Positions 1-64,000 of a DNA stretch of 64,000 nucleotides are shown piece after piece (position 1 is the first letter of the stretch; each line of letters opens with the position of its first letter). A model generated the notes under the pieces. It searched no databases. It worked only from the letters and a program-made list of their open reading frames with translations, and was not told where the DNA came from. The stretch spans positions 62,001 to 126,000 of the forward strand of contig NZ_JACHVA010000138.1 in the NCBI RefSeq assembly GCF_014230055.1, given 5' to 3'. The stretch is from Puniceicoccus vermicola. Its GTDB lineage: Bacteria > Verrucomicrobiota > Verrucomicrobiia > Opitutales > Puniceicoccaceae. The position numbers and the translations under genes were made by a program.

Positions 1-879
1 TCCCGAAGGTGTCGTGTTCGAGGCCGGCGTGAAGTAATAGTCGACGTCAATATCGACCGAGACGTAGCGGATATACAGGTTAACCGAGAGGTGTTCGATA
101 ATCTGATAATCAACCCCGCCCGCGATCACGAACCCGGTGGAGTTGTCCGCATCGAAGCGATTGATGACGGTATTTCCGCCGTCGGAGAAAGTCCAATCAT
201 CCTTCGCGTTAAAGTCAGCGCTGTAGAAGGCAACCCCGACTTCGGCGAAAGGAGTGAAGGCACTGCCGTTCTCAAAACGTCCGAACCCATAAAGGATGGG
301 ACCGCTCAGATCGAAAGTTCCATCCCCTCCTCCACTGTCAAGGGTCACCACCTTGAACTGGTCGTAGGATAAACCAAACCCGAAGTAAGGAGTAAGGGCA
401 TACTCCGCATAAAAGTAAACGGGAGCCGGATCCTGATCTTCGGTGGTCCGGTTTAAACTACCGATGAAGGATCCACTGAACTCATCGCCGCTCTCCGTAT
501 CCGTCAAAGAATACCAGAGCATGCGGGTTCCCACCGTCAACCGGTCATGAATATAGGTCTCGTAAAAAGAGTCTTTTTTGGAGACCGGAATTCTTTCCCT
601 CTTTTTGGGAGCGGGAGTCACCTTCACGGTTTCTTCTTCCGCAACCATCGAACCTCCGCTGTCTCGGATCACCGTATCGGTCTCGGTCACCGTATCGGCG
701 TCAGAGCCTGAGCCGACTTTGGCGGTCGTTTCGACCTCGTCAGCCGAGAAGTCTCCATTCATAGGAGCTTCCGGTTCCGGAGGCGGAATTTCGGAAACTT
801 GACCGTTAAGCTGAGGAACAATCAAAGTTCCCACTGCGAGAATAGCGGAAACGAGACAAGAAGCACTAGAATCTTTCAT
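1..879 (-). CDS. Outer-membrane beta-barrel protein, 3' end cut by window edge
   Basis: Reading from ATG at 879 leftwards, the frame stays open for 293 codons and runs off the window, so the C-terminus is missing. Residues 1-28 form a signal peptide (hydrophobic stretch SAILAVGTLIVP, then LNGQ). A low-complexity acidic/threonine linker of about 60 residues follows, then alternating aromatic/polar strands (YFYAEYALTPYFGFGLSYDQF, and FTPFAEVGVAFYSADF further on), as in 8- to 12-stranded OmpA/OmpW-type barrels. The family is inferred from strand pattern only; the cargo is unknown. It lies 65 bp downstream of the acyltransferase on the same strand and could share its transcript. Confidence 0.7.
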   Translation of the reverse strand, partial: MKDSSASCLVSAILAVGTLIVPQLNGQVSEIPPPEPEAPMNGDFSADEVETTAKVGSGSDADTVTETDTVIRDSGGSMVAEEETVKVTPAPKKRERIPVSKKDSFYETYIHDRLTVGTRMLWYSLTDTESGDEFSGSFIGSLNRTTEDQDPAPVYFYAEYALTPYFGFGLSYDQFKVVTLDSGGGDGTFDLSGPILYGFGRFENGSAFTPFAEVGVAFYSADFNAKDDWTFSDGGNTVINRFDADNSTGFVIAGGVDYQIIEHLSVNLYIRYVSVDIDVDYYFTPASNTTPSG

Positions 880-944
880 GATTTGAGATCGGAGTTAATG
901 ATCGGAGCAGGTTCTAAACCAATATCCTGTAAAAAATGCAAATC

Positions 945-1700
945 CTATCTTTCGGCGACCGCCCGCGCCGGAATGCCCACCGAAACGCTACGAGGAGCAA
1001 TATCCCGATTCACGACCGCCGAAGCTCCTACCACCGAACCGTCTCCAATCTGGACGCCATCGAAGACCACCGCATGGGCAGCCACCCAGACATCATCACC
1101 GATGACCACGCCCCCCTTGCCCTCAAAGTCATACTGGAGATTCATGGGAATATCCGTCCGATCCGTTCGATAAGTCCCCCCTCCGAGGATATAAACATAC
1201 GCCGCGATCATAACATCCTCTCCGATCTCGACCTTATTCGAGGAGAAGACTTCGGAGTGAAAACCGATATTACTGCGGGCGCCGAGACGAATGGTTCCGC
1301 CCTTGCAGGAAAGGATGGAACCCCTTCCGATGAAAACACCGTCGGCCAGCTCGATCCCCGAATGCTCATCCCCTTTCGCATCCAGCATCACCCCATCGTC
1401 AATGATCACGCCGGAACCGATCTTGATCTTACCCGGATGACGTAGGACCACATCGCGGCCGAAGACGACTCCGCTGCCGCACTCCCCCAGCAGAAATGGA
1501 TAGAGCTTCTTGCGCAGGACCAATCCTAAGGCCCCCGGAACCCACGACGCCATCAACTGGACCATTTCATAAAGAAAAAGATCCCGCCAGCGCCGCGAGC
1601 CGATCACCAGATCCTGGTAGCGGCGGAGACTGGATTCCTTCTCACCAGCAATCTCCGACTGGACCTTGAAGCGCTTGGATTCGGACATGCGGTTCAACAT
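945..1700 (-). CDS. Hexapeptide-repeat acyltransferase (LbH / maa-like)
   Basis: 251 aa. After about 70 residues of helical N-terminus (ending VLRKKLYPFLLGECGSGV) come many imperfect [LIV]GxxxX hexapeptide turns (IKIGSGVIIDDGVML, ELADGVFIGRGSIL, VEIGEDVMIAAYVYI, VVIGDDVWVAAHAVV, VQIGDGSVVGASAVV). These build a left-handed beta-helix, and the end VSVGIPARAVAER has the GxPA motif of serine/sugar O-acetyltransferases. The probable role is acetylation of a cell-surface or exopolysaccharide sugar; the substrate cannot be read from sequence. ATG at 1688 (MSESK) is an equally possible start. Confidence 0.8.
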   Translation of the reverse strand: MLNRMSESKRFKVQSEIAGEKESSLRRYQDLVIGSRRWRDLFLYEMVQLMASWVPGALGLVLRKKLYPFLLGECGSGVVFGRDVVLRHPGKIKIGSGVIIDDGVMLDAKGDEHSGIELADGVFIGRGSILSCKGGTIRLGARSNIGFHSEVFSSNKVEIGEDVMIAAYVYILGGGTYRTDRTDIPMNLQYDFEGKGGVVIGDDVWVAAHAVVFDGVQIGDGSVVGASAVVNRDIAPRSVSVGIPARAVAER

Positions 1701-2434
1701 AGGACTCTACGAGACCCCGGCAAGACTAAGCGGTGAAACGCCGAAAGTTCGCCCGGGCCCGAGAAAGGACCGCCCCGACACAGCGTCCGGATAGCCTTCC
1801 ATTCAAGGAGTCGTTCATGTCCAAAGAACCCCTCCACCAGCTGGAGCGGGTTCCCCCTCCCCCTCTGCAAACCATATCCTCACACACACGCCTAATGCTC
1901 TGGACGGTCTCGAAAACGCAAGAACATGGGAGCGAGGAATTTATTCGGCTCCGCATGCAAATCAGACCTTTCGCCTTAGATTCTGAGGGAAACTTTTCAT
2001 GCGCAGCCAATCTGACGGGGCGGAATGAATTCCGCGCTCCATTTTAGCCGCACTCTTCCAGAGCAACTCGGAGATTTTACAGAAAACGTTAGTCCAGGAA
2101 TTTGTGTGTAAGGATATGCTGCAAACAAGGGAGCATCCTGGAAGAGGCGTGGAGTTTTGGAACCAGCCGGTCCCATGTTCTTCGGCCTTCCGGGAACGCA
2201 GTGCTTCAGACTGCAGGCGTAAGCAACAGAACGCACCGAAAACGCGAGTCGGAAGCACCGCGCTCCCCTGAAGCCCTCCGCGGTTTTCTCACTAAATGGC
2301 TGCAATTGAGAAGTGAAGTCCCCGCCCTTCTGATTACACCCCCACGAAAACCAATCCTGCATTCATGTTTGACGCTGAGAGAGCCATCCTCTTTTCTTTT
2401 CGGTTTTCCCAATTAAGAAACGACCGAAACCACT
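1701..2434. other. 734-bp gap without a recognisable gene
   Basis: No reading frame here has protein-like composition or a family signature, and no tRNA T-loop or small-RNA signature was recognised. It must hold the promoter of tig (plus) and of the acyltransferase (minus). An isolated palindrome GCGGAATGAATTCCGC lies near 2020-2036, followed by GCTCCATTTT, which resembles in design the dispersed palindromes found elsewhere in the window. A loosely related sequence occurs near 9318-9340. Confidence 0.5.
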
Positions 2435-3754
2435 GTGGACATAGAGATCAAAGAAGTCACCGAGACCCGTCGCGAGGTACTCGTCACATTTGCGCCCGAG
2501 GATATCGCCAAGGAAGAGAAGACCATTCTCGGCGAATTTACCCGCCATGCCAAGATTCCCGGATTCCGCCCCGGCAAGGCTCCAGAGCACCTGCTCCGCA
2601 AGCGCTACGGCAAGGACATTCAGGAAGAACTGAAGCGCAAAGTCCTGCAGGCCGGCTACCAGAAAATGGAGAAGGACGGCGACCTGAAGATTTTGAACCT
2701 CGTCGAAGTCGACGATCCAAAGCTCGACGGCGAAGAACCAGCCGTCATGAAGCTCGTCGTCGACATCAAGCCCTCCTTCACCACTCCGGAATACAAAGGC
2801 CTCGCCCTTGAGCGCGAGCCCGCCGAAGTGACGGAAGAAGAAATCGATCAAGCGATCGAAATGACCCGCGCCCAACGCGCTGAGTTTAACAAAGTCGAAC
2901 GCGCTGCCGAGAAGACCGATTACGTCCGCTGCTCCTACGTCGGAAAGATCGACGGAGAAGAGATCGCCGAGCAAGTGTCCGAGCGTCCGATGTACGGCAC
3001 GCAGAAGAGCACTTGGGAAGAAGCTGGCGCTGAAGATGCCCCCGGCATCAGCGAAATCGCCGCCGCCCTCGTAGGGATGAAGGAAGGGGACACCAAGACC
3101 GTGGAATCGACCTTCGCCGACGACCACGAAGTTGAATTCCTTCAGGACAAAACCGTTTCCTACGACCTCGAAGTTCTCGAAGTCCGCGAGCGCAAGCTCC
3201 CGGAAATGGACGAAGAGTTCCTCAAGACCCTCAACGTCGAGACCGTCGAGCAACTCCGCGAGCAGACCACCGAGTCCCTCAAAGGTCAGAAGGAGCAGGC
3301 CGGCCAAAACCAACTGCGCCAGGAAGCCACCAAGAAATTGGCCGACATGGTCGATTTCCCGGTTCCCGAGAGCATCGTTGCCGCCGAGACCAATCAGATT
3401 CTCTCCAACTACATGAGCCGCCAGATGCAACAAGGCGCCAGCCAGGAGGATTTTGAGAAGAATCGCGAAGCACTCTTTGCCAGCGCCAGCGAGGAAGCCA
3501 ACCGCAAGGTGAAGCTCGACCTCATTCTCGATGACATTGCCGACGCCGAAAAAGTCGAAGTCACCGAAGAGGACATGAGCAACTTCCTCTACAGCTACGC
3601 GATGCAGACCCGCCGCTCCCCCGACGAAATCGTCAAGGAACTGCAGAAGGACCGCGCCCGCGTGGTCGATATCCAGCGCAACATTCGCCGGAGCAAGGCT
3701 GTCGGCAAAGTCATCGAAGCTGCCGAAATTACCGAAACCGCGGCCAAATCCTGA
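2435..3754 (+). CDS. tig: Trigger factor, ribosome-bound chaperone
   Basis: 439 aa, typical length. The N-terminal ribosome-binding domain carries GFRPGKAP (residues 43-50), the loop that docks on uL23. A central FKBP-like PPIase domain follows (about 155-245, YVGKIDGEEI... VGMKEGDTKTVEVT-like), then the helical C-terminal cradle. The best start is GTG at 2435 (MDIEIKEVTETRREV), which aligns with the family's N-terminus; no strong Shine-Dalgarno is seen. It is followed by clpP and clpX in the conserved tig-clpP-clpX order, linking nascent-chain folding to proteolysis. Confidence 0.97.
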   Translation: MDIEIKEVTETRREVLVTFAPEDIAKEEKTILGEFTRHAKIPGFRPGKAPEHLLRKRYGKDIQEELKRKVLQAGYQKMEKDGDLKILNLVEVDDPKLDGEEPAVMKLVVDIKPSFTTPEYKGLALEREPAEVTEEEIDQAIEMTRAQRAEFNKVERAAEKTDYVRCSYVGKIDGEEIAEQVSERPMYGTQKSTWEEAGAEDAPGISEIAAALVGMKEGDTKTVESTFADDHEVEFLQDKTVSYDLEVLEVRERKLPEMDEEFLKTLNVETVEQLREQTTESLKGQKEQAGQNQLRQEATKKLADMVDFPVPESIVAAETNQILSNYMSRQMQQGASQEDFEKNREALFASASEEANRKVKLDLILDDIADAEKVEVTEEDMSNFLYSYAMQTRRSPDEIVKELQKDRARVVDIQRNIRRSKAVGKVIEAAEITETAAKS

Positions 3755-3830
3755 TCACGCGCTTGCAAGATCGCCCTTCCTCGCGGTTGATTAGAGGGAC
3801 ACCGTAAACCTTTAAAACCAATAAGAAAAA

Positions 3831-4442
3831 GTGAGCTATTTACCACTTCCCTACGTCTACGAACGCGAAGGCCGCAATGAGCGAGCCTGGGACATCTACA
3901 GCCGCCTCCTCCGCGACCGGATCATCTTCATCGGCACGCCGATCAATGATTACGTCGCGAATGCGGTGATTGCCCAGCTCCTCTTCCTGCAAATGGAAGA
4001 CCCGAAAAAGGAGATCCACATCTACGTGAACTCTCCCGGCGGGAGCGTGACCGACGGCATGGCGATCTACGACACCATCAACTTCGTGAAGTGTGACGTC
4101 GTCACCTACTGCGTCGGACTCGCCGCCAGCATGGCTACCGTCCTCGTCGCAGCCGGCACCAAGGGCAAGCGTTTCGCTCTGCCCAACAGCCGCCTGATGA
4201 TGCACCAACCTTCCGGAGGCGCCGGTGGACAAACCGCCGACATCTCGATTGCCGCCAAGGAAATCCTTCGCTGGAAAAAGACCCTCAACGAGGTCCTCGC
4301 CAAGCACACCGGCCAAAAGGTCGAGCGCATCGAAAAGGACTCGGACCGGGACTTCTATCTCTCGGCGCCCGATGCCAAGGAATACGGCCTTGTCGATCAC
4401 GTAATCGCCAGCACTAAAGAAGCCGACACCGAGAAATCTTAA
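3831..4442 (+). CDS. clpP: ATP-dependent Clp protease proteolytic subunit
   Basis: 203 aa serine peptidase (family S14) that forms the tetradecameric chamber fed by ClpX. The catalytic triad is visible: Ser100 (GLAASMA), His125 (MMHQPSGG) and Asp174 ([10 protein letters not shown]). The start is GTG at 3831 ([27 protein letters not shown]); the short leader matches a ClpP propeptide of minimal length. The stop codon overlaps the clpX ATG by one base (TAATG), so the two are translationally coupled. Confidence 0.98.
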
Positions 4443-5758
4443 TGGCTAAACCGACCAAGATGACCTTTTGCTCGTTCTGCGGGAAATCGCAGAATGAAGT
4501 GCAGAAAATGATCGCCGGCCCTGCCGGAGTCTACATCTGCGACTCCTGTGTGAACGTCTGCAAGACGATCATCGACCGGGAGCTGGGTGAAGAAGTCAAG
4601 AAGCCCGAGGGAAAGGAGCAGCAGTTCAACCTCCTCCGCCCTTCCGAGATCAAAGGCCGACTCGACAAGCACATCATCGGTCAGGACGACGCCAAAAAGA
4701 CCCTCTCCGTCGCCGTTTACAACCACTACAAGCGGTTGCAGGGCGACGACACCAACGAGAACTCGTTCAGCGACAAGTTCTCGGATATCGAGATTGAGAA
4801 GAGCAACGTTCTCCTCATCGGCCCCACGGGCAGCGGGAAGACCTTCCTCGCCCGCACACTGGCCAACATGCTCGACGTCCCCTTCGCCATCGCCGACGCC
4901 ACGACCTTGACCGAGGCTGGTTACGTTGGAGATGACGTGGAGAACATCATCCTCCGCCTCCTCCAATCGGCCGACTTCGATCCGAAGAAAGCTGAATGCG
5001 GCATCATCTACGTGGACGAAATCGACAAGATCGGCCGTAAAACCGATAACGTCTCGATCACCCGCGACGTCTCTGGAGAAGGAGTGCAACAGGCTCTCCT
5101 CAAGATTCTCGAGGGAACCGTCTGCAATGTGCCACCACAAGGGGGCCGCAAGCACCCGAATCAGGAATACATCCAGGTCGACACCTCGAAGATCCTCTTC
5201 ATCTGCGGAGGGGCTTTCGTCGGACTCGACAAGATGATCATGCGTCGCTCGGCGAAGAAGTTCGTCGGATTCACCCCGGGCTCCGCCGCTCTTCCCCAAT
5301 CGGGCAAGAAAACGATCTCTCCCGAGGAAGAAGAGGAAATCCTCCGTCATGTGGAACCCGAAGATTTGGTTCAATATGGCCTCATTCCCGAGTTTATCGG
5401 TCGCCTTCCCGTGGTTTCCGTTCTGCGCGAGCTGACCCGTGAAGATTTGGAGCACATCCTCCTCAATACCAAGAATTCCCTCATCCAGCAGTATTCGAAA
5501 CTGCTGTCGATGGATGGAGCTGGCCTGCGGTTCACCCGCGACGCCATTGGCGCGATTGCCGAACAGGCGATCGAACTCGGCACTGGTGCCCGCAGCCTCC
5601 GTTCCATTCTCGAGAAGCTGATGCTCGAAGTGATGTACCAGATTCCAGACGATCAAAACATTGCCGAAGTCGTCATCAACCGGGCTGTCGTCGAAGGCAA
5701 AAAACGCCCAACCCTGAAGCGGAAAAAGCGGGAAGACCGGAAACAGGATGCCGCCTGA
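4442..5758 (+). CDS. clpX: ATP-dependent Clp protease ATPase subunit ClpX
   Basis: 438 aa AAA+ unfoldase. The N-terminal zinc-binding domain has C10, C13, C33 and C36. Walker A GPTGSGKT is at 127-134, pore-1 loop GYVG at 160-163, Walker B with VDEIDK at 191-196 and RKH loop at 236-238. The ClpP-docking IGF loop is present as VGF at 275-277. A basic C-terminal tail ([20 protein letters not shown]) ends the protein. It overlaps the next small gene by 11 bp. Confidence 0.98.
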
Positions 5759-6041
5759 GCCGGCCAGAAAGAAAAAGAAGGTCGATTACGAGGCGCTGAA
5801 CGCGCCTCTGATGCAGATCCCCGGAATGAAGGTGGACGCCGTGCGCGCTCTCCTCAACGCCGGAGTGCGTGAGATCTACGAACTCAGCGGTCGCGCCCCG
5901 GAGGTCCTATTCGAAGAGTCCCGCGCGAAAGACCCGGAAATCAATCCAGTCCTTCTCCCCTACTTCCGTATGGCCGTCTACTACGCCGAGACCGACCGTC
6001 CCGACAAGTCGTTGATGAGCCCCTACGCCTGGGAAAGCTGA
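5748..6041 (+). CDS. Helix-hairpin-helix protein of the Cdd1 (pathogenicity locus) type
   Basis: 97 aa. A lysine-rich start ([13 protein letters not shown]) is followed by [37 protein letters not shown], an HhH-like fold ending in the [26 protein letters not shown] block. This layout (HhH, then [FY]R.AVYYA and a C-terminal Trp) is that of the Cdd1 family (PF11731), whose function is not known in detail; DNA binding is likely from the HhH. It overlaps clpX by 11 bp, so it is co-translated with the protease operon. Confidence 0.75.
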
Positions 6042-6486
6042 TAGGCGACGGAGAGACACAGCAAAAGTACCACAGGCTGCCAGCCTGTGCCGCAAATCGA
6101 GAGCTGGAAGCTCTCGCTACTTTGGGCAGCCAACGCTCTCGCATGACTTGAGTTGGGCGATCCCCAAAAGCAGATTTCCCGTACCTGCTCAGCTTTCGCT
6201 GCGCGGCTTCACCTTTCCGAACTCAATAGAGGAAACGAAACTAATTTTTCCCTGAAAAGACAGCGACGGAACTGAGAGGCAACGCATAGGCGCAACAAAA
6301 GTACCACAGGCTGCCAGCCTGTGCCGCAAATCGAGAGCTGGAAGCTCTTGCTACTTTGGGCAGCCAGCGCTCTCGCATGAATTCAGTCGGGCGACCCCAA
6401 AAAGCAGATTTCCCGCACCCGCTCAGCTTTCGCTGCGCGGCCTCACCTTTCGCAACCGCAGGAGGACCGCCGAGAGCCAAACGGGG
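6042..6486 (+). repeat. Two tandem 234-bp repeat units with paired palindromes
   Basis: No gene. The block starting at 6063 recurs at 6297 (234 bp later) with few changes. Each unit has palindrome ACAGGCTGCCAGCCTGT (6072 and 6306) and then GAGAGCTGGAAGCTCTC (6099-6115; second copy 6333-6349 with one mismatch). Together they are bracketed by AAAGTAC on the left and CTACTTT on the right, an imperfect terminal inverted repeat around a roughly 60-bp element. A GC-rich tail mentioning CTCAGCTTTCGCTGCGCGGC follows in both units. Confidence 0.85.
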
Positions 6487-6570
6487 ATGGCGCAGTTAAA
6501 AACGGCTACCCCACCGGAGCCACCGCTTCACCGATTTGCTCATCAGCCGAAACTCATTAAACTGTCATCC

Positions 6571-7260
6571 ATGGACTCGGAAATTCCTTATTCACTACCG
6601 GACACCGTTCCGGGGATGACGCTTCCCAACGTGGTCCTGTTTCCACAGGCCACGATCCCGCTGTTCATCTTCGAGCCTCGCTACCGCAAAATGCTGGCCC
6701 AAGTGCTCGAGGGAGACAGCCTCATGATTCTGGCGACCCAAGATCAGGAACGGGCCCGCCACGAAGACACCTTTGAGCCCTACCATCCGTCTGCCACTCT
6801 CGGCTTGGTGCAATCCAGTCAGAAGAACCCCGATGGCACCTCCTCTATCCTCGTGCAGGGATTGATGCGGGTGACCGCCGAGACGACCTACCAAGAAGAT
6901 CCATTTCGCATTTTCTCCATTCAGCCTGTTCACAGCGAACCCGGTGCCAGCCCCCTCGAACTCGAGAAGCACGCCAACCACCTCAACGCGCTCGTTCAAC
7001 GCCGTTCTGAGCTCGGAAGCAAAATTTCGAAGGAAATCCTCCGGTTTTTCGAGAAAATCGATGATCCTGAAATCCTGGCCGATGTAGTTTCCCACTCCCT
7101 AATCCCCCAAACGGACAAGAAACTGCAGTTGCTACAAACCTTGGTCGTCCAGAAGCGCTACGAAATTCTCTTCGAATACCTCCGGAACGAAATTCGCGAA
7201 CTCGAACTCATTTCCAAGTTGAAAGGAAACTTGGGCGAGGATCGCATCGGATGGAACTGA
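6571..7260 (+). CDS. LON peptidase substrate-binding domain protein
   Basis: 229 aa from ATG 6571. It begins LPNVVLFPQATIPLFIFEPRYRKML, the signature of the LON N-terminal domain (PF02190), and continues with GLVQSSQKNPDGTSSILVQGLMRV. No AAA+ or protease domain follows, so it is a stand-alone LON-N protein, perhaps a recognition or adaptor factor. The frame is open upstream to 6487, but the extra 28 residues do not resemble the family and lie in repeat-derived DNA, so the internal ATG is preferred. Confidence 0.85.
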   Translation: MDSEIPYSLPDTVPGMTLPNVVLFPQATIPLFIFEPRYRKMLAQVLEGDSLMILATQDQERARHEDTFEPYHPSATLGLVQSSQKNPDGTSSILVQGLMRVTAETTYQEDPFRIFSIQPVHSEPGASPLELEKHANHLNALVQRRSELGSKISKEILRFFEKIDDPEILADVVSHSLIPQTDKKLQLLQTLVVQKRYEILFEYLRNEIRELELISKLKGNLGEDRIGWN

Positions 7261-7314
7261 GCGAGCATTCTCCCATAAAATCCGATTTTGTGAAAAGAAG
7301 TTGGGGAAAATCGG

Positions 7315-7342
7315 TTGACAGGTCCCCCAAAAAGCTCATTCT
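7315..7342 (+). promoter_or_regulatory. Possible sigma-70-type promoter for rpmJ-rpmE2
   Basis: A perfect -35 hexamer TTGACA (7315-7320) is followed 16 bp later by CATTCT (7337-7342), a weak -10 matching consensus at three positions including A2 and T6. Transcription would start roughly 9 nt before the rpmJ ATG. No Zur-like palindrome was seen near it. Confidence 0.4.
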
Positions 7343-7357
7343 CCTCTCTTTTTCGTC

Positions 7358-7483
7358 ATGAAAGTCGTCTCTTCCATCAAGTCGCTCAAACACCGTCACC
7401 CTGACTGCCAAGTCGTGCGCCGTCGTGGCCGGATCTACGTCATCTGCAAGACCAATCCGCGCTTCAAAGCCCGCCAAGGCTGA
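7358..7483 (+). CDS. rpmJ: Ribosomal protein bL36, zinc-independent (C-minus, YkgO-like)
   Basis: 41 aa, [17 protein letters not shown] then [24 protein letters not shown]. It matches bL36 throughout, but lacks the CxxC...C...H zinc ribbon: the first cysteine pair is replaced by the longer KHRHPDC loop typical of E. coli YkgO, leaving only C17 and C30. Large-subunit ribosomal protein. It is directly followed by a type B bL31, the same pairing as ykgO/ykgM in Enterobacteria, where both are zinc-starvation alternates under Zur. Confidence 0.95.
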
Positions 7484-7508
7484 TTCGGAACCCAAACATT
7501 TTCCCGAG

Positions 7509-7757
7509 ATGAAAAAAGATATCCATCCCGACTACACTCCGACATGCTTCGTCGACGTGTCCACCGGAAACCGCTTCATGACCCACTCGACCGTCAAAGC
7601 TGACCGCCGCGAAGATATCGACGGCGTCGAGTACAAGATGATCATTTGCGACATCACTTCCGATTCCCACCCGGTCTTCACCGGTGAGAAACGCTTCGTC
7701 GACACCGCCGGACGCGTTGAGAAGTTCCAAAACAAGTTCCGCCGCGGACGCCGCTAA
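7509..7757 (+). CDS. rpmE2: Ribosomal protein bL31 type B (zinc-independent)
   Basis: 82 aa from ATG 7509 (MKKDIHPDYTPTCFVDVSTG). The type B insertion (DREDIDGVEYKMIICDITSDSHPVFTGEKRFVDTAGRVEKFQNKF) is present and the CxxC zinc knuckle of type A is absent; only C13 and C47 remain. It sits 25 bp after rpmJ and before a strong terminator. Whether zinc-binding paralogues exist elsewhere in the genome decides if this pair is the sole copy or a zinc-sparing backup. Confidence 0.95.
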   Translation: MKKDIHPDYTPTCFVDVSTGNRFMTHSTVKADRREDIDGVEYKMIICDITSDSHPVFTGEKRFVDTAGRVEKFQNKFRRGRR

Positions 7758-7788
7758 GCGAACGAAGTTTCCATTCAATTTCCGAAAA

Positions 7789-7816
7789 GGCACCCTCTCG
7801 AGGGTGCCTTTTTTTT
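7789..7816 (+). terminator. Rho-independent terminator of rpmJ-rpmE2
   Basis: GGCACCCTC (7789-7797) pairs perfectly with GAGGGTGCC (7800-7808) and is followed by eight T residues (7809-7816). It lies 31 bp after the rpmE2 stop codon. Confidence 0.96.
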
Positions 7817-8157
7817 GAAGTAGCTGGGTTGCTTCAGCGCCCACCTCAAAAACGGCGAAGCGATTGACGAATCGCAATGTTTTCTCCAGCCGATGCCGCC
7901 TTGGCCGTATCCGCGCAAGGCTGAAGCCATGGCCAAATGGCCAATTTAAGGATTTTAGCGGGGAAATTTTGACATTGGCGACTTTTGAAGAGGAACCCCT
8001 GAAACTAGTGTCATTCAAGCCATGCCCCACGTAGCTGGGTTGCTTCAGCGCCCAGCCAGTGCGTCAGCCCTCTCCGATTGTTTGGCTTCGCAGAACCGAC
8101 CCCCATCCATCGTCCGAGTGACAGCAAAGGGCGCTTAAGCGACCCTTCGACTTCACC
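7817..8157 (+). repeat. Gap with palindromic repeats of the GCTTCAGC family
   Basis: No gene. Two copies of a palindromic element centred on GGGTTGCTTCAGCGCCC (about 7825-7842 and 8038-8054) flank other short inverted repeats such as GCGATTGACGAATCGC (7859-7874). Further members occur near 9014-9036 and 37717-37740, all in the same orientation. Confidence 0.65.
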
Positions 8158-8895
8158 TCAGAACCCAAAGGACACCGAAGCCCCCCAATAAAGGTAATCC
8201 GTATAGCCACTGTCCTCGCGACCCGAATAACGGGCTCCGAGCGAAGCAGAAGACACCTCGTTAAACTCATAGACCAAATCAACGTAGACTTGGAAGTAGC
8301 CGTAGGAATTCTCCGGTTTTCCGGGAGCCTGATCGCTATTGGCATCATTAGCCTGGGCCAACCCGCCCTTGAATCCCGTCTGCAACGAACTCTTCTCCGC
8401 AAGGCGAAACTGCTCTCCTACCGAGAGCTCCACCAAAATCTGCTCGAGGGCAAAATTGTAATAGACGAAAGCAGCGGGCCGCAGCGGAAGATCCGCAATG
8501 ATTCCAAGGAAAGGCTCTTCCTCTTCGCTGGGAACGGATCCATCATCGGGGAACCAATAATAAGTAAGCCCACCCGACAGAGCAAAAATCGGCGTCAGGG
8601 GCAGACTATAACCCGCGTAAAAATTAACTTCGTCAGAAGGCTCACCACTGATGTCCTGACTCGCCCAAACGCCCCCATATAGGTCCCCTGGCCCCAAAGG
8701 ATGTCCAGCTTCCAAACTCGGCTGAAACGACTCTTTGCCCAGCTCCTCTCCCCGAAAAATGTAACGCGATTCAAAGGAGAGAACCGTCGAGAGAGAAAGA
8801 TCCTCCAAAAAATAGTTCTGGGCGGACAGCGAAGAAACCACACCCCAGCATCCCGCAGTCAGGAGAAATATTCTGCTCGTAGAAGTCGCAATCAT
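8158..8895 (-). CDS. TorF-family (Gcw_chp-type) putative porin
   Basis: 245 aa from ATG 8895 (MIATSTSRIFLLTAGCWGVVSSLSAQ, signal peptide ending SAQ). The mature part starts LSTVLSFESRYIFRGEELGKESFQPSLEAG, the SRYxFRG pattern typical of Gcw_chp/TorF proteins, followed by YGGVWASQDI and repeated beta strands up to a terminal SVSFGF aromatic. An outer-membrane beta barrel is expected; the substrate is unknown. The frame extends upstream to 9099 but only through repeat DNA with no signal peptide, so the later start is chosen. Confidence 0.75.
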   Translation of the reverse strand: MIATSTSRIFLLTAGCWGVVSSLSAQNYFLEDLSLSTVLSFESRYIFRGEELGKESFQPSLEAGHPLGPGDLYGGVWASQDISGEPSDEVNFYAGYSLPLTPIFALSGGLTYYWFPDDGSVPSEEEEPFLGIIADLPLRPAAFVYYNFALEQILVELSVGEQFRLAEKSSLQTGFKGGLAQANDANSDQAPGKPENSYGYFQVYVDLVYEFNEVSSASLGARYSGREDSGYTDYLYWGASVSFGF

Positions 8896-9409
8896 CAGCA
8901 AAGAAGCTGGCCTCGGAGAAGGGCGAGAGTCAATGCAACAGTCGAAAGCGCAGGCAGGTCGAACAGGAGACTCGAATAGACCGGGCAAGGCTGAAGGCCC
9001 AGGCCCCAACTGTAGGTGGGTCGCTTCAGCGCCCACCGGGGCCCGCCGAAACGAAATCCGATGCTTCGACGCAGTGCAATAAATAGCGCGCCCAAACATA
9101 GCAACTCAGAGCTATCGAAGGAACCTCAAGACCCCCATGTAGAATTCCACTCAATCGGACTGTTACCGAGTGGGAGTGACGATGAGAAACTTCATCTCCG
9201 AATGCTGCATCCAGAATCAAGGATTCGTCCCAGAGCATCCGTGGGCAAGGCTGAAGGCCATGCCCTACCGGGAACCCGCCAAAACAAAACGCAAGGCTCC
9301 TTCATACCCAACGGACCGAAATGAACTCCGCGCTCCGACTCACCGTCTACCGGCAACCGTCCACCGTCCTCCGATCACCGTCGACTGAACACCGACCACC
9401 GTCCACCGA
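8896..9409. repeat. Repeat-rich gap with a degenerate ACCGTCCACCG microsatellite
   Basis: No gene. It contains a GGTGGGTCGCTTCAGCGCCCACC palindrome (about 9014-9036), GCAAGGCTGAAGGCC motifs (8990 and 9246) and, from about 9340 to 9440, a degenerate tandem array of CACCGTCCACCG / ACCGATCACCGTC units. The array continues into the 3' end of the neighbouring exbD gene. Confidence 0.75.
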
Positions 9410-9844
9410 CTACCGATCACCGTCCACCGCGGCACCGTCGGCCGCTTCGCGGGACTGGATACGGATGGCGCTGAGACCAGCCTTGCGGGACCAGTCCATG
9501 ACTTGGGTCAGCGTCTTGACCGGAGTATCTTCATGGACGGCGAGGAGGACTTTGCGATCGGGATTGGCTTCCCCGGCCACTGACAGGGCCTTCTGGAGGC
9601 CGTCGGCGCTAATGGACTGCTCGTTGAGGAAGAGGTCTCCGTTCTCGTCGACGATGAGGCGGAGGTCTCCCCGCGACTCGGAGCTGCCTGCGGTTTCGAT
9701 GGAGGGAAGCTCGAGGTTGAGCACTTTCGGCTCCCGAAACTGCATGGTCATCAGAAAGAAAAAGATGAGGACCATGAGGACGTCCACGAGAGGGACGATG
9801 TTGATCTCGGCCCTGCGCTTGCGGGTCCGGGAACGAAGCGTCAT
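9410..9844 (-). CDS. exbD: ExbD/TolR-type biopolymer transport protein
   Basis: 144 aa. One N-terminal membrane helix (INIVPLVDVLMVLIFFFLMTM) carries the conserved PLVDVLMVL aspartate needed for proton use, then a small periplasmic domain. It partners ExbB to energise outer-membrane (TonB-like) transport. It overlaps the upstream exbB by 4 bp (ATGA). The last residues (REAADGAAVDGDR) are encoded by the adjoining microsatellite, so the C-terminus may have been extended by repeat growth. Confidence 0.92.
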   Translation of the reverse strand: MTLRSRTRKRRAEINIVPLVDVLMVLIFFFLMTMQFREPKVLNLELPSIETAGSSESRGDLRLIVDENGDLFLNEQSISADGLQKALSVAGEANPDRKVLLAVHEDTPVKTLTQVMDWSRKAGLSAIRIQSREAADGAAVDGDR

Positions 9845-10419
9845 GACTCCGAGGCCCGCCGTGAACGCGCGACCAAATGTTCGACCACTACTTCCAAGCG
9901 AGCCGCATGGTTATCGACCTTCCGATTGAAATAGGCAGAGGCCACCAGAGCGGGAATGGCAATCGCCAGCCCAAGAATCGTGGTCGTTAGAGCCAGCGAA
10001 ATCCCGGCCACAAACTCCTCCGGATCCGGGATACCCGGCTGATCGGCAAAGGTGGCAAAGACACTGACCAATCCGGTCACCGTCCCCAACAGGCCGACCA
10101 ACGGCGCCCCACTGACGACAAAATCGAGAATGAACAGGCCGCGCTCGAGGCGGTTGACCTGCAATCGAGCAAAGGCCTGAAAGGTCTCGGGATCCGGGGA
10201 GACGCGCGCGAAGAAACGGACCAACTCGGCGGCCGTGGAGTGGTCGTTCTCCCGAAGTTCCGGCAACTTTCCGTCAAACAGGGCCTGACGTTGATAGCCG
10301 GGGACGACCGCCGATTTCCGGAGGGCGATCAGTCGTTCGACAATGATCACTCCCCCCAGAAAAGAAAAGGCCGCGAGCGGATAAAGGAACCAGCCCGCAT
10401 CTTGCAAAAAGGTCAGCAT
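9841..10419 (-). CDS. exbB: ExbB/TolQ/MotA proton-channel family protein
   Basis: 192 aa with three membrane segments: about 12-30 (FLYPLAAFSFLGGVIIVERLIAL), about 100-125 (ISLALTTT-preceding GAPLVGLLGTVTGLVSVF) and about 140-165 (ALTTTILGLAIAIPALVASAYF). GLLGTVTGLV and the AL.TT..GL.IAIP block are diagnostic for MotA/TolQ/ExbB. Forms the inner-membrane proton channel with ExbD, encoded immediately downstream with a 4-bp overlap. No TonB gene lies beside them. Confidence 0.94.
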   Translation of the reverse strand: MLTFLQDAGWFLYPLAAFSFLGGVIIVERLIALRKSAVVPGYQRQALFDGKLPELRENDHSTAAELVRFFARVSPDPETFQAFARLQVNRLERGLFILDFVVSGAPLVGLLGTVTGLVSVFATFADQPGIPDPEEFVAGISLALTTTILGLAIAIPALVASAYFNRKVDNHAARLEVVVEHLVARSRRASES

Positions 10420-10479
10420 TGAATCGTTCTTTCAGTGAAGGATCGCGTTCGAAGACAAACCCTAACGCAAGCGAATCAC

Positions 10480-11079
10480 TTATACGTAATGAAGACTTCC
10501 AGCGACCTGGTCGACCTGCTCAGAGGATTCGAGCAGCTCGGCGATCGGATCCCAGCGTCCTTCGATCAACCCTTCGCGGGCAGTCTCAGGAATCTGTGCA
10601 TCGTATTCTTTTTCGCCCACGAATACCTTGCGGTTCGGGACGTCGAGGCGGATCTCAGTCGTCGCATCCGCCTTGAGCGTCGCAGCGATTTCATCCAGAT
10701 CTTTCCGCGGCAGGGTCATGCAGGGCATGCCGAGCGTGATTGAATTGCCAAAGAAAATCTCCGCAAAGCTCTGAGCCAAAATCCCCCGAAAACCATATCG
10801 GTAGAGAGATTGTGGCGCGTGCTCACGCGAACTCCCGCACCCGAAATTCTCACCCGAGACGAGGATGCTCGCTTTCGCAAAGCGCTCCTCATTGAGCGGG
10901 TGGTCTTTCGGAGACCCGTCGGCCTCGTTGAAGCGGACGTCGAAGAACGCAAACTCACCGAGCCCGTCAAAGGTGACGCACTTCATGAAGCGCGCCGGGA
11001 TGATGCGGTCCGTATCGATATCGTCGCCCATTACCGGAACACCGGTGCCGACGACTTCAGTAATTTTTTCCAATGCCAT
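10480..11079 (-). CDS. leuD: 3-isopropylmalate dehydratase small subunit
   Basis: 199 aa. GDDIDTDRIIPARFMKCV and GENFGCGSSREHAPQSL are the swivelling-domain signatures of LeuD. With LeuC it isomerises 2- to 3-isopropylmalate in leucine synthesis. A clear GAGGAGG ribosome-binding site lies about 9 nt before ATG 11079, starting inside the leuC stop codon context; the intergenic gap is 15 bp. Confidence 0.97.
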   Translation of the reverse strand: MALEKITEVVGTGVPVMGDDIDTDRIIPARFMKCVTFDGLGEFAFFDVRFNEADGSPKDHPLNEERFAKASILVSGENFGCGSSREHAPQSLYRYGFRGILAQSFAEIFFGNSITLGMPCMTLPRKDLDEIAATLKADATTEIRLDVPNRKVFVGEKEYDAQIPETAREGLIEGRWDPIAELLESSEQVDQVAGSLHYV

Positions 11080-11094
11080 GGTTCTCTATCCTCC

Positions 11095-12519
<1,425 letters not shown>

Positions 12520-12605
12520 GGAAAAACCTTAATTTTTACTCAACTGAGACCTTATTGCAACGCAGATCCTCGCGATCTGGGAAGATTTCCCCGGGCGTGG
12601 ATTTA

Positions 12606-12841
12606 CTGGCATCAGGGTGCCAGTATTGTGTAGAAACGGCTATCGCCGTTCCTCTCCGAACTCCCAGCAAGTGTAGCGGAAGCGCGATAGCGATTTCGAT
12701 ATCTGCGCTCAACGGATGCCCGATCCAACGATCGAGAGCTGGAAGCTCTCGCTACTTTCGGCTCTAGCTTTTGTAGAAACGGCTATCGCCGTTCTTTCTC
12801 CGCAAGGCTGAGCGCTACCGGCTACAGCCTCCCCGACCCGA
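12606..12841 (+). repeat. Single composite palindromic repeat unit
   Basis: One unit of the composite family that is tandemly amplified near 20.3 kb and 29.5 kb: AACGGCTATCGCCGTT, then GTAGCGGAAGCGCGATAGCG (from 12673), GAGAGCTGGAAGCTCTC (12734-12750) and CTACTTT, then a second AACGGCTATCGCCGTT near 12778. The ends GTAGCG (12673-12678) and CGCTAC (12750-12755) are inverted relative to each other. It lies between two minus-strand genes. The stretch 12520-12605 shows nothing but the leuC leader. Confidence 0.85.
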
Positions 12842-13282
12842 CTACTCTGCGATCAGTGCCAAGGCAAACGACAGGGTTGCCGCCTTGCGGCCGTCTTTTT
12901 CGATCACGGCGTCGAGGAACTCAAAGCGGGAGATGGTTTCCTTGTGGGTTACGATGATTTTGATCTGATCTCCAGGCTTCACCATTGCTTTAAAGCGAGC
13001 ATCCGAAATTCGGGAGAGGACCGGAGTCCGTCCGCCGATCTCTTCGCCTTGGGCCTCAAGGCGGTTCACCAAAAGGACCGCCGCTGCTTGGAAGGCGGCC
13101 TCACAGATCAAAACTCCGGGCATAATCGGATTGCCAGGATAATGCCCTTCGAAATGAAGTTCGTCCTCCCGAATGCTCCGCTCAGCGACGAGCCGACCCT
13201 CCTCGATCTCGACCACTTCATCGATGAAGAGAAATGGGGGGCGGTGAGGAATGCGGCGTTTGATTTCTTCTGTGGAAAACAT
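12842..13282 (-). CDS. fabZ: 3-hydroxyacyl-ACP dehydratase, FabZ-like
   Basis: 146 aa hot-dog-fold protein. ATG 13282 gives MFSTEEIKRRIPHRPPFLFIDEV, the family's N-terminus. Catalytic His47 (FEGHYPGNPIMPGVL) and Glu61 (ICEAAFQAAAV) are in place. Removes water from beta-hydroxyacyl-ACP in fatty acid elongation. It stands alone, not beside lpxA/lpxC, so it may serve fatty acid or a specialised lipid; plain FabZ is most likely. Confidence 0.9.
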   Translation of the reverse strand: MFSTEEIKRRIPHRPPFLFIDEVVEIEEGRLVAERSIREDELHFEGHYPGNPIMPGVLICEAAFQAAAVLLVNRLEAQGEEIGGRTPVLSRISDARFKAMVKPGDQIKIIVTHKETISRFEFLDAVIEKDGRKAATLSFALALIAE

Positions 13283-13348
13283 GCAGCGAAGTAAAGGAAT
13301 GTTCCTGCGGAAGTCCATCCGTTCTGCGAATGGAGTTCTCTGAAAAAA

Positions 13349-14449
13349 TTAGCCCGCGACGATTCGGGACAATTCGTCCAGGGTATAAGGCTTTTTCAAA
13401 CTGCCGGAGAAACCGTATTCGGCGGGGTCATTGACGATCGTCGTTGTCTGCCCGGAACTAATATAAAGACGGGCATCAGGATCGTACTCGCGAATAATTT
13501 CCGCCGCCTCTGGTCCGCTAATTCCCTTCGGCATATTCAAATCGAGAATAACAAACTGGAAGGGATTTCCTTCTTCCTTTGCAGTTCGATATTTCTCGAC
13601 CGTCTCGGTTCCATTGTTGGAAGTGACCACATCCCATCCCAGGTGGCTCAGCATTTCCTCGACAATCTGCAAGACCATGTCGTCGTCATCGAGAACCAAA
13701 GCCCGGCCAGAAGAGCCTTTCACGACCGGGACCGCTGGACGGGTCCGCGGATCCACCTCGTCGATGCCGGGCAACCGTACGACAAAACAAGTACGCCCAC
13801 TCGAATCGTCTTCGAGGAGAATCTCGCCCCCGATCTGCTCAAGCCAGTCGCGCGCTGAGGCGAGGCCCAGCCCGGTGCCTCCCTCACGGGTCGAAAAGCC
13901 ATCCTCGAAAATCTTATCCTGTAATTCTTCGGGTATCCCCTCGCCGGTATCGATCACGCGGACTCGCAGGATTTTTGGATCATCCTCACGGCGGGCAGGC
14001 AGTTCCTGCTCGAGGTGAATGCTGATCTTCCCGCCCTTCTCCATAGCGTGAACCGAGTTGGTGAGCAGATTATTAAATAACTGCTGCAACTTACTCAATT
14101 GGGCTCTCACCATCGGCAAATTCTCTCCGTAGGTGAGGTTTAGGGAATATCCCTCGGGCGGCACGCAGATCCCCACCGAAGCGCTCAAGACATCGAGAAC
14201 GGATAAATCCTGAGGGACGGACGACTCGACCGGGCGAATCGCTTTCTCCGCCATCGAGCAGGCTCCGCGCAAAATATTCTCCACTGCACTCAGTGAATCC
14301 GTGAGCACCGGATCCCTCGGAGCCCTCCGCCGAGCCAGCGAAAGATGGCCCAAAGCCCCAGTCATGATGTTCTTCAAATCATGAATGAAGACTTCACGTT
14401 CGGCCGGAGAATTTACCGGTTTGGGGTCTTTATCGTTCTTAGACGCCAT
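13349..14449 (-). CDS. Cytosolic hybrid histidine kinase / response receiver
   Basis: 366 aa. Domains: an H-box with His23 in FIHDLKNIM (HDLKN type), HATPase with N-box FNNLLTNSVHAM (125-136), G1 DTGEGIP (167-173) and G2 GGTGLGLASA (190-199), then a C-terminal receiver (about 248-366) with acidic DDDD cluster 254-257, phospho-acceptor Asp303 (ILDLNMP) and Lys353 (KKPYT). There is no membrane segment, PAS, GAF or other sensor domain, so the signal must come from a partner or an upstream kinase. No separate regulator gene is adjacent; the output is unknown. Confidence 0.88.
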   Translation of the reverse strand: MASKNDKDPKPVNSPAEREVFIHDLKNIMTGALGHLSLARRRAPRDPVLTDSLSAVENILRGACSMAEKAIRPVESSVPQDLSVLDVLSASVGICVPPEGYSLNLTYGENLPMVRAQLSKLQQLFNNLLTNSVHAMEKGGKISIHLEQELPARREDDPKILRVRVIDTGEGIPEELQDKIFEDGFSTREGGTGLGLASARDWLEQIGGEILLEDDSSGRTCFVVRLPGIDEVDPRTRPAVPVVKGSSGRALVLDDDDMVLQIVEEMLSHLGWDVVTSNNGTETVEKYRTAKEEGNPFQFVILDLNMPKGISGPEAAEIIREYDPDARLYISSGQTTTIVNDPAEYGFSGSLKKPYTLDELSRIVAG

Positions 14450-14627
14450 GTATGTCGCACAGAATGAGCATCAGCTAGAATCGTGACTTTTACCGATCAG
14501 ACCCACTACATGCCAGCGGTTTCTTTACAAAATCCGAAAGAATCCGTCCATTCTCCACCGAGAAAGCCAAAAACCGCAAAGCGAGGGCTTGATGCCGCCG
14601 CCGGATTCCACCTTTATGAGAACCTCT

Positions 14628-16154
14628 ATGTCAGAAGAACAATCTACCGCCCCGAAAACTGTGACGATGGACGAAGTGATCGGCCTGTGCCGCCGAAGGG
14701 GCTTTGTCTTCCAATCCTCCGAGATCTACGGAGGAATCAACGGCTTTTTCGATTATGGCCCCTTGGGCGTCGAACTGCGCAAAAATATCAAGGATGCTTG
14801 GTGGCAGGATATGGTCCATCGCCGCGACGACGTTGTCGGGGTGGACTGCTCGATCATCATGCACCCCAAAGTCTGGCAGGCCTCTGGTCACGTCGACGGC
14901 TTCTCGGATCCGATGGTCGACTGCAAGGAGTCGAAAATGCGCTACCGGGCCGATCAATTGTTCTTCGCCCCCGTCATCGTCGAGGGAGAAACGATCGGAT
15001 ACGTCTCGGTGATGGAGGACGCATCGATGGAGGACGAGGCCAACAAGAAGGCCGCCGAGATGAAACGGAAGCTCGGTAAACAGGGAGAACTTTCTCCCGT
15101 CGAGCTCAAGTCTTACGACGAGGCCGACCCTTCAGAATACGAATTGATCCCCTCCCCTGCGACCGGCAAACCGGGGAGCCTCACGCCACCCCGCGATTTT
15201 AATCTGATGTTCGAAACGAACGTCGGGGCCATCCGCAACGAGTCCTCTGTCGCTTACCTGCGGCCCGAAACGGCTCAAGGGATCTTCGCGGAGTTCCGCA
15301 ACGTGGTCGATACCGGCCGGGTCAAGGTTCCTTTCGGAATCGCCCAGGTGGGTCGGGCTTTTCGGAATGAGATCACCCCGCGCAATTTCATTTTCCGCTC
15401 CCGCGAGTTCGAACAAATGGAGCTCGAATACTTCATCTCTCCCGACGAGGAAGAGTGGAAAACCGTACACCGTGAGTGGATCAACTGGTGCAAAGAATGG
15501 CTTCAATCCATCGGTCTCCGTCCGGAACTGATCGGCGAAGACGTCCATCCCGAAGACAAGCTCGCTCACTACTCGAGAGCCTGCACGGACCTGACCTTTC
15601 GTTATCCGTTCGGCGTCCAGGAGCTTTGGGGGATCGCCGCTCGCGGCAACTTCGACCTTACCCAACACCAGGAGCACTCAGGCAAATCGATGGAATATTT
15701 CGACGAAGCCCGTAAGGAAAAGTACATCCCTCACGTCATCGAACCCTCTGTCGGGGTCGACCGCATTTTCCTCGCCGTTCTCTGCTCAGCGTACGAGATC
15801 GACGAAATTGGGGGCGACAAGCGCACGGTCCTCAAGTTCCATCCGCGGATGGCTCCCGTCAAGGCCGCCATTCTCCCTCTCGTGAAGAACAAGCCGGAGC
15901 TCGTCGAACGTGCCCGGGGCCTCTACGAGAAACTGCAACGCCGTTTCCCCGTCTTCTACGACGCATCCGGAGCCATTGGGCGCCGCTACCGTCGCCAGGA
16001 CGAAATCGGAACTCCGTTCTGCCTGACCGTAGACTTCGACACCTTGGAAAAGGATAATCTCGTCACCATCCGCGACCGCGACACCTGCGAACAGGAGCGC
16101 GTGACCGAAGAGGAAGCCATCGCCCGCATCACCGCTGCCGTATATGGAGAGTAA
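14628..16154 (+). CDS. glyQS: Glycyl-tRNA synthetase, homodimeric class II type
   Basis: 508 aa from ATG 14628 ([26 protein letters not shown]); ATG 14616 or TTG 14589 would add a few residues. Motifs include [29 protein letters not shown]-like, the motif 2 region [34 protein letters not shown] and motif 3 [16 protein letters not shown]. This is the single-chain alpha2 enzyme and not the alpha2-beta2 form. It heads a tightly packed operon, overlapping pyrR by 11 bp. Confidence 0.96.
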
Positions 16155-16707
16155 CGCACCAGACGTAGAACCTTCGCCGGAGAACGTTTTCCGGGGCGAG
16201 GAAGTCTTTTCCCTCATCTCGACCCTCGCTGATCGCATCATCGAAAGTGGCGAAGTCGACCGTGACACCGTCATTCTCAGCATCGCCAATGGCGGGATCG
16301 ACTTGGGGAACCTCTTGCGCCGACTCCTCGAAAAGCAGACGGGAATCGCACTCGGGTACGGGATCGTGGAGACCTCCTTCCACCGCGATGATATCGGCAG
16401 CCGCCCGATTCCCATCGTCGCCCACCCGACCGACATCCCGGTCAATATTGATGGGAAAACGCTGATCATCGTTGACGATGTGATCGCCTCCGGTCGTACG
16501 ATCCGGGCGGCCATCAACGAGATCTTCGACCTCGGCCGTCCTGCCAAGATCCTTCTCGCCGTGCTCCTCGATCGCGGCGGGCGCAAGCTGCCCTTCCAGC
16601 CTGACTTTTTGGCAGACACCATCACCGTCCCCCAGGACCGCATCCTCAAAGTGCACATCGACGAGGAGGATCCGATCGGTCACCAAATCCAACTACTGCC
16701 GCGATGA
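16144..16707 (+). CDS. pyrR: PyrR: pyrimidine operon regulator / uracil phosphoribosyltransferase
   Basis: 187 aa. The PRPP-binding motif [14 protein letters not shown] is at 110-123, and SFHRDD near 78-83 corresponds to the RDD segment of PyrR. In Gram-positive bacteria PyrR binds pyr mRNA to cause attenuation; many homologues elsewhere act mainly as UPRTases. Here no separate pyr leader exists, because the gene starts inside glyQS, so classical attenuation upstream of pyrR is not possible. It overlaps pyrB by 4 bp. Confidence 0.93.
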
Positions 16708-17663
16708 AGACTGAATTTGAATGGACTCGCCGAAACCTGATCGGGATCGAGAACCTCTCCCCGGAGGAGCTGACCTTCATCCTCGATACAGCCGTTTCCT
16801 TTAAGAGGACCTTCGACCGTAAGAACAAAAAGCTCCCTTCGCTGCGCGGGAAGGTGATCGCCAATCTCTTCCTCGAGCCAAGCACCCGCACCCGTGTGGC
16901 CTTTGAAGTGGCGGCCAACCGGCTCAGTGCCGACGTTCTCACCGTCTCGGGATCTTCAAGCAGCATCGTCAAAGGCGAAACCCTACGCGATACGGCTCAG
17001 AACATCGAAGCGCTCAAGGCCGACATGATTGTCATTCGCCACTCTTCGGCCGGGTCCCCGCACTACCTGAGCCAAGTGGTCGACATCCCGATCATCAACG
17101 CCGGAGACGGCGCCCATGAGCACCCGACGCAAGCTCTCCTCGACTGCTTCACCCTCCGGGAAAAGATCGGCGACCTCCGCGGACGCAAGGTCGCCATTCT
17201 CGGAGATATACTCTTCAGCCGGGTGGCCCGGTCCAACATTTGGGCCCTCCGCAAGCTCGGCGCCCACGTGACTGTCGTCGGGCCATCGACCCTCGTTCCG
17301 GAAACCTTCATGTCCATGGGAGCAGAGGTCAGCCACGACCTACGCTCGGCCCTGACTGATGCCGACGCCGTGATGCTCCTCCGCATTCAGCACGAGCGCC
17401 AATCTCAGATGCACTTCCCGTCTCTGGGCGAGTACACCAGCATGTTTGGCCTCAATCAGGAACGTTCGTCCTGGCTCAAGCCCGACGCGATCATCATGCA
17501 CCCCGGTCCTATTAACCGCGGGGTCGAAGTCGACTCCGACCTGGCAGACTCCGATCGCTCCGTCATCCTTGATCAAGTCACCAACGGCATCGCCGTTCGC
17601 ATGGCTGTCCTCTATCTCTGCGCCAGCGCCAACGAGTGGCAGAAACGGAAAGAATCCCTATGA
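16704..17663 (+). CDS. pyrB: Aspartate carbamoyltransferase catalytic chain
   Basis: 319 aa. The carbamoyl-phosphate loop is EPSTRTRVAFE (about 58-68), the 80s loop SSSSIVKGETLRDT, then IRHSSAGSPH and MHPGPINRGVE near the C-terminus. Joins carbamoyl phosphate and aspartate, the first committed pyrimidine step. No pyrI regulatory chain is nearby. ATGA overlaps with pyrR upstream and pyrC downstream. Confidence 0.97.
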   Translation: MKTEFEWTRRNLIGIENLSPEELTFILDTAVSFKRTFDRKNKKLPSLRGKVIANLFLEPSTRTRVAFEVAANRLSADVLTVSGSSSSIVKGETLRDTAQNIEALKADMIVIRHSSAGSPHYLSQVVDIPIINAGDGAHEHPTQALLDCFTLREKIGDLRGRKVAILGDILFSRVARSNIWALRKLGAHVTVVGPSTLVPETFMSMGAEVSHDLRSALTDADAVMLLRIQHERQSQMHFPSLGEYTSMFGLNQERSSWLKPDAIIMHPGPINRGVEVDSDLADSDRSVILDQVTNGIAVRMAVLYLCASANEWQKRKESL

Positions 17664-18958
17664 GTTCCGAAAATCTTATCATCCGCGGCGGTCGCATCAT
17701 CGACCCTGAATCCGGTCGGGACGAAGTCGGCGACCTCTACATTCGCGACGGCAAGATCTCTGGATCGTTCTCCGAAGACGAAGCCCGGGTCATCGACGCG
17801 TCAGGAAAAGTTGTCTGCCCCGGACTCGTCGACATCCACGTTCACTTTCGCGACCCCGGCCAGACCCACAAGGAAGACATCCGCACCGGAACCATGTCTG
17901 CAGCCGCCGGCGGCTTTACCTCGGTCATCTGCATGCCGAATACGTCGCCGACTTGCGACAACGCCGGCACCATTCAGCACATCAATGACTCCGTTGCCAA
18001 AAAGGCTGTCATCCGCGTCTACCCGACCGGTTGCCTGACCCGCAATATGGAGGGGAAGGATCTGGCCCCCATCGGCTCCCTGAAAAAAGCAGGGGTCGTC
18101 GCCGTAACCGACGACGGCAAGTGCGTGCAGAACAACGCGCTCATGCGCCAGGTTGCCACCTACTCGAAGATGTTCGACCTCCCGGTTATGGACCACTGCC
18201 AAGACAGCGCCCTGACCGAAGGCTCCGTCATGCACGAAGGCGAGTGGTCCTTGCGTCTCGGCCTCAAAGGATGGCCCGCTGCGGCCGAAGACATCATTGT
18301 CGCCCGCAACATCATTCTTTCCGAGCTCACGGGAGCGCACATCCACATGCAGCACGTCTCCTCGGCTGATTCAGTTGAGCTGCTACGCCAGGCTAAGAAG
18401 AAGGGCATCCGGGTCAGTGGTGAGGCGAGCCCGCACCACATTACGCTCACCGACAAATATCTCGGTGGCTACGATCCCTTCTTCAAGATGAACCCGCCCC
18501 TCCGATCGGAGTCCCATCGGCTGGCTCTCATTGAAGGTCTTCGCGACGGCACTCTCGACTGCATTGCCACGGACCACGCACCACACCGCGAGTATGAGAA
18601 GGACGTGGAGCTCGACATCGCCCCCTTCGGGATCGTTGGCCTCGAGACCTCGCTCCCCATCTGTCTTGAAACCCTGCATCGCGGCTCGGGATTCTCGCTT
18701 CCGCAAGTGATCGATCTGATGACCTCCAAGCCGGCCCGATTGATGAACATCCCGGGCGGGACACTCGCCGACGGCGTCGATGCAGATGTTCTCATCTTCG
18801 ACCCCGAACGCGAATGGGTTCCCTCCCGAGAAGAGTTCAAGAGCAAGAGCTTCAACTCTCCTTGGCTCGACGTCCCCCTGAAAGGACGGGCCGATACAAC
18901 CATCGTCGCCGGGAGTATCGTCTACGAAAACGGCCGCGTCGTCGGCGAAGAGGAATGA
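17660..18958 (+). CDS. pyrC: Dihydroorotase (class I)
   Basis: 432 aa from ATG 17660, which overlaps the pyrB stop. The zinc-binding HVHFRDPG motif is at 60-67, followed by GGFTSVICMPNTSP, and TDHAPH lies in the later barrel strand. Closes carbamoyl aspartate to dihydroorotate. Class I dihydroorotases often bind ATCase, in keeping with the pyrB-pyrC arrangement. ATGA overlap with the next gene. Confidence 0.97.
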   Translation: MSSENLIIRGGRIIDPESGRDEVGDLYIRDGKISGSFSEDEARVIDASGKVVCPGLVDIHVHFRDPGQTHKEDIRTGTMSAAAGGFTSVICMPNTSPTCDNAGTIQHINDSVAKKAVIRVYPTGCLTRNMEGKDLAPIGSLKKAGVVAVTDDGKCVQNNALMRQVATYSKMFDLPVMDHCQDSALTEGSVMHEGEWSLRLGLKGWPAAAEDIIVARNIILSELTGAHIHMQHVSSADSVELLRQAKKKGIRVSGEASPHHITLTDKYLGGYDPFFKMNPPLRSESHRLALIEGLRDGTLDCIATDHAPHREYEKDVELDIAPFGIVGLETSLPICLETLHRGSGFSLPQVIDLMTSKPARLMNIPGGTLADGVDADVLIFDPEREWVPSREEFKSKSFNSPWLDVPLKGRADTTIVAGSIVYENGRVVGEEE

Positions 18959-19401
18959 ACGGAGAGCCCGCCAACACGGGCTCTGATCTGGACGACAAAC
19001 CTTCCAGCGCGCTCCCAATCCTCTTTTTCGACGCAAGCTGTCTCTTCTGCATTCGATCCATTCGTTGGATCATTCGTCACGACCCAGCGGCCGTGTTCAG
19101 CTTTGCCGGACTCGAGTCGAATACCGCCGCGGAGAAAATCCCAACCGAGCATCCTCTCCGAGAACAGGACACCGTGATTCTCCTCGACGAAGATGGATTG
19201 CACGGACGCAGTGAGGCAATCTTCCGCGTCCTTCGCCGACTCAAGACCTCGGCCAAAGTTCTCCTCATTTTTTCAGTCCTCCCCCGGTTCTGTACAGACT
19301 GGGGCTATCGTCTCATCGCCGCGAACCGCCATCGCTGGTTCGGGCGCGACGAATCCTGCCCGCTTCCCGAACCGGGTTCCGCCAACCGTTTTCTCGACTA
19401 A
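18955..19401 (+). CDS. DCC-family (DUF393) thiol-disulfide oxidoreductase-like protein
   Basis: 148 aa from ATG 18955 overlapping the pyrC stop. LFFDASCLFCIRSIRWIIRHD has the DxxCxxC active-site pattern of DUF393; later FRVLRRLKTSAKVL and the C-terminal WGYRLIAANRHRWFGRDESC fit the family (full typical length). The cellular role of DUF393 proteins is unclear; a redox function is inferred from the CxxC. It is co-translated with the pyrimidine operon, but a functional link is not evident. Confidence 0.88.
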   Translation: MNGEPANTGSDLDDKPSSALPILFFDASCLFCIRSIRWIIRHDPAAVFSFAGLESNTAAEKIPTEHPLREQDTVILLDEDGLHGRSEAIFRVLRRLKTSAKVLLIFSVLPRFCTDWGYRLIAANRHRWFGRDESCPLPEPGSANRFLD

Positions 19402-19413
19402 CGATTTTCCGCT

Positions 19414-20253
19414 ATGGATCCCGAACTATCGATTAGCACCGGCAACGCCATTCTCTTTACCGCGGCCCTTTTCGGGGCCATTGCGTCCTATTCCCGACCG
19501 ATTCGAAGCCCCTACGATCCCAACCAACCCTGGGAGCGTTGGGACATCTCCCTGCTTTCCTTCCTCGGCTACCTATGGCTGTTGGTCATCGTCATCCTCT
19601 TCGCCCCCGTTCTCGGGCAGAGCCTGACAAACCTCATTCTTCCTGGAAACGAAGAAAACGAGCAGGTCCAGTCCATCGGCGCGACGCTGATCATGCAAAC
19701 CGGCCTCGTCGCCATCATTCTTTCCGCCGTGCACATGCGCGGATGGTCCCTGATGAGCTTCTTTCGACACGAAGGCGTTTCCGAAAAAAATGTTTTTCTC
19801 CACGCCGGACACCTCTTCCTCCGCTACATTCCGACCATATGGCTCGTCGGAATGCTTTGGGCCGGCATTCTCTTCGCTCTCAAAAGCCTCGGATTCGACG
19901 TCTCTCCCCAACCTCAAATCGCCGCTCAATGGATCGCCGACTCCGACTCTGCGCCCTTTCTCATCATCATGGGGATCATGGTCGTGATCACTGCACCAAT
20001 CTCTGAAGAACTGGTCTTTCGCGCTTTCCTCTACCGCTTTCTCCGCAATCGATGGTCCGCTCGTTTCGCACTCATCTTCAGCTCCGTCCTCTTCGCCCTC
20101 CTCCACGCCAGCCTCCACAGCTTTCTCCCCCTAGTCTTCATGGGCCTCCTCCTCGCCAAAATCTACGAGGACACCCACGACATCCGGACCCCCATCCTCT
20201 TTCACCTCTTCTTCAACCTCTTCTCCTATTTGAATCTGATTTTCTTGCCGTGA
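19414..20253 (+). CDS. CPBP-family intramembrane metalloprotease
   Basis: 279 aa with about seven membrane segments. Conserved CPBP (Abi/CAAX-like) motifs: SEELVFRAFLYRFL (EExxxR, near 195-208), FALLHASLHSF (FxxxH) and FHLFFNLFSY (HxxxN/B) near the C-terminus. Likely a membrane glutamic/metallo-protease of unknown substrate. Last gene of the glyQS-pyr operon, 12 bp after the DCC gene. Confidence 0.88.
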   Translation: MDPELSISTGNAILFTAALFGAIASYSRPIRSPYDPNQPWERWDISLLSFLGYLWLLVIVILFAPVLGQSLTNLILPGNEENEQVQSIGATLIMQTGLVAIILSAVHMRGWSLMSFFRHEGVSEKNVFLHAGHLFLRYIPTIWLVGMLWAGILFALKSLGFDVSPQPQIAAQWIADSDSAPFLIIMGIMVVITAPISEELVFRAFLYRFLRNRWSARFALIFSSVLFALLHASLHSFLPLVFMGLLLAKIYEDTHDIRTPILFHLFFNLFSYLNLIFLP

Positions 20254-20272
20254 GGGGTATACCCTCTCCTTT
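20252..20272 (+). terminator. Possible weak terminator after the pyr operon
   Basis: GAGGG-GTATA-CCCTC (20252-20266), beginning at the CPBP stop codon, followed by TCCTTTC. The stem is short and the T-run poor. Confidence 0.35.
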
Positions 20273-20982
20273 CTCCAAATTTCCGAATGGTGTAACGGAA
20301 GCGCGAGAGCGATCTCGATGCCTGCGGCTCTACGGATGCCAGACCAACGATTGAGAGCTGGAAGCTCTCGCTACTTTCAGCTCTAGCACACCTGAAGAAA
20401 CGGGTATCGCCGTCCCTCTCCGAATTTCCTGATGGTGTAGCGGAAGCGCGAGAGCAATTTCGATGCCCGCGCATCTACGGATGCTAGACCAGCGATCGAG
20501 AGCTGGAAGCTCTCGCTACTTTCGGCTCTAGCGCACCTGAAGAAACGGCTATCGCCGTTCCTCTCCGAATTTCCTGAAAGTGTAGCGGAAGCGCGAGAGC
20601 GATTTCGATGCCTGCGGCTCTACAGATGCCAGACCCAACGATCGAGAGCTGGAAGCTCTCGCTACTTTCCGCTCAGCAGCGTTTGAAGAAACGGCTATCG
20701 CCGTTCCTCTCCGAATTTCCTGATGGTGTAGCGGAAGCGCGAGAGCGATTTCGATGCCTGCGGCTCTACAGATGCCAGACCCAACGATCGAGAGCTGGAA
20801 GCTCTCGCTACTTTGAGCGTCCACCGTTCGTGCATGATTTCAGTCGTGCGGTCCTCGCGAGAGGATACGCACTAGAGTGCTCGAGAACAACTAACCCGGA
20901 GAGTTTTGAATGGTAAGTCTCGACTATTTTCAACTCGAGGCGTCGGGCGCAGCTGAAGCTGCGGCCCTACTTTCCCCTGCAC
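20273..20982 (+). repeat. Array of four composite palindromic units, period 145/146 bp
   Basis: No gene. The GAGAGCTGGAAGCTCTC core lies at 20353 (first base varies), 20498, 20644 and 20790: spacings 145, 146 and 146 bp. Each unit orders GTAGCGGAAGCGCGAGAGCG, the core palindrome, CTACTTT, and AACGGCTATCGCCGTT. After a unique stretch (20820-20930) a member of the second family, CGCAGCTGAAGCTGCG (20948-20963) with CCCTACTTT, abuts the start of thiL. Confidence 0.92.
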
Positions 20983-22008
20983 TTGACGCAGCGGCTGCAA
21001 ATCGAGAGCCTTCTCTCAGTGTTTCCATTCACCGAGAGCGCCGTCGACCGGCTCGACCATATTGGCGAAAAGCAACTCCTGCGTTTTATTCAGGAGTGGC
21101 TGGGGGCGGCCAACCCACCTTACCCGCGGGGTATGGGGGATGACACTGCGATCCTTCCACCTCCCAAGCGCAAGCATCTCCTCCTCACAAATGACAGTCT
21201 GGTTTGGAAACGTCACTTCGACGAAACCGCGTCTGCGTCCCAAGCCGGTGCGAAGCTGCTCAAACGCAATCTTAGCGATATTGCCGCAATGGGTGGCCAT
21301 CCCCTGCACGCGGTTCTTGCCCTCTCTTGCGGCGCTGACCTATCGCTGAAATGGCTCTCCGAGTTTTTCACGGGAATGGCCGAATGCGCTCAGCAATACG
21401 GCTGCGAGATCAACGGAGGCGACGTATCCCAAGCCGAACCCGGATCCTTTGGAGCGACTTTAACCCTGCTCGGAGAGGCCGATCAGCCCGTTCTGCGCAC
21501 TGGAGGAGCCGACGGCGCATGGATATGGGCCAGCGGTTCTCTCGGGGGCAGCATCCTTGGACACCATCTCGATTTTCAGCCTCGCTTGTCCGAAGGCCAA
21601 TGGCTGGCCGCCCGACCGGAGATTCTCGCCATGATGGACATCACGGACGGCCTCAGCCAAGACCTGCCCAAAATGATCCCCGACGGTCTTCAGGCGCGGA
21701 TTGACCTTTCTCTCGTTCCTGTCTCAGACGCCGCCAGAGCCGCTGCCCAAGACTCCGGCAAACCGGCAGTGCTTCACGCCTTTACCGACGGAGAGGACTA
21801 CGAACTCCTTTTCATCACCCGGCCGGGGATCGATCCTCAGGAGTTTGAGGCCGCCTGGAGAAAGCAATTCAACCACCCCCTTACCGCCATGGGATCCCTT
21901 TGCAGCGCTCCGCCGCCCAACGGTTCCGCCCCCTCAAAAGTCGTCGGCCTCGATGGAGGCAATCTTTTCGAGGGCGAAGGATTTGAACACTTCCGTATTC
22001 AGCGATGA
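20983..22008 (+). CDS. thiL: Thiamine-monophosphate kinase
   Basis: 341 aa from TTG 20983, or 329 aa from GTG 21019. Motifs: GMGDDTAILP (Mg-ATP), LLTNDSLVW, RNLSDIAAMGG, CEINGGDVSQ and DITDGLSQDLPKM, then FTDGEDYELLF. Phosphorylates thiamine monophosphate to thiamine diphosphate. No ATG lies near the expected N-terminus. The first codons (CGCAGCGGCTGCAAATCGAGAG) look derived from the adjacent palindromic repeats, so GTG 21019 (MFPFTESAVDRLDHIGEKQLL) may be the ancestral start. Confidence 0.93.
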   Translation: MTQRLQIESLLSVFPFTESAVDRLDHIGEKQLLRFIQEWLGAANPPYPRGMGDDTAILPPPKRKHLLLTNDSLVWKRHFDETASASQAGAKLLKRNLSDIAAMGGHPLHAVLALSCGADLSLKWLSEFFTGMAECAQQYGCEINGGDVSQAEPGSFGATLTLLGEADQPVLRTGGADGAWIWASGSLGGSILGHHLDFQPRLSEGQWLAARPEILAMMDITDGLSQDLPKMIPDGLQARIDLSLVPVSDAARAAAQDSGKPAVLHAFTDGEDYELLFITRPGIDPQEFEAAWRKQFNHPLTAMGSLCSAPPPNGSAPSKVVGLDGGNLFEGEGFEHFRIQR

Positions 22009-22484
22009 ACCCTGACTGGAAAGAATTGGAGAAAGGCCTCCTTCTCACCGGCGAAGCCGAGACCCTTGCCATTGGGGAGTGGATGGGCCGCACCCTCGCC
22101 CCCAACCAAACGGTCTCCATTTCCGGAAACTTGGGAAACGGAAAAACCACCCTTTCTAAAGGGATCGCCGCAGGATGGGGCGTGACGACCACGGTGAAGA
22201 GTCCGACCTATAATTACTTTCTCACCTATTCATCGCCCCGCGGCCAACTCGTCCATCTCGATGCCTACCGCCTTTCGGGCCCCGAAGAATACGACTCACT
22301 TCTGATTGAAGACATTCTCGAAGAACCGTGGCTGCTTCTTGTCGAATGGCCCGAGCGGGTCACCAACTGCCTCCCCCTTCCCAATCTCCAATTAAAAATT
22401 GAATCGGCCGGGGAACACGCGCGACGGTTATCCCTCCTCAATCCATCGCCAAGCCATCCCTCCTCCCAAGAGAGAAGCTCATGA
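22005..22484 (+). CDS. tsaE: tRNA threonylcarbamoyladenosine synthesis ATPase
   Basis: 159 aa. Walker A SGNLGNGKTTLSKGIA (about 41-56), the family motif VKSPTYNYFLTY, HLDAYRLSGPEEYDSLLIEDIL and LVEWPERV. Works with TsaB/TsaD to place t6A37 on ANN-decoding tRNAs. 4-bp overlaps with thiL and ribF indicate a single translated unit. Confidence 0.95.
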   Translation: MNPDWKELEKGLLLTGEAETLAIGEWMGRTLAPNQTVSISGNLGNGKTTLSKGIAAGWGVTTTVKSPTYNYFLTYSSPRGQLVHLDAYRLSGPEEYDSLLIEDILEEPWLLLVEWPERVTNCLPLPNLQLKIESAGEHARRLSLLNPSPSHPSSQERSS

Positions 22485-23434
22485 AGACATTGCGCACTCC
22501 TGAATTTTCCGAACTCCGTTCGCTGAAGCGCCCCGTCCATCTCGCCATTGGCATGTTCGATGGCCTGCACATTGGACACCAGGCCGTCATCCATTCGGCC
22601 ATCCAGGCGGCGGAACTCGACGGCAGCCTCTGCGGGATCCTCACCTTCGACCCACACCCCAGCCACCTGTTTCGCCCCGACTCCCCAACCCCGCAAATCT
22701 ATCCTCCCGAGGTGAAAGAAGAACTCCTCCGCGAAATGGGACTCGATCTTTGTCTCATCCAGAAATTCACCGCGGAGTTTGCCGGTCATACCGCCGAAAA
22801 ATTCGTGAGTTGGATCCGAGAAATCGTTCCCTCCCTGGCTAGCGTTTCCGTCGGCGAAAACTTCCGGTTCGGCAAAGGCCGTACCGGTGCCCCGTCTCTC
22901 CTCGTCGACAAATTGAAGAATTGCGGAGTCTCCGTTTTCAGCTGCGAACGGATCCATCTCGACGGCGATCCGATCAGCAGTACGCGCATCCGCGGCATCC
23001 TGCCCGACCGACCGATCGAAGAAGTAAACCATCTCCTTGGACGCCCCTATCACTCGATCGGGACCGTTCAGGAAGGCAAAAGACTCGGCCGCACCATCGG
23101 CTTCCCGACCCTCAACCTTCCCGTCGAAGCCGACATCCTCCCCCAGTTTGGGGTCTATCTCGTGCGCTACCGCCTACGCAACAGCCCCCGCAGCGAAAGC
23201 CGCTTCGGCATCGCCAACTTTGGACTCCGCCCGACGATGGAAAACTCCACCGTCCCCCGACTCGAAATTCACTCTCTCGAAGAGTGCAGCGCCGACTACG
23301 GAGACGACGTCGTATCCGAATGGATACGCTTTATTCGCCCCGAACGAAAATTCGCCGATTTAGACGAATTGAAGGACGTCATCCAATCCGACTGCGAAAC
23401 CGCCCTGCGCTGGATCGAGTCGAATCGAAGCTGA
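22481..23434 (+). CDS. ribF: Bifunctional riboflavin kinase / FAD synthetase
   Basis: 317 aa. The N-terminal nucleotidyltransferase has AIGMFDGLHIGHQAVI (G-FDG-H-GH signature) and SVGENFRFGKGRTG; ISSTRIRGIL marks the end of that domain. The C-terminal flavokinase has GRPYHSIGTVQEGKRLGRTIGFPTLNL (G.P..P/GFPTxN) and FRPTM-like GLRPTMENSTVPRLEIH. Makes FMN and FAD. Third gene of thiL-tsaE-ribF. Confidence 0.96.
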   Translation: MKTLRTPEFSELRSLKRPVHLAIGMFDGLHIGHQAVIHSAIQAAELDGSLCGILTFDPHPSHLFRPDSPTPQIYPPEVKEELLREMGLDLCLIQKFTAEFAGHTAEKFVSWIREIVPSLASVSVGENFRFGKGRTGAPSLLVDKLKNCGVSVFSCERIHLDGDPISSTRIRGILPDRPIEEVNHLLGRPYHSIGTVQEGKRLGRTIGFPTLNLPVEADILPQFGVYLVRYRLRNSPRSESRFGIANFGLRPTMENSTVPRLEIHSLEECSADYGDDVVSEWIRFIRPERKFADLDELKDVIQSDCETALRWIESNRS

Positions 23435-23664
23435 ACGGAAATCACGCAAACGCCGCATATCATTCTGTAGTGGGACATCCTGAGAAATGGCTCTCGCCAT
23501 TCCTCCTCAAAATTTCCAGATGGTGGAGCGGAAGCGCGATAGCGATTTCGTTGCCTGAACCTCACTGGATACTCGAACTACGATCGAGAGCTGGAAGCTC
23601 TCGCTACTTTCCGCTCGAGCTCGCCTGAGGAAAAGGCGCCGTTCCTCTCCACCGAGGCGATGAT
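23435..23664 (+). repeat. Single composite palindromic unit between convergent genes
   Basis: AATGGCTCTCGCCATT (near 23487), GGAGCGGAAGCGCGATAGCG (from about 23525), GAGAGCTGGAAGCTCTC (23586-23602) and CTACTTT: one full unit in the same order and orientation as the 145-bp arrays. It separates the converging ends of ribF and mqo. Confidence 0.88.
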
Positions 23665-25173
23665 TCAGGCAGCCGCTTCTGCCCGCTCTTTTAATTTCAA
23701 CATTGCGTTCGAACGTTCCCGCAAGCGACTGAAGATGGCGGGGTCGTTTCTCAGATCTATCCCGTAACTGGGAACCAACTCTTTGAGCTTGGGTTTCCAC
23801 TCCTCCATCCGGGCCGCGAAGCACTTTTCGAGAACATCAAACATAGTCGATACGGCGGTTGAGGCGCCGGGCGAAGCACCGAGAAGAGCGGCAATCGATC
23901 CGTCGGCAGCAGCCACGATTTCCGTTCCAAACTCCAACACTCCTTTGCCGTTCTCATCCTGCTTGATGATCTGGACGCGCTGACCCGCGGTGCGAAGGGT
24001 CCAGTCCTTGCCTTCGGCTCCGGGGAAGAATTCTCGCAGGGCATTCAAGCGATCCTCTTCACTCTGCCTCACCTGATTGATGAGATAGCGGGTGAGATCC
24101 ATGTTGTTCTTCCCGACGGCCAGAAGCGGACGCAGGTTGTTCAGTTTTACCGAGCTCGGAAGATCAAAATAAGATCCCGATTTCAAAAACTTCGGAGAAA
24201 AACCTGCGTAGGGACCAAAAAGAATCGAGCGTTTCCCCTCGATGATTCTCGTATCCAAATGCGGCACCGACATGGGCGGAGAACCAACCGCCGCCTTGCC
24301 ATACACCTTGGCGTGATGCTTTTCCACGACCTCGGGATTACTACAGACCAGGAACTGTCCGCTGACGGGAAAGCCACCATAACCTTTCCCCTCGGGGATC
24401 CCCGACTTTTGCAGAAGTTGCAGCGAAGCCCCTCCCGCCCCGACAAAGACGAAGGGCGAAATTACGCTGCGGTTGATCTTTTTGCCCATGTTGCGAACCG
24501 TCATGTGCCAGCGTCCATCTTTGGCCCGCTTCAGATCGCGCACCTGGTGGTTGGTCGCAATTTTCACCTTGGGCGAATTCTCCAAGTAGCGCACCAGAGC
24601 ACCGGTCAGGGCACCAAAATTGACATCCGTACCAGCCTCCGCTCGGGTCACCGCCATAGGAGTATCGTCCTGCCGCCCTTGCAAAAGAAGAGGAGCCCAT
24701 TCCGCAATTTTGGATCGGTCTTCCGAGAAATGCATTCCCTCGAAGAAATGGTGACCGCTCATCGTTTCATAGCGGCGCCGTAGATACCGGCAGTTATCTT
24801 CCCCACGAACGAAACTCATGTGCGGGACGGGGGTGATGAACTCCCCGGGGTCGCCTAGAATGCCGGTTTCGACCAGAGTGGCCCAGAACTGTCGGGAATG
24901 CTCGAAAGATTCGTTAATCTTCAGAGCCTTCGAAATATCAACCGAACCGTCCTCACGCTCGCTGGTGTAGTTCAACTCACAAAGAGCTGCGTGCCCGGTG
25001 CCGGCATTATTCCAAGGATTTGAGCTCTCTTTGGCCACCTCTGCCAACGCTTCAATAATCTGAATTTCCAGATTGGGATCTAACTGCCGCAGCAACACGG
25101 CCAGAGTCGCACTCATGATTCCTCCGCCAATCAAAACTACGTCTGGTTCTGTTATGGTTTCTTCTCGCTTCAT
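23665..25173 (-). CDS. mqo: Malate:quinone oxidoreductase
   Basis: 502 aa FAD enzyme. N-terminal dinucleotide-binding VVLIGGGIMSATLAVLL, then SNPWNNAGTGHAALCELNYT, SFVRGEDNCRYLRRRYE, the GGASLQLLQKSGIPEGKGYGGFPVSGQFL block and a C-terminal GASPGASTAVSTMFDVLEKCF are characteristic of Mqo. A membrane-associated dehydrogenase oxidising malate to oxaloacetate with electrons to quinone. Convergent with ribF, divergent from the next gene. Confidence 0.96.
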   Translation of the reverse strand: MKREETITEPDVVLIGGGIMSATLAVLLRQLDPNLEIQIIEALAEVAKESSNPWNNAGTGHAALCELNYTSEREDGSVDISKALKINESFEHSRQFWATLVETGILGDPGEFITPVPHMSFVRGEDNCRYLRRRYETMSGHHFFEGMHFSEDRSKIAEWAPLLLQGRQDDTPMAVTRAEAGTDVNFGALTGALVRYLENSPKVKIATNHQVRDLKRAKDGRWHMTVRNMGKKINRSVISPFVFVGAGGASLQLLQKSGIPEGKGYGGFPVSGQFLVCSNPEVVEKHHAKVYGKAAVGSPPMSVPHLDTRIIEGKRSILFGPYAGFSPKFLKSGSYFDLPSSVKLNNLRPLLAVGKNNMDLTRYLINQVRQSEEDRLNALREFFPGAEGKDWTLRTAGQRVQIIKQDENGKGVLEFGTEIVAAADGSIAALLGASPGASTAVSTMFDVLEKCFAARMEEWKPKLKELVPSYGIDLRNDPAIFSRLRERSNAMLKLKERAEAAA

Positions 25174-25303
25174 TGAATTATTCTCTGGACCTGAAAGGAT
25201 TCCCCGCGAATAGTCTCGGCAGGGATAAGAATGTGTCCCAGAATCAGTAAGCAGAACTTATGCAAAACTTGCCAAGTTGATGACAATTCTTAATTTTAAT
25301 GCC

Positions 25304-26377
25304 ATGAGATTTTCCCTCTTCCTTATCTCGATCCTCGCCCCATTCACCCATCCCACAAAAGCATCCGAGCGGGATTTCAGCCATTTTCAGGAAGACCTGG
25401 AATCCTTCCGCGAAGAGAATGGCCTAACCTCCATGGTCGTCGGCGTCTGGCGCCAAGGGGAACCCGCCTTTCGGGAAGCCTTCGGCACCTCAATGCCGGG
25501 AACCCCCGCAGACCTATCGATGAAATTCCGCGCTGGGGGCACGTGCCTGACGTCGGTCACCGCAGTCCTTCTCAAGACCGTCGAGTCCGGCAAAGTTTCT
25601 CTCGACGACACCATCGAGAAATGGATGCCCGATCTCCCGAAGTCTGATGAAGTCACTCTACGGATGCTAGCCAACTGCACGGCTGGCTACGGAGATTACG
25701 TGCCCAACGAGGAGTTTATCTCCGTTTTTGAGGAAAATCCGTTTCGATTTTTCACACCGGAAGAGTTGATCGACTACGGTCTCGACGGAGGCATGAGCTA
25801 CGAACCCGGGACCGACTGGGCCTACTCCCACACTACGTTTGTAATCCTGGGCATGATTCTGGAAAAGATTCACGGCAAACCCGTGCCCCAATTGTTGGAG
25901 GAGATGGTCTTTACCCCTCTGGAACTCAGCGACACCGTCTACACTCCCGGACCGGCACTCGAAGCCCCGATCCTTCATGCCTACACTACCGAACGCGGTC
26001 CATTTGAAGATTCCACCTTCTGGAACCCCTCCTGGACCTCATACTCTGGATCGATCGCATCGACTGTCGACGACGTTGCTGGAATTTTTCGATCCATCGG
26101 AGCTGCCGAACTCATCTCCCCAGAATCCCTCGCGGAAATGATTGCCCCGACGACAGTCGGCCTAGGCAGAAACACCAAGGAGCGCTACTACGGCATGGGA
26201 TTGGGAGTCATGGGAGACTGGATCATGCAGAACCCTAATTTCGGCGGATACCGAGGCATCATACTCTACAATATGAAGACCGATGTCACCGTCGTTGCTT
26301 TCGTAACCTTAGGATCCCAAACGGACCCCAACACCCATTACGGAATGAAGCTGATGCCCCTGCTGATGCAGCAATAA
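25304..26377 (+). CDS. Beta-lactamase/serine-hydrolase fold protein lacking the catalytic residues
   Basis: 357 aa from ATG 25304 (signal peptide MRFSLFLISILAPFTHPTKAS); TTG 25277 is possible but less likely. The overall layout is that of class C beta-lactamase-like proteins (PF00144): KFRAGGTCLTSVTAVLLKTVESGKVSLDDTIEKWMPD, YEPGTDWAYSHTTFVILGMILEKIHGKP. The SxxK motif is replaced by G79-T-C-L82, YxN by Y174-S-H, and the HTG-like motif by NFGG. Both catalytic Ser and Lys are gone, so an exported non-catalytic or binding role is inferred. The gene is intact. Confidence 0.8.
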   Translation: MRFSLFLISILAPFTHPTKASERDFSHFQEDLESFREENGLTSMVVGVWRQGEPAFREAFGTSMPGTPADLSMKFRAGGTCLTSVTAVLLKTVESGKVSLDDTIEKWMPDLPKSDEVTLRMLANCTAGYGDYVPNEEFISVFEENPFRFFTPEELIDYGLDGGMSYEPGTDWAYSHTTFVILGMILEKIHGKPVPQLLEEMVFTPLELSDTVYTPGPALEAPILHAYTTERGPFEDSTFWNPSWTSYSGSIASTVDDVAGIFRSIGAAELISPESLAEMIAPTTVGLGRNTKERYYGMGLGVMGDWIMQNPNFGGYRGIILYNMKTDVTVVAFVTLGSQTDPNTHYGMKLMPLLMQQ

Positions 26378-26384
26378 ACAAGAG

Positions 26385-26432
26385 AGACGAATTGGGAGGA
26401 ATCGGTCTCGCCATTCCTCTCTCGTTTCAAAT
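26385..26432. terminator. Hairpin between convergent genes (variant of the CGGCTATCGCCG repeat)
   Basis: GAGGAATCGGTCTCGCCATTCCTC (about 26397-26421) is nested within GAGAGACGAA...TCTCTCGTTTC. It lies between the ends of the serine-hydrolase-like gene and the GH18 gene, can serve both as a stop signal, and resembles the right-hand palindrome of the composite repeat units. Confidence 0.45.
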
Positions 26433-26453
26433 CGCAAAACGACGGTCTCGAAA

Positions 26454-28007
26454 TTATCGCGTGCGCCAGTTCGTTCGTTGAGCCGAAGACGGGACAGACG
26501 TTTCGGACTCGGCTTTCTCCAAATCCACTGGTTCCAGCAATGGCGGCTCCTCGGACTCCGAGACTTCCGGTTCAACGGGGGCAGCTTCATCGGTCTTTTT
26601 CGCCTCCACATTCTCCGAGGTTCTAGGTTTACCGAAGCTCCCCACTTCTCGTAGAAGCTGGTCGAAAGAGACCTTCTCCGTTTCTGAACCTTCGGAGACG
26701 GGCTTGGGTTTCGGCGAAGCGTTCGTGACCGATTCAGGCGGGCTGGTTTTCGCAGATTCCTCGCTCTGAGCCACACCAAGGATTCGGCTCGCGGTACCGA
26801 TCAGACTCAAATCCGCACTATCCTTATCCAGTGACCAAAACATCATCCCCCGCAATTGATTGGCCTGAACGAATTTCGCCTTTTCCTCAGCCGAGCGGAC
26901 AGACTCCCCGCTGACCAAACTTTTCGTTTCGGGCAAAATCCAAAAAGTCGCCTTGGATTCCTCATCCCACCTCTCGACCCAGTTCCCTTCACTGCTGGTC
27001 GGAAAAGCCACCGTAGGGTTAAGACTTCGGGAATCATTCCAGCCCTCTTCCCGAACCTTTTCGTTCATGGAGACAAAGGCGACACCGATCCACTCCCCCT
27101 TCCGCGGAAAGACTTCTTCGAATCGGATCCCCGCCAATCCCAATCCCAGGACAATCTGATCTCGAGGGGCGCCGAGCCTCTCCAGTGCGGCCACACCCCC
27201 TGCAACGCTTAGCTGTTGATGAACCGGAGAATCGTCCCCGTAGAGCGGGGAAAAATGAGCCGTCGATTGCGACCAGGATCCCGCGTAGTCATAGGCCATG
27301 ACATGAAACCAATCCACGACCTGCGCCAATGACTTGATCTCGTACCGCGTCGAGAGAGCCCGGTAGTACCCAGGCACCGCGACGGTTAAGATCAAGGGCC
27401 GCGACGCACCGCTCTGAGCTTTCCAGGTTCGCCGAATCTCCTCGCAGAGCTTCACGAAATTGGCCCGGTCTTCGGGACGATGAACCTGATTCTCCGCTCC
27501 CCCGAAAACGGGAAACTCCCAATCCAAGTCGACTCCATCCAACTCATGATCTCGAACGAACTCGACCACCGCCCGCGCAAAAGCGCGGCGGCTCTTGCGC
27601 GAAGAGGCAATATCCGAAAAGTTTTCCGACAATCCCCATCCGCCGATGGAAATCATTTGGAGCAAACGAGAGTCGTCCCCGCCGAGTCCCAAGAACTCTT
27701 CAAAAACCGCCGAAGACTCTCCAGCATTCAGCCCGTTGCCGGGAAAATCTGTTACCAGCCGCACCGATCCCGATTCGCGATCGAACTCCGGGTAGACAAA
27801 GGCGTAGATGACGTGGGTAAGGTTTTCCTCCACCACCCCGCGTTCCGCCTCCGACTTCATTCCCCACGAGGGAACGTAAGCGGTGACCACGGGCTCGGCC
27901 TCTTCAACGGCCGCGACAACTCCAAAAACAAAAAACAGACCCACCACCATCGCTAGCGGGCGACGACCGGAAAACCGGCCCATGGGGCTGTTTTTGAGTG
28001 AAATCAC
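26454..28007 (-). CDS. Glycoside hydrolase family 18 (chitinase-like) protein
   Basis: 517 aa from GTG 28007, whose GTGA overlaps the lpdA stop; ATG 27983 ([21 protein letters not shown]) is the alternative. After a signal peptide or anchor (about 16-34) the GH18 barrel spans about 40-400, with [10 protein letters not shown] and the catalytic [10 protein letters not shown] at 157-166 (Glu164 is the acid), then MAYDYAG and [10 protein letters not shown]. The last 110 residues are Pro/Glu/Ser-rich and probably disordered. Cleaves beta-1,4-GlcNAc polymers; exported. Confidence 0.9.
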
Positions 28008-29404
28008 ATGGAGTGAATGGCCCGCCCGTCGACAGCCATCGCCGCCTCTTTGAGGGCTTCGGACAATGTGGGGTGAGCGTGAACCGTGCGGGCGATGTCT
28101 TCTGCGCTCCCGCCGTATTCCATATGGGTCACGGCGGCCGCGATCAGTTCCGAAGCATTACGGGCGACGATCTGAATTCCCAAAACCTTATCAGTCTTCG
28201 CGTCCGCATGGACGATGACGACACCATCGGTTGCATCCGTAGCCATCGCCCGACCATTCGCGGTCAGCGGGAATTTGCCAGTCTTGATCGAAAGGCCCTG
28301 CTCTTTCGCCTGTTCCGCCGTGATCCCGGCGGAGGCAATTTCTGGATCCGTATAGATCACGGCAGGAATCACCCCGTAATTCACATGTCCGGCCTTTCCC
28401 GCTAAATTCTCGGCAAGTGCGACTCCCTCTTCTTCGGCCTTGTGGGCGAGCATCGGCCCTTTGATGACATCCCCGATGGCGTAGACTCCATCCACTCCGG
28501 TGGAGAAATGATCGTCGACTTCGATGCGTCCCCGATCGTCGGTCTTCACCCCGGCAGCTTCGAGCTTTAGCCCCTCGGTCACCGGCGCCCGTCCCACCGA
28601 GACCAGAACCTTGTCCGCTTCAAACTCGACCTTCCCTTTCGACCCTTCGGCTTCGAGAACGATCTTCCCTTTCTTCCCTTCGTGGGAACCGGTCACCTTC
28701 GTGGATTTATGGAAGGTCAGGCCCTGCTTTTTCAAAATTCGCTCCGCGAGCTTACTGACTTCCTCGTCATAGTTCGGAGCAATTTTCGGCAGAAACTCGA
28801 CCACATCGACTTTCGACCCAAGCCGTTGCCAGACGGTCCCGAGCTCCAACCCGATGGCTCCGCCTCCGACGACAACGAGGTTTTCAGGAATCTCCTTCAG
28901 CGCGATTCCCTCGTCGCTGCTGATAATCTTCTCTCCGTCAAACGGCAGGAAAGGCAACTCCACGGTCTTCGAGCCAGTGGCAATGACGATGTTCTTCCCC
29001 TTGATCTCCGTTTTCTCTTCACCCTCGATCGCAACAGTGTCCGACGAGACAAATGAACCCAGTCCTTGGAAAAACTGAATCTTCCGGGCTTTGACCAGCT
29101 GCCCTACGCCGCCGACCAGCTTTTTCACCACTGAATCCTTGTTCTTCATCAAAGCCTCAAGATCGACTTCGATGTTTCCGGTAATCCCGTGTTTTTTCCC
29201 GTGGTCACGCGCAGCGGAGAGGATCTCCGTCGAGTGCAGCAAAGCCTTACTCGGGATACACCCGACATTGAGGCAGGTGCCTCCAAGAGTGGCGCGCTTA
29301 TCTACCAAGGCCACTTTGAATCCTAGCTGAGCCGCCCGCAACGCGCAGACATACCCACCAGGACCAGCACCCAAAACAATGAGATCGAAAGAGGAGTCGG
29401 ACAT
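28004..29404 (-). CDS. lpdA: Dihydrolipoyl dehydrogenase
   Basis: 466 aa from ATG 29404 ([28 protein letters not shown]). Redox-active C44/C49 in [19 protein letters not shown]-binding [15 protein letters not shown]-binding GVYAIGDV and the C-terminal dimer active site [10 protein letters not shown] (His-Glu). It is the E3 of 2-oxoacid dehydrogenase complexes; E1/E2 genes are not present here. Its stop overlaps the GH18 start. Confidence 0.97.
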
Positions 29405-29449
29405 GCCTCTACCCCAATCAGAAAGAACCTTCGGGTCAATCCTGCAACA

Positions 29450-30140
29450 CACATTGGGGGGATGCCCGATCCAGCGATCGAGAGCTGGAAGCTCTCGCTA
29501 CTTTCGGTGCGAGCGTGCTTGAAGAAACGGCTTTCGCCGTTCCTCTCCAAATCTCCAGAAATCGTAGCGGAAGCGCGAGAGCGATTTCGATGACTGTGCC
29601 TCACTGGAGACTCGAATATCGGTCGAGAGCTGGAAGCTCTCGCTACTCTCGTTACGAGCGTGCTTGAAGAAACGGCTTTCGCCGTTCCTCTCCAAATCTC
29701 CAGAAATCGTAGCGGAAGCGCGAGAGCGATTTCGATGACTGCGCCTCACTGGAGACTCGAACATCGATCGAGAGCTGGAAGCTCTCGCTACTTTCGGTGC
29801 GAGCGTGCTTGAAGAAACGGCTTTCGCCGTTCCTCTCCAAATCTCCAGAAATCGTAGCGGAAGCGCGATAGCGATTTCGATGACTGCGACTCACTGGAGA
29901 CTCGAACAACGGTCGAGAGCTGGAAGCTCTCGCTACTCTCGTTACGAGCGTGCTTGAAGAAACGGCTTTCGCCGTTCCTCTCCGAATCTCCAGAAATCGT
30001 AGCGGAAGCGCGATAGCGATTTCGATGACTGCGCCTCACTGGAGACTCGAACGACGATCGAGAGCTGGAAGCTCTCGCTACTTTCCGCTCAGGAGCACTT
30101 GAAGAAATGGCTCTCGTCATTCTTATCGAAGGCCTCACCG
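29450..30140 (+). repeat. Array of five composite palindromic units, exact 145-bp period
   Basis: No gene between 29405 and 30150. The core GAGAGCTGGAAGCTCTC begins at 29480, 29625, 29770, 29915 and 30060: four consecutive spacings of exactly 145 bp. Between cores each unit carries AACGGCTTTCGCCGTT and GTAGCGGAAGCGCGAGAGCG (or GATAGCG). Single-base differences alternate between units (CTACTTT versus CTACTCTC in units 2 and 4), which points to duplication of a two-unit block. Both flanking genes are on the minus strand. Confidence 0.94.
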
Positions 30141-30150
30141 AATAGGCGTT

Positions 30151-31140
30151 TCAGCGCTCCGCTTGGTGCAAACGAACCAACGTCTGCCGGTAGCGTCTTA
30201 CTCCGCGAACGACGGCGTCCGCTAAACGCTCTCGATAACCTTGGGTCTGCAGAAGGCGTCCGGTGCGTTGATTCGTGATGAAGCCCAGCTCCAGGAGGAC
30301 TCCCGGCGATTTCAAATCTTCTAGAACCGCAAAACGAGCCCGCTTCAAACCCCGATCCGGAACTCCGGTCGCCGAGGCCACTTCACTTTGCAAATAGTAT
30401 CCGAGCAATGCGTTCCAAGGATCATTCGCATTTCCGGGGTAACGCGCCCTATCGGCTGATTCGACATTCGAACGCGAAGAGGACGGATCTCCTTGAAGCG
30501 TGTATGCGTACGTTTCGACTCCCCTCACACTCGAACCCGCGGCATTAAAATGAATGCTTAGAAAAATATCTGCCTTCGCTCCATTCGCAATCGCAGGACG
30601 GTTCGGCAACGGAATAAAGGTATCGTCGGTCCGGGTGTAAAACACCTCAAAGCCCTCTTCCTTCAATCGCTCGCCGATCAAGCGTCCGACGGCGAGAGCC
30701 ATATCTTTTTCATCCAATCCTAGCGAACGGTTCTGCCCACCCGGATCATGGTCCCCGTGCCCCGCATCGATCACGACCCGGCGATAACCCGGTGGATTCG
30801 GAAAGATCCGCGGCATGAGGATGGGCTGGAGCGAATACCGCCAATCCTCGCGGGAGATGTAAATCTTGCCTCGATTGAGCAAGGCTGGATCTCCGAGAAA
30901 GACTTTGATCCCGTTCAGGGATACAATCCGGGAAGCCGCCTTGAAATCCAAGGTGACCCATTCCCCTTTTAACTGAACCGCTCGATCCCTCTCGGTCCAT
31001 TCGACTCTGAGACCAAGGTCATCGGCGATATCGTCAAGACCGATGTACTCGGAGTTAGCGGCTTCTGCGACCGGAACCCAGAAAAGAATCAGGAGGAACA
31101 GCGCAGTTACCCCGGGGAACTTTCCCGGGCCGGGTTTCAT
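30151..31140 (-). CDS. N-acetylmuramoyl-L-alanine amidase (Amidase_3)
   Basis: 329 aa. Signal peptide (1-28, [14 protein letters not shown]), a small N-terminal domain (30-115) reminiscent of copper-amine-oxidase-N/stalk domains, then zinc amidase: [14 protein letters not shown] with His128, Glu144 in the following helix, [10 protein letters not shown] and the catalytic [10 protein letters not shown]. Cuts the peptide stem from the glycan during cell separation. It overlaps infC by 4 bp. Confidence 0.93.
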
Positions 31141-31727
31141 TCCTCGGGAGCTTGTTCGTCGTCGAACTTCTTCTTCCGTCGACTCGAAGGCAACGGAGAC
31201 AGAGTCACGGAAATGTTCCGACCTGCGAGACGTGGATCGTTGTCAGCCGTAGCCATGGATTCCAGATCCTTGATCGCTCGCTTGATGGTTTCGAATCCAA
31301 GATCCGTGTGTTCCATTTCACGACCGCGGAACATGAGCGTAAGCTTCAGCTTATTGCCCTTGTCGAGGAAGTCCTCTGCTCGGCGAATCTTCGTGATGTA
31401 GTCATGGGTATCGATTTTCACCCGGAACTTCACTTCCTTGAGCTTCTGCGAAGTGCTCTTCGACTCCTTCTGCTTCTTACTCTGCTCGTACATGTATTTC
31501 CCGAAATCGAGAATACGGCAGACCGGAGGCCTGGAGTTGGGAGCGACCTCGACTAAATCGAGACCCACGCTTTTCGCGAGGTCGAGAGCCTTCTTGGTCT
31601 GCATGACACCAATCATGGTGCCCTCCGGACCAACTACCCGGATCTCGGGAACGCGGATTCTTTCGTTACGCCTCGGCCCACTCTGATAAGAGCGCCGATG
31701 CCGACTGGAAGATGGAACCCTACCCAT
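31137..31727 (-). CDS. infC: Translation initiation factor IF-3
   Basis: 196 aa. N-domain [58 protein letters not shown], lysine-rich linker, then a C-domain with [47 protein letters not shown]. Start ATG 31727 adds a short basic leader. The usual downstream rpmI-rplT pair is absent; an amidase gene follows instead with a 4-bp overlap. The C-terminus is extended by a basic/acidic tail. Confidence 0.97.
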
Positions 31728-32384
31728 TCAGGAAGCGAGGGACCCCATAGAAAGACGAGCAGCCGGGGTAAAATCGGCTGTCGAGAGAATGCGAGACACT
31801 AAGTTGAGTATCATTGAACCGGAGAATGTGGAGCCTTCTCCCGCATTTCAAACCCTAATTTGCCGAGAATGGCCAAAAACCCAAAGTTCGGGAAAATCGT
31901 TCCCGAAATTGGACGTATAACGGAGAGGCAGCGTGATGGGCGCAGCTGAAGCTGCGGCCCTACTTTGGGAACCCGTCTTCCGTAGCCGATCAGCTTTAGC
32001 TGCGTGGCATCACGCTGGCGGAACTGCACACGAACCACAGGCTCACTTTTTCCCGATTTCGGGGAAATCCACGGCGAGCTGAAAAAATGCATTTCCGAGA
32101 TATGCGCTGGGCCGAGAGGCTACGCGATGGGCGCAGCTGAAGCTGCGGCCCTACTTTGGGAACCTGTCTTTCGTAGCCGCTCAGCTTTAGCTGCGCGGCA
32201 TCGGCCGGCGGAATTGCACGCGAACAGCGGGCTCACTTTTTCCGGATTTCGGGGAAATCCACGGCGAGCTAAAAATACGCAATTCCGAGATATACGCAGG
32301 GCCGAGAGGCTGCGCGATGGGCGCAGCTGAAGCTGCGGTCCTACTTTGGGAGAGGCTATCAGAACAATCCGCTAACAATCTTTC
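31728..32384 (+). repeat. Three-unit array of the CGCAGCTGAAGCTGCG family, period about 190 bp
   Basis: No gene. The palindrome starts at 31941, 32132 and 32322 (spacings 191 and 190), each followed by GCCCTACTTTGGGA (third copy GTCCTACTTT). Between them lie CTCAGCTTTAGCTGCGCGGC and GATTTCGGGGAAATCC, further inverted repeats conserved in each unit. The first 200 bp (31728-31930) should hold the infC promoter but no clear hexamers are seen. Confidence 0.9.
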
Positions 32385-33785
32385 CTACCACTTCCAATCC
32401 GGATTCACCTCTGGCTCCAGGGCTTCCATTTCGGCCCGCCAGTTTTTCAATAACCCGTGCAGGCGCTCGGTGACTTCAGGTCGGCTCCCGGAGAGATCCT
32501 TCGTCTCCCCAATATCTTCGCGAAGATTGTAGAGCTCGCGGCGACCATCTTCATAAAACTCGATGAGTTTCCAGTCTCCGGCGCGAACGGAACTGCCTGG
32601 GGTGCCGCCTTGGTTGCCATAATGGGGGTAGTGCCAGTAGATCGCTTCCCGATCGAGGGAGTTTCCTCCTTTCAACAACGGAACGAGACTTTCGCCATCG
32701 CAGTGCTGATCTGGCATGGCCTCGATTCCGGCCATTTCGAGAACCGTGGGATAGAAATCCGGACTGGTCACGGGCTCCCGGCAAAAGGAATTGTTCTCGG
32801 TCACGCCCGGCCAATGAATGATGAGCGGCTCACGGGTGCCACCTTCATACATCCACCCCTTTCCTTCGTTGAGAGGAGCGTTACTGGTCGGCGAGCCTTC
32901 TGCCGTCGCCAGTCCTCCGTTGTCGGAGGTGAAAACGACGATGGTATTGTCCGCCTCCCCTTTGGCCTCAATTGCCTGAAGGAGTCGTCCAATATTCGTG
33001 TCCATGCATTCAACCATGGCCGCGTACTCGGGATCGGACTGGATCAGACGGCGCCGAATTCGATTGTTCACGGATTCGCTCTTCGGGTGGATTTCCCCTT
33101 CTTCGAAAGTCTTTTTCTTGTGGAGCCCCAGAGCTCGGGCCTTCCGTTCGTATTTAGCGACCAATTCCGGCTTCCCCTGAATCGGAGTGTGAACGGTGTA
33201 GTACCAGAGGTTGAGGAAGAAGGGCCGGTCGTCCTTGCCTTCAACGAGGCGGATGGCCTCATCGGTGAGCCGATCCGTTAGATATTCCCCCTCTGGGCCT
33301 TCCTCCAAATTGGGAATTTTCCAGGGGCTGAAATAGCCGTTTTTCGGATGCCCGTGATCACACCCACCAATATTGACTTCGAACCCATGGCGATCCGGCC
33401 AGAATTCCTTTTCCCCCATGTGCCATTTTCCAACGTGCCAGGTGGAATAACCGTTTTCCTGTAAGGCCGACGCCAAGCTTGTTTCCTTCGTATCCAGATA
33501 GGGAATGTAGGGAGCGTCGATCAATCGGGCGCGATCCCGCTGTCCCGGATTTCCTACGTGGATGTAATTGGTCAGTCCAAGACGGGCCGGATATTTCCCG
33601 CTCATGATGCTCGCCCGAGTCGGCGAACAAACCGGACAAGCCGCATAGGCATCGGTGAACCGCATTCCTTTTCCAGCCAGGCGGTCAAGGTTAGGAGTTT
33701 CGTAAAACTCGCTTCCATAGCAGGAGAGATCCTTCCAGCCGAGGTCATCAATGAGGATGTAGAGAATGTTTGGGGATTTGCTCAT
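32385..33785 (-). CDS. S1-family sulfatase (arylsulfatase A-like)
   Basis: 466 aa. Metal-binding LIDDLGWKDL (Asp13, Asp14) and the formylglycine motif C53-S-P-T-R57 (PVCSPTRAS), then GKYPARLGL, WHVGKWHMG and VVFTSDNGG. Hydrolyses a sulfate ester. The start MSKSPNILYILIDDLG has no signal peptide, unlike many exported marine sulfatases, so action in the cytoplasm is inferred. It lies 18 bp downstream of the IclR regulator, in one unit. No anaerobic maturase or FGE gene is in the window. Confidence 0.94.
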   Translation of the reverse strand: MSKSPNILYILIDDLGWKDLSCYGSEFYETPNLDRLAGKGMRFTDAYAACPVCSPTRASIMSGKYPARLGLTNYIHVGNPGQRDRARLIDAPYIPYLDTKETSLASALQENGYSTWHVGKWHMGEKEFWPDRHGFEVNIGGCDHGHPKNGYFSPWKIPNLEEGPEGEYLTDRLTDEAIRLVEGKDDRPFFLNLWYYTVHTPIQGKPELVAKYERKARALGLHKKKTFEEGEIHPKSESVNNRIRRRLIQSDPEYAAMVECMDTNIGRLLQAIEAKGEADNTIVVFTSDNGGLATAEGSPTSNAPLNEGKGWMYEGGTREPLIIHWPGVTENNSFCREPVTSPDFYPTVLEMAGIEAMPDQHCDGESLVPLLKGGNSLDREAIYWHYPHYGNQGGTPGSSVRAGDWKLIEFYEDGRRELYNLREDIGETKDLSGSRPEVTERLHGLLKNWRAEMEALEPEVNPDWKW

Positions 33786-33803
33786 AAGAAAAGTTGGAAA
33801 AGA

Positions 33804-34550
33804 TTATTCAGCTGCACGACGCATCGCATCCATCAGCGACCGGACATCCATCGGCGCCTTGGGAAAAAATCCAGTGACGAGGACTCCAATTCCTCCCTCC
33901 GGTGGGCTCACGGTAGTCCGCACCGCGATCCGGCGGACGTGTGGAAAAAAGCTGCCAAAATCATCCGAGATCCCGACGCCATGAAGACAAACCATGTCGC
34001 TGGCCACTTCCTCTGAGAACGATTCCGCGGTGTCTGGCCATTTTTTCGCCGCGCGGAGAAGGCTGCTCACAAGGCCTTTTTCTTCTGCAAGGTCGGCCGA
34101 TTTCTGCAATCGAACGACCGTCCAAGGATGGATCGGAGACTCCGCCACCACCGAGCCCAAAGGCCGCATGGCGGGAGCGTATTCCGAGACCACCTTTTCC
34201 AAGCAGACGGAGTCCTCTTCATTTCCCCGCAACAACAACGCGGTCACCCCAAACTGATCCGCCAGAGTGCGCAGATGCGGACGATATCTCCCGAGAAAAT
34301 CCATTCCAGCCCTCCCCGCCTGTGCGTATTCCGAAGGTTTATTGCCAATCCGGTAGCCCGCTTCGGTTTTTTGCAGCATCCCGTGAGCGCAAAGGATCCG
34401 AAGGATCTTGGCCAAGGTCGAACGGTTGATTTCGGAAGTTTCGAGCAGCTCATTGAAACCCACGGGACGGGCCCGAAGAGCCACTAAGTCCAGGACGCGC
34501 AAAGCGCGATCAAGAAGGGAATCGGAGGTTTGCGTAGTTTCCATTTTCAT
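33804..34550 (-). CDS. IclR-family transcriptional regulator
   Basis: 248 aa. N-terminal winged helix (LLDRALRVLDLVALRARPVGFNELLETSEINRSTLAKILRILCAHGMLQKTEAGYRIG), then an effector domain with DQFGVTALLLRGNEEDSVCLEKV. It precedes the sulfatase on the same strand, so it probably controls it and itself. An imperfect AT-rich palindrome ATACTTATATAGATAC (34557-34572), 7 bp upstream of the start, is a candidate operator. ATG 34544 is an alternative start. Confidence 0.88.
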   Translation of the reverse strand: MKMETTQTSDSLLDRALRVLDLVALRARPVGFNELLETSEINRSTLAKILRILCAHGMLQKTEAGYRIGNKPSEYAQAGRAGMDFLGRYRPHLRTLADQFGVTALLLRGNEEDSVCLEKVVSEYAPAMRPLGSVVAESPIHPWTVVRLQKSADLAEEKGLVSSLLRAAKKWPDTAESFSEEVASDMVCLHGVGISDDFGSFFPHVRRIAVRTTVSPPEGGIGVLVTGFFPKAPMDVRSLMDAMRRAAE

Positions 34551-34572
34551 ACCTTAATACTTATATAGATAC

Positions 34573-35071
34573 CTAAAAGCAAGGAGGAAACTGGCGACGG
34601 AGAGGCAATGCGATGGGCGCAGTTGAAGCTACTGCCCTACTTTGGAATGCTGTCTTTCGTAGCCGCTCAGCTTTAGCTGCCCGGCATCGGCCGGCGAAAA
34701 TGCACGCGAACCACGGAATCACTTCCCGGATTTCGGGGAGGTACACTGCCCGCTGAAAAACGCTGGGCCGAGACTAGACGCTGGGCCGAGACTAGACGCT
34801 GGGCCGAGAGGCAATGCGATGGGCGCAGCTGAAGCTACGGCCCTACTTTGGAATGCTGTCTTTCGTAGCCGCTCAGCTTTAGCTGCGCGGCATCGGCCGG
34901 CGAAAATGCACGCGAACCACGGAATCACTTCCCGGATTTCGGGGGAGGTGCAAGGCGCGCTGAAAAACGCATCTCGGGAATGGACGCTGGCCCGAGAGGC
35001 AATGCGATGGGCGCAGCTGAAGCTGCGGCCCTACTTTGGAGGGACCGAAAGGCACCCTCTCCTCAATGCAA
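34573..35071 (+). repeat. Second array of the CGCAGCTGAAGCTGCG family
   Basis: No gene. The palindrome occurs at 34618 (degenerate, AGTTGAAGCTACTG), 34824 and 35012, each followed by CCCTACTTTGGA. Units share GTAGCCGCTCAGCTTTAGC and a GATTTCGGGG segment with the array at 31.7-32.4 kb. A short direct duplication (ACGCTGGGCCGAGACTAG repeated at 34760-34800) expands the second interval. Fills the space between the IclR gene start and the aldolase end. Confidence 0.88.
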
Positions 35072-36127
35072 TCAGGCGACGGTGATCGCGTCTTCGCGAT
35101 AGACGTCTTGGATCGCCCGGAGGAGTTCCATCCCCTCTTCCCGGGGGCGTTGGAAAACCTTGCGGCCTGAGATCAAGCCGCTGCCTCCGGCACGCTTGTT
35201 GATGATGGCGGTGCGGACGGCTTGTTGGAAATCATCATCCGCCGAGGCTCCCCCGGAGTTGATCATCCCAATCCGGCCCATATAACAATTGGCCAATTGA
35301 TAGCGGCAAAGGTCGATCGGATGATCGGAGGAGAGCTCGGAATACATCCGCGGGTCGGATTTCCCAAAGCCTTCGAGGCGCCCGTATCCACCATTGTGGG
35401 TGGCGAGCTTCTGTTTGATCAAATCGGCCTGCATGCTTACGCCCAGATGATTGGCCTGACCGGTCAGGTCGGCCGAAGACTCATCATTGCCTTCCTTGTG
35501 ATGAAAGGCTTCGTTGCGAACGTAGCACCAGAGGACGGTAAATAGACCGAGATCGTGCGCGTGCGAGAAAGCTTCGGCCACCTGTTCAATCTGCCGATTC
35601 GATTCCTCCGAGCCGAAATAGATGGTTGCCCCGACCGCTGCAGCCCCCATATCAGCCGCCCGATCCACATCGGAGAAGAAGATTTGATCGTACTGATTCG
35701 GATAGGAAAGCAGCTCGTTGTGGTTCAACTTGAGGATGAACGGAATGTGATGCGCAAATTCGCGGGCCACATTTCCCAGAACGCCTGCCGTCGACGCCAC
35801 CGCGTTACAGCCGCCCTCCACTGCCAAGCGGACGATATTCCGTGGATCAAAATAATCCGGATTCTTGGCAAAGCTCGCGCCCCCGGAATGCTCGACCCCC
35901 TGATCGACCGGGAAAATCGAAAAATAACCGGTCCCAGCCAAATACCCGGTGTTGTACATTCGCTGTAAGTTGACGAGGACCTCATTCGAACGATCCGACT
36001 CCTTAAAATAGCGATCGACGAAATTCGGTTCAGGAAGAGCCAATCGCTCTTTCGGAATCTTCGGAGAATCGAAAGCGAGCAGCTCTTCGGGATCGTTTTC
36101 GAGAAAGGACTCAATGTGGGAATTCAT
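35072..36127 (-). CDS. fbaB: Class I fructose-bisphosphate aldolase (FbaB/DhnA type)
   Basis: 351 aa from ATG 36127, matching the usual 350 aa. Visible blocks are [75 protein letters not shown] and [11 protein letters not shown]. Schiff-base aldolase of the DeoC/FbaB group; the lysine in ADLIKQK is the probable catalytic residue (inferred). The frame extends to 36220 but those 31 residues are not family-like. Divergent from a GntR regulator. Confidence 0.94.
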
Positions 36128-36324
36128 GGCGATACAAGTTTTGGGGTGATTGCGCCGCGCGTGACACGACGCGTTGAAATTCGACTCCCTCAGACTAGCC
36201 CGAGTCGAAATTTCTGTCAATCGGACATCGGCTCCCCTGAGCCCTTAAGGACCAATCGCCCCTCTCCCTTTAGAAAAAAGATCGATCTTCTCACCTCATC
36301 CCCCTCACCCCGGTCGCCATTGCG

Positions 36325-36370
36325 GAATGAAATGGACTGCTGTGTTGAATTTTTTTTGAGAATTTCATTC
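36325..36370. promoter_or_regulatory. Long-spaced inverted repeat in the fbaB/gntR divergent region
   Basis: GAATGAAAT (36325-36333) and ATTTCATTC (36362-36370) are perfectly complementary, spaced 28 bp apart around a T8 run. Located between the two divergent starts, they could be half-sites for the GntR protein or a stem-loop; nothing in the sequence separates these options. Confidence 0.4.
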
Positions 36371-36417
36371 GCATCTTCGCGGTATCCCAAGATATAACGA
36401 ATGGAACGACCCCACGA

Positions 36418-37119
36418 GTGATTGATGAAATGACCACTGGTTCGAAAGTACGCCAAAGCCGCAGTGAATTCGTGTTTAAACGCTTGGAGCAGCGAATTTT
36501 ATCTTGGAAATATCTGCCCGGCCACCACTTGAAAGAGGATGAGATTTGCACGGAGTTCAATGTGAGTCGCATCCCCGTACGGGAAGCATTGGGTCGTCTC
36601 AGTCAGATCCACTTGGTCGAACGCAAGCCCAACATGGGCTGCACCGTCAAACGCTGGACCGTCGACGAGCTGACCGAATTCTATGAACTCCGGCTCGCCC
36701 TGGAAAGCTACGTGGTCGAGACCTTGGCCCGCGAGGGTCCTCCGGAAGGCGCCTTTGATTCCCTCCAGGAAGCGTGGAGAAAACACCGAGACTTCCCCGA
36801 GGAATGCGTGGTATCCGGTCTGGATTGGAGCCGCCGCGACGAAAAGTTTCACATCGGGATCTGCGAGGTGCTCGGTAATCAGCAAATTCTCTCTACCCTT
36901 CAGGATATCAATGCCCGACTCCGTTTTCTGCGGGTCAAAGACATCAACTCTCCTGAACGCATCCGAATCAGCAGCAACCAGCATCTCGCCATTCTCAAAG
37001 CCATTCTTTCCGGGGACGCCGAGACCGCCAAGCGCACCCTGCGAAAAAATATCTATACCGGAAAATCGAACGTAGAGTCGTCCCTGCGGGATATTCTCAT
37101 CGAAGCGTATTCGATGTAG
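36418..37119 (+). CDS. GntR-family regulator with FCD effector domain
   Basis: 233 aa from GTG 36418 (229 aa from ATG 36430). Winged helix FVFKRLEQRILSWKYLPGHHLKEDEICTEFNVSRIPVREALGRLSQIHLVERKPNMGCTV, then the all-helical FCD domain with FYELRLALESYVVETLAREG and DEKFHIGICEVLGNQQIL (metal/effector residues D and H). Probably a repressor responding to a carboxylic acid or sugar acid. Divergent from fbaB, which it may regulate. Confidence 0.88.
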   Translation: MIDEMTTGSKVRQSRSEFVFKRLEQRILSWKYLPGHHLKEDEICTEFNVSRIPVREALGRLSQIHLVERKPNMGCTVKRWTVDELTEFYELRLALESYVVETLAREGPPEGAFDSLQEAWRKHRDFPEECVVSGLDWSRRDEKFHIGICEVLGNQQILSTLQDINARLRFLRVKDINSPERIRISSNQHLAILKAILSGDAETAKRTLRKNIYTGKSNVESSLRDILIEAYSM

Positions 37120-37149
37120 GGATGGGTCGATAGCGAGTTATGGAGAAAA

Positions 37150-37685
37150 TGCGTCTTTGAGGGTGAACGGCCCGGGTCCGCTCCGGCGCACGAGAGCTGG
37201 AAGCTCTCGCTACTTTGGTTTAGTTCAACTCTGTCAGCGATCGACTTTGCCGACATGAGCTCAATCCATTCACTCGGTCTCACGGACGGGGTCCGCTCCG
37301 GCGCACGAGAGCTGGAAGCTCTCGCTACTTTGGTTTGATTCAACTCTGTCAGCGATCGACTTTGCCGACATGAGCTCAATCCATTCGATTGGCCTTACGG
37401 CCGGGGACCGATCCGACGCACAAGAGCTGGAAGCTCTCGCTACTTTGGTTTGATTCGACTCTGTCACCGATCGACTTTGCCGACATGAGCTCAATCCATT
37501 CACTCGGTCTCACGGACGGGGTCCGCTCCGACGCACAAGAGCTGGAAGCTCTCGCTACTTTGGTTTGATTCGACTCTGTCACCGATCGACTTTGCCGACA
37601 TGAGCTCAATCCATTCACTCGGTCTCACGGACGGGGTCCGCTCCGACGCACGAGAGCTGGAAGCTCTCGCTACTTTGAGGGAGGC
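37150..37685 (+). repeat. Array of five palindromic units, exact 115-bp period
   Basis: The core GAGAGCTGGAAGCTCTC starts at 37192, 37307, 37422, 37537 and 37652: four spacings of exactly 115 bp. Copies 3 and 4 read AAGAGCTGG (one lost pair). The spacer (CTCTGTCAGCGATCGAC, GCCGACATGAGCTC, CACTCGGTCTCACGGACGG) is unrelated to that of the 145-bp arrays, although the core and CTACTTTG tail are identical. The array follows the end of the GntR gene. Confidence 0.94.
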
Positions 37686-37714
37686 TTCGGGTGCTCAGTG
37701 AGAGACGATCCAGC

Positions 37715-37741
37715 CTGTGGGTGGGATGCTTTAGCACCCAC
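37715..37741. repeat. GGTGGGTGCTAAAGCATCCCACC-type hairpin, possible end of the urea operon
   Basis: A 10-bp stem around GCTTTAGC (37715-37741), related to the palindromes at 7.8, 8.0 and 9.0 kb and in the same orientation. It lies 47 bp past the atzF stop and could end that transcript, but has no T-run on the minus strand. Confidence 0.5.
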
Positions 37742-37787
37742 CGCCTCGCGTTTTATCTTTCACCGAATTCTCGAAGCTACCCCTACT

Positions 37788-39578
37788 CTATTTCTTCTCC
37801 AGAAAGACTCTCCAGGAACCGAGGTCGGTGATCTCTTGCGCGCCTTCTACGGCGCAGGCTTCGCCGATGAAACCGACTTCCTCGCGTCCCCCAACCAGCG
37901 TCACCTTCCCCAATCCCAAGGGTTGACCGATGCCTTTGAGGAATTTGCCAAGATTCTTCAGGGGCAGTGACCAGACTTCGACGAGAATGGTTGATCCTCC
38001 TTCAGCCTGGCGGACTAAGGCTGGTCGAGCCGGTTCACCTTCGAGAGCGTAGAAACGATAAACCGAATCGGTCGCGGTCTCCTCGAGGAATGTCGCGCCC
38101 AAATCCGTGAGCTGATGATTCAACGGCAACCCTTTCATATGAGCTCCGCAGACCACAACCGGCACGGTTTCCTCGACGGGAAGGGATTCCCCGACTGTCG
38201 CCGGAGGCACCGGCGTGGCAATGGCCCCGGCCGAAAGACCGGTATGGGCATGGAACTGTTCACCCAACTTCAGCAGCTCGTAATCGTGAAAAGCGGCGGC
38301 GAAAAAGGTGACCCCATGAGGCAAGCCGTCTGGACGCATTCCGCAAGGAACCGCGAGACCGGAGAGGTCCATGAGGTTCATGAAATTGGTATAGTACCCG
38401 AGGCGACTGTTGAGGGTCACCGGGTCGGCTTCGACTTCGGCGATGGTGTAGACCGTGGGGCAAGTGGGAGACATGAGGGCGTCCATCTCGTCCATGATCA
38501 ACCCTGCCTTTTGCCGCAGTTCTTGAATACGGTAATGGGTCTTGAAGAAATCCAGAGCGGTATACTGATCGCCTTTCTCGATAATGGACCGGGTCACCGG
38601 ATGAAGGATTTCGGGACACTCCGCGAGGACCTCCTCAAGGGCGATGAACCGCTCCGCAAGCCACGGACCCTCGTAGAGCAATCGGGCCGTTTCGAGAAAC
38701 GGCTCGAAATCAATCGGAACCACCTCGTAGCCGAAAGCGATGAGATGGTTGACCGCATCGTCGAAAATTTTTGCCGTGGCTTTGTCGCCAAAGAATTCGA
38801 GCTGCGACGGACGAGGAACACCGACCTTCTTCTTCGGCTCGGCCAACTCCGGCGGATCCATTTTCCGTGAATAGGGATCGTTCGCATCAAACTGGGCCGC
38901 AACCTCGAATACCGTCTGGGCATCCCCACAGTTGAGGGCAAACACGGAAATACAATCAAGGCTCTTGCAGGCGGGAATCAGCCCGCTGTTGCTAAAGGCC
39001 CCGCGACTCGGCTTCAACCCGACCAAATTGTTCAGCGAGGCAGGAACCCGACCCGAGCCCGCCGTATCAGTTCCGAGCGAAAACGAGACCATGCCGGACG
39101 CTACCGCGACGGCCGATCCCGAACTCGAACCGCCGGGAATGTAGTCCGAATTAAAAGAATTGCCCGGAAAGCCATACGGCGAGCGCACCCCGACTAGCCC
39201 GGTTGCAAACTGGTCCAGATTCGTCTTGCCGACTGGAATCGCTCCGGCAGCCATCAGAAGCTTCACCACGTGCGCCGACTCGGAAGGGAAGTAACCATAC
39301 TCTTCGCAAGCGGCAGTGGTCCGCAAACCCTCCAGATCAATGTTGTCCTTGATCGCAAACGGAATACCGTAGAGCGGGAGATCTTCAATGTTCTGCTCGG
39401 CCAGCTTTCCCGCGAGCTCCAGACAAGATTCCCGCGAGGACCGTGAGATCCAGATTTTGGGATCACCCGCGTCGATCCGGTCGAAAATCTGGTGGATGAC
39501 TGCTTCCGGAGAGGTCTCCCCGCTACGGTAAAGGCGCCGCAGTTCTTCTATGGTTAAATTGATCGTAGGATCTTGCAT
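37788..39578 (-). CDS. atzF: Allophanate hydrolase
   Basis: 596 aa from ATG 39578 (TTG 39587 is possible). Amidase-signature domain: Lys77 in AIKDNIDL, cis-Ser in GGSSSGSAVAVASG (151-152) and nucleophile Ser175 in GTDTAGSGR. The C-terminal domain (about 460-596, VVCGAHMKGLPLNHQLTDLGATFLEE ... KVTLVGGREEVGFIGEACAVEGA) is the second domain specific to allophanate hydrolases. Splits allophanate to ammonia and CO2, finishing urea breakdown. It is a separate protein here, 12 bp after urea carboxylase, not fused as in fungal urea amidolyase. Confidence 0.96.
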   Translation of the reverse strand: MQDPTINLTIEELRRLYRSGETSPEAVIHQIFDRIDAGDPKIWISRSSRESCLELAGKLAEQNIEDLPLYGIPFAIKDNIDLEGLRTTAACEEYGYFPSESAHVVKLLMAAGAIPVGKTNLDQFATGLVGVRSPYGFPGNSFNSDYIPGGSSSGSAVAVASGMVSFSLGTDTAGSGRVPASLNNLVGLKPSRGAFSNSGLIPACKSLDCISVFALNCGDAQTVFEVAAQFDANDPYSRKMDPPELAEPKKKVGVPRPSQLEFFGDKATAKIFDDAVNHLIAFGYEVVPIDFEPFLETARLLYEGPWLAERFIALEEVLAECPEILHPVTRSIIEKGDQYTALDFFKTHYRIQELRQKAGLIMDEMDALMSPTCPTVYTIAEVEADPVTLNSRLGYYTNFMNLMDLSGLAVPCGMRPDGLPHGVTFFAAAFHDYELLKLGEQFHAHTGLSAGAIATPVPPATVGESLPVEETVPVVVCGAHMKGLPLNHQLTDLGATFLEETATDSVYRFYALEGEPARPALVRQAEGGSTILVEVWSLPLKNLGKFLKGIGQPLGLGKVTLVGGREEVGFIGEACAVEGAQEITDLGSWRVFLEKK

Positions 39579-39590
39579 GTTCTTCAAATT

Positions 39591-42500
39591 CTAGTGGGTT
39601 TTCACGAGAAGCAATTGCTGACCAGTTTTCACCGAGGAGCCTTCCTCCGCGATAATTTTCGTGACTTCCCCACCGGAAATCGCGACCACATTGATCTCCA
39701 TTTTCATCGCTTCGAGTATGATCAGGGTTTGGCCGGCCTCCACCGTTTCCCCCTCTTGGACGAGGATCTTCCAAACATTTCCGTTAATATGACTGGTGAC
39801 CGCCTCGTGCCCTTCGGGCAGCTCCATCTCCTCAGGCGGTGGAGCCTCTTCCCAGGTTTCATTGGCAGCGGCTTGCCCGGCCTCCTCCCAACGTTGGCGT
39901 TCTTCCTCGAAAGCCTTTTGCTGAGTCGCTTGGAAGGTCCCGATCGACTCCTGATTTTCAGCCACAAACTCGTTATACTTCTTCAGGCTGAAGGTTTCCG
40001 TCTCGATCTTGATCTCGTATTCCCCGGAATGGAAATCGCGACGCATCCGAACCAACTCTTCCTCCGAAACCGGAAAGAAGCGAACTTGGTCAAAGAACCG
40101 GAGTAGCCAAGGTTTCTCCGGCTCAAAAGGTCCCGTCGACAAGTAGCGATTCCAGATCGGAAGCGATTGCCCGACGAGCTGATACCCGCCCGGGCTATCC
40201 ATCCCATAGATACACATATAGACTCCTCCGATTCCAACCGTTCCTTCCGCAGTCCACGTCCGGGCCGGATTGTATTTGGTGGTCAAGAGGCGGTGCCGGG
40301 GATCTACGGGAACCGCCGCTGGAGCACCGAGATAGACATCGCCCAGCCCCATCACCAAGTAGCTGGCACTGAAGACAATCTTTTCCACCTCCTCGACAGA
40401 TTCGAGCCCGTTGATCCGCCGAATAAATTCGATATTGCTCGGGCACCAAGGAGCGTCTTTGCGAACGGATTTTTCGTATTTGCGCACCGCCATCTGCGTC
40501 ATCTCGTTGTTCCAGCTCATCGGCAGGTGCAACACCCGGGTTGGGATCTCCAACTCGTCGACGCCGGGGAGTTCCTTCTCGGCTTGGAGCAATGCCTCCA
40601 TGAGTTGGTCCAAGGTCAACATCCGTGAATCGTAGTGAATCTGCAACGTGCGCACTCCGGGCGTAACGTCGATGATTCCCGGCAGATCGTTTTTCTCGAT
40701 CCACTGCATCAAAGAGTAAACTCGGAAACGCAGGCTGATATCGAGAACGATCGGACCGTATTCAATGAGAAGATACTTATCGCCGCAGGGCCGATAGGTC
40801 ACCCGGACCGGATTCTCATCCTCGGTCAGCAGCGCTTTGATACAGGAACCGCGGTCGGAATTCGTGGTCACAAAAGGCGTGTGCACTGCCCGGTCGAGCC
40901 TCGCAATGGCGGAGTCCTGATCCTGCTCGAGCGAGTTCGCCTCCTCCTGGGAAATGGTCGAGAACCGAACGGTGTCGCCTGGACGGATCTGTCCGGTCAT
41001 CCACAAATCGGCTTGAACGATGGTTACGGCACAGACAAAACCGCCAAGACTCGGACCGTCCGGCCCGAGGATGATCGGCATGTCCCCGGTAAAGTTGATG
41101 GCGCCGATAGCGTAGGGATTGTCGTGAACATTCGACGGGTGCAGCCCAGCCTCCCCTCCGTCCGTGCGGGCCCATTTGGGCTTCGTTGGTGCGATCAGGC
41201 GAATCCCGGTGCGGGCCGAATTGTAGTGAACTTCAAATTTCGATTCGAGGAAGGCATCAATGTCTTCTTCGAGGAAGAAGTCAGGCGCGCCGTGTGGACC
41301 GTAGGTCACCCGGATCTCCCATTCATTCGAATACTCGGGGATCGAAGACTTCTCAATATCCGGGCATTCAGAAGCATCGGTTTTCGTTTCCGCAAAAAGA
41401 TGGAGGACATCCCCGGCCACGAGAGTCCGACCGGCGTGACCACCGAATTGCCCCATAGCAAAGGTGGACTTGCTGCCGAGATAATCCGGCACGTCAAACC
41501 CTCCGGCGACCGCAAGATAGGTCCGGCAGCCGACGTCTCCGACGCTGCCAAGCTTGAGTACCGAACCGGAATCCACCGAAAAGGCCTTCCAGAAAGGCAC
41601 GGGCATCCCGTCCAACTCGGCTGGCATCTCCGCACCCGTGAGAGCGAGCACCGCCTTTTGGTTAAACTTCAGCGTTGGGCCGCTCAGCGTAATCTCCAAG
41701 GCGGCCGCCCCCGACTCGTTTCCGACCAGGCGGTTGGCCACGCGGAACGCGAGCCCATCCATCGGTCCGGAAGGAGGGACTCCGATATCCCAATAGCCCA
41801 AGCGCCCCGGATAGTCCTGAATGCTGGTCTGGGTCCCGGGAACGAGAACATCGACCGCAGTGGTCTCGTATTCGAAAGTTTTGAGGAAGGCCGTCGTAAT
41901 TTTCCCACCGACAAAAGTGGGATCGTCAATGATCCGCCGCAGGTATTCGAGATTCAGCTCGATCCCGTAGATCTGGGATTGATCAATTGCCTCCCTCATC
42001 TTCTCGATTGCTTCGGTCCGATCCTTCCCGTGGACAATGATTTTGGCCAGGAGTGGATCGTAATGGGGAGTCACCTCCGTGCCCCGAGAGACCCAGGTAT
42101 CGCAGCGAACGCCCTCGGGAAAAGATACTTCGGTCAATGTCCCCGACGAAGGTTGGTAGTCCTTGCGAGGATCTTCGGCATAGACCCGGACCTGGATCGA
42201 ATGCCCGCAAACTGGCACGGCTTCGTAATCGCCGGTAGGGTCCTCCCCTCCCCCGAGTTTCAACATCCACTCCACCAAGTCGACTCCGGTGACCTCTTCA
42301 CTCACCCCGTGCTCCACCTGGAGGCGGGTATTCACTTCGAGGAAATAGAAATCCTCGGTATCGGCATTAACCAAGAACTCCACCGTTCCAGCAGACCGGT
42401 AGCCGACTGAGCTGGCGAGTCGACGTGCGGAGGCCGCCAGGCCCCCCCGCAAATCGTCCGAAATCCCCGGAGCCGGGGTTTCTTCAATCACCTTCTGGTT

Positions 42501-43199
42501 CCGGCGCTGACTCGAGCAATCCCGTTCGCCCAAAGTGACGATCTTGCCGTCGCCGTTGCCGAAGATCTGCACCTCCACGTGACGGGCCCGACTGACAAAT
42601 TTCTCCAAATAGATTCCGGCTTGGCCAAAATTGGCCTGACTCAAGTGCTCGACCTCATCGAAGGCCTTGGCCAAAGCGCCGGGCTCCTCGCAGACGCGCA
42701 TTCCGATGCCCCCACCGCCAGCCACACTTTTAAGAATCACCGGATACCCTATCGATTCTCCAAGCTCCAGTGCTTCATCCGCGGAAGCCAGCAGCCCCGT
42801 TCCCGGCAACATGGGAACATCGCTCTTCTCGGCCAACTCACGGGCCGTGTGCTTTAGTCCAAACTTTTCAATCTGTTCCGGTGTCGGCCCGATGAAAGCA
42901 ATCCCAGCGTCTTCACAAGCCTGGGCGAACTCGAGGTTCTCACTCAACAACCCGTATCCGGGATGCACCCCATCCGCGCCGGTCTCTTTACAAATCTCAA
43001 TAATCTTATCGGCTTTGAGATAGCTTTCCGAGACAGGAGCCGGCCCTAAGCAATACGCTTCGTCGGCCTCAAGGACATGTGGAGTGTGACGATCTGCTTC
43101 CGAAAAAACGGCCACCGTCGGAATGTTCAGCTTCTGGCAAGACTTGAGGATCCGGCAGGCGATCTCCCCACGATTGGCAATCAATACTTTCTTTAACAT
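39591..43199 (-). CDS. uca: Urea carboxylase (biotin-dependent)
   Basis: 1202 aa. Domains in order: biotin carboxylase (1-445; KVLIANRGEIACRI, ATP-grasp SVAGGGGIGMRV), AHS2 carboxyltransferase half (about 475-790; GRLGYWDIGVPPSGPMDGLAFRVANRLVGN), AHS1 half (about 800-1010; CGDKYLLIEYG) and a biotinyl domain with Lys1166 in EAMKMEI. ATP- and bicarbonate-dependent conversion of urea to allophanate in the cytoplasm. Downstream of urtE by 7 bp and ahead of atzF. Full family length. Confidence 0.97.
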   Translation of the reverse strand: MLKKVLIANRGEIACRILKSCQKLNIPTVAVFSEADRHTPHVLEADEAYCLGPAPVSESYLKADKIIEICKETGADGVHPGYGLLSENLEFAQACEDAGIAFIGPTPEQIEKFGLKHTARELAEKSDVPMLPGTGLLASADEALELGESIGYPVILKSVAGGGGIGMRVCEEPGALAKAFDEVEHLSQANFGQAGIYLEKFVSRARHVEVQIFGNGDGKIVTLGERDCSSQRRNQKVIEETPAPGISDDLRGGLAASARRLASSVGYRSAGTVEFLVNADTEDFYFLEVNTRLQVEHGVSEEVTGVDLVEWMLKLGGGEDPTGDYEAVPVCGHSIQVRVYAEDPRKDYQPSSGTLTEVSFPEGVRCDTWVSRGTEVTPHYDPLLAKIIVHGKDRTEAIEKMREAIDQSQIYGIELNLEYLRRIIDDPTFVGGKITTAFLKTFEYETTAVDVLVPGTQTSIQDYPGRLGYWDIGVPPSGPMDGLAFRVANRLVGNESGAAALEITLSGPTLKFNQKAVLALTGAEMPAELDGMPVPFWKAFSVDSGSVLKLGSVGDVGCRTYLAVAGGFDVPDYLGSKSTFAMGQFGGHAGRTLVAGDVLHLFAETKTDASECPDIEKSSIPEYSNEWEIRVTYGPHGAPDFFLEEDIDAFLESKFEVHYNSARTGIRLIAPTKPKWARTDGGEAGLHPSNVHDNPYAIGAINFTGDMPIILGPDGPSLGGFVCAVTIVQADLWMTGQIRPGDTVRFSTISQEEANSLEQDQDSAIARLDRAVHTPFVTTNSDRGSCIKALLTEDENPVRVTYRPCGDKYLLIEYGPIVLDISLRFRVYSLMQWIEKNDLPGIIDVTPGVRTLQIHYDSRMLTLDQLMEALLQAEKELPGVDELEIPTRVLHLPMSWNNEMTQMAVRKYEKSVRKDAPWCPSNIEFIRRINGLESVEEVEKIVFSASYLVMGLGDVYLGAPAAVPVDPRHRLLTTKYNPARTWTAEGTVGIGGVYMCIYGMDSPGGYQLVGQSLPIWNRYLSTGPFEPEKPWLLRFFDQVRFFPVSEEELVRMRRDFHSGEYEIKIETETFSLKKYNEFVAENQESIGTFQATQQKAFEEERQRWEEAGQAAANETWEEAPPPEEMELPEGHEAVTSHINGNVWKILVQEGETVEAGQTLIILEAMKMEINVVAISGGEVTKIIAEEGSSVKTGQQLLLVKTH

Positions 43200-43206
43200 A
43201 AACTGA

Positions 43207-43938
43207 TTAGACTTGGAGGTGGCTGGTTACGATTTCATCGGACAATTCAGCAATGGATCCCTGGGCAACGGTCATCCCCCGATCCATCACGTAGAAACGG
43301 TCACTGACCGCTTTGGCAAAATCCAGATACTGCTCAACGAGTAGGATTCCCATCCGCCCGGTCTCGCGAAGCATTTTGATGGTATCCTCAATCTGGTCGA
43401 TGATCGACGGCTGGATGCCTTCGGTCGGCTCGTCGAGAATCAGCAGTTTGGGGCAGGTCAAGAGTGCGCGGGCAATCGCCAGCTGCTGCTGCTGCCCCCC
43501 GCTGAGCACCCCTCCCTTCCGCTTCAGCATATCTTTGATGACGGGAAAAAGAGTGTAGACAAAATCGAGCTGCTCGCGCGCCTTGTCGCCGTGGACGATG
43601 ATCGCGGTTTGGAGGTTTTCCCAGACCGTCAAAGTCGGAAAGATGTGGCGGCCCTGAGGGACGTAGGCCAGACCTTGGCGCGCTCTTTTCTCCGGGGCAA
43701 ACCCTTGGATGGCCTCTCCGTCGAGAATTACTTCCCCTTCCGTCGAATCGACCAAGCCGTAGATGGCCTTGAGGGTCGTGGTCTTCCCCACTCCGTTTCG
43801 GCCCATGAGGGACACGACCTTCCCAGGGGGGACTTCCAGGTCCACACCGCGAATGATAATTGACTGGTCGTAATACGCTTTGAGCCCTCGGGTTTCGAGA
43901 ACCAGCTTTTCAGGAGAATCGTTGTTTTCCGCTTTCAT
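43207..43938 (-). CDS. urtE: Urea ABC transporter ATP-binding protein UrtE
   Basis: 243 aa LivF-like ATPase. Walker A MGRNGVGKTTTLKAIYGL, Q-loop YVPQGRHIF, signature LSGGQQQQLAIARAL, Walker B LLILDEPTEGIQPSII, the last being typical of UrtE. Drives urea import with UrtD. Eight bases separate it from urtD. Confidence 0.95.
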   Translation of the reverse strand: MKAENNDSPEKLVLETRGLKAYYDQSIIIRGVDLEVPPGKVVSLMGRNGVGKTTTLKAIYGLVDSTEGEVILDGEAIQGFAPEKRARQGLAYVPQGRHIFPTLTVWENLQTAIIVHGDKAREQLDFVYTLFPVIKDMLKRKGGVLSGGQQQQLAIARALLTCPKLLILDEPTEGIQPSIIDQIEDTIKMLRETGRMGILLVEQYLDFAKAVSDRFYVMDRGMTVAQGSIAELSDEIVTSHLQV

Positions 43939-43946
43939 GATTCGCC

Positions 43947-44732
43947 TTACTTTTCGTGCTGTCGGCCCAAATACACTTCAACCACTCTCGGGTCAGACTG
44001 AACGTGATCAATACTGCCCTCCCTCAAAATGGAGCCCTGATGCAAAACCGTAACCTTGGTCGCAATCTGACGTACAAAAACCATGTCGTGCTCGATGACG
44101 ATGAGGCTGTGAGCTCCCGCGAGACTGAGAAGCAACTCCCCCGTTCGCTCCGTCTCCTCGTCGGTCATCCCGGCAGCAGGCTCATCGACCAGGAGGAGTT
44201 TGGGATCCTGCGCCAGCAACATACCAATCTCCAGCCACTGCTTCTGTCCATGCGAGAGGGATCCGGCGATCAGTTGTTTCTTTTCAGTCATCCGGATTGT
44301 CTCGAGGATCTCATCAATTCGTTCCCGGTCCGCGGGCGTCTCCCGGTAGAACAGGGTCGCGAAGACTCCCCGGTTGCGGTTCAGGGACATCAGAAGATTG
44401 TCGTATACGGTGTGATCGGAATAGACTGAGGGAGTCTGAAACTTGCGGCTGATTCCCAATCGATTGATTTGGTGCTCCCTCATTTTTGTGAGCTGAACCC
44501 CTTCTCCCGGTCCAAACTCGATCCTGCCGCTGTCAGGACGAATGCGGCCGGTAATCAGATCAAGGAACGTGCTTTTTCCCGCACCATTGGGACCGATGAT
44601 CGTCCGTAATTCACCCTTATCGATGTAGAGATTCAGGTCATCAATCACCTTAAACCCGTCAAAGCTCTTGTTGAGACCTTCGCAGGTGAGGATGAACTCT
44701 TTCTTGGATGCGGCCTGTTCTTGGGTCGACAT
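43947..44732 (-). CDS. urtD: Urea ABC transporter ATP-binding protein UrtD
   Basis: 261 aa LivG-like ATPase. Walker A GPNGAGKSTFLDLITG, ISRKFQTPSVYSDHTVYDNL, signature LSHGQKQWLEIGMLLAQDPKLLLVDEPAAGMTDEETERTGELL. The LSHGQKQWLEIGM signature is characteristic of UrtD. 24 bp after urtC. Confidence 0.95.
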   Translation of the reverse strand: MSTQEQAASKKEFILTCEGLNKSFDGFKVIDDLNLYIDKGELRTIIGPNGAGKSTFLDLITGRIRPDSGRIEFGPGEGVQLTKMREHQINRLGISRKFQTPSVYSDHTVYDNLLMSLNRNRGVFATLFYRETPADRERIDEILETIRMTEKKQLIAGSLSHGQKQWLEIGMLLAQDPKLLLVDEPAAGMTDEETERTGELLLSLAGAHSLIVIEHDMVFVRQIATKVTVLHQGSILREGSIDHVQSDPRVVEVYLGRQHEK

Positions 44733-44756
44733 GAATAGAATTAGATACAGGGTAAA

Positions 44757-45887
44757 TCAGGCAGCACTCTCGGCTTCCTTGTTCTTCTGGAACCAGTGAC
44801 GATACCGTTTGTAGGACGACTTCAATTGTTGCGGGAGGCCGACGATCCCGTTGGGCATAAAGAGGACGACGAAGACGAAAAGCGCCCCGAGGATGATCAG
44901 CCAGTAATCCGGATAATGATAGGTGCTGTAGCTCTTCAGCCAGTTTACGAAGACCGCACCAATTACTGGCCCCAGGATGGTTGCCCGGCCACCTACAGCA
45001 ACCCAGACGACGATTTCCAGCGACTTGCTCGGGCGCATCTCTTCGGGATTGATAATCCCCACTTGGGGAACATAGAGGGCTCCGACGATCCCTGCCATAA
45101 TAGCGGCAACCACAAAGATCGCCAACTTGTAGGTCGTGGTCGAATACCCGGAAAATCGCACGCGGTTCTCACTGTCACGGATTGCCCGTTGAATCTTTCC
45201 GAATTTCGTGCGGGTGAGCCACCAGATAAAAAAGAGACAGAGGGATAAGTAGACCGCAGTCACCGTGAACAAGGTTCGCTGAGTCACCGGATCGAAGATC
45301 TTGCTCCCAAGAATCGTCTTAAAATCCGTAAAGCCGTTGTTTCCGCCGAAGGTAAAACTGTTCTGAAAGAACATAAGGCAGGCGGCATAGGTCAGAGCCT
45401 GAGTGATGATGGCAAAATAGACCCCTTTGATCCGCGCCCGAAAGGCAAGAAAACCAAAGATCCCAGCGACGATTCCGGGAACCAAAAGGACGGCAAATAC
45501 GGCGAACCCAAAACTGTCGAAGGGCACCCAGTGCGCGGGCAATTCCTTATACCCGAGAAAGACCATAAAATCGGGAAGCTCGCTCTTGTAAGCGCCCTGT
45601 TCGCCGATTTTCAGCATCAGGTGCATGCCCAGGGCATAACCGCCCAGAGCGAAAAAGAGCCCCTGTCCGAGACAGAGCAATCCAGTGTATCCCCAGAGAA
45701 GATTGAGGGAAACCGCCAGCCCCGCGTAGCAGAGGTATTTCCCCCAGAGGTTCAGCTGGTAATCGCTGACAAAGAAAAAGGAACTTTCAGAGCCAAATGC
45801 ATTCAGCATCGGCATAGCAACCACCACGATCAGCGTAACAATGATGATTCCGATCAGGGAGCGTTGGCTTTCGCTAATTTTGGTCAT
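44757..45887 (-). CDS. urtC: Urea ABC transporter permease UrtC
   Basis: 376 aa LivM-type permease with about ten membrane segments. [51 protein letters not shown] and [26 protein letters not shown] are UrtC/LivM signatures. Length and place in the cluster (between urtB and urtD) are standard. Confidence 0.95.
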
Positions 45888-45910
45888 GAGATTACAAATA
45901 AGCTAAAGGA

Positions 45911-47611
45911 TCAATCCAAGTTGCGGCTCTTCGAGGGGAACAGGCCGCCTGGCTTCCACTGGAGGAAGAGGATAATGGCAATGAGGACGCAGATCCGCCC
46001 CATCACCGGTCCGAGCAGAGGCTGCAGGGCCTGATCGGTGACTCCGATTCCCAAAGCGGAAATCACGGTGCCCACGATATTCCCGACTCCACCGGCGACG
46101 ACGACCATAAAGCTGTCGACAATGTAGCTCTGCCCGAGGTTGGACCCGACACTTCCTATCTGGGAAAGGAAGACTCCCGCCAAGCCGGCCAGTCCGGACC
46201 CGAAAGCGAAGGTCATCATCCGCACCCGGTTGATCCGGATCCCCATCGCCGCCGCCATTTGTGGATCCTGCATCACTGCCCGAATCGAAAGACCAAACGG
46301 AGTCCTCGACATGAGGAGCCATGTGCCAACCACGATCAGAATGGCGAAGCCGATCACGAAAATCCGGTTGAATCCGAAAGTGATGTCAAAGATCTCCACA
46401 TTCCCCAGCAACCAGGATGGAGAGCGGACTTGGCGATTCGCCGCCCCGAAGACCAACCGAAAGCCCTGCTGTAGAATCAGCGAGACTCCCCAAGTCGCCA
46501 GAAGGGATTCCAAAGGACGTTTGTAAAGAAATTGGATCACCGTCCGCTCCAGCACCAAGCCACAAAGAGCCGCGACGATGAATGAAAATGGAATCGCAAA
46601 GAGGAAGTAGGTTTCCAATGCGAAAGTCGACTGGGAGAAGACCGTATAGAAAATCTGTTGACTGATGTAGGCGGCGTAGGCTCCGATCGCAATCATCTCC
46701 CCGTGAGCCATGTTGATGACCCCCATCAAGCCGAAGGTTATGGCCAGCCCCAGAGCGACGATCAGAAGAACCGCTCCCAGACTCAGCCCGCGAAAGCAGG
46801 TCCCAACAAAATCAGTGACCGAAATGTAGCTCTCGATCGAGGCGATGGACTCGTCCAATTCGGCTTTCTCTTCTTCGGTCAAGGGATACGGCGCATAGCC
46901 GTCATTGATATCGTGGCGGAGGTTCTTCAGAGCGTCCAAACCCGCGATCGAGTTCCGATCTTTCAATACCTGGATTGATTCCATTTGCTCCTCCTTGCTG
47001 CCGTGGGCGAGCATGGAAACCGCAATCCCTTCCTCAAGGGCTTCGATGACCAAAGGCTCGGTCTCCTTCGAGCTCAATTCACGAAGCTTGGGAAGGATGT
47101 CTTTGTCCTGCTTAAGCCCCAATTTCAGGGCGGCGTCGGCCCGATCACTGACATCGGGAGTGCTCAGTGCCAAAAGGTCCACCGTCATGGTGAAGACCCG
47201 GCGAGTCTTTCGGCCCGGCCGCGCCATTTCCATTTTCTCCGGATCGAGAACCAAAGGATTCCCCGCCTCGTCGACAATGATTTCGCCGTCTACGATTCGG
47301 CTATAAGTCGAGGCTTCCCCCTCGGTCTCCGCCTCGTGCTCAAGGACAGGAATGGGATCCACATCGGGATCCGTTTGATAAAGGTAGATCTTTCCGCGTT
47401 TCCAAAATTCAAGGTAGTCCGGCACTATCGGTGCAGCGGTGCTGGAAAGAGATTCAACAAGAGCCGTTTGCTCTTTGCCGCTGGAGAGGATGGCCTCCAC
47501 CAGGATTTGTCTTGCCTGCGCTTCATCCGCCCTCAGGTCGGATGCCAGCCCAAACAATACCAGAAGAAAGACTCTGGTGATTAGGGTAATCGTGACACGG
47601 GATTTCATCAC
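45911..47611 (-). CDS. urtB: Urea ABC transporter permease UrtB
   Basis: 566 aa. A signal-like N-terminus (LITRVFLLVLFGLASDLRA) and a soluble, HEAT-like region up to about residue 265 precede the LivH-type permease (FRGLSLGAVLLIVALGLAITFGLMGVINMAHGEMIAIGAYAAY). GLSIRAVMQDPQMAAAMGI and FMVVVAGGVGNIVGTVISA follow. The long N-terminal extension is normal for UrtB and absent from amino-acid LivH. Confidence 0.95.
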   Translation of the reverse strand: MMKSRVTITLITRVFLLVLFGLASDLRADEAQARQILVEAILSSGKEQTALVESLSSTAAPIVPDYLEFWKRGKIYLYQTDPDVDPIPVLEHEAETEGEASTYSRIVDGEIIVDEAGNPLVLDPEKMEMARPGRKTRRVFTMTVDLLALSTPDVSDRADAALKLGLKQDKDILPKLRELSSKETEPLVIEALEEGIAVSMLAHGSKEEQMESIQVLKDRNSIAGLDALKNLRHDINDGYAPYPLTEEEKAELDESIASIESYISVTDFVGTCFRGLSLGAVLLIVALGLAITFGLMGVINMAHGEMIAIGAYAAYISQQIFYTVFSQSTFALETYFLFAIPFSFIVAALCGLVLERTVIQFLYKRPLESLLATWGVSLILQQGFRLVFGAANRQVRSPSWLLGNVEIFDITFGFNRIFVIGFAILIVVGTWLLMSRTPFGLSIRAVMQDPQMAAAMGIRINRVRMMTFAFGSGLAGLAGVFLSQIGSVGSNLGQSYIVDSFMVVVAGGVGNIVGTVISALGIGVTDQALQPLLGPVMGRICVLIAIILFLQWKPGGLFPSKSRNLD

Positions 47612-47652
47612 AGAGATAGATATGAGAGAGTGGCGCTGGTCCCGAAAAGATA

Positions 47653-47704
47653 AGTTCCATCAGGGAGGAGCGGGCCGCCGCTCCGACTCCTCCCCTTTGG
47701 AACT
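47653..47704. other. Large stem-loop between urtA and urtB
   Basis: AGTTCCA (47653-47659) pairs with TGGAACT (47698-47704), and inside it GGGAGGAG pairs with CTCCTCCC, around a GC-rich top (GCGGGCCGCCGC). It lies in the 148-bp gap after the abundant binding-protein gene. Such hairpins commonly stabilise the proximal mRNA or partly terminate, giving more UrtA than permease; that role is inferred. Confidence 0.7.
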
Positions 47705-47759
47705 ATCCGAAGGGTTAACTCCGGTTCTTCAAACAACTAATACTAATTAATTGGATTCA

Positions 47760-49043
47760 TTACTCCTCCGAGAAGGTGCCCTTTAGGAAGGGTTCACCGT
47801 AGACGTCGTCGAATGATTCAATGACTTCGAACTGACCATCGGGAAGCGTCTCACCGATGTAGACGTTCTTCGTCAGGTGATGGTTTTCCTGGGTGGTCAC
47901 AGTGCCGCCAGGGCCATCGAAGGAGATGCCGCTCTCCAGAGCTGAAATCACCTTATCCACGTCGAAGCTCCCCGCTTTTTCCACAGCTTTCTTCCAGAGA
48001 TACACCCCGTCGTAGGAGAGGACCATGGGGCTGCAAGTCACACGACCGTCCCGTTCGAGACCATCCACGTCAGCAGTCTGGAGCCAATCTTGGAAGTTGG
48101 CGACAAACTCTTCGTTTTCCGGAGTATCGAGGGACATGAAGTAGGTCCAGCAACCGAGCTGTCCGACGAGGTCTTCAGCCGGAAGGCTTCGGAACTCGTC
48201 CTCGGACAGACTAAAGGAAACGACCGGCACCTCTTCCGCGGTAAGACCGGCAGCAGCATACTCTTTGAAGAATGCCACGTTCGAGTCACCGTTGATGGTA
48301 TTGATGACGGCTGCGTCTCCGCTAGCTGCGAACTTTTTGATGTCCGCCATGATTTGCTGATAGTCGGTGTGACCGAACGGAGTGTAGGTTCCGGCTGAGA
48401 TCACCTCACCGTCCGCGTCCTTGCGAAGACCGCCACCGATGTTGCGGAGAGGAATGCCCTTCGAGAGAAGGTATTCCAACAACACGAGGTTGGTGGTCTG
48501 CGGGTAGACATAGTCGGTGCCAATCAGGTAGAACTTGTCGCGTCCTTCTTCGAGGAGGAAGTCAACCGCAGGGATTGCCTGCTGATTCACTGCTTCCGCC
48601 GTATAGAAGATATTCGGCGACTGCTCTTCCCCTTCGTATTGAACCGGGTAGAACAGAAGACCGTCATACTCTTCGAAGACCGGAAGAACCGACTTGCGGC
48701 TCACGGAAGTCCAACAACCGAAGGTAACCGCAACCTCGTCTTGGACGAGAAGCTGCTTGGCTTTCTCTGCAAAGAGCGGCCAATCAGAAGCACCATCGAC
48801 CACAATGGGTTCGATCTGCTTACCGAGAACGCCGCCGTCTGCGTTGATTTCATCGATTGCGAAGAGCAAAACGTCCCGTAGAGAGGTCTCACTGATGGCC
48901 ATGGTTCCACTCAAGGAGTGGAGAATACCGACTTTAACGGTGTCATCCTCGTCCGCCTGGGCATGGAGGCCCAGAAGCGCGCCGGCAGACACAAGAGCGC
49001 CCGCACGGAAACTGCGTAAGAGTTTACGAAATGATTGATGCAT
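47760..49043 (-). CDS. urtA: Urea ABC transporter substrate-binding protein
   Basis: 427 aa periplasmic type I binding protein. Signal peptide 1-30 ([16 protein letters not shown]), then [87 protein letters not shown] and [12 protein letters not shown], all diagnostic for UrtA. Captures urea for UrtBCDE. It lies 84 bp after the porin gene. Confidence 0.97.
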
Positions 49044-49127
49044 ATTTTCTAAGTAGGATCGTTTGAGTTCTGTTGGTTTTCAGTTCGCTCAGGGATGAGA
49101 CGCTGAAATGGGATGTAATCTCCAAAC

Positions 49128-49976
49128 TTAGAAATCCATTCCGATACCGATGTTCCCGGTAACGAAAGTTTCTTCCGGATTGCCGGGAATGGTGTCGTCA
49201 GGAGTGTAGTAGAAGTAAGCTCCACCATGCACATTCCAAGCACCGTAGGCTTCGGAAATAAAGGAGAGAGGGAAGGAAATTTCCGGACCCACAGAGACAT
49301 AAGTCAGGCCAGCATCACCACCGTAGTAGTCATCCGTGTTGAAGGCCACGTTGGCACCGAGAGAGATGTCGAGGCTTTCGTAGGAAGTGCCTTCGGAAAC
49401 ACCGAGAACGACAACGGTTCCGGTATCCTGATCACCATTCCCATCAACGCGATTGTGAACCACGATCGTCGGGTTAAGGAAAGTCGCATAGCTGGCCATC
49501 AAGTCGAGGATGCGCTCAGCGTCACCGCCATAGATCCACTCCTGGTAGGTCACTTCGAAATTCCAGTCTCCGACGGCATAACCAACGCCCGCCCAGAAAT
49601 CGACTTCCTGAATATCGTCACCGATGCCGGATTCCGCCAGATCATTGATGTCGAACCACATTCCACCGAAGACATAAACCTCTTCGGTAATCGCTGCCGT
49701 CAATCCAAGCGAAGGCTGGAAAAGGAATTCTGCATCCGACCCTGTTCCCCAGACGTCGGAACCGTATGAAATAAAGTGAGTATTCACGTCGAGACTCAGC
49801 CAACCGCTGATCGCCGAACCCACTGCCGCCTCCTCAACCGGAGGAGTCTCTTCCAAGGCTTCGTCGCCCGTCATTTCAAGATCCGCATTCTGTGCGGCCA
49901 GAGAAACTGCCCCACCAAACATAAGGGAGAGCGCCAACCATTTTTGAAGCCTTTCGGCCGAGTATTTAGTCTTCAT
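49128..49976 (-). CDS. Beta-barrel outer-membrane protein heading the urea operon
   Basis: 282 aa. Signal peptide to residue 28 (LALSLMFGGAVSLAAQ), short acidic linker (GDEALEETPPVEEA), then strand-rich sequence (GWLSLDVNTHFISYGSDVWGTG, YVFGGMWFDIND, FWAGVGYAVGDWNFEVTYQEW) ending in the outer-membrane C-terminal GNIGIGMDF with Phe. General layout is like TorF/porin proteins such as the one at 8.2 kb. Because it is the first gene after the sigma-54 promoter, an outer-membrane pore for urea or a related nitrogen compound is inferred. Confidence 0.78.
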   Translation of the reverse strand: MKTKYSAERLQKWLALSLMFGGAVSLAAQNADLEMTGDEALEETPPVEEAAVGSAISGWLSLDVNTHFISYGSDVWGTGSDAEFLFQPSLGLTAAITEEVYVFGGMWFDINDLAESGIGDDIQEVDFWAGVGYAVGDWNFEVTYQEWIYGGDAERILDLMASYATFLNPTIVVHNRVDGNGDQDTGTVVVLGVSEGTSYESLDISLGANVAFNTDDYYGGDAGLTYVSVGPEISFPLSFISEAYGAWNVHGGAYFYYTPDDTIPGNPEETFVTGNIGIGMDF

Positions 49977-50064
49977 TTTTCGTTCTGTTGCTTTGTTCGT
50001 TGTGTGTCAGGTGAACGAGTTTCGGCAGAGACCACCGAAGCCCATACACTCATATCCATGAATG

Positions 50065-50080
50065 TATACAATCTTGTATA
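50065..50080. promoter_or_regulatory. Inverted repeat at the urea operon transcription start
   Basis: TATACAA-TC-TTGTATA, perfect 7-bp arms with a 2-bp centre, directly downstream of the -12 element. It overlaps the predicted start point and could be an operator; it might also shape promoter melting. Confidence 0.5.
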
Positions 50081-50097
50081 AGCAACGGGTATGCCAA
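50081..50097 (-). promoter_or_regulatory. Sigma-54 (RpoN) promoter of the porin-urt-uca-atzF operon
   Basis: Read on the minus strand: TTGGCATACCCGTTGCT. This gives the -24 element TGGCA(T), five spacer bases and the -12 element TTGCT, with the invariant GG and GC at the required 12-bp register. Transcription should start near 50070, leaving a leader of about 95 nt before the porin ATG 49976. Sigma-54 use fits nitrogen control (NtrC-like activator), but no activator gene and no clear upstream activator site were seen. Confidence 0.82.
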
Positions 50098-50340
50098 TTT
50101 ACGCGACTCGCGGCAAAAACCGGAAATGGTCCAGAGAAAGCCCTCTTTTCGTAAAAATTCCCCTAAGGACAGATAAAATCTGCACTTTTGGGAGGGTCCG
50201 TAGTCAGATCCTACAACAATTCCGTCACGGTCGAGTGAATCGATGAACAATGACGCGTGACTCTCCCTCCTCACAAAACTCCCCGATTCTTTTTCCTTCC
50301 GTTCTACCCGGATTTCGATTCTTTAGGTTTCGTGGTCAGG

Positions 50341-50745
50341 ATGCGCAGAAAGCCCGCCGAACCGGAAGCCTTTCAAATGGCACCGATGATCGATATGGTC
50401 TTCCTCCTCCTTGTCTTCTTTATGACCGTGAGCAACCTCGCCCAAGCCGAGAAGAGGATCAAACTCGATCTCCCGGAAAGTGAGCAAGCGGACGTTCCGG
50501 AAGATCTCTCCGATCGCACGGCAATCTCGGTCAAGGCGGACGGCACTGTATATTGGGGGGCACGTCTAGTATCGATTGACGAACTCCCCGAGGTCCTCGA
50601 GCCCCTCGTGGCCGAAACTCCGGATCTCCGCGTTCAAGTACGAGCGGATCAAGATACACCGTTTTCCGAAATCAAGAAGGTGCTGAAAGCCTGCGCTCAG
50701 GCAGGCGCTTACAACGTCATCTACTCCACCTATCAATCGGATTAG
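50341..50745 (+). CDS. ExbD/TolR-family protein (first of tandem pair)
   Basis: 134 aa from ATG 50341 (MRRKPAEPEAFQMAPMIDMVFLLLVFFMTV). One membrane helix with the essential Asp in APMIDMVFLLLVFF, then a periplasmic domain (VKADGTVYWGARLVSIDELPEVL). The frame stays open upstream to 50257 without family similarity. Unlike the 9.4-10.4 kb pair, no ExbB/TolQ gene is beside it. The gap 49977-50340 holds only the urea promoter and this gene's leader. Confidence 0.9.
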   Translation: MRRKPAEPEAFQMAPMIDMVFLLLVFFMTVSNLAQAEKRIKLDLPESEQADVPEDLSDRTAISVKADGTVYWGARLVSIDELPEVLEPLVAETPDLRVQVRADQDTPFSEIKKVLKACAQAGAYNVIYSTYQSD

Positions 50746-50750
50746 ATCCC

Positions 50751-51200
50751 ATGGCCCGTCTGAAGAAAAAAGCGCAACCCAAGCCGGAGATCCAGATCGC
50801 TCCGATGATCGACTGCGTCTTCCTCCTTCTCATTTATTTTATGGTCTCGGCCACACTTGAAAAGCAGGAGGCCGACCTTTCCTTCGAGCTTCCCGGCACC
50901 GTCGAACAGTCCGAGCCGGTGGAGATGCCCGACGAACAAATCATCGAGATTCGAGCCGATGGTCAGGTGATCGTTAACGAGTTCGCCTACGATTCTCCCG
51001 ACTCCCCCCGATTTCAGGAGCTAGCGGCCATGCTCACCCGCTTTAAGGAAGCTTCGAGCGCCAATCAGGTTGACGCCATCGTCACCATCTCTCCCGCCGA
51101 CCTAGCTCTTCACCAAAGCATCATCAAGGTCATGGACGCCATTTCCATCGCCGGAATCGATTCCGTCAATTTCTCACTGAGCGAATCGAGCGGAGTCTAG
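50751..51200 (+). CDS. ExbD/TolR-family protein (second of tandem pair)
   Basis: 149 aa, 5 bp after the first ExbD. Helix IQIAPMIDCVFLLLIYFMVSATLEKQEADLSFELPG with the conserved Asp, then IIEIRADGQVIVNEFAYDSPDSPRFQELAAML. Tandem ExbD1-ExbD2 genes often accompany an ExbB in Verrucomicrobiota and Planctomycetes; here the ExbB must be encoded elsewhere. Confidence 0.9.
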   Translation: MARLKKKAQPKPEIQIAPMIDCVFLLLIYFMVSATLEKQEADLSFELPGTVEQSEPVEMPDEQIIEIRADGQVIVNEFAYDSPDSPRFQELAAMLTRFKEASSANQVDAIVTISPADLALHQSIIKVMDAISIAGIDSVNFSLSESSGV

Positions 51201-51262
51201 TCTCCGACTGTTTGCCCCTCCTACCCAGCGAAAGCTCAATCCTCTCGCGACTTTGCCCGAAC

Positions 51263-51484
51263 TTACTCGGGGCTTCCGTTATCGTCGTAGTTGAAGATCG
51301 GCGCGTCGCCGTCCTCCTGTGCCTCCAAATTATCCTCAGTGATCTTTTCTCCAAGGCTTTCGGAATCACTCTGATCGTCCATTTCCTGAACCACGGGACT
51401 TGTTTCCATTCCATATTCGGATTGGGAGGCACATCCAAAGCCCATCAAAGCAAGGGCGAGAAGAAGAGAAGCATTGCGGATCAT
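51263..51484 (-). CDS. Small exported/lipoprotein-like acidic protein
   Basis: 73 aa from ATG 51484 (MIRNASLLLALALMGFGCASQS). A hydrophobic leader ends in GFGC, a weak lipobox, and the remainder is strongly acidic (DDQSDSESLGEKITEDNLEAQEDGD). No family recognised. It converges on the exbD pair. Could be a surface lipoprotein fragment; coding status rests on the leader and even codon use. Confidence 0.5.
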   Translation of the reverse strand: MIRNASLLLALALMGFGCASQSEYGMETSPVVQEMDDQSDSESLGEKITEDNLEAQEDGDAPIFNYDDNGSPE

Positions 51485-51673
51485 TACGATTACGGTGGCG
51501 GGAATTTCGCACCTAGGCAAGATCTTCATTTCGCCCTCTCAAAGGGTTAAATCGACCTTCTCCCATTCCGGCTTGGAGATTCCACTTTACTCCCCACCAG
51601 CATCCTCCTATTCGTTTCGCCAGAAGAATTTGGCCGACCAATTTCTTCCCGAACACCGTGGTCCATTCGAACC

Positions 51674-52936
51674 ATGCCAACCATCCAGATGCTCGAGATT
51701 TCGCGAAGGAAGCGGTTTCCCTCCGCTGGCATACTATTGGCATGGGGCACCGCTTCGATTCTTCCCGGCGCAACCGCCGCCGCTCAGGAAAATGGACAAT
51801 CCGAATCCCTCCTAGACTCCGTCTCGGAATTTCTCCGGAGAGGACAGCTGGAAGGGCAGATTGGGATCGGGGCAAACCAGCGAATTTACAACAACGAAGC
51901 GGGCGATGGGCCGGGACTGTCGTGGGGCTATCTGCAAACCCGCTACGTCACTCCGACCTATAACGGACTCTCGGCCGGAGGAGCTTTTCTCGCCGTAGGA
52001 GAAGTCTGGGAGGATCATACCGGAGATTTCGATTCGGTCTTCACCGAACCCTTCGACATCGAAGAGCTCTATCTCGAGTTCCTCAACGATGACCAAACCT
52101 TGGGAGCCCACATCGGGCGCAAGACCATGCCTTCGAACCCCGGTCTCGACGGCGACTATCAGCAAGGGCTCAACCTACACGCGGGAACGGAAAGCGGCTA
52201 CAGTCTAGATTTCTCCATCATTGATCGCTGGATCAGGTATTCCACCTATAACTACGACCTTCATGGCATCACCGGCTGGGACGACGTTGATGCCGTAAAC
52301 TCCGCGGCAGGGGAGCTATTTTTCGCTGCCGTGATCGATCTCCCCTTCAGCTCTCACTTCACTCTCAGCCCCTACTTCAATTACCAGGAAGACGTGATGG
52401 CCTACTACGGGACGACCTTCACCTCATCGATCCCGACCGAGAACCTAGCGGCCCAGAGCCACTGGGACACCCAGCTCATTCTGGCCATCTACGACAACCA
52501 GGTCCCCACCTCCATCGAACCGGACTACGAAGATGCCTGGGGCGGACTCTTGTACACCGGACTTGCCTTCGAACGTTATTCCCTTGGTGGTGGCGTCTAT
52601 TGGATCAGCGACAACACCATTGATACGGGAGCCGGAGCCTTTCACATCTTCGACCCGCTCAAGGAGGACAACCTTTATCCCTATAATAACCAGAACGATT
52701 TCGAACTCTATTACCTGAAAGGCTCGGCCACTTTCGGCGACCTAACCATCAACCCGGCCATCGGCATTGGGCGAAACCATGCGATCGAATCGGATTCGAT
52801 CGAAATTGACGTCCTCTTCAACTACGACCTCCCCGGCAACTTCCAACTCGAGGGCTATTTCGTCTACGTCGATTTTGAAAAAGACATTTTCCCCAGTTAC
52901 TTCCTCGGCGGGGCGACGATCGGATATAACTTTTAG
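51674..52936 (+). CDS. Porin, OprD-like outer-membrane protein
   Basis: 420 aa. Signal peptide ends near TAAAQ (residue 38). The mature protein alternates amphipathic strands and aspartate/tyrosine-rich loops (LSWGYLQTRYVTPTYNGLSAGGAFLAVGEVWEDHTG, LGAHIGRKTMPSNPGLDGDYQQG, DFELYYLKGSATFGDL) and ends SYFLGGATIGYNF with the terminal Phe of outer-membrane porins. The GRK..P.....D plug-like segment recalls OprD/alginate-type porins. Substrate unknown. Confidence 0.72.
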   Translation: MPTIQMLEISRRKRFPSAGILLAWGTASILPGATAAAQENGQSESLLDSVSEFLRRGQLEGQIGIGANQRIYNNEAGDGPGLSWGYLQTRYVTPTYNGLSAGGAFLAVGEVWEDHTGDFDSVFTEPFDIEELYLEFLNDDQTLGAHIGRKTMPSNPGLDGDYQQGLNLHAGTESGYSLDFSIIDRWIRYSTYNYDLHGITGWDDVDAVNSAAGELFFAAVIDLPFSSHFTLSPYFNYQEDVMAYYGTTFTSSIPTENLAAQSHWDTQLILAIYDNQVPTSIEPDYEDAWGGLLYTGLAFERYSLGGGVYWISDNTIDTGAGAFHIFDPLKEDNLYPYNNQNDFELYYLKGSATFGDLTINPAIGIGRNHAIESDSIEIDVLFNYDLPGNFQLEGYFVYVDFEKDIFPSYFLGGATIGYNF

Positions 52937-53023
52937 AAAGAGAAACGTTCCCGACCGGACAGACGAGTTCCCCTCTCCGCCCAGGGCCCAAACCCTACCC
53001 GCTCGAAAGGCTCGCGGCCAAGT

Positions 53024-53683
53024 TCAAAGGTCTTCAATGGCTTCGCGGATGGCTTCGTCGGAGACGCTGTCAGAAGGGACGGATAACGCCAATTCAAAGA
53101 GGGTCTTCGCCTCCTCCTCGTCGCCGACCTTATCCTCAAAAAGCCCGGCGTGAAAGTAGACAAAACGAAGAAGAGAGTCCGAATAACGCTCAGGATCCTC
53201 CCGCGCCCAATCGAGCAGAACACCAAAATCCTCTTCGGCGACATCACGGCGTCCAAAAATCCGCGGAAGCTGGTAGCTATTGATTGCGCGCACCGAGCGA
53301 ACATCCGGATCCTCGGGAGCCGCGGCCACCGCATCGTCAATGGTGGCTACCCCCTTTTTCAGCCAATCCATCTTCTTGTAGAAAATCGCATCCCGCGCCC
53401 GCAGAACGTATAGATTGCCGAGAAAGACCTGAGCTCGAGCGTCATCCGGATTCTCGGCCAATATCTCTTCAAAAATTTCTTGCGCCTCGATGACGGCATC
53501 CTCGTCACCCGCCACTCCCTCCTGATGAAGATCGAGGCCTCGCGAGAACTGCTCCCGCACCGCGGGATCGTCGGACATCGGCTCGGGTCGGGCCCCCTTC
53601 TCCACCGCCTGAAGCGCAATCGCTCCGAACAGCAACATCCAAAAGCAATGACCAGCAAGAGGGGGAGGTTTCATGCTTTTCAA
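53024..53683 (-). CDS. Exported TPR-like protein
   Basis: 219 aa (216 from ATG 53674). Signal peptide (CFWMLLFGAIALQAVE), then helical repeats of TPR spacing: AVIEAQEIFEEILAENPDDARAQVFLGNLYVL, GVATIDDAVAAAPEDPDVRSVRAINSY, DEEEAKTLFELALSVP. Probably a periplasmic scaffold; partners unknown. It converges with the porin gene. Confidence 0.72.
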   Translation of the reverse strand: MKSMKPPPLAGHCFWMLLFGAIALQAVEKGARPEPMSDDPAVREQFSRGLDLHQEGVAGDEDAVIEAQEIFEEILAENPDDARAQVFLGNLYVLRARDAIFYKKMDWLKKGVATIDDAVAAAPEDPDVRSVRAINSYQLPRIFGRRDVAEEDFGVLLDWAREDPERYSDSLLRFVYFHAGLFEDKVGDEEEAKTLFELALSVPSDSVSDEAIREAIEDL

Positions 53684-53699
53684 AGAAGCAGGATCTAAT

Positions 53700-55360
53700 G
53701 CAAGGAAGCAAGATCTCTCGGCAGAAACCGCCCCCCCGAGGGGTTGGGCGGTGTGATCGGGTCAATCGTCAACTTCCAATCGAGAGCTGGACGTGTCCTG
53801 CGAAGCTCCCGAGCGAAGCAAGTAAGCTCTCGCTACTTTGGGCTGTCCCCCGTTCTCGCATGACTTTAGTCGTGCGATTCCTGCAGCGGGATACGCATCT
53901 GGCGTTCAGGAATGACGCGCCCGAGAGGGCACTATGATGAATCCCGGCTATCTTCAACTCGAGCCGAGAGCGCAGCTGAAGCTGCGGCCCTACTCCCGTA
54001 TCACAGGCTTCCAGCCTGTGCCGCGAATCGAGAGCTGGAAGCTCTCGCTACTTTGGCCTTCCCCGTTCTCGCATGACTTTAGTCGTACGATTCCTGCAGC
54101 GGAATACGCATCTGGCGTTCAGGAATGACGCGGCCGAGAGGCCTCCATGATGAGACCCGACGGTCTTCAACTCCAGGCGGGAGCGCAGCTGAAGCTGCGG
54201 CCCTACTCCTGTACCCCAGGCTTCCAGCCTGTGACGCGAGTCGAGAGCTGGAAGCTCTCGCTACTTTGGGCTCCCGGCTCGCAGAGCTTGAGTCGTGCAC
54301 GAGCCGGTCGCGGAAAATCGTAAGATTTCCGCAACCGTTCGGAATATTCCAACCCGCAGCTCCTCTTCTCCAAATTCCTCACCTATTCCTGCGCCAACGG
54401 CGCCAAACTCGTCAGGCAAGGGCAACGCCCTGGGTGACCTCAACCCTCGCAGAGATCCTGGGCCCTGAAGGGACGAAACTTCTCCGGTGCCCATGCCTTC
54501 CGCCGCAACAGAGTGACGCCCTTTCAGGGCTATTTTCGGAGGAGGACCCAATACCTAGGGCGTTGCCCTAGGCTGAGGAATCAATGCGCCTTTGGCGCGG
54601 AAGATCCAGCACTCAGGGCGTAGGAATCAACGCCCCTTTGAAGCGGAAAATCAACAGGCCCACGGCCCCAATGAACCGGTCGGACGATTTTCACCGGCGG
54701 GAAAACGCTTCAAACGAAACAAACTACCGCGCCAACGGCGCAAAACCCGTCAGCCCGGGGCAACGCCCTGGGTGACCCAACCCTCGCAGAGATCCTGGGC
54801 CCTGAAGGGACGAGAACTTCTCCTGCCCGCGCCTTCCGCCGCAACAGAGTGACGCCCTTTCAGGGCTAGCATCGGCGGAGGACCAATACCCAGGGCGTTG
54901 CCCTGGGCTTAGGAAGCAATGCGCCTTTGGCGCGGAGGATCCAGCACTCAGGGCGTTGCCCTGGGCGTAGGAATCAACGCCCCTTTTGAAGCGGAAGATC
55001 AACAGGCCCACGGCCCCAATGAACCGGTCGGACGATTTTCACCGCCGGAAAACGCTATAAACGAAACCAACTACCGCACCAACGGCGCAAAACCCGTCAG
55101 CCCGGGGCAACGCCCTGGGAAGTCTCACCCTCGTAAAATCCCGAGCCCTGAAGGGGCGAAATTCCCCACACTTTGCCCATCCCCACATTCCGCAATAGAG
55201 TGACGCCCCTTCAGGGCTATCATCGGCGAAAACCGATACCGCAAATCGAGAGCTGGACGTGTCCTGCGAAGCTCCCGAGCGAAGCAAGGAAGCTCTCGCT
55301 ACTTTAGCTACCGGTCTCGCAGAGCTTTTGAGTTCGAGGATCGCCCTTGGGTTCGGTTTT
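53700..55360 (+). repeat. 1.6-kb gene-free block mixing four palindromic repeat families
   Basis: No credible gene. From left: GAGAGCTGG...AAGCTCTC with a roughly 33-nt insertion in its loop (53781-53836); CGCAGCTGAAGCTGCG at 53971 and 54184; ACAGGCTTCCAGCCTGT near 54003; GAGAGCTGGAAGCTCTC at 54030 and 54243. Then three units of a different repeat (54391, 54729, 55076; spacings 338 and 347) rich in GGGCAACGCCCTGGG, GCCCTGAAGGG and GCGCCTTTGGCGC hairpins. A second loop-expanded copy lies at 55250-55305. All lie in the same orientation as elsewhere. Confidence 0.9.
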
Positions 55361-56044
55361 CTAGAAGAGATCGATCTGCTCGGCGGGGGCTTCGCCTCGA
55401 CCTTGGCTCTCGCGGAACATCCGACCGAGGCTCCAGTCCGGCTTCTCGGCGACGACCCTCTCGAAAAGCAAGGCACTGGCCATGCTGTCATAGAGGGCGG
55501 CATGCCAGCAGGCGCGTTTCTCGGGACAGCGATCGACGGCAAGCCCATCCAGCGGCTCGACCAATCCTTCGGCAGCCACCAAATCACCCAGACTGGCCGA
55601 GCCGCCGGGCCGGAGGGTGCGAAAGAGCCCGCAACTATCCAGCCAAGGACCCCACTCAATGACCGAACGCCCAGCAAAGGACCAATCGGTGACCTCCCCC
55701 GGCGTGCGCCACTGCCGACGGAGAAACCGATCCTCCACCTGAGCGGAATGCGCTAAAAAGGGTCCACTTCTGCGCAGATCCCGAAAAAGTTCCCAAAAAT
55801 CGGAGAACGGTGGTTTTCCGGTCAGATCCTCTTGGTAGAGACCATGGGTATCGCTCTCCCAAGCCGGAACCACGGAAGCGGGCCCGCAGAGCCCGGTCCA
55901 GGTCTGCCGAATGCCCTCGGCGGTGATCTCGACGACTCCATATTCGACGACCCCGGTCCGGTCCCCTCCCTCGAAATCCATGGCATAAACGGACTCGAAG
56001 CCCGCGGCATGGGCTTCGTTCCAAAATCTGGCCAATTCCACCAT
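55361..56044 (-). CDS. DnaQ-like DEDDh 3'-5' exonuclease with beta-clamp motif
   Basis: 227 aa. Exo I: AMDFEGG (Asp23, Glu25); Exo II: FLAHSAQVEDRFL (Asp105 nearby); Exo III: HAALYDSMA (His181, Asp186, the DEDDh pattern). The last five residues QIDLF (223-227) match the bacterial sliding-clamp-binding pentapeptide. It is short for a full epsilon subunit and lacks the alpha-binding tail, so a stand-alone repair exonuclease tethered to the clamp is inferred. Divergent from the PEGA-CsgG cluster. Confidence 0.82.
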   Translation of the reverse strand: MVELARFWNEAHAAGFESVYAMDFEGGDRTGVVEYGVVEITAEGIRQTWTGLCGPASVVPAWESDTHGLYQEDLTGKPPFSDFWELFRDLRRSGPFLAHSAQVEDRFLRRQWRTPGEVTDWSFAGRSVIEWGPWLDSCGLFRTLRPGGSASLGDLVAAEGLVEPLDGLAVDRCPEKRACWHAALYDSMASALLFERVVAEKPDWSLGRMFRESQGRGEAPAEQIDLF

Positions 56045-56256
56045 AAAACTAGCTCGCCGAATCGACGCTATCGGAAAAAGGAAGAATCATGAGTCCTCAT
56101 TCTTTGCGGAGAACGGCGGAACACTTCAATCCCTTCCTGAGGAAAAGTGGTCTCTGCCCGACTCGATTTTGAACGAATCGACTTCGAAATCCGTCATTCG
56201 TTCCAAGGTTGCACCGCCCAAAGGTTGCGATCAAGATTTCCAACACAGCAATTCCC

Positions 56257-57339
56257 ATGAAAGCACTCACCCTTTTCCTAATCCTTCCTCTGATCTCGAT
56301 GGCCTCCGAGGGCAGCTCGATTTTCATCGTTTCCCGCACCGCGGACACCGAGATCGATTCGACCGAAGCCGGAGACTTCCGAGACGCACTGGCCGCCGAG
56401 CTCGCCGGCTACGGATTCACCTCCGCAGTTCGCTCTGACCAATTCGCCGAAGAAACCGGATCGGAGAAGATCAATGATGCTTCGACCCTCAATCAGGCTC
56501 GCCAAGCGAATGCCCCCTACGCTCTGGTCTCCACCCTTCGCGACCTCAAATCCGAAGTCCGCGAGTATTCCGGCAACGACGTCCAGACATCCAATCGGAT
56601 CTATTCCCTCTCCTTTTCCTACCGCCTTCTAAGCGCCACGGACGGAACCGTCCTCACCGGTGGCAATGGATCGGTCCGCAAGACCTTCCGAGCCACTCAA
56701 GGCGCAGTCACCGTTGACTCGAGCACCACCGGAGAATTGATCGGCCTCGCCGCTACCCGGATTGCCGAAGAAGTGTCCTCGGCCCTGCAGCCGACCGATC
56801 TGGTCGAAACACCCAGCGAAGCCACCAGCGTGAATTTTTCCATCACGGCCCGGGGAATGGGCATGTCCATCCCTGAAGTCACCGAACTCGATTCCGGCGA
56901 GCTTTACGTGACCGGAGATCGCAACGACATCACTCTCGACGCCGTGACCGTACTCATCGACGGGGTCGCCGTTGGATCGGCACCCGGGGAGCTGGAATCA
57001 AGTCCCGGCCTCCATGAGATCACCTTGCAACGGGAAGGGTTCGACGACTGGACCCGCACGGTAAACATTCGCCCTGACCTCGACCTGACAGTCCGCATGT
57101 CCGCTACCGATGCCGAGATCAAGCGCTTCCGCCAGCAATCAGCCTTCCTGGAGAGCCTCCGCACCCAGCGGGTTCTCACCGACGCCGAGGCCGAAAAGAT
57201 TCGCGGGATCGCCCAGATGTTCTCCCAAAGCGGTTTCCGCTGGGACATCCAGCAAGATATTAAAGTCGACACTGACGAAGCCGTAAAAATTGAGCAGAAC
57301 AACCGCACTTTGATGGGCGACAACAAAACCGAAGATTAA
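56257..57339 (+). CDS. Exported PEGA-domain protein of the CsgG-LpoB cluster
   Basis: 360 aa from ATG 56257. Signal peptide MKALTLFLILPLISMASEG. Residues 22-180 (IFIVSRTADTEID...FRDALAAELAGYGFTSAVRSDQF..., ALVSTLRDLKSEV, YRLLSATDGTVLTGG, LIGLAATRIAEEV) look like the CsgG/LpoB nucleotide-fold-like core. Residues 228-281 form a PEGA domain (VLIDGVAVGSAPGELESSPGLHEITLQREGFDDWTRTVNI), then a helical tail. A periplasmic, possibly wall-binding component is inferred. First gene of a five-gene run, 18 bp before csgG-like. Confidence 0.72.
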   Translation: MKALTLFLILPLISMASEGSSIFIVSRTADTEIDSTEAGDFRDALAAELAGYGFTSAVRSDQFAEETGSEKINDASTLNQARQANAPYALVSTLRDLKSEVREYSGNDVQTSNRIYSLSFSYRLLSATDGTVLTGGNGSVRKTFRATQGAVTVDSSTTGELIGLAATRIAEEVSSALQPTDLVETPSEATSVNFSITARGMGMSIPEVTELDSGELYVTGDRNDITLDAVTVLIDGVAVGSAPGELESSPGLHEITLQREGFDDWTRTVNIRPDLDLTVRMSATDAEIKRFRQQSAFLESLRTQRVLTDAEAEKIRGIAQMFSQSGFRWDIQQDIKVDTDEAVKIEQNNRTLMGDNKTED

Positions 57340-57357
57340 CCCCTGTCCTCTGAATTC

Positions 57358-58257
57358 ATGAAAGCATTCCTCCTCCCTTCTCTCCTTTCGATTCTCCTCG
57401 TCCTCAGCGCCGAGGCTCAAAAACTTTCCCTCGCCGTGGGCCCGGTCGAGGTCAACTCGGCAGTCGAAGCCAAAGCCGCCGAACAAGGGAGTCTCCTCCA
57501 GTTGGGCCGGATCGTCGAATCGACCGATTCCGAGCTCATCAATTCCTTTCAGCAGACACGCCGATTTGACATCTTCGCCCGAAGTGACCTCTCGGCCATC
57601 CTTGCTGAGCAGAATCTCGCCCAATCCGGCAACCTCGACCCGAACGACCCCAACACCGCCGAAGCCTTCCGCCTCGCGGGGGTCAAGTATCTGGTCGTGA
57701 CCACGGTGAACGATTTTCAGGACTACATCGAAAAGGCCACTTTTCAAGCCATCGGCAAGACGGTCACCAAACGCATCATCCGTGTCGGCGTCATCGCCAA
57801 GATTTACGATACCACCACCGGAAAACTTCTCGAGTCTACCCGCGTCAACACCGACCTCGAGGACATCGAGTCCGACGGCCAATACGAATCGGTCAAGAAC
57901 AGCGATCTCAGCGAAAGCCTCGTCTCGCAGATGAGCAAAAAGGTCGCCGATAATGTCGCCAACCGCGTCGTCGATGTCCTCTATCCGGCCAAGATTGTCG
58001 GGGTTACCGGAAAGATCGTCATGTTCAATCGAGGCGACGGATTCGATATTTCCAAGGGCGACATCTGGCTCGTCTATGCCGCCGGCGATGAGATGATCGA
58101 CCCGGACACTGGCGAATCCCTCGGATCCGTCGAAGCCGAGGTCGGCAAAATTCGAGTTCTCGAGGTAATGCCCAAGGTCACCCGCGCCGAGATCGTTGAA
58201 GACTACGGCATCGAAAAGCTGCAGGTCGTCCGACCGCAGAAGAGCGACGAGAACTGA
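57358..58257 (+). CDS. CsgG/HfaB-family protein
   Basis: 299 aa. Signal peptide LLSILLVLSAEAQ. Then LAVGPVEV, FDIFARSDLSAILAEQNLAQSGNLDPNDPNTAEAFRLAGVKYLVVTTVNDF, the typical CsgG pattern of R.D...L..Q...G..D......G...GA.yl, and GVIAKIYDTTTGKLLESTRV. The lipid-anchoring Cys of true CsgG is lacking (ends AEAQ), so it is probably periplasmic and not a curli secretion pore. Followed by COG3014, YcfL and LpoB genes. Confidence 0.85.
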   Translation: MKAFLLPSLLSILLVLSAEAQKLSLAVGPVEVNSAVEAKAAEQGSLLQLGRIVESTDSELINSFQQTRRFDIFARSDLSAILAEQNLAQSGNLDPNDPNTAEAFRLAGVKYLVVTTVNDFQDYIEKATFQAIGKTVTKRIIRVGVIAKIYDTTTGKLLESTRVNTDLEDIESDGQYESVKNSDLSESLVSQMSKKVADNVANRVVDVLYPAKIVGVTGKIVMFNRGDGFDISKGDIWLVYAAGDEMIDPDTGESLGSVEAEVGKIRVLEVMPKVTRAEIVEDYGIEKLQVVRPQKSDEN

Positions 58258-58320
58258 TCCGCTCGGACCTCCCGGTTCCCGATCCACCGCACTCCCCGGA
58301 GTCATTGAGCAAACGATCCA

Positions 58321-59865
58321 GTGAAACGAATTCCGCCGCGGTATTCGCTCCATCGACGGGTTCTCTCCTCCCTCTCGGGCTTCCGATCCGGTAAACCAGC
58401 GCGGAAACCCGCGAGGCCCCCGGCTCCATATCGCCGCTGCCAGCAACCGTTTCATCTGATCGGGATCGGCCTCCTCGGCCCGGCACTTCTCTTTTTCGCT
58501 GGTTGCTCAACCTACAATGACGAAGTAGAAGCCGTCCGCAGAAATTGGACCCTCGGGGATTGGGAGCGCGCCAATGCAACCGGCGCCAAGCTTGCCAAGA
58601 ACAAGGAGAACCACCGCAATGAAGTCCTCCTCGGCCTGGAGGAAGGTACCCTCCTCCGCACGATTGACGAGAACCAGGTCAGTCAGGACGTCTACGAACA
58701 GACGTGGGAAGCGATTGAGGCCATGGACCAGAAGGCCGACTTCCGGATCTCCCAAGCCAGCATCGCTCTCCTGATCAACCCGGGCCTCACCCTCTACGAA
58801 GCCCGCACCTACGACCGGATCATGCTTCACACCTACTCAGCGTTGAACTATCTCACGCTCGGGAACTTCGAAGCGGCCCGCGTCGCCCTCAACCGCGCGT
58901 ACAACAGCCAGCAGGATGCCGTCGCCGAGAATTCAAAAAGGATTGCGAAGATGCAGGGCGCCATCGACGAAAAGAAGGATCCCAACGAGAGCCAGATCAA
59001 TATCGGCCAGATTGAGAACAGTCCCGTCACCCAGCAGAAGCTGTCCAACCTCTACGGTCCCATTCGCTCCATGGAGGCCTACGGTCCCTACGTAAATCCC
59101 TTCTCCGTCTACCTGGATGGACTCTATTTCCTGAATCAGGGACTCGATTCCTCCGACCTTGAGCGAGGCCGAAAGAGCATCCAGCGAGTCGCCAGCCTCG
59201 TCCCCGAATCCCCCTGGCTTCAATCCGAATACGAATTGGCCAAGAAGATCGCTGGAGGGAAGGGCCAGCCCGACTCCGTCGTCGTCCTTCTCGAAACAGG
59301 CCTCTCGCCCATGCGAGTCGCCGAAAAAATTGAACTCCCCCTCTTCATTTTCGGGCTCGACGACGTCCCCTACTTCGCCGCGTCCTTCCCGGTTTTAAAA
59401 TTCCAGCCAAACTATCCCAACGGAGCCCAAGTCAACTCCGGCGGAAAAACCTATCGGACCGAGACCATCTCCGATATGGATCGGGTGATCGCCCAGGAAT
59501 TCCGGGATCACGAATCCCTCATCATCTCCCAGGCTATTCTCGCCGCAGCCACCAAAGCCGCGACCCTCTACGTCGCTCGAAGCCAGGCCAAAGACGGATC
59601 CTCGACCCAGGCTCTTATCGATATTTTCGGGATTTTCTACCAAGCCATCACCAACCAACCCGATCTCCGCACTTGGCTCACTCTCCCGAAACAAATTCAA
59701 GGCATCCGCGTCCCCATGCCTGAGGACCGGATCCTTTCCCTCGGATTCTCCGAAAGTAATCAAAAGGTTGAAGTTCCGCTCGTGGACGGCAAAATTGTCG
59801 TTGTTCACATCCGGGTCACTGCAACTGCCGTCAACCCAGTCATCCAACAATTCGCACTCCAATGA
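58321..59865 (+). CDS. COG3014-family lipoprotein
   Basis: 514 aa from GTG 58321. An unusually long basic leader precedes a lipoprotein signal HLIGIGLLGPALLFFAGC (lipobox FAGC near residue 62). The body is helical and TPR-like (LYEARTYDRIMLHTYSALNYLTLGNFEAARVALNRAYNSQQDAV, NPFSVYLDGLYFLNQGLDSSDLERGRKSIQRV) with the family's C-terminal region. COG3014 proteins travel with YcfL/LpoB; function not established. 4-bp overlap with the YcfL-like gene. Confidence 0.82.
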   Translation: MKRIPPRYSLHRRVLSSLSGFRSGKPARKPARPPAPYRRCQQPFHLIGIGLLGPALLFFAGCSTYNDEVEAVRRNWTLGDWERANATGAKLAKNKENHRNEVLLGLEEGTLLRTIDENQVSQDVYEQTWEAIEAMDQKADFRISQASIALLINPGLTLYEARTYDRIMLHTYSALNYLTLGNFEAARVALNRAYNSQQDAVAENSKRIAKMQGAIDEKKDPNESQINIGQIENSPVTQQKLSNLYGPIRSMEAYGPYVNPFSVYLDGLYFLNQGLDSSDLERGRKSIQRVASLVPESPWLQSEYELAKKIAGGKGQPDSVVVLLETGLSPMRVAEKIELPLFIFGLDDVPYFAASFPVLKFQPNYPNGAQVNSGGKTYRTETISDMDRVIAQEFRDHESLIISQAILAAATKAATLYVARSQAKDGSSTQALIDIFGIFYQAITNQPDLRTWLTLPKQIQGIRVPMPEDRILSLGFSESNQKVEVPLVDGKIVVVHIRVTATAVNPVIQQFALQ

Positions 59866-60275
59866 AAACATTCGCGACTCTTACTCTCCTCGCCTCCCTG
59901 CTCTTTGCCGCAGGCTGCAGCACTCCGGTCAACACGATCGACAAGACCAACCCCGATGCCACACCGACCGTGGTCGATAGCCGGGTAGACATCTACGACA
60001 ACAATCTGGCCAAACGACTCAAACTCGTCGGCGTCAACGAAGCGCAGGTCGGAGACCTCCTTCAGATCCAAGTGACCATGCAGAATATTCAGGTGAAACC
60101 CCGCTCGTTTGCCTATCAATTTCAGTGGATTCGCCAGAATGGAATGGTGGTGACCAGCCCCGCCCCCATCTGGACTCCCTCTCACGTCGAAGGCGGTCAA
60201 ACCGTCGCCGTCTCGGCCGTCGCTCCGAACCCCAATGTCGTCGACTTCCGCCTCAGCCTTCGGGAAATTGACTGA
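59862..60275 (+). CDS. YcfL-like (DUF1425) lipoprotein
   Basis: 137 aa. Lipoprotein signal MKTFATLTLLASLLFAAGC (Cys19). The domain VDSRVDIYDNNLAKRLKLVGVNEAQVGDLLQIQVTMQNIQVKPRSFAYQFQWIRQNGMVV followed by P.W.P....G.......VAP matches DUF1425. In Enterobacteria ycfL lies next to lpoB (ycfM), exactly as here. Starts within the COG3014 stop (ATGA). Confidence 0.88.
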   Translation: MKTFATLTLLASLLFAAGCSTPVNTIDKTNPDATPTVVDSRVDIYDNNLAKRLKLVGVNEAQVGDLLQIQVTMQNIQVKPRSFAYQFQWIRQNGMVVTSPAPIWTPSHVEGGQTVAVSAVAPNPNVVDFRLSLREID

Positions 60276-60305
60276 TCCCCGATTTCAATCCATACAGCCT
60301 AAACT

Positions 60306-60902
60306 ATGAAGACCATCTCCCTTCTCCTCTCCTGCGGTTCTCTCGCTCTCCTCGCCGGTTGCGGGGGCGGCGCCAAGTACGTCGACTCCACCGGCCCGAA
60401 CACCATCATCTCCGTCGATAAGATCGACATTCAGGACTGGAGCCGCGCCGCCGACCAGATGGTCCAGAACCTCCTTGCCTCCGGCGTCCTGGATCGCTCC
60501 GAACGCCAACCTGCTATTCTCGCCGTCAGCCGGATCGTCAACAATACTTCCGAGCAGGTCGACACCAACCTCCTGACCAAGAAAATCCGTGTCGCCCTCA
60601 ACCAAAGCGGCAAAGCCGTCACCACAACCACCGTCGGCCTCGGCGGCACCGCCGAAGATCCCCTGGCCAAAGACCAGGCCGCCTACGACTCCTTCCGCAG
60701 TGGCGGAGACGGCGACCCCGGAGTGCAACCCGGTTACTCCCTCTCCGGTCGCCTGATCGAAACCTACATCACTCAGGGCAAAGTCAAGCAAACCACCTTC
60801 TCCTTCCAGCTCTCGCTGACCGAGATCGCCACCGGACTCGCCGTCTGGGAAGACGATGTCGACATCACCAAGCAGGGCAAAAAAGGCTCCGTCGGCTGGT
60901 AA
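60306..60902 (+). CDS. lpoB: LpoB-like penicillin-binding-protein activator lipoprotein
   Basis: 198 aa. Lipobox LALLAGC (Cys19) with Gly-rich start. Core: DWSRAADQMVQNLLASGVLDRSERQPAILAVSRIVNNTSEQVDTNLLTKKIRVALNQSGKAVTTT, then GYSLSGRLIETYI and FQLSLTEIATGLAVWEDDVDITKQGKKGSVGW, all LpoB family features. In E. coli LpoB activates PBP1B; whether the partner synthase exists here cannot be seen. Lacks the long disordered linker of enterobacterial LpoB. Confidence 0.88.
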   Translation: MKTISLLLSCGSLALLAGCGGGAKYVDSTGPNTIISVDKIDIQDWSRAADQMVQNLLASGVLDRSERQPAILAVSRIVNNTSEQVDTNLLTKKIRVALNQSGKAVTTTTVGLGGTAEDPLAKDQAAYDSFRSGGDGDPGVQPGYSLSGRLIETYITQGKVKQTTFSFQLSLTEIATGLAVWEDDVDITKQGKKGSVGW

Positions 60903-60919
60903 CCTTCAGAATTGGGTGA

Positions 60920-62104
60920 GTGACGCTTCTCCTCATCTTTCTCCTTCTCCTTTTTGGATACAGTCTTCTCTCCAAAAAGGTTGAAGGGTCCTACGTCACC
61001 GCTCCCATGATCTTTGCGGGGGCCGGGTTAATCCTGGCCTTCGTCATCGACGAGCCCGTATCGGCGGACAAGGGACTCACGCCGTTCCTGCACGTCGCCG
61101 AGATCGCTTTGGTCCTGCTCCTCTTTTGCGATGCGTCCAAGGTCGACTTAAGCCTTCTGCGCAAGGAAAAGTCTCTCCCGTTGCGCCTCCTCGGTCCCGG
61201 GATGCTCCTCACCATCGGGCTGGGGACCCTGGTCGCCGTTCTCATCTTCCCCCAATTGAGCGGATGGGAAGCCGCCCTCCTCGCAACCATTCTGGCCCCA
61301 ACCGACGCCAGTCTCGGGCAGGTCATCGTCAACAGTGAACGGGTGCCGAAAAAGATTCGCGAGGCTCTTGATGTCGAAGCGGGCCTCAATGACGGTCTCT
61401 CCGTACCATTTCTGCTTTTCTTCATCGCCATCGTCTCTGTCGACGCCGGAGAGAGCTCTTCCTCCCTCCCCGTGCTCATGGGAGAACAGATTGGCTACGG
61501 CGCGATTGTCGGAATCGGTGTGGGCCTTCTCGGAGGCTGGCTGCTCAACGTCGCCACTCGAATGCAGTCGATGGACAGCATTCACCGTCCTCTCGCCGTC
61601 GTCGTCCTCCCCATCCTCGCCTACCTGCTTTCCCACCACATCGAAGGCAGTCCCTTCATCGCCGCCTACGTCGCCGGGCTCGTCACCCAAAAAGCCTTCC
61701 CCAAGATCCAAGAAGGCAGCATTACCTTTACCGACGAATGGGGAGAATCCCTCAGCTTCGCCGTCTTCTTCCTCTTCGGCATCTTTGCCGGTTCTCCCGA
61801 CGCCGGCATCTCCTGGCTCCCCCTCCTCTACGGCATCCTGAGCCTCGCGGTCATTCGCACCATCTCCACCTTCCTCGCCCTCCCCGGAACCGGACTCTCC
61901 ATCCGCGAAAAAACCTTCCTCGGCTGGTTCGGTCCCCGCGGTCTGGCCTCCATCGTCCTCGGTCTCGTTTACTTGGAGGCCGAAGCCCAACTCCCCGGTG
62001 AGAGCACCATTACCGCCGTCGTCATCAGCACCGTCCTCCTCAGCATCTTCCTTCACGGCCTCAGCGCCCGCCCTGGAATCCGCTGGATCGCCAAGAAGTC
62101 GTAA
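60920..62104 (+). CDS. NhaP-type Na+(K+)/H+ antiporter (CPA1)
   Basis: 394 aa, GTG start at 60920, about 11-12 membrane segments. CPA1 motifs: LLLFCDASKVDLSLLRKEKSLPLRLLGPGMLLT, ATILAPTDASLGQVIVNSERVPKKIREALDVEAGLNDGLSVPFLLF (APTD and EAGLNDG with the ion-binding ND pair) and GWFGPRGLASIVLGLVYL. Exchanges Na+ or K+ for protons. 17 bp after lpoB, so co-transcription with the envelope cluster is likely. Confidence 0.93.
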   Translation: MTLLLIFLLLLFGYSLLSKKVEGSYVTAPMIFAGAGLILAFVIDEPVSADKGLTPFLHVAEIALVLLLFCDASKVDLSLLRKEKSLPLRLLGPGMLLTIGLGTLVAVLIFPQLSGWEAALLATILAPTDASLGQVIVNSERVPKKIREALDVEAGLNDGLSVPFLLFFIAIVSVDAGESSSSLPVLMGEQIGYGAIVGIGVGLLGGWLLNVATRMQSMDSIHRPLAVVVLPILAYLLSHHIEGSPFIAAYVAGLVTQKAFPKIQEGSITFTDEWGESLSFAVFFLFGIFAGSPDAGISWLPLLYGILSLAVIRTISTFLALPGTGLSIREKTFLGWFGPRGLASIVLGLVYLEAEAQLPGESTITAVVISTVLLSIFLHGLSARPGIRWIAKKS

Positions 62105-62121
62105 AGCGACCGGCGAAGACC

Positions 62122-62156
62122 TCGAGAAGGTTCAACTTTCTCGAAGTTCTTTCCCC
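62122..62156 (+). terminator. Probable terminator after the antiporter gene
   Basis: TCGAGAA (62122-62128) pairs with TTCTCGA (62138-62144) across a 9-nt loop, followed by AGTTCTTTCC. Modest stem and T-content; the position 18 bp past the stop favours it. Confidence 0.45.
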
Positions 62157-62268
62157 CCCAGGATTTCCAGGGCCCCGTGACCTCAATGGAGCGGATAGCT
62201 TTTCCCAACACCCGAGGTCCAACGGGTCACACTCTACTGAGCCATGCGAATTTTTTTCCCAATTGATC

Positions 62269-62493
62269 TTACTCTTCGCTGGGAAGGAGGTCTTCCCAGT
62301 CCACGTGCAGGGCTTTTCTCAGACGGATCAAGGTAGTCACTTTCGTGTTATATCGACCTGACTCGATGCGCTGAAGGTTGGTGATATCCATTCCTGCCAA
62401 TTCGGAAAGCTTCTCCTGTGTCAATTTTGCAGCAACCCGCTCCCGCCGGATATTCTCGCCAAGCTTATCCAAGATTGGTTGGTCGATACGCAC
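62269..62493 (-). CDS. XRE-family helix-turn-helix regulator
   Basis: 74 aa, GTG start at 62493. LGENIRRERVAAKLTQEKLSELAGMDITNLQRIESGRYNTKVTTLIRLRKALHVDWEDLLP is a complete Cro/CI-type HTH_3 domain with nothing else. Single-domain regulators of this size often control an adjacent gene or form part of a toxin-antitoxin or mobile module; no partner toxin is seen next to it. Confidence 0.9.
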   Translation of the reverse strand: MRIDQPILDKLGENIRRERVAAKLTQEKLSELAGMDITNLQRIESGRYNTKVTTLIRLRKALHVDWEDLLPSEE

Positions 62494-62664
62494 TAACTAT
62501 TCATACACTGCTTAGAGAAATCAGATAACGGACTACAGTCCGTAAAATCGTTTGACATTGCTCCTCTTCGGTCCACTGTCGCCAATCACCTCTTGCTCCA
62601 ATTCATTCTCTTGCGATTTCTCCTTCAACGTTGATGATGCTCCGAAAATAGACACAATGCTCCG

Positions 62665-63504
62665 ATGAAAACTTCCGTCTTCCTTTTCCTCCCCCTGTTT
62701 TACCTGAATTCGGTCGCATTCGGAGAGGATGGGAAACAACCTGTTCCGACACTCACCGAGGCCAGTGCGCAGGTAGAATCGGAGATGTCCCTGAAAAGAT
62801 CACGGGAGCACCAGGAACGTCTAGACTTGCTTGCGGTTCCCGCCGAGACGGAAACGGTGAGAATTCTGAAGAACGGCGGATCAATCCGCCTACGGCAGGT
62901 CGCCGCTCCACCTCAATCAGCAGCACCAAGAGATAAAAAAGCTGCTATCCGTCCACCACGGACAGAAGAAGAGATGCAAAAATTCCTGGCCGAAGCAAAG
63001 TCTCCGGAGAATATGCCGCTATCGGTGACGGTTTATGACGATCAAATTTCGTCGATTCGCCTCTGGCACGAGGGGGAAACATACGAGGTCTTGAGCAATG
63101 TGCCCTTCTCGCATTTGCAGGTCCTTGGTTCTTTCGAAACGGAAGAGGCCGTTTGGAGCGTGATAGCGATGGTCGAGGAGGTGCAGGAAGGGCAGGAGCA
63201 GCGGATCGCCGGACAGGCGCGTCGTTTCGGCGCGACATACACGCCGCGCAAACGCCCCGACACCAGTCATTTCACCTCGCTGGAGGACCCCGAGTACTTG
63301 GTTTTTCCAGAGCACGGGGAGACCATTCCGGAGGATGTTTTCGCCAAACTTGACGCCCTGCACGCCTATTATCTGACAAATGAGTCAAAGCTGGCCGTGG
63401 AGCACGAGCGCCGGGAGGTCTTCGCGGAGGCGCATCGGCGCTACCGCGCAGAAAATCCGCCCGCGCCGCAGGATATCGTCATCAATTTTTGGAGAGTTGA
63501 ATAA
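62665..63504 (+). CDS. Exported protein of unknown family
   Basis: 279 aa. Signal peptide MKTSVFLFLPLFYLNSVAFG, then a charged helical region with no recognised domain (EMQKFLAEAKSPENMPLSVTVYDDQISSIRLWHEGETYEVLSNVPFSHL, EERREVFAEAHRRYRAENPPAPQDIVINFWRVE). Codon use moves to GCG/CCG and away from the GCC/CCC dominant in the rest of the window, hinting at a different origin. It is followed 19 bp later by another exported protein and probably shares its transcript. Confidence 0.72.
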   Translation: MKTSVFLFLPLFYLNSVAFGEDGKQPVPTLTEASAQVESEMSLKRSREHQERLDLLAVPAETETVRILKNGGSIRLRQVAAPPQSAAPRDKKAAIRPPRTEEEMQKFLAEAKSPENMPLSVTVYDDQISSIRLWHEGETYEVLSNVPFSHLQVLGSFETEEAVWSVIAMVEEVQEGQEQRIAGQARRFGATYTPRKRPDTSHFTSLEDPEYLVFPEHGETIPEDVFAKLDALHAYYLTNESKLAVEHERREVFAEAHRRYRAENPPAPQDIVINFWRVE

Positions 63505-63523
63505 CCCAGTTTTTTTGCGCCTT

Positions 63524-64000
63524 ATGAGAATTCCGTTTTTTCTGTTTTTGGCGGCGCTATGCGTCAGCAGTCTTTGGTCCACCCCTCCGACACAGCCTCC
63601 GGGGGAAAGCCTTGAGCGAAGCTCTGGGCTGGTGGTTTATAGCGGCAGCAATCCCGGTGAAATTATGCTGTCCTGGTGGGGCTACGACGGACATTTTTAC
63701 TTCATTGAGAACTCCGCCGACCTCCACGAATGGACTTTGCTGAAAACGGTCGAGCTGGGTGAAGCCGAGGCGATTACGCTGGGCTTCGATCTCGCGGGAT
63801 CGCCTTTCTTCTGGCGACTCCGTTATAGCGATGATCCCGAGTGGGAGTTGTTGGCTGCGGACCTCGACGGAGATGGCTTGTCAAGCTACCAGGAATACGA
63901 TCTCGGCTCGGACCCATTTAATCCAGACACATCCGGAGACGGAGTTTACGACGGGATTGCCTACAAATTGGAGCTTCCTTTGATCGCACCGGAACCTCCG
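63524..64000 (+). CDS. Exported protein with TSP3-like calcium repeats, cut by window edge
   Basis: 159 codons are visible from ATG 63524 and the frame runs off the end. Signal peptide MRIPFFLFLAALCVSSLWS; then a domain with WWGYDGHFYFIENSADLHEWTLLKTVELG; then LAADLDGDGLSSYQEYDLGSDPFNPDTSGDGVYDG, two DxDxDG(L/V)xxxxE turns as in thrombospondin type-3/dockerin-like repeats. Such N-termini begin large surface proteins in Verrucomicrobiota, sometimes with Rhs or hydrolase domains; what follows is outside the window. Confidence 0.78.
   Translation, partial: MRIPFFLFLAALCVSSLWSTPPTQPPGESLERSSGLVVYSGSNPGEIMLSWWGYDGHFYFIENSADLHEWTLLKTVELGEAEAITLGFDLAGSPFFWRLRYSDDPEWELLAADLDGDGLSSYQEYDLGSDPFNPDTSGDGVYDGIAYKLELPLIAPEPP

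Follow-up and report, generated by a model that had tools for sequence, protein, structure and literature searches.

The window, i.e. the whole stretch of 64,000 nucleotides of Puniceicoccus vermicola DNA analysed here, carries between positions 56257 and 60902 a run of five genes on the + strand encoding, in this order, a PEGA protein, a CsgG/FlgT-like protein, a COG3014-like TPR lipoprotein, YcfL (DUF1425) and LpoB. An antiporter gene comes next. All six open reading frames, which an earlier note on this DNA had listed as one cluster, are present, collinear and on the + strand. From the PEGA gene to the antiporter, the intergenic spacings are 18, 63, -4, 30 and 17 bp, the YcfL gene overlapping the COG3014-like gene by 4 bp. 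This spacing, that of the antiporter included, is compatible with one operon. The features are as follows.

56257..57339, + strand: PEGA protein, 360 aa (Pfam PEGA, 6.5e-10)
57358..58257, + strand: CsgG-superfamily protein with FlgT-like architecture, 299 aa (Pfam CsgG, 1.7e-10)
58321..59865, + strand: COG3014-like large TPR lipoprotein, 514 aa from GTG, true start uncertain (lipobox Cys62)
59662..59688, + strand: D-x-R-x-W-x-x-L-P motif of the COG3014-like protein, near-invariant in a 21-sequence alignment
59862..60275, + strand: YcfL/DUF1425 lipoprotein, 137 aa (Pfam DUF1425, 1.3e-20; lipobox Cys19)
60306..60902, + strand: LpoB-family lipoprotein, 198 aa (Pfam LpoB, 3.3e-23; lipobox Cys19)
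60864..60899, + strand: C-terminal tail of LpoB, ITKQGKKGSVGW, last residue aromatic (W or F in 77 of 82 homologues)
60920..62104, + strand: Na+/H+ exchanger-family antiporter (Pfam Na_H_Exchanger, 5.6e-39), outside the conserved set

The PEGA protein has a Sec-type signal peptide, an N-terminal CsgG-like core and a PEGA domain at residues 231-278. Its CsgG-like core, proposed in the earlier note, is borne out by the hhalign match between the PEGA and CsgG family profiles (97%, E 5e-11, about 150 N-terminal columns). The same note described the CsgG homologue as devoid of a lipobox. This is true of the window protein and general in its family, where a lipobox occurs in 2 of 68 homologues, versus 84/93 for COG3014, 75/87 for YcfL and 82/85 for LpoB. 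Among PEGA homologues, only 7 of 64 have one.

The large TPR lipoprotein matches no Pfam or NCBIfam model, and its assignment to COG3014 is putative. The AF2 model (pLDDT 84, pTM 0.82) predicts helical repeats in the N-terminal half and a beta-rich C-terminal half. A fold search with this model gave no significant solved structure over the whole protein but only partial matches with TPR proteins, NlpI and BamD being among the best local ones. Within the motif, D448, R450, W452 and P456 are invariant in the 21 aligned sequences. The YcfL profile matches the solved structures 3o0l (3.5e-13) and 4gio, which is Cj0090 (9e-8). Its match with the LpoB profile involves the signal peptide only, and profiles detect no relation between LpoB and the PEGA or CsgG families of the cluster.

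Conservation of the gene set

The gene set was surveyed at 94 non-redundant loci from Opitutales and anammox Planctomycetota. For the genome scan, the COG3014 profile was built from 11 rows, the initial 21-row alignment being too diverse. YcfL adjoins COG3014 in 83 of 90 cases and LpoB in 82 of 85. The complete five-gene set is present at 57 of the 76 loci with full context, where the pairing of PEGA and CsgG is strict (both at 59, neither at 17, a single one at 0). Co-occurrence in other genomes, which the earlier note had set beforehand as one test of its proposal, is observed at these 57 loci, and alternative orders are found elsewhere in the phylum. The clustering of the five genes is far beyond chance. 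The alternative orders are COG3014-PEGA-YcfL-LpoB and PEGA-COG3014-YcfL-LpoB; a further arrangement, PEGA-CsgG-YcfL-LpoB, has COG3014 at another site of the genome. Azospirillum displays COG3014-YcfL-LpoB-DUF6844-CsgG-like, and Aeromonas has the COG3014-YcfL-LpoB triad in the same order.

The antiporter, which had been counted as a member of the system, is a local neighbour only, since it adjoins the cluster at 2 of the 94 loci, in the window and in one congener. No sixth conserved gene emerged among the recurrent neighbours, as judged by sequence clustering. The anammox copies form a single clade in both the COG3014 and the LpoB trees. These clades would fit joint inheritance, the trees being unrooted and giving no direction.

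Cell-wall enzymes of the host and features of LpoB

LpoB is known as a switch of PBP1B. The search for GT51, the mark of class A PBPs, gave 0 matches in the host genome; the same search matches 10 of 14 control genomes. GT51 is also absent from 49 of the 52 genomes of the relatives set and from 19 of its 21 COG3014-bearing genomes (host included in both counts), as well as from 14/14 other cluster-bearing genomes, anammox species among them. Across the phylum (195 genomes), DUF1425 is present in 83 genomes, of which 63 have no GT51. The UB2H docking domain has no match in the host, and its matches in relatives are weak and mostly found in frames of about 1,100-1,230 aa fitting Mfd. The polymerase set found in the host genome is limited to two SEDS enzymes and two class B PBPs (transpeptidases). 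With GT51 missing to this extent, the link to PBP1-type synthases suggested in the earlier note does not hold. A wall formed without GT51 had previously been noted as a puzzle in anammox species (PMC4432595).

The window LpoB is the sole LpoB found in the host genome. Its mean column identity is 48% and it shows some similarity to solved LpoB. Against NCBIfam TIGR02722, it scores 91 bits, below the cut-off of 110.55. The tether, from the lipobox Cys to IQDW, has about 25 residues versus 59 in E. coli, i.e. it is about 34 residues shorter. The aromatic tail is absent from the LpoB proteins of E. coli, Klebsiella and Serratia. A tie between this tail and COG3014 was considered but is weakened by three genomes with a tail-less LpoB that encode COG3014 elsewhere; on a Marinobacter plasmid LpoB is tail-less, yet COG3014 adjoins it across the origin of the record.

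It may be imagined that LpoB activates, instead of PBP1B, a SEDS-class B PBP pair (RodA or FtsW with a transpeptidase), the other four proteins positioning LpoB. That no polymerases other than these were found in the genome, and that LpoB has been retained and is well conserved, would argue for this mechanism. However, the short tether makes the inner membrane harder to reach, no docking site was identified, and we know of no LpoB relative acting on SEDS. Overall, we consider SEDS activation by LpoB unlikely.

Fold of the CsgG-like protein

The AF2 model of the CsgG-like protein (pLDDT 87, pTM 0.80) consists of the core fold followed by a C-terminal barrel. In Foldseek searches, the best matches are FlgT structures, 3w1e (2.8e-16) and 8z5n (1.6e-15), CsgG being found at 1.6e-6. 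The match with 3w1e covers the middle and C-terminal domains over 291 columns with a global TM of only 0.40, so that the orientation of the domains may differ from that in FlgT. FlgT, not the curli pore, is the closest fit to the modelled 'CsgG' protein. The C-terminus of this protein resembles TsaP, a secretin-associated protein. Vibrio FlgT belongs to the flagellar H-ring and has 356 aa, versus 299 aa here. In contrast with the Vibrio case, the present gene lies outside any flagellar locus, and FlgI is absent from the host, which is one of the 20 cluster-bearing genomes, out of 28, that lack it. A flagellar role was therefore rejected.

These resemblances raise the possibility of an envelope ring that, like FlgT or TsaP, would stabilise a non-flagellar surface machine such as a type IV pilus or a secretin. 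The FlgT match over most of the protein and the TsaP-like C-terminus are in favour of such a ring. However, among the recurrent neighbours, as grouped by sequence clustering and partly annotated, none was recognised as a pilus, secretin or flagellar family and, with FlgI missing as well, this explanation appears distinctly improbable.

A curli-type secretion channel made by the CsgG homologue is very improbable. The protein does match Pfam CsgG and shares its core fold with the CsgG, PelC, LptE and GNA1162 family. However, it differs from that family by the missing lipobox and the added C-terminal barrel, and the model, a single predicted monomer, has one long hairpin (111-151), a 10-residue loop (171-180) standing in place of the second membrane hairpin of CsgG. 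Moreover, FlgT fits far better, and no additional gene recurs as a candidate fibre subunit.

Related operons and proposed role

By granting an established role to LpoB alone, the earlier note overlooks the work on the Campylobacter jejuni cj0089-0091 operon and on Helicobacter pylori HP0018 (PMC3100323, PMC11394524). The former comprises the genes of a TPR lipoprotein, of Cj0090 and of Cj0091, which is LpoB-like (PMC3100323), and is the closest known case. The present cluster shares with cj0089-0091 and with HP0018/HP1457 the order TPR lipoprotein, DUF1425-type Ig-like lipoprotein, LpoB-like lipoprotein, and its YcfL profile matches the Cj0090 structure. In contrast, the descriptions of those systems mention no PEGA or FlgT-like gene. 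A C. jejuni cj0089 mutant showed no defect in adherence or colonisation, and Cj0089 was found in the inner-membrane fraction. Deletion of hp0018, a homologue of cj0089, causes vesicle chains or shedding and altered cell shape. HP0018 co-immunoprecipitates with the peptidoglycan hydrolases MltD and AmiA, in one replicate with weak specificity. The authors tie HP1457 to PBP1B (PMC11394524); in contrast, class A PBPs are missing from the majority of genomes that carry the present cluster. That the COG3014-like protein belongs to the Cj0089/HP0018 family is suggested by the order of the genes, by its size and TPR content, and by the match of YcfL with Cj0090.

In E. coli (hinT-ycfL-lpoB-thiK-nagZ), the YcfL and LpoB homologues are also adjacent, but no COG3014, PEGA or CsgG-like gene adjoins them, and LpoB itself differs by its long and proline-rich tether, by having no aromatic tail at its C-terminus, and by working on PBP1B, which is absent here. 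That the window LpoB acts in the classical way, on a class A PBP, is hardly credible despite the Pfam match and the resemblance to solved LpoB, given the short tether, the sub-threshold NCBIfam score, the doubtful UB2H matches and a GT51-less host, and it is refuted for this host unless GT51 sits in the 4% of the genome that is missing, which is unlikely because complete and isolate relatives are also without GT51.

The gene group probably has another job than PBP1B switching, namely envelope cohesion. We propose, giving it roughly an even chance, that the five genes specify one outer-membrane-anchored scaffold, by which the outer membrane would be coupled to the remodelling of peptidoglycan in a cell devoid of class A PBPs. 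In this model, the COG3014-like, YcfL and LpoB lipoproteins would be the membrane-side scaffold, and the PEGA and FlgT-like proteins, as soluble periplasmic partners, would make up another module, probably oligomeric and shaped as a ring or collar like the related folds FlgT, PelC and CsgG. In favour of this model are the co-conservation of the genes with the strict PEGA-CsgG pairing, the recurrence of these families in alternative orders, the lack of GT51 in a host with SEDS enzymes and class B PBPs, and the parallels with cj0089-0091 and HP0018. The results on cj0089 in C. jejuni and the weak specificity of the HP0018 co-immunoprecipitation count against it. We infer the physical complex and ring formation, as well as anchoring in the outer rather than the inner membrane. 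The complex would tie the outer membrane to peptidoglycan and tune its remodelling, through SEDS/class B PBP synthesis or hydrolases. This remodelling role would follow from the H. pylori homologue HP0018, for which MltD and AmiA are reported as partners. Activation of a class A PBP is impossible for the complex in this host, since none was found. More tentatively, an outer-membrane-to-wall scaffold in bacteria whose wall is polymerised by SEDS enzymes only, rather than class A PBP activation, could be the ancestral role of LpoB, YcfL and COG3014; enterobacterial PBP1B activation would then have been derived later, after COG3014 left the operon.

A well-conserved LpoB thus sits in a five-gene envelope operon of bacteria without class A PBP, anammox species included. 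For this reason, the automatic annotation 'penicillin-binding protein activator' is misleading in these hosts. The operon is a concrete candidate for the linkage of the outer membrane to the wall in such bacteria, and the function of an LpoB-like protein without PBP1B becomes a testable question.

Gene content and conservation of the cluster

Six ORFs form the locus, and five of them receive Pfam names: PEGA, CsgG, DUF1425 (YcfL), LpoB and a Na+/H+ exchanger. The large protein encoded between CsgG and YcfL matched no family in Pfam or NCBIfam; we keep for it the presumed name COG3014, given in the earlier note. The features of the region are as follows.

53778-55327, intergenic: nested direct repeats, with two tandem 213-nt copies (90% identical), further units at 340-350 nt intervals, and a 62-nt repeat (98%) at the bounds, 1466 nt apart
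55361-56044, - strand: gene with a weak RNase_T/exonuclease match (0.1), upstream of the cluster and also adjoining it in both congeners examined
56257-62104, + strand: the six ORFs
58321-59865, + strand: the COG3014 lipoprotein, within the cluster
62665-63504: 279-residue protein, predicted to be secreted, without Pfam match

Conservation was scored with relative-derived profiles in 94 non-redundant loci, drawn from Opitutales, from other Verrucomicrobiota and from anammox Planctomycetota. YcfL lies near COG3014 in 83/90 loci, LpoB in 82/85, CsgG in 66/87 and PEGA in 65/84. The set grouped in the earlier note is real, all five genes being found in 57 of the 76 full-context loci. The antiporter, which had been counted with them, does not belong to the set (2/94 loci), and no sixth gene recurs beside the cluster across the loci. 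The triad COG3014-YcfL-LpoB is present in 68/76 full-context loci; CsgG and PEGA occur together in 59/76, are both missing from 17/76 and are never found one alone. Because these two are always jointly present or absent, the cluster consists of two modules, COG3014-YcfL-LpoB and PEGA-CsgG.

The arrangement varies. More distant families of the phylum show other orders of the same genes, and in three genomes where COG3014 is seemingly missing from the cluster, it is encoded elsewhere. Aeromonas has the triad; the Azospirillum order is COG3014-YcfL-LpoB-DUF6844-CsgG-like, the DUF6844 protein sitting between LpoB and the CsgG/FlgT-like protein on a plasmid (L170:10142-11488). At another locus (L033:6590-7816), PEGA is relocated to the far side of LpoB, still adjoining the cluster. 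A third (L032:12660-15086) carries, directly downstream of the first triad, a diverged second copy ordered LpoB-COG3014(short)-YcfL, with an LpoB terminating in YR. An LpoB resembling this one is encoded on a Marinobacter plasmid (L172), where COG3014 comes next when the record is read on past its origin.

Predicted properties of the proteins

A lipobox is found in 84/93 COG3014, 75/87 YcfL and 82/85 LpoB homologues, and is rare in those of CsgG (2/68) and PEGA (7/64). These counts fit membrane anchoring of the first three as lipoproteins, and a soluble periplasmic location for CsgG and PEGA. The predicted COG3014 fold (pLDDT 84, pTM 0.82) has helical repeats in its first half and is rich in beta structure in its second; it is partly similar to TPR proteins, for example NlpI and BamD, and a fold search left the whole unmatched.

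The host LpoB, which matches the NCBIfam LpoB model below its cut-off, has a tether of ~25 residues, whereas that of E. coli has 59, a gap of about 30 residues (counted directly on the sequences). A C-terminal W or F, mostly preceded by a conserved I-x-K-Q stretch, is present in 77/82 LpoB proteins (FGW in Aeromonas, VSW in Azospirillum); in contrast, LpoB of E. coli, Klebsiella and Serratia lacks the aromatic tail. Since C-terminal peptides are frequent ligands of TPR domains, it is a fair guess that this tail may dock on COG3014. Against this, some genomes with a tail-less LpoB also encode COG3014.

The AlphaFold2 model of the CsgG-like protein (pLDDT 87) best matches FlgT (2.8e-16 and 1.6e-15), then CsgG (1.6e-6), which makes the protein FlgT-like in predicted fold. 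By sequence comparison, its C-terminus matches TsaP, and its family is related to the N-terminal part of the PEGA protein. A curli-type pore is unlikely because, in the model, a 10-residue loop occupies the position at which established CsgG structures have their second membrane hairpin. Despite the likeness to FlgT, the cluster is not a flagellar ring, since FlgI is absent from the host and from 20/28 cluster-bearing genomes (host included).

Wall synthesis without class A PBPs

The link to PBP1-type synthases proposed earlier was not borne out. No GT51, the class A PBP domain, was detected in the host, whose genome is 96% complete. It is also missing from 49/52 genomes of the relatives set and from 19/21 of those carrying COG3014 (host included in both), as well as from 14/14 further genomes with the cluster, including IMCC26134 (complete genome), Cerasicoccus isolates, Brocadia and Jettenia. 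With the enzyme missing, and its absence backed by complete and isolate genomes of relatives, a class A PBP role of the cluster is excluded in the host as far as its 96% completeness allows. Among 195 genomes sampled evenly across the phylum, DUF1425 occurs in 83, GT51 in 63 and both in 20 (overlap counted by hand from genome lists). No UB2H docking domain was found in the host, and UB2H matches in relatives lie mostly within frames of Mfd size.

Genes for two SEDS polymerases and two class B PBPs equip the host to make its wall in the absence of class A PBPs. Consistent with this, Kuenenia contains peptidoglycan though GT51 is lacking (PMC4432595), ftsI was the only PBP gene found in peptidoglycan-containing Opitutaceae (PMC5303756), and some lineages of the PVC group are described as having lost their class A PBPs (PMC8406291).

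Relation to the Campylobacterota triad

The core triad is already described in Campylobacterota, where a link to wall remodelling has also been proposed. There, cj0089-cj0090-cj0091 are transcribed together as an operon encoding three lipoproteins (PMC3100323), and the YcfL profile of the present cluster matches the Cj0090 structure 4gio. In Helicobacter, synteny ties HP0018, the Cj0089 homologue, to the LpoB-like protein HP1457. Deletion of HP0018 yields outer-membrane vesicle chains and cells with a less helical shape, and pull-downs with HP0018 recovered MltD and AmiA (PMC11394524). In the limited literature searched, we found no description of the five-gene form with PEGA and the FlgT-like protein, or of its spread among bacteria lacking class A PBPs. 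The cluster is a conserved envelope operon of known type, in a new form. Most likely, its proteins would make up an outer-membrane-anchored scaffold that links the membrane with wall remodelling.
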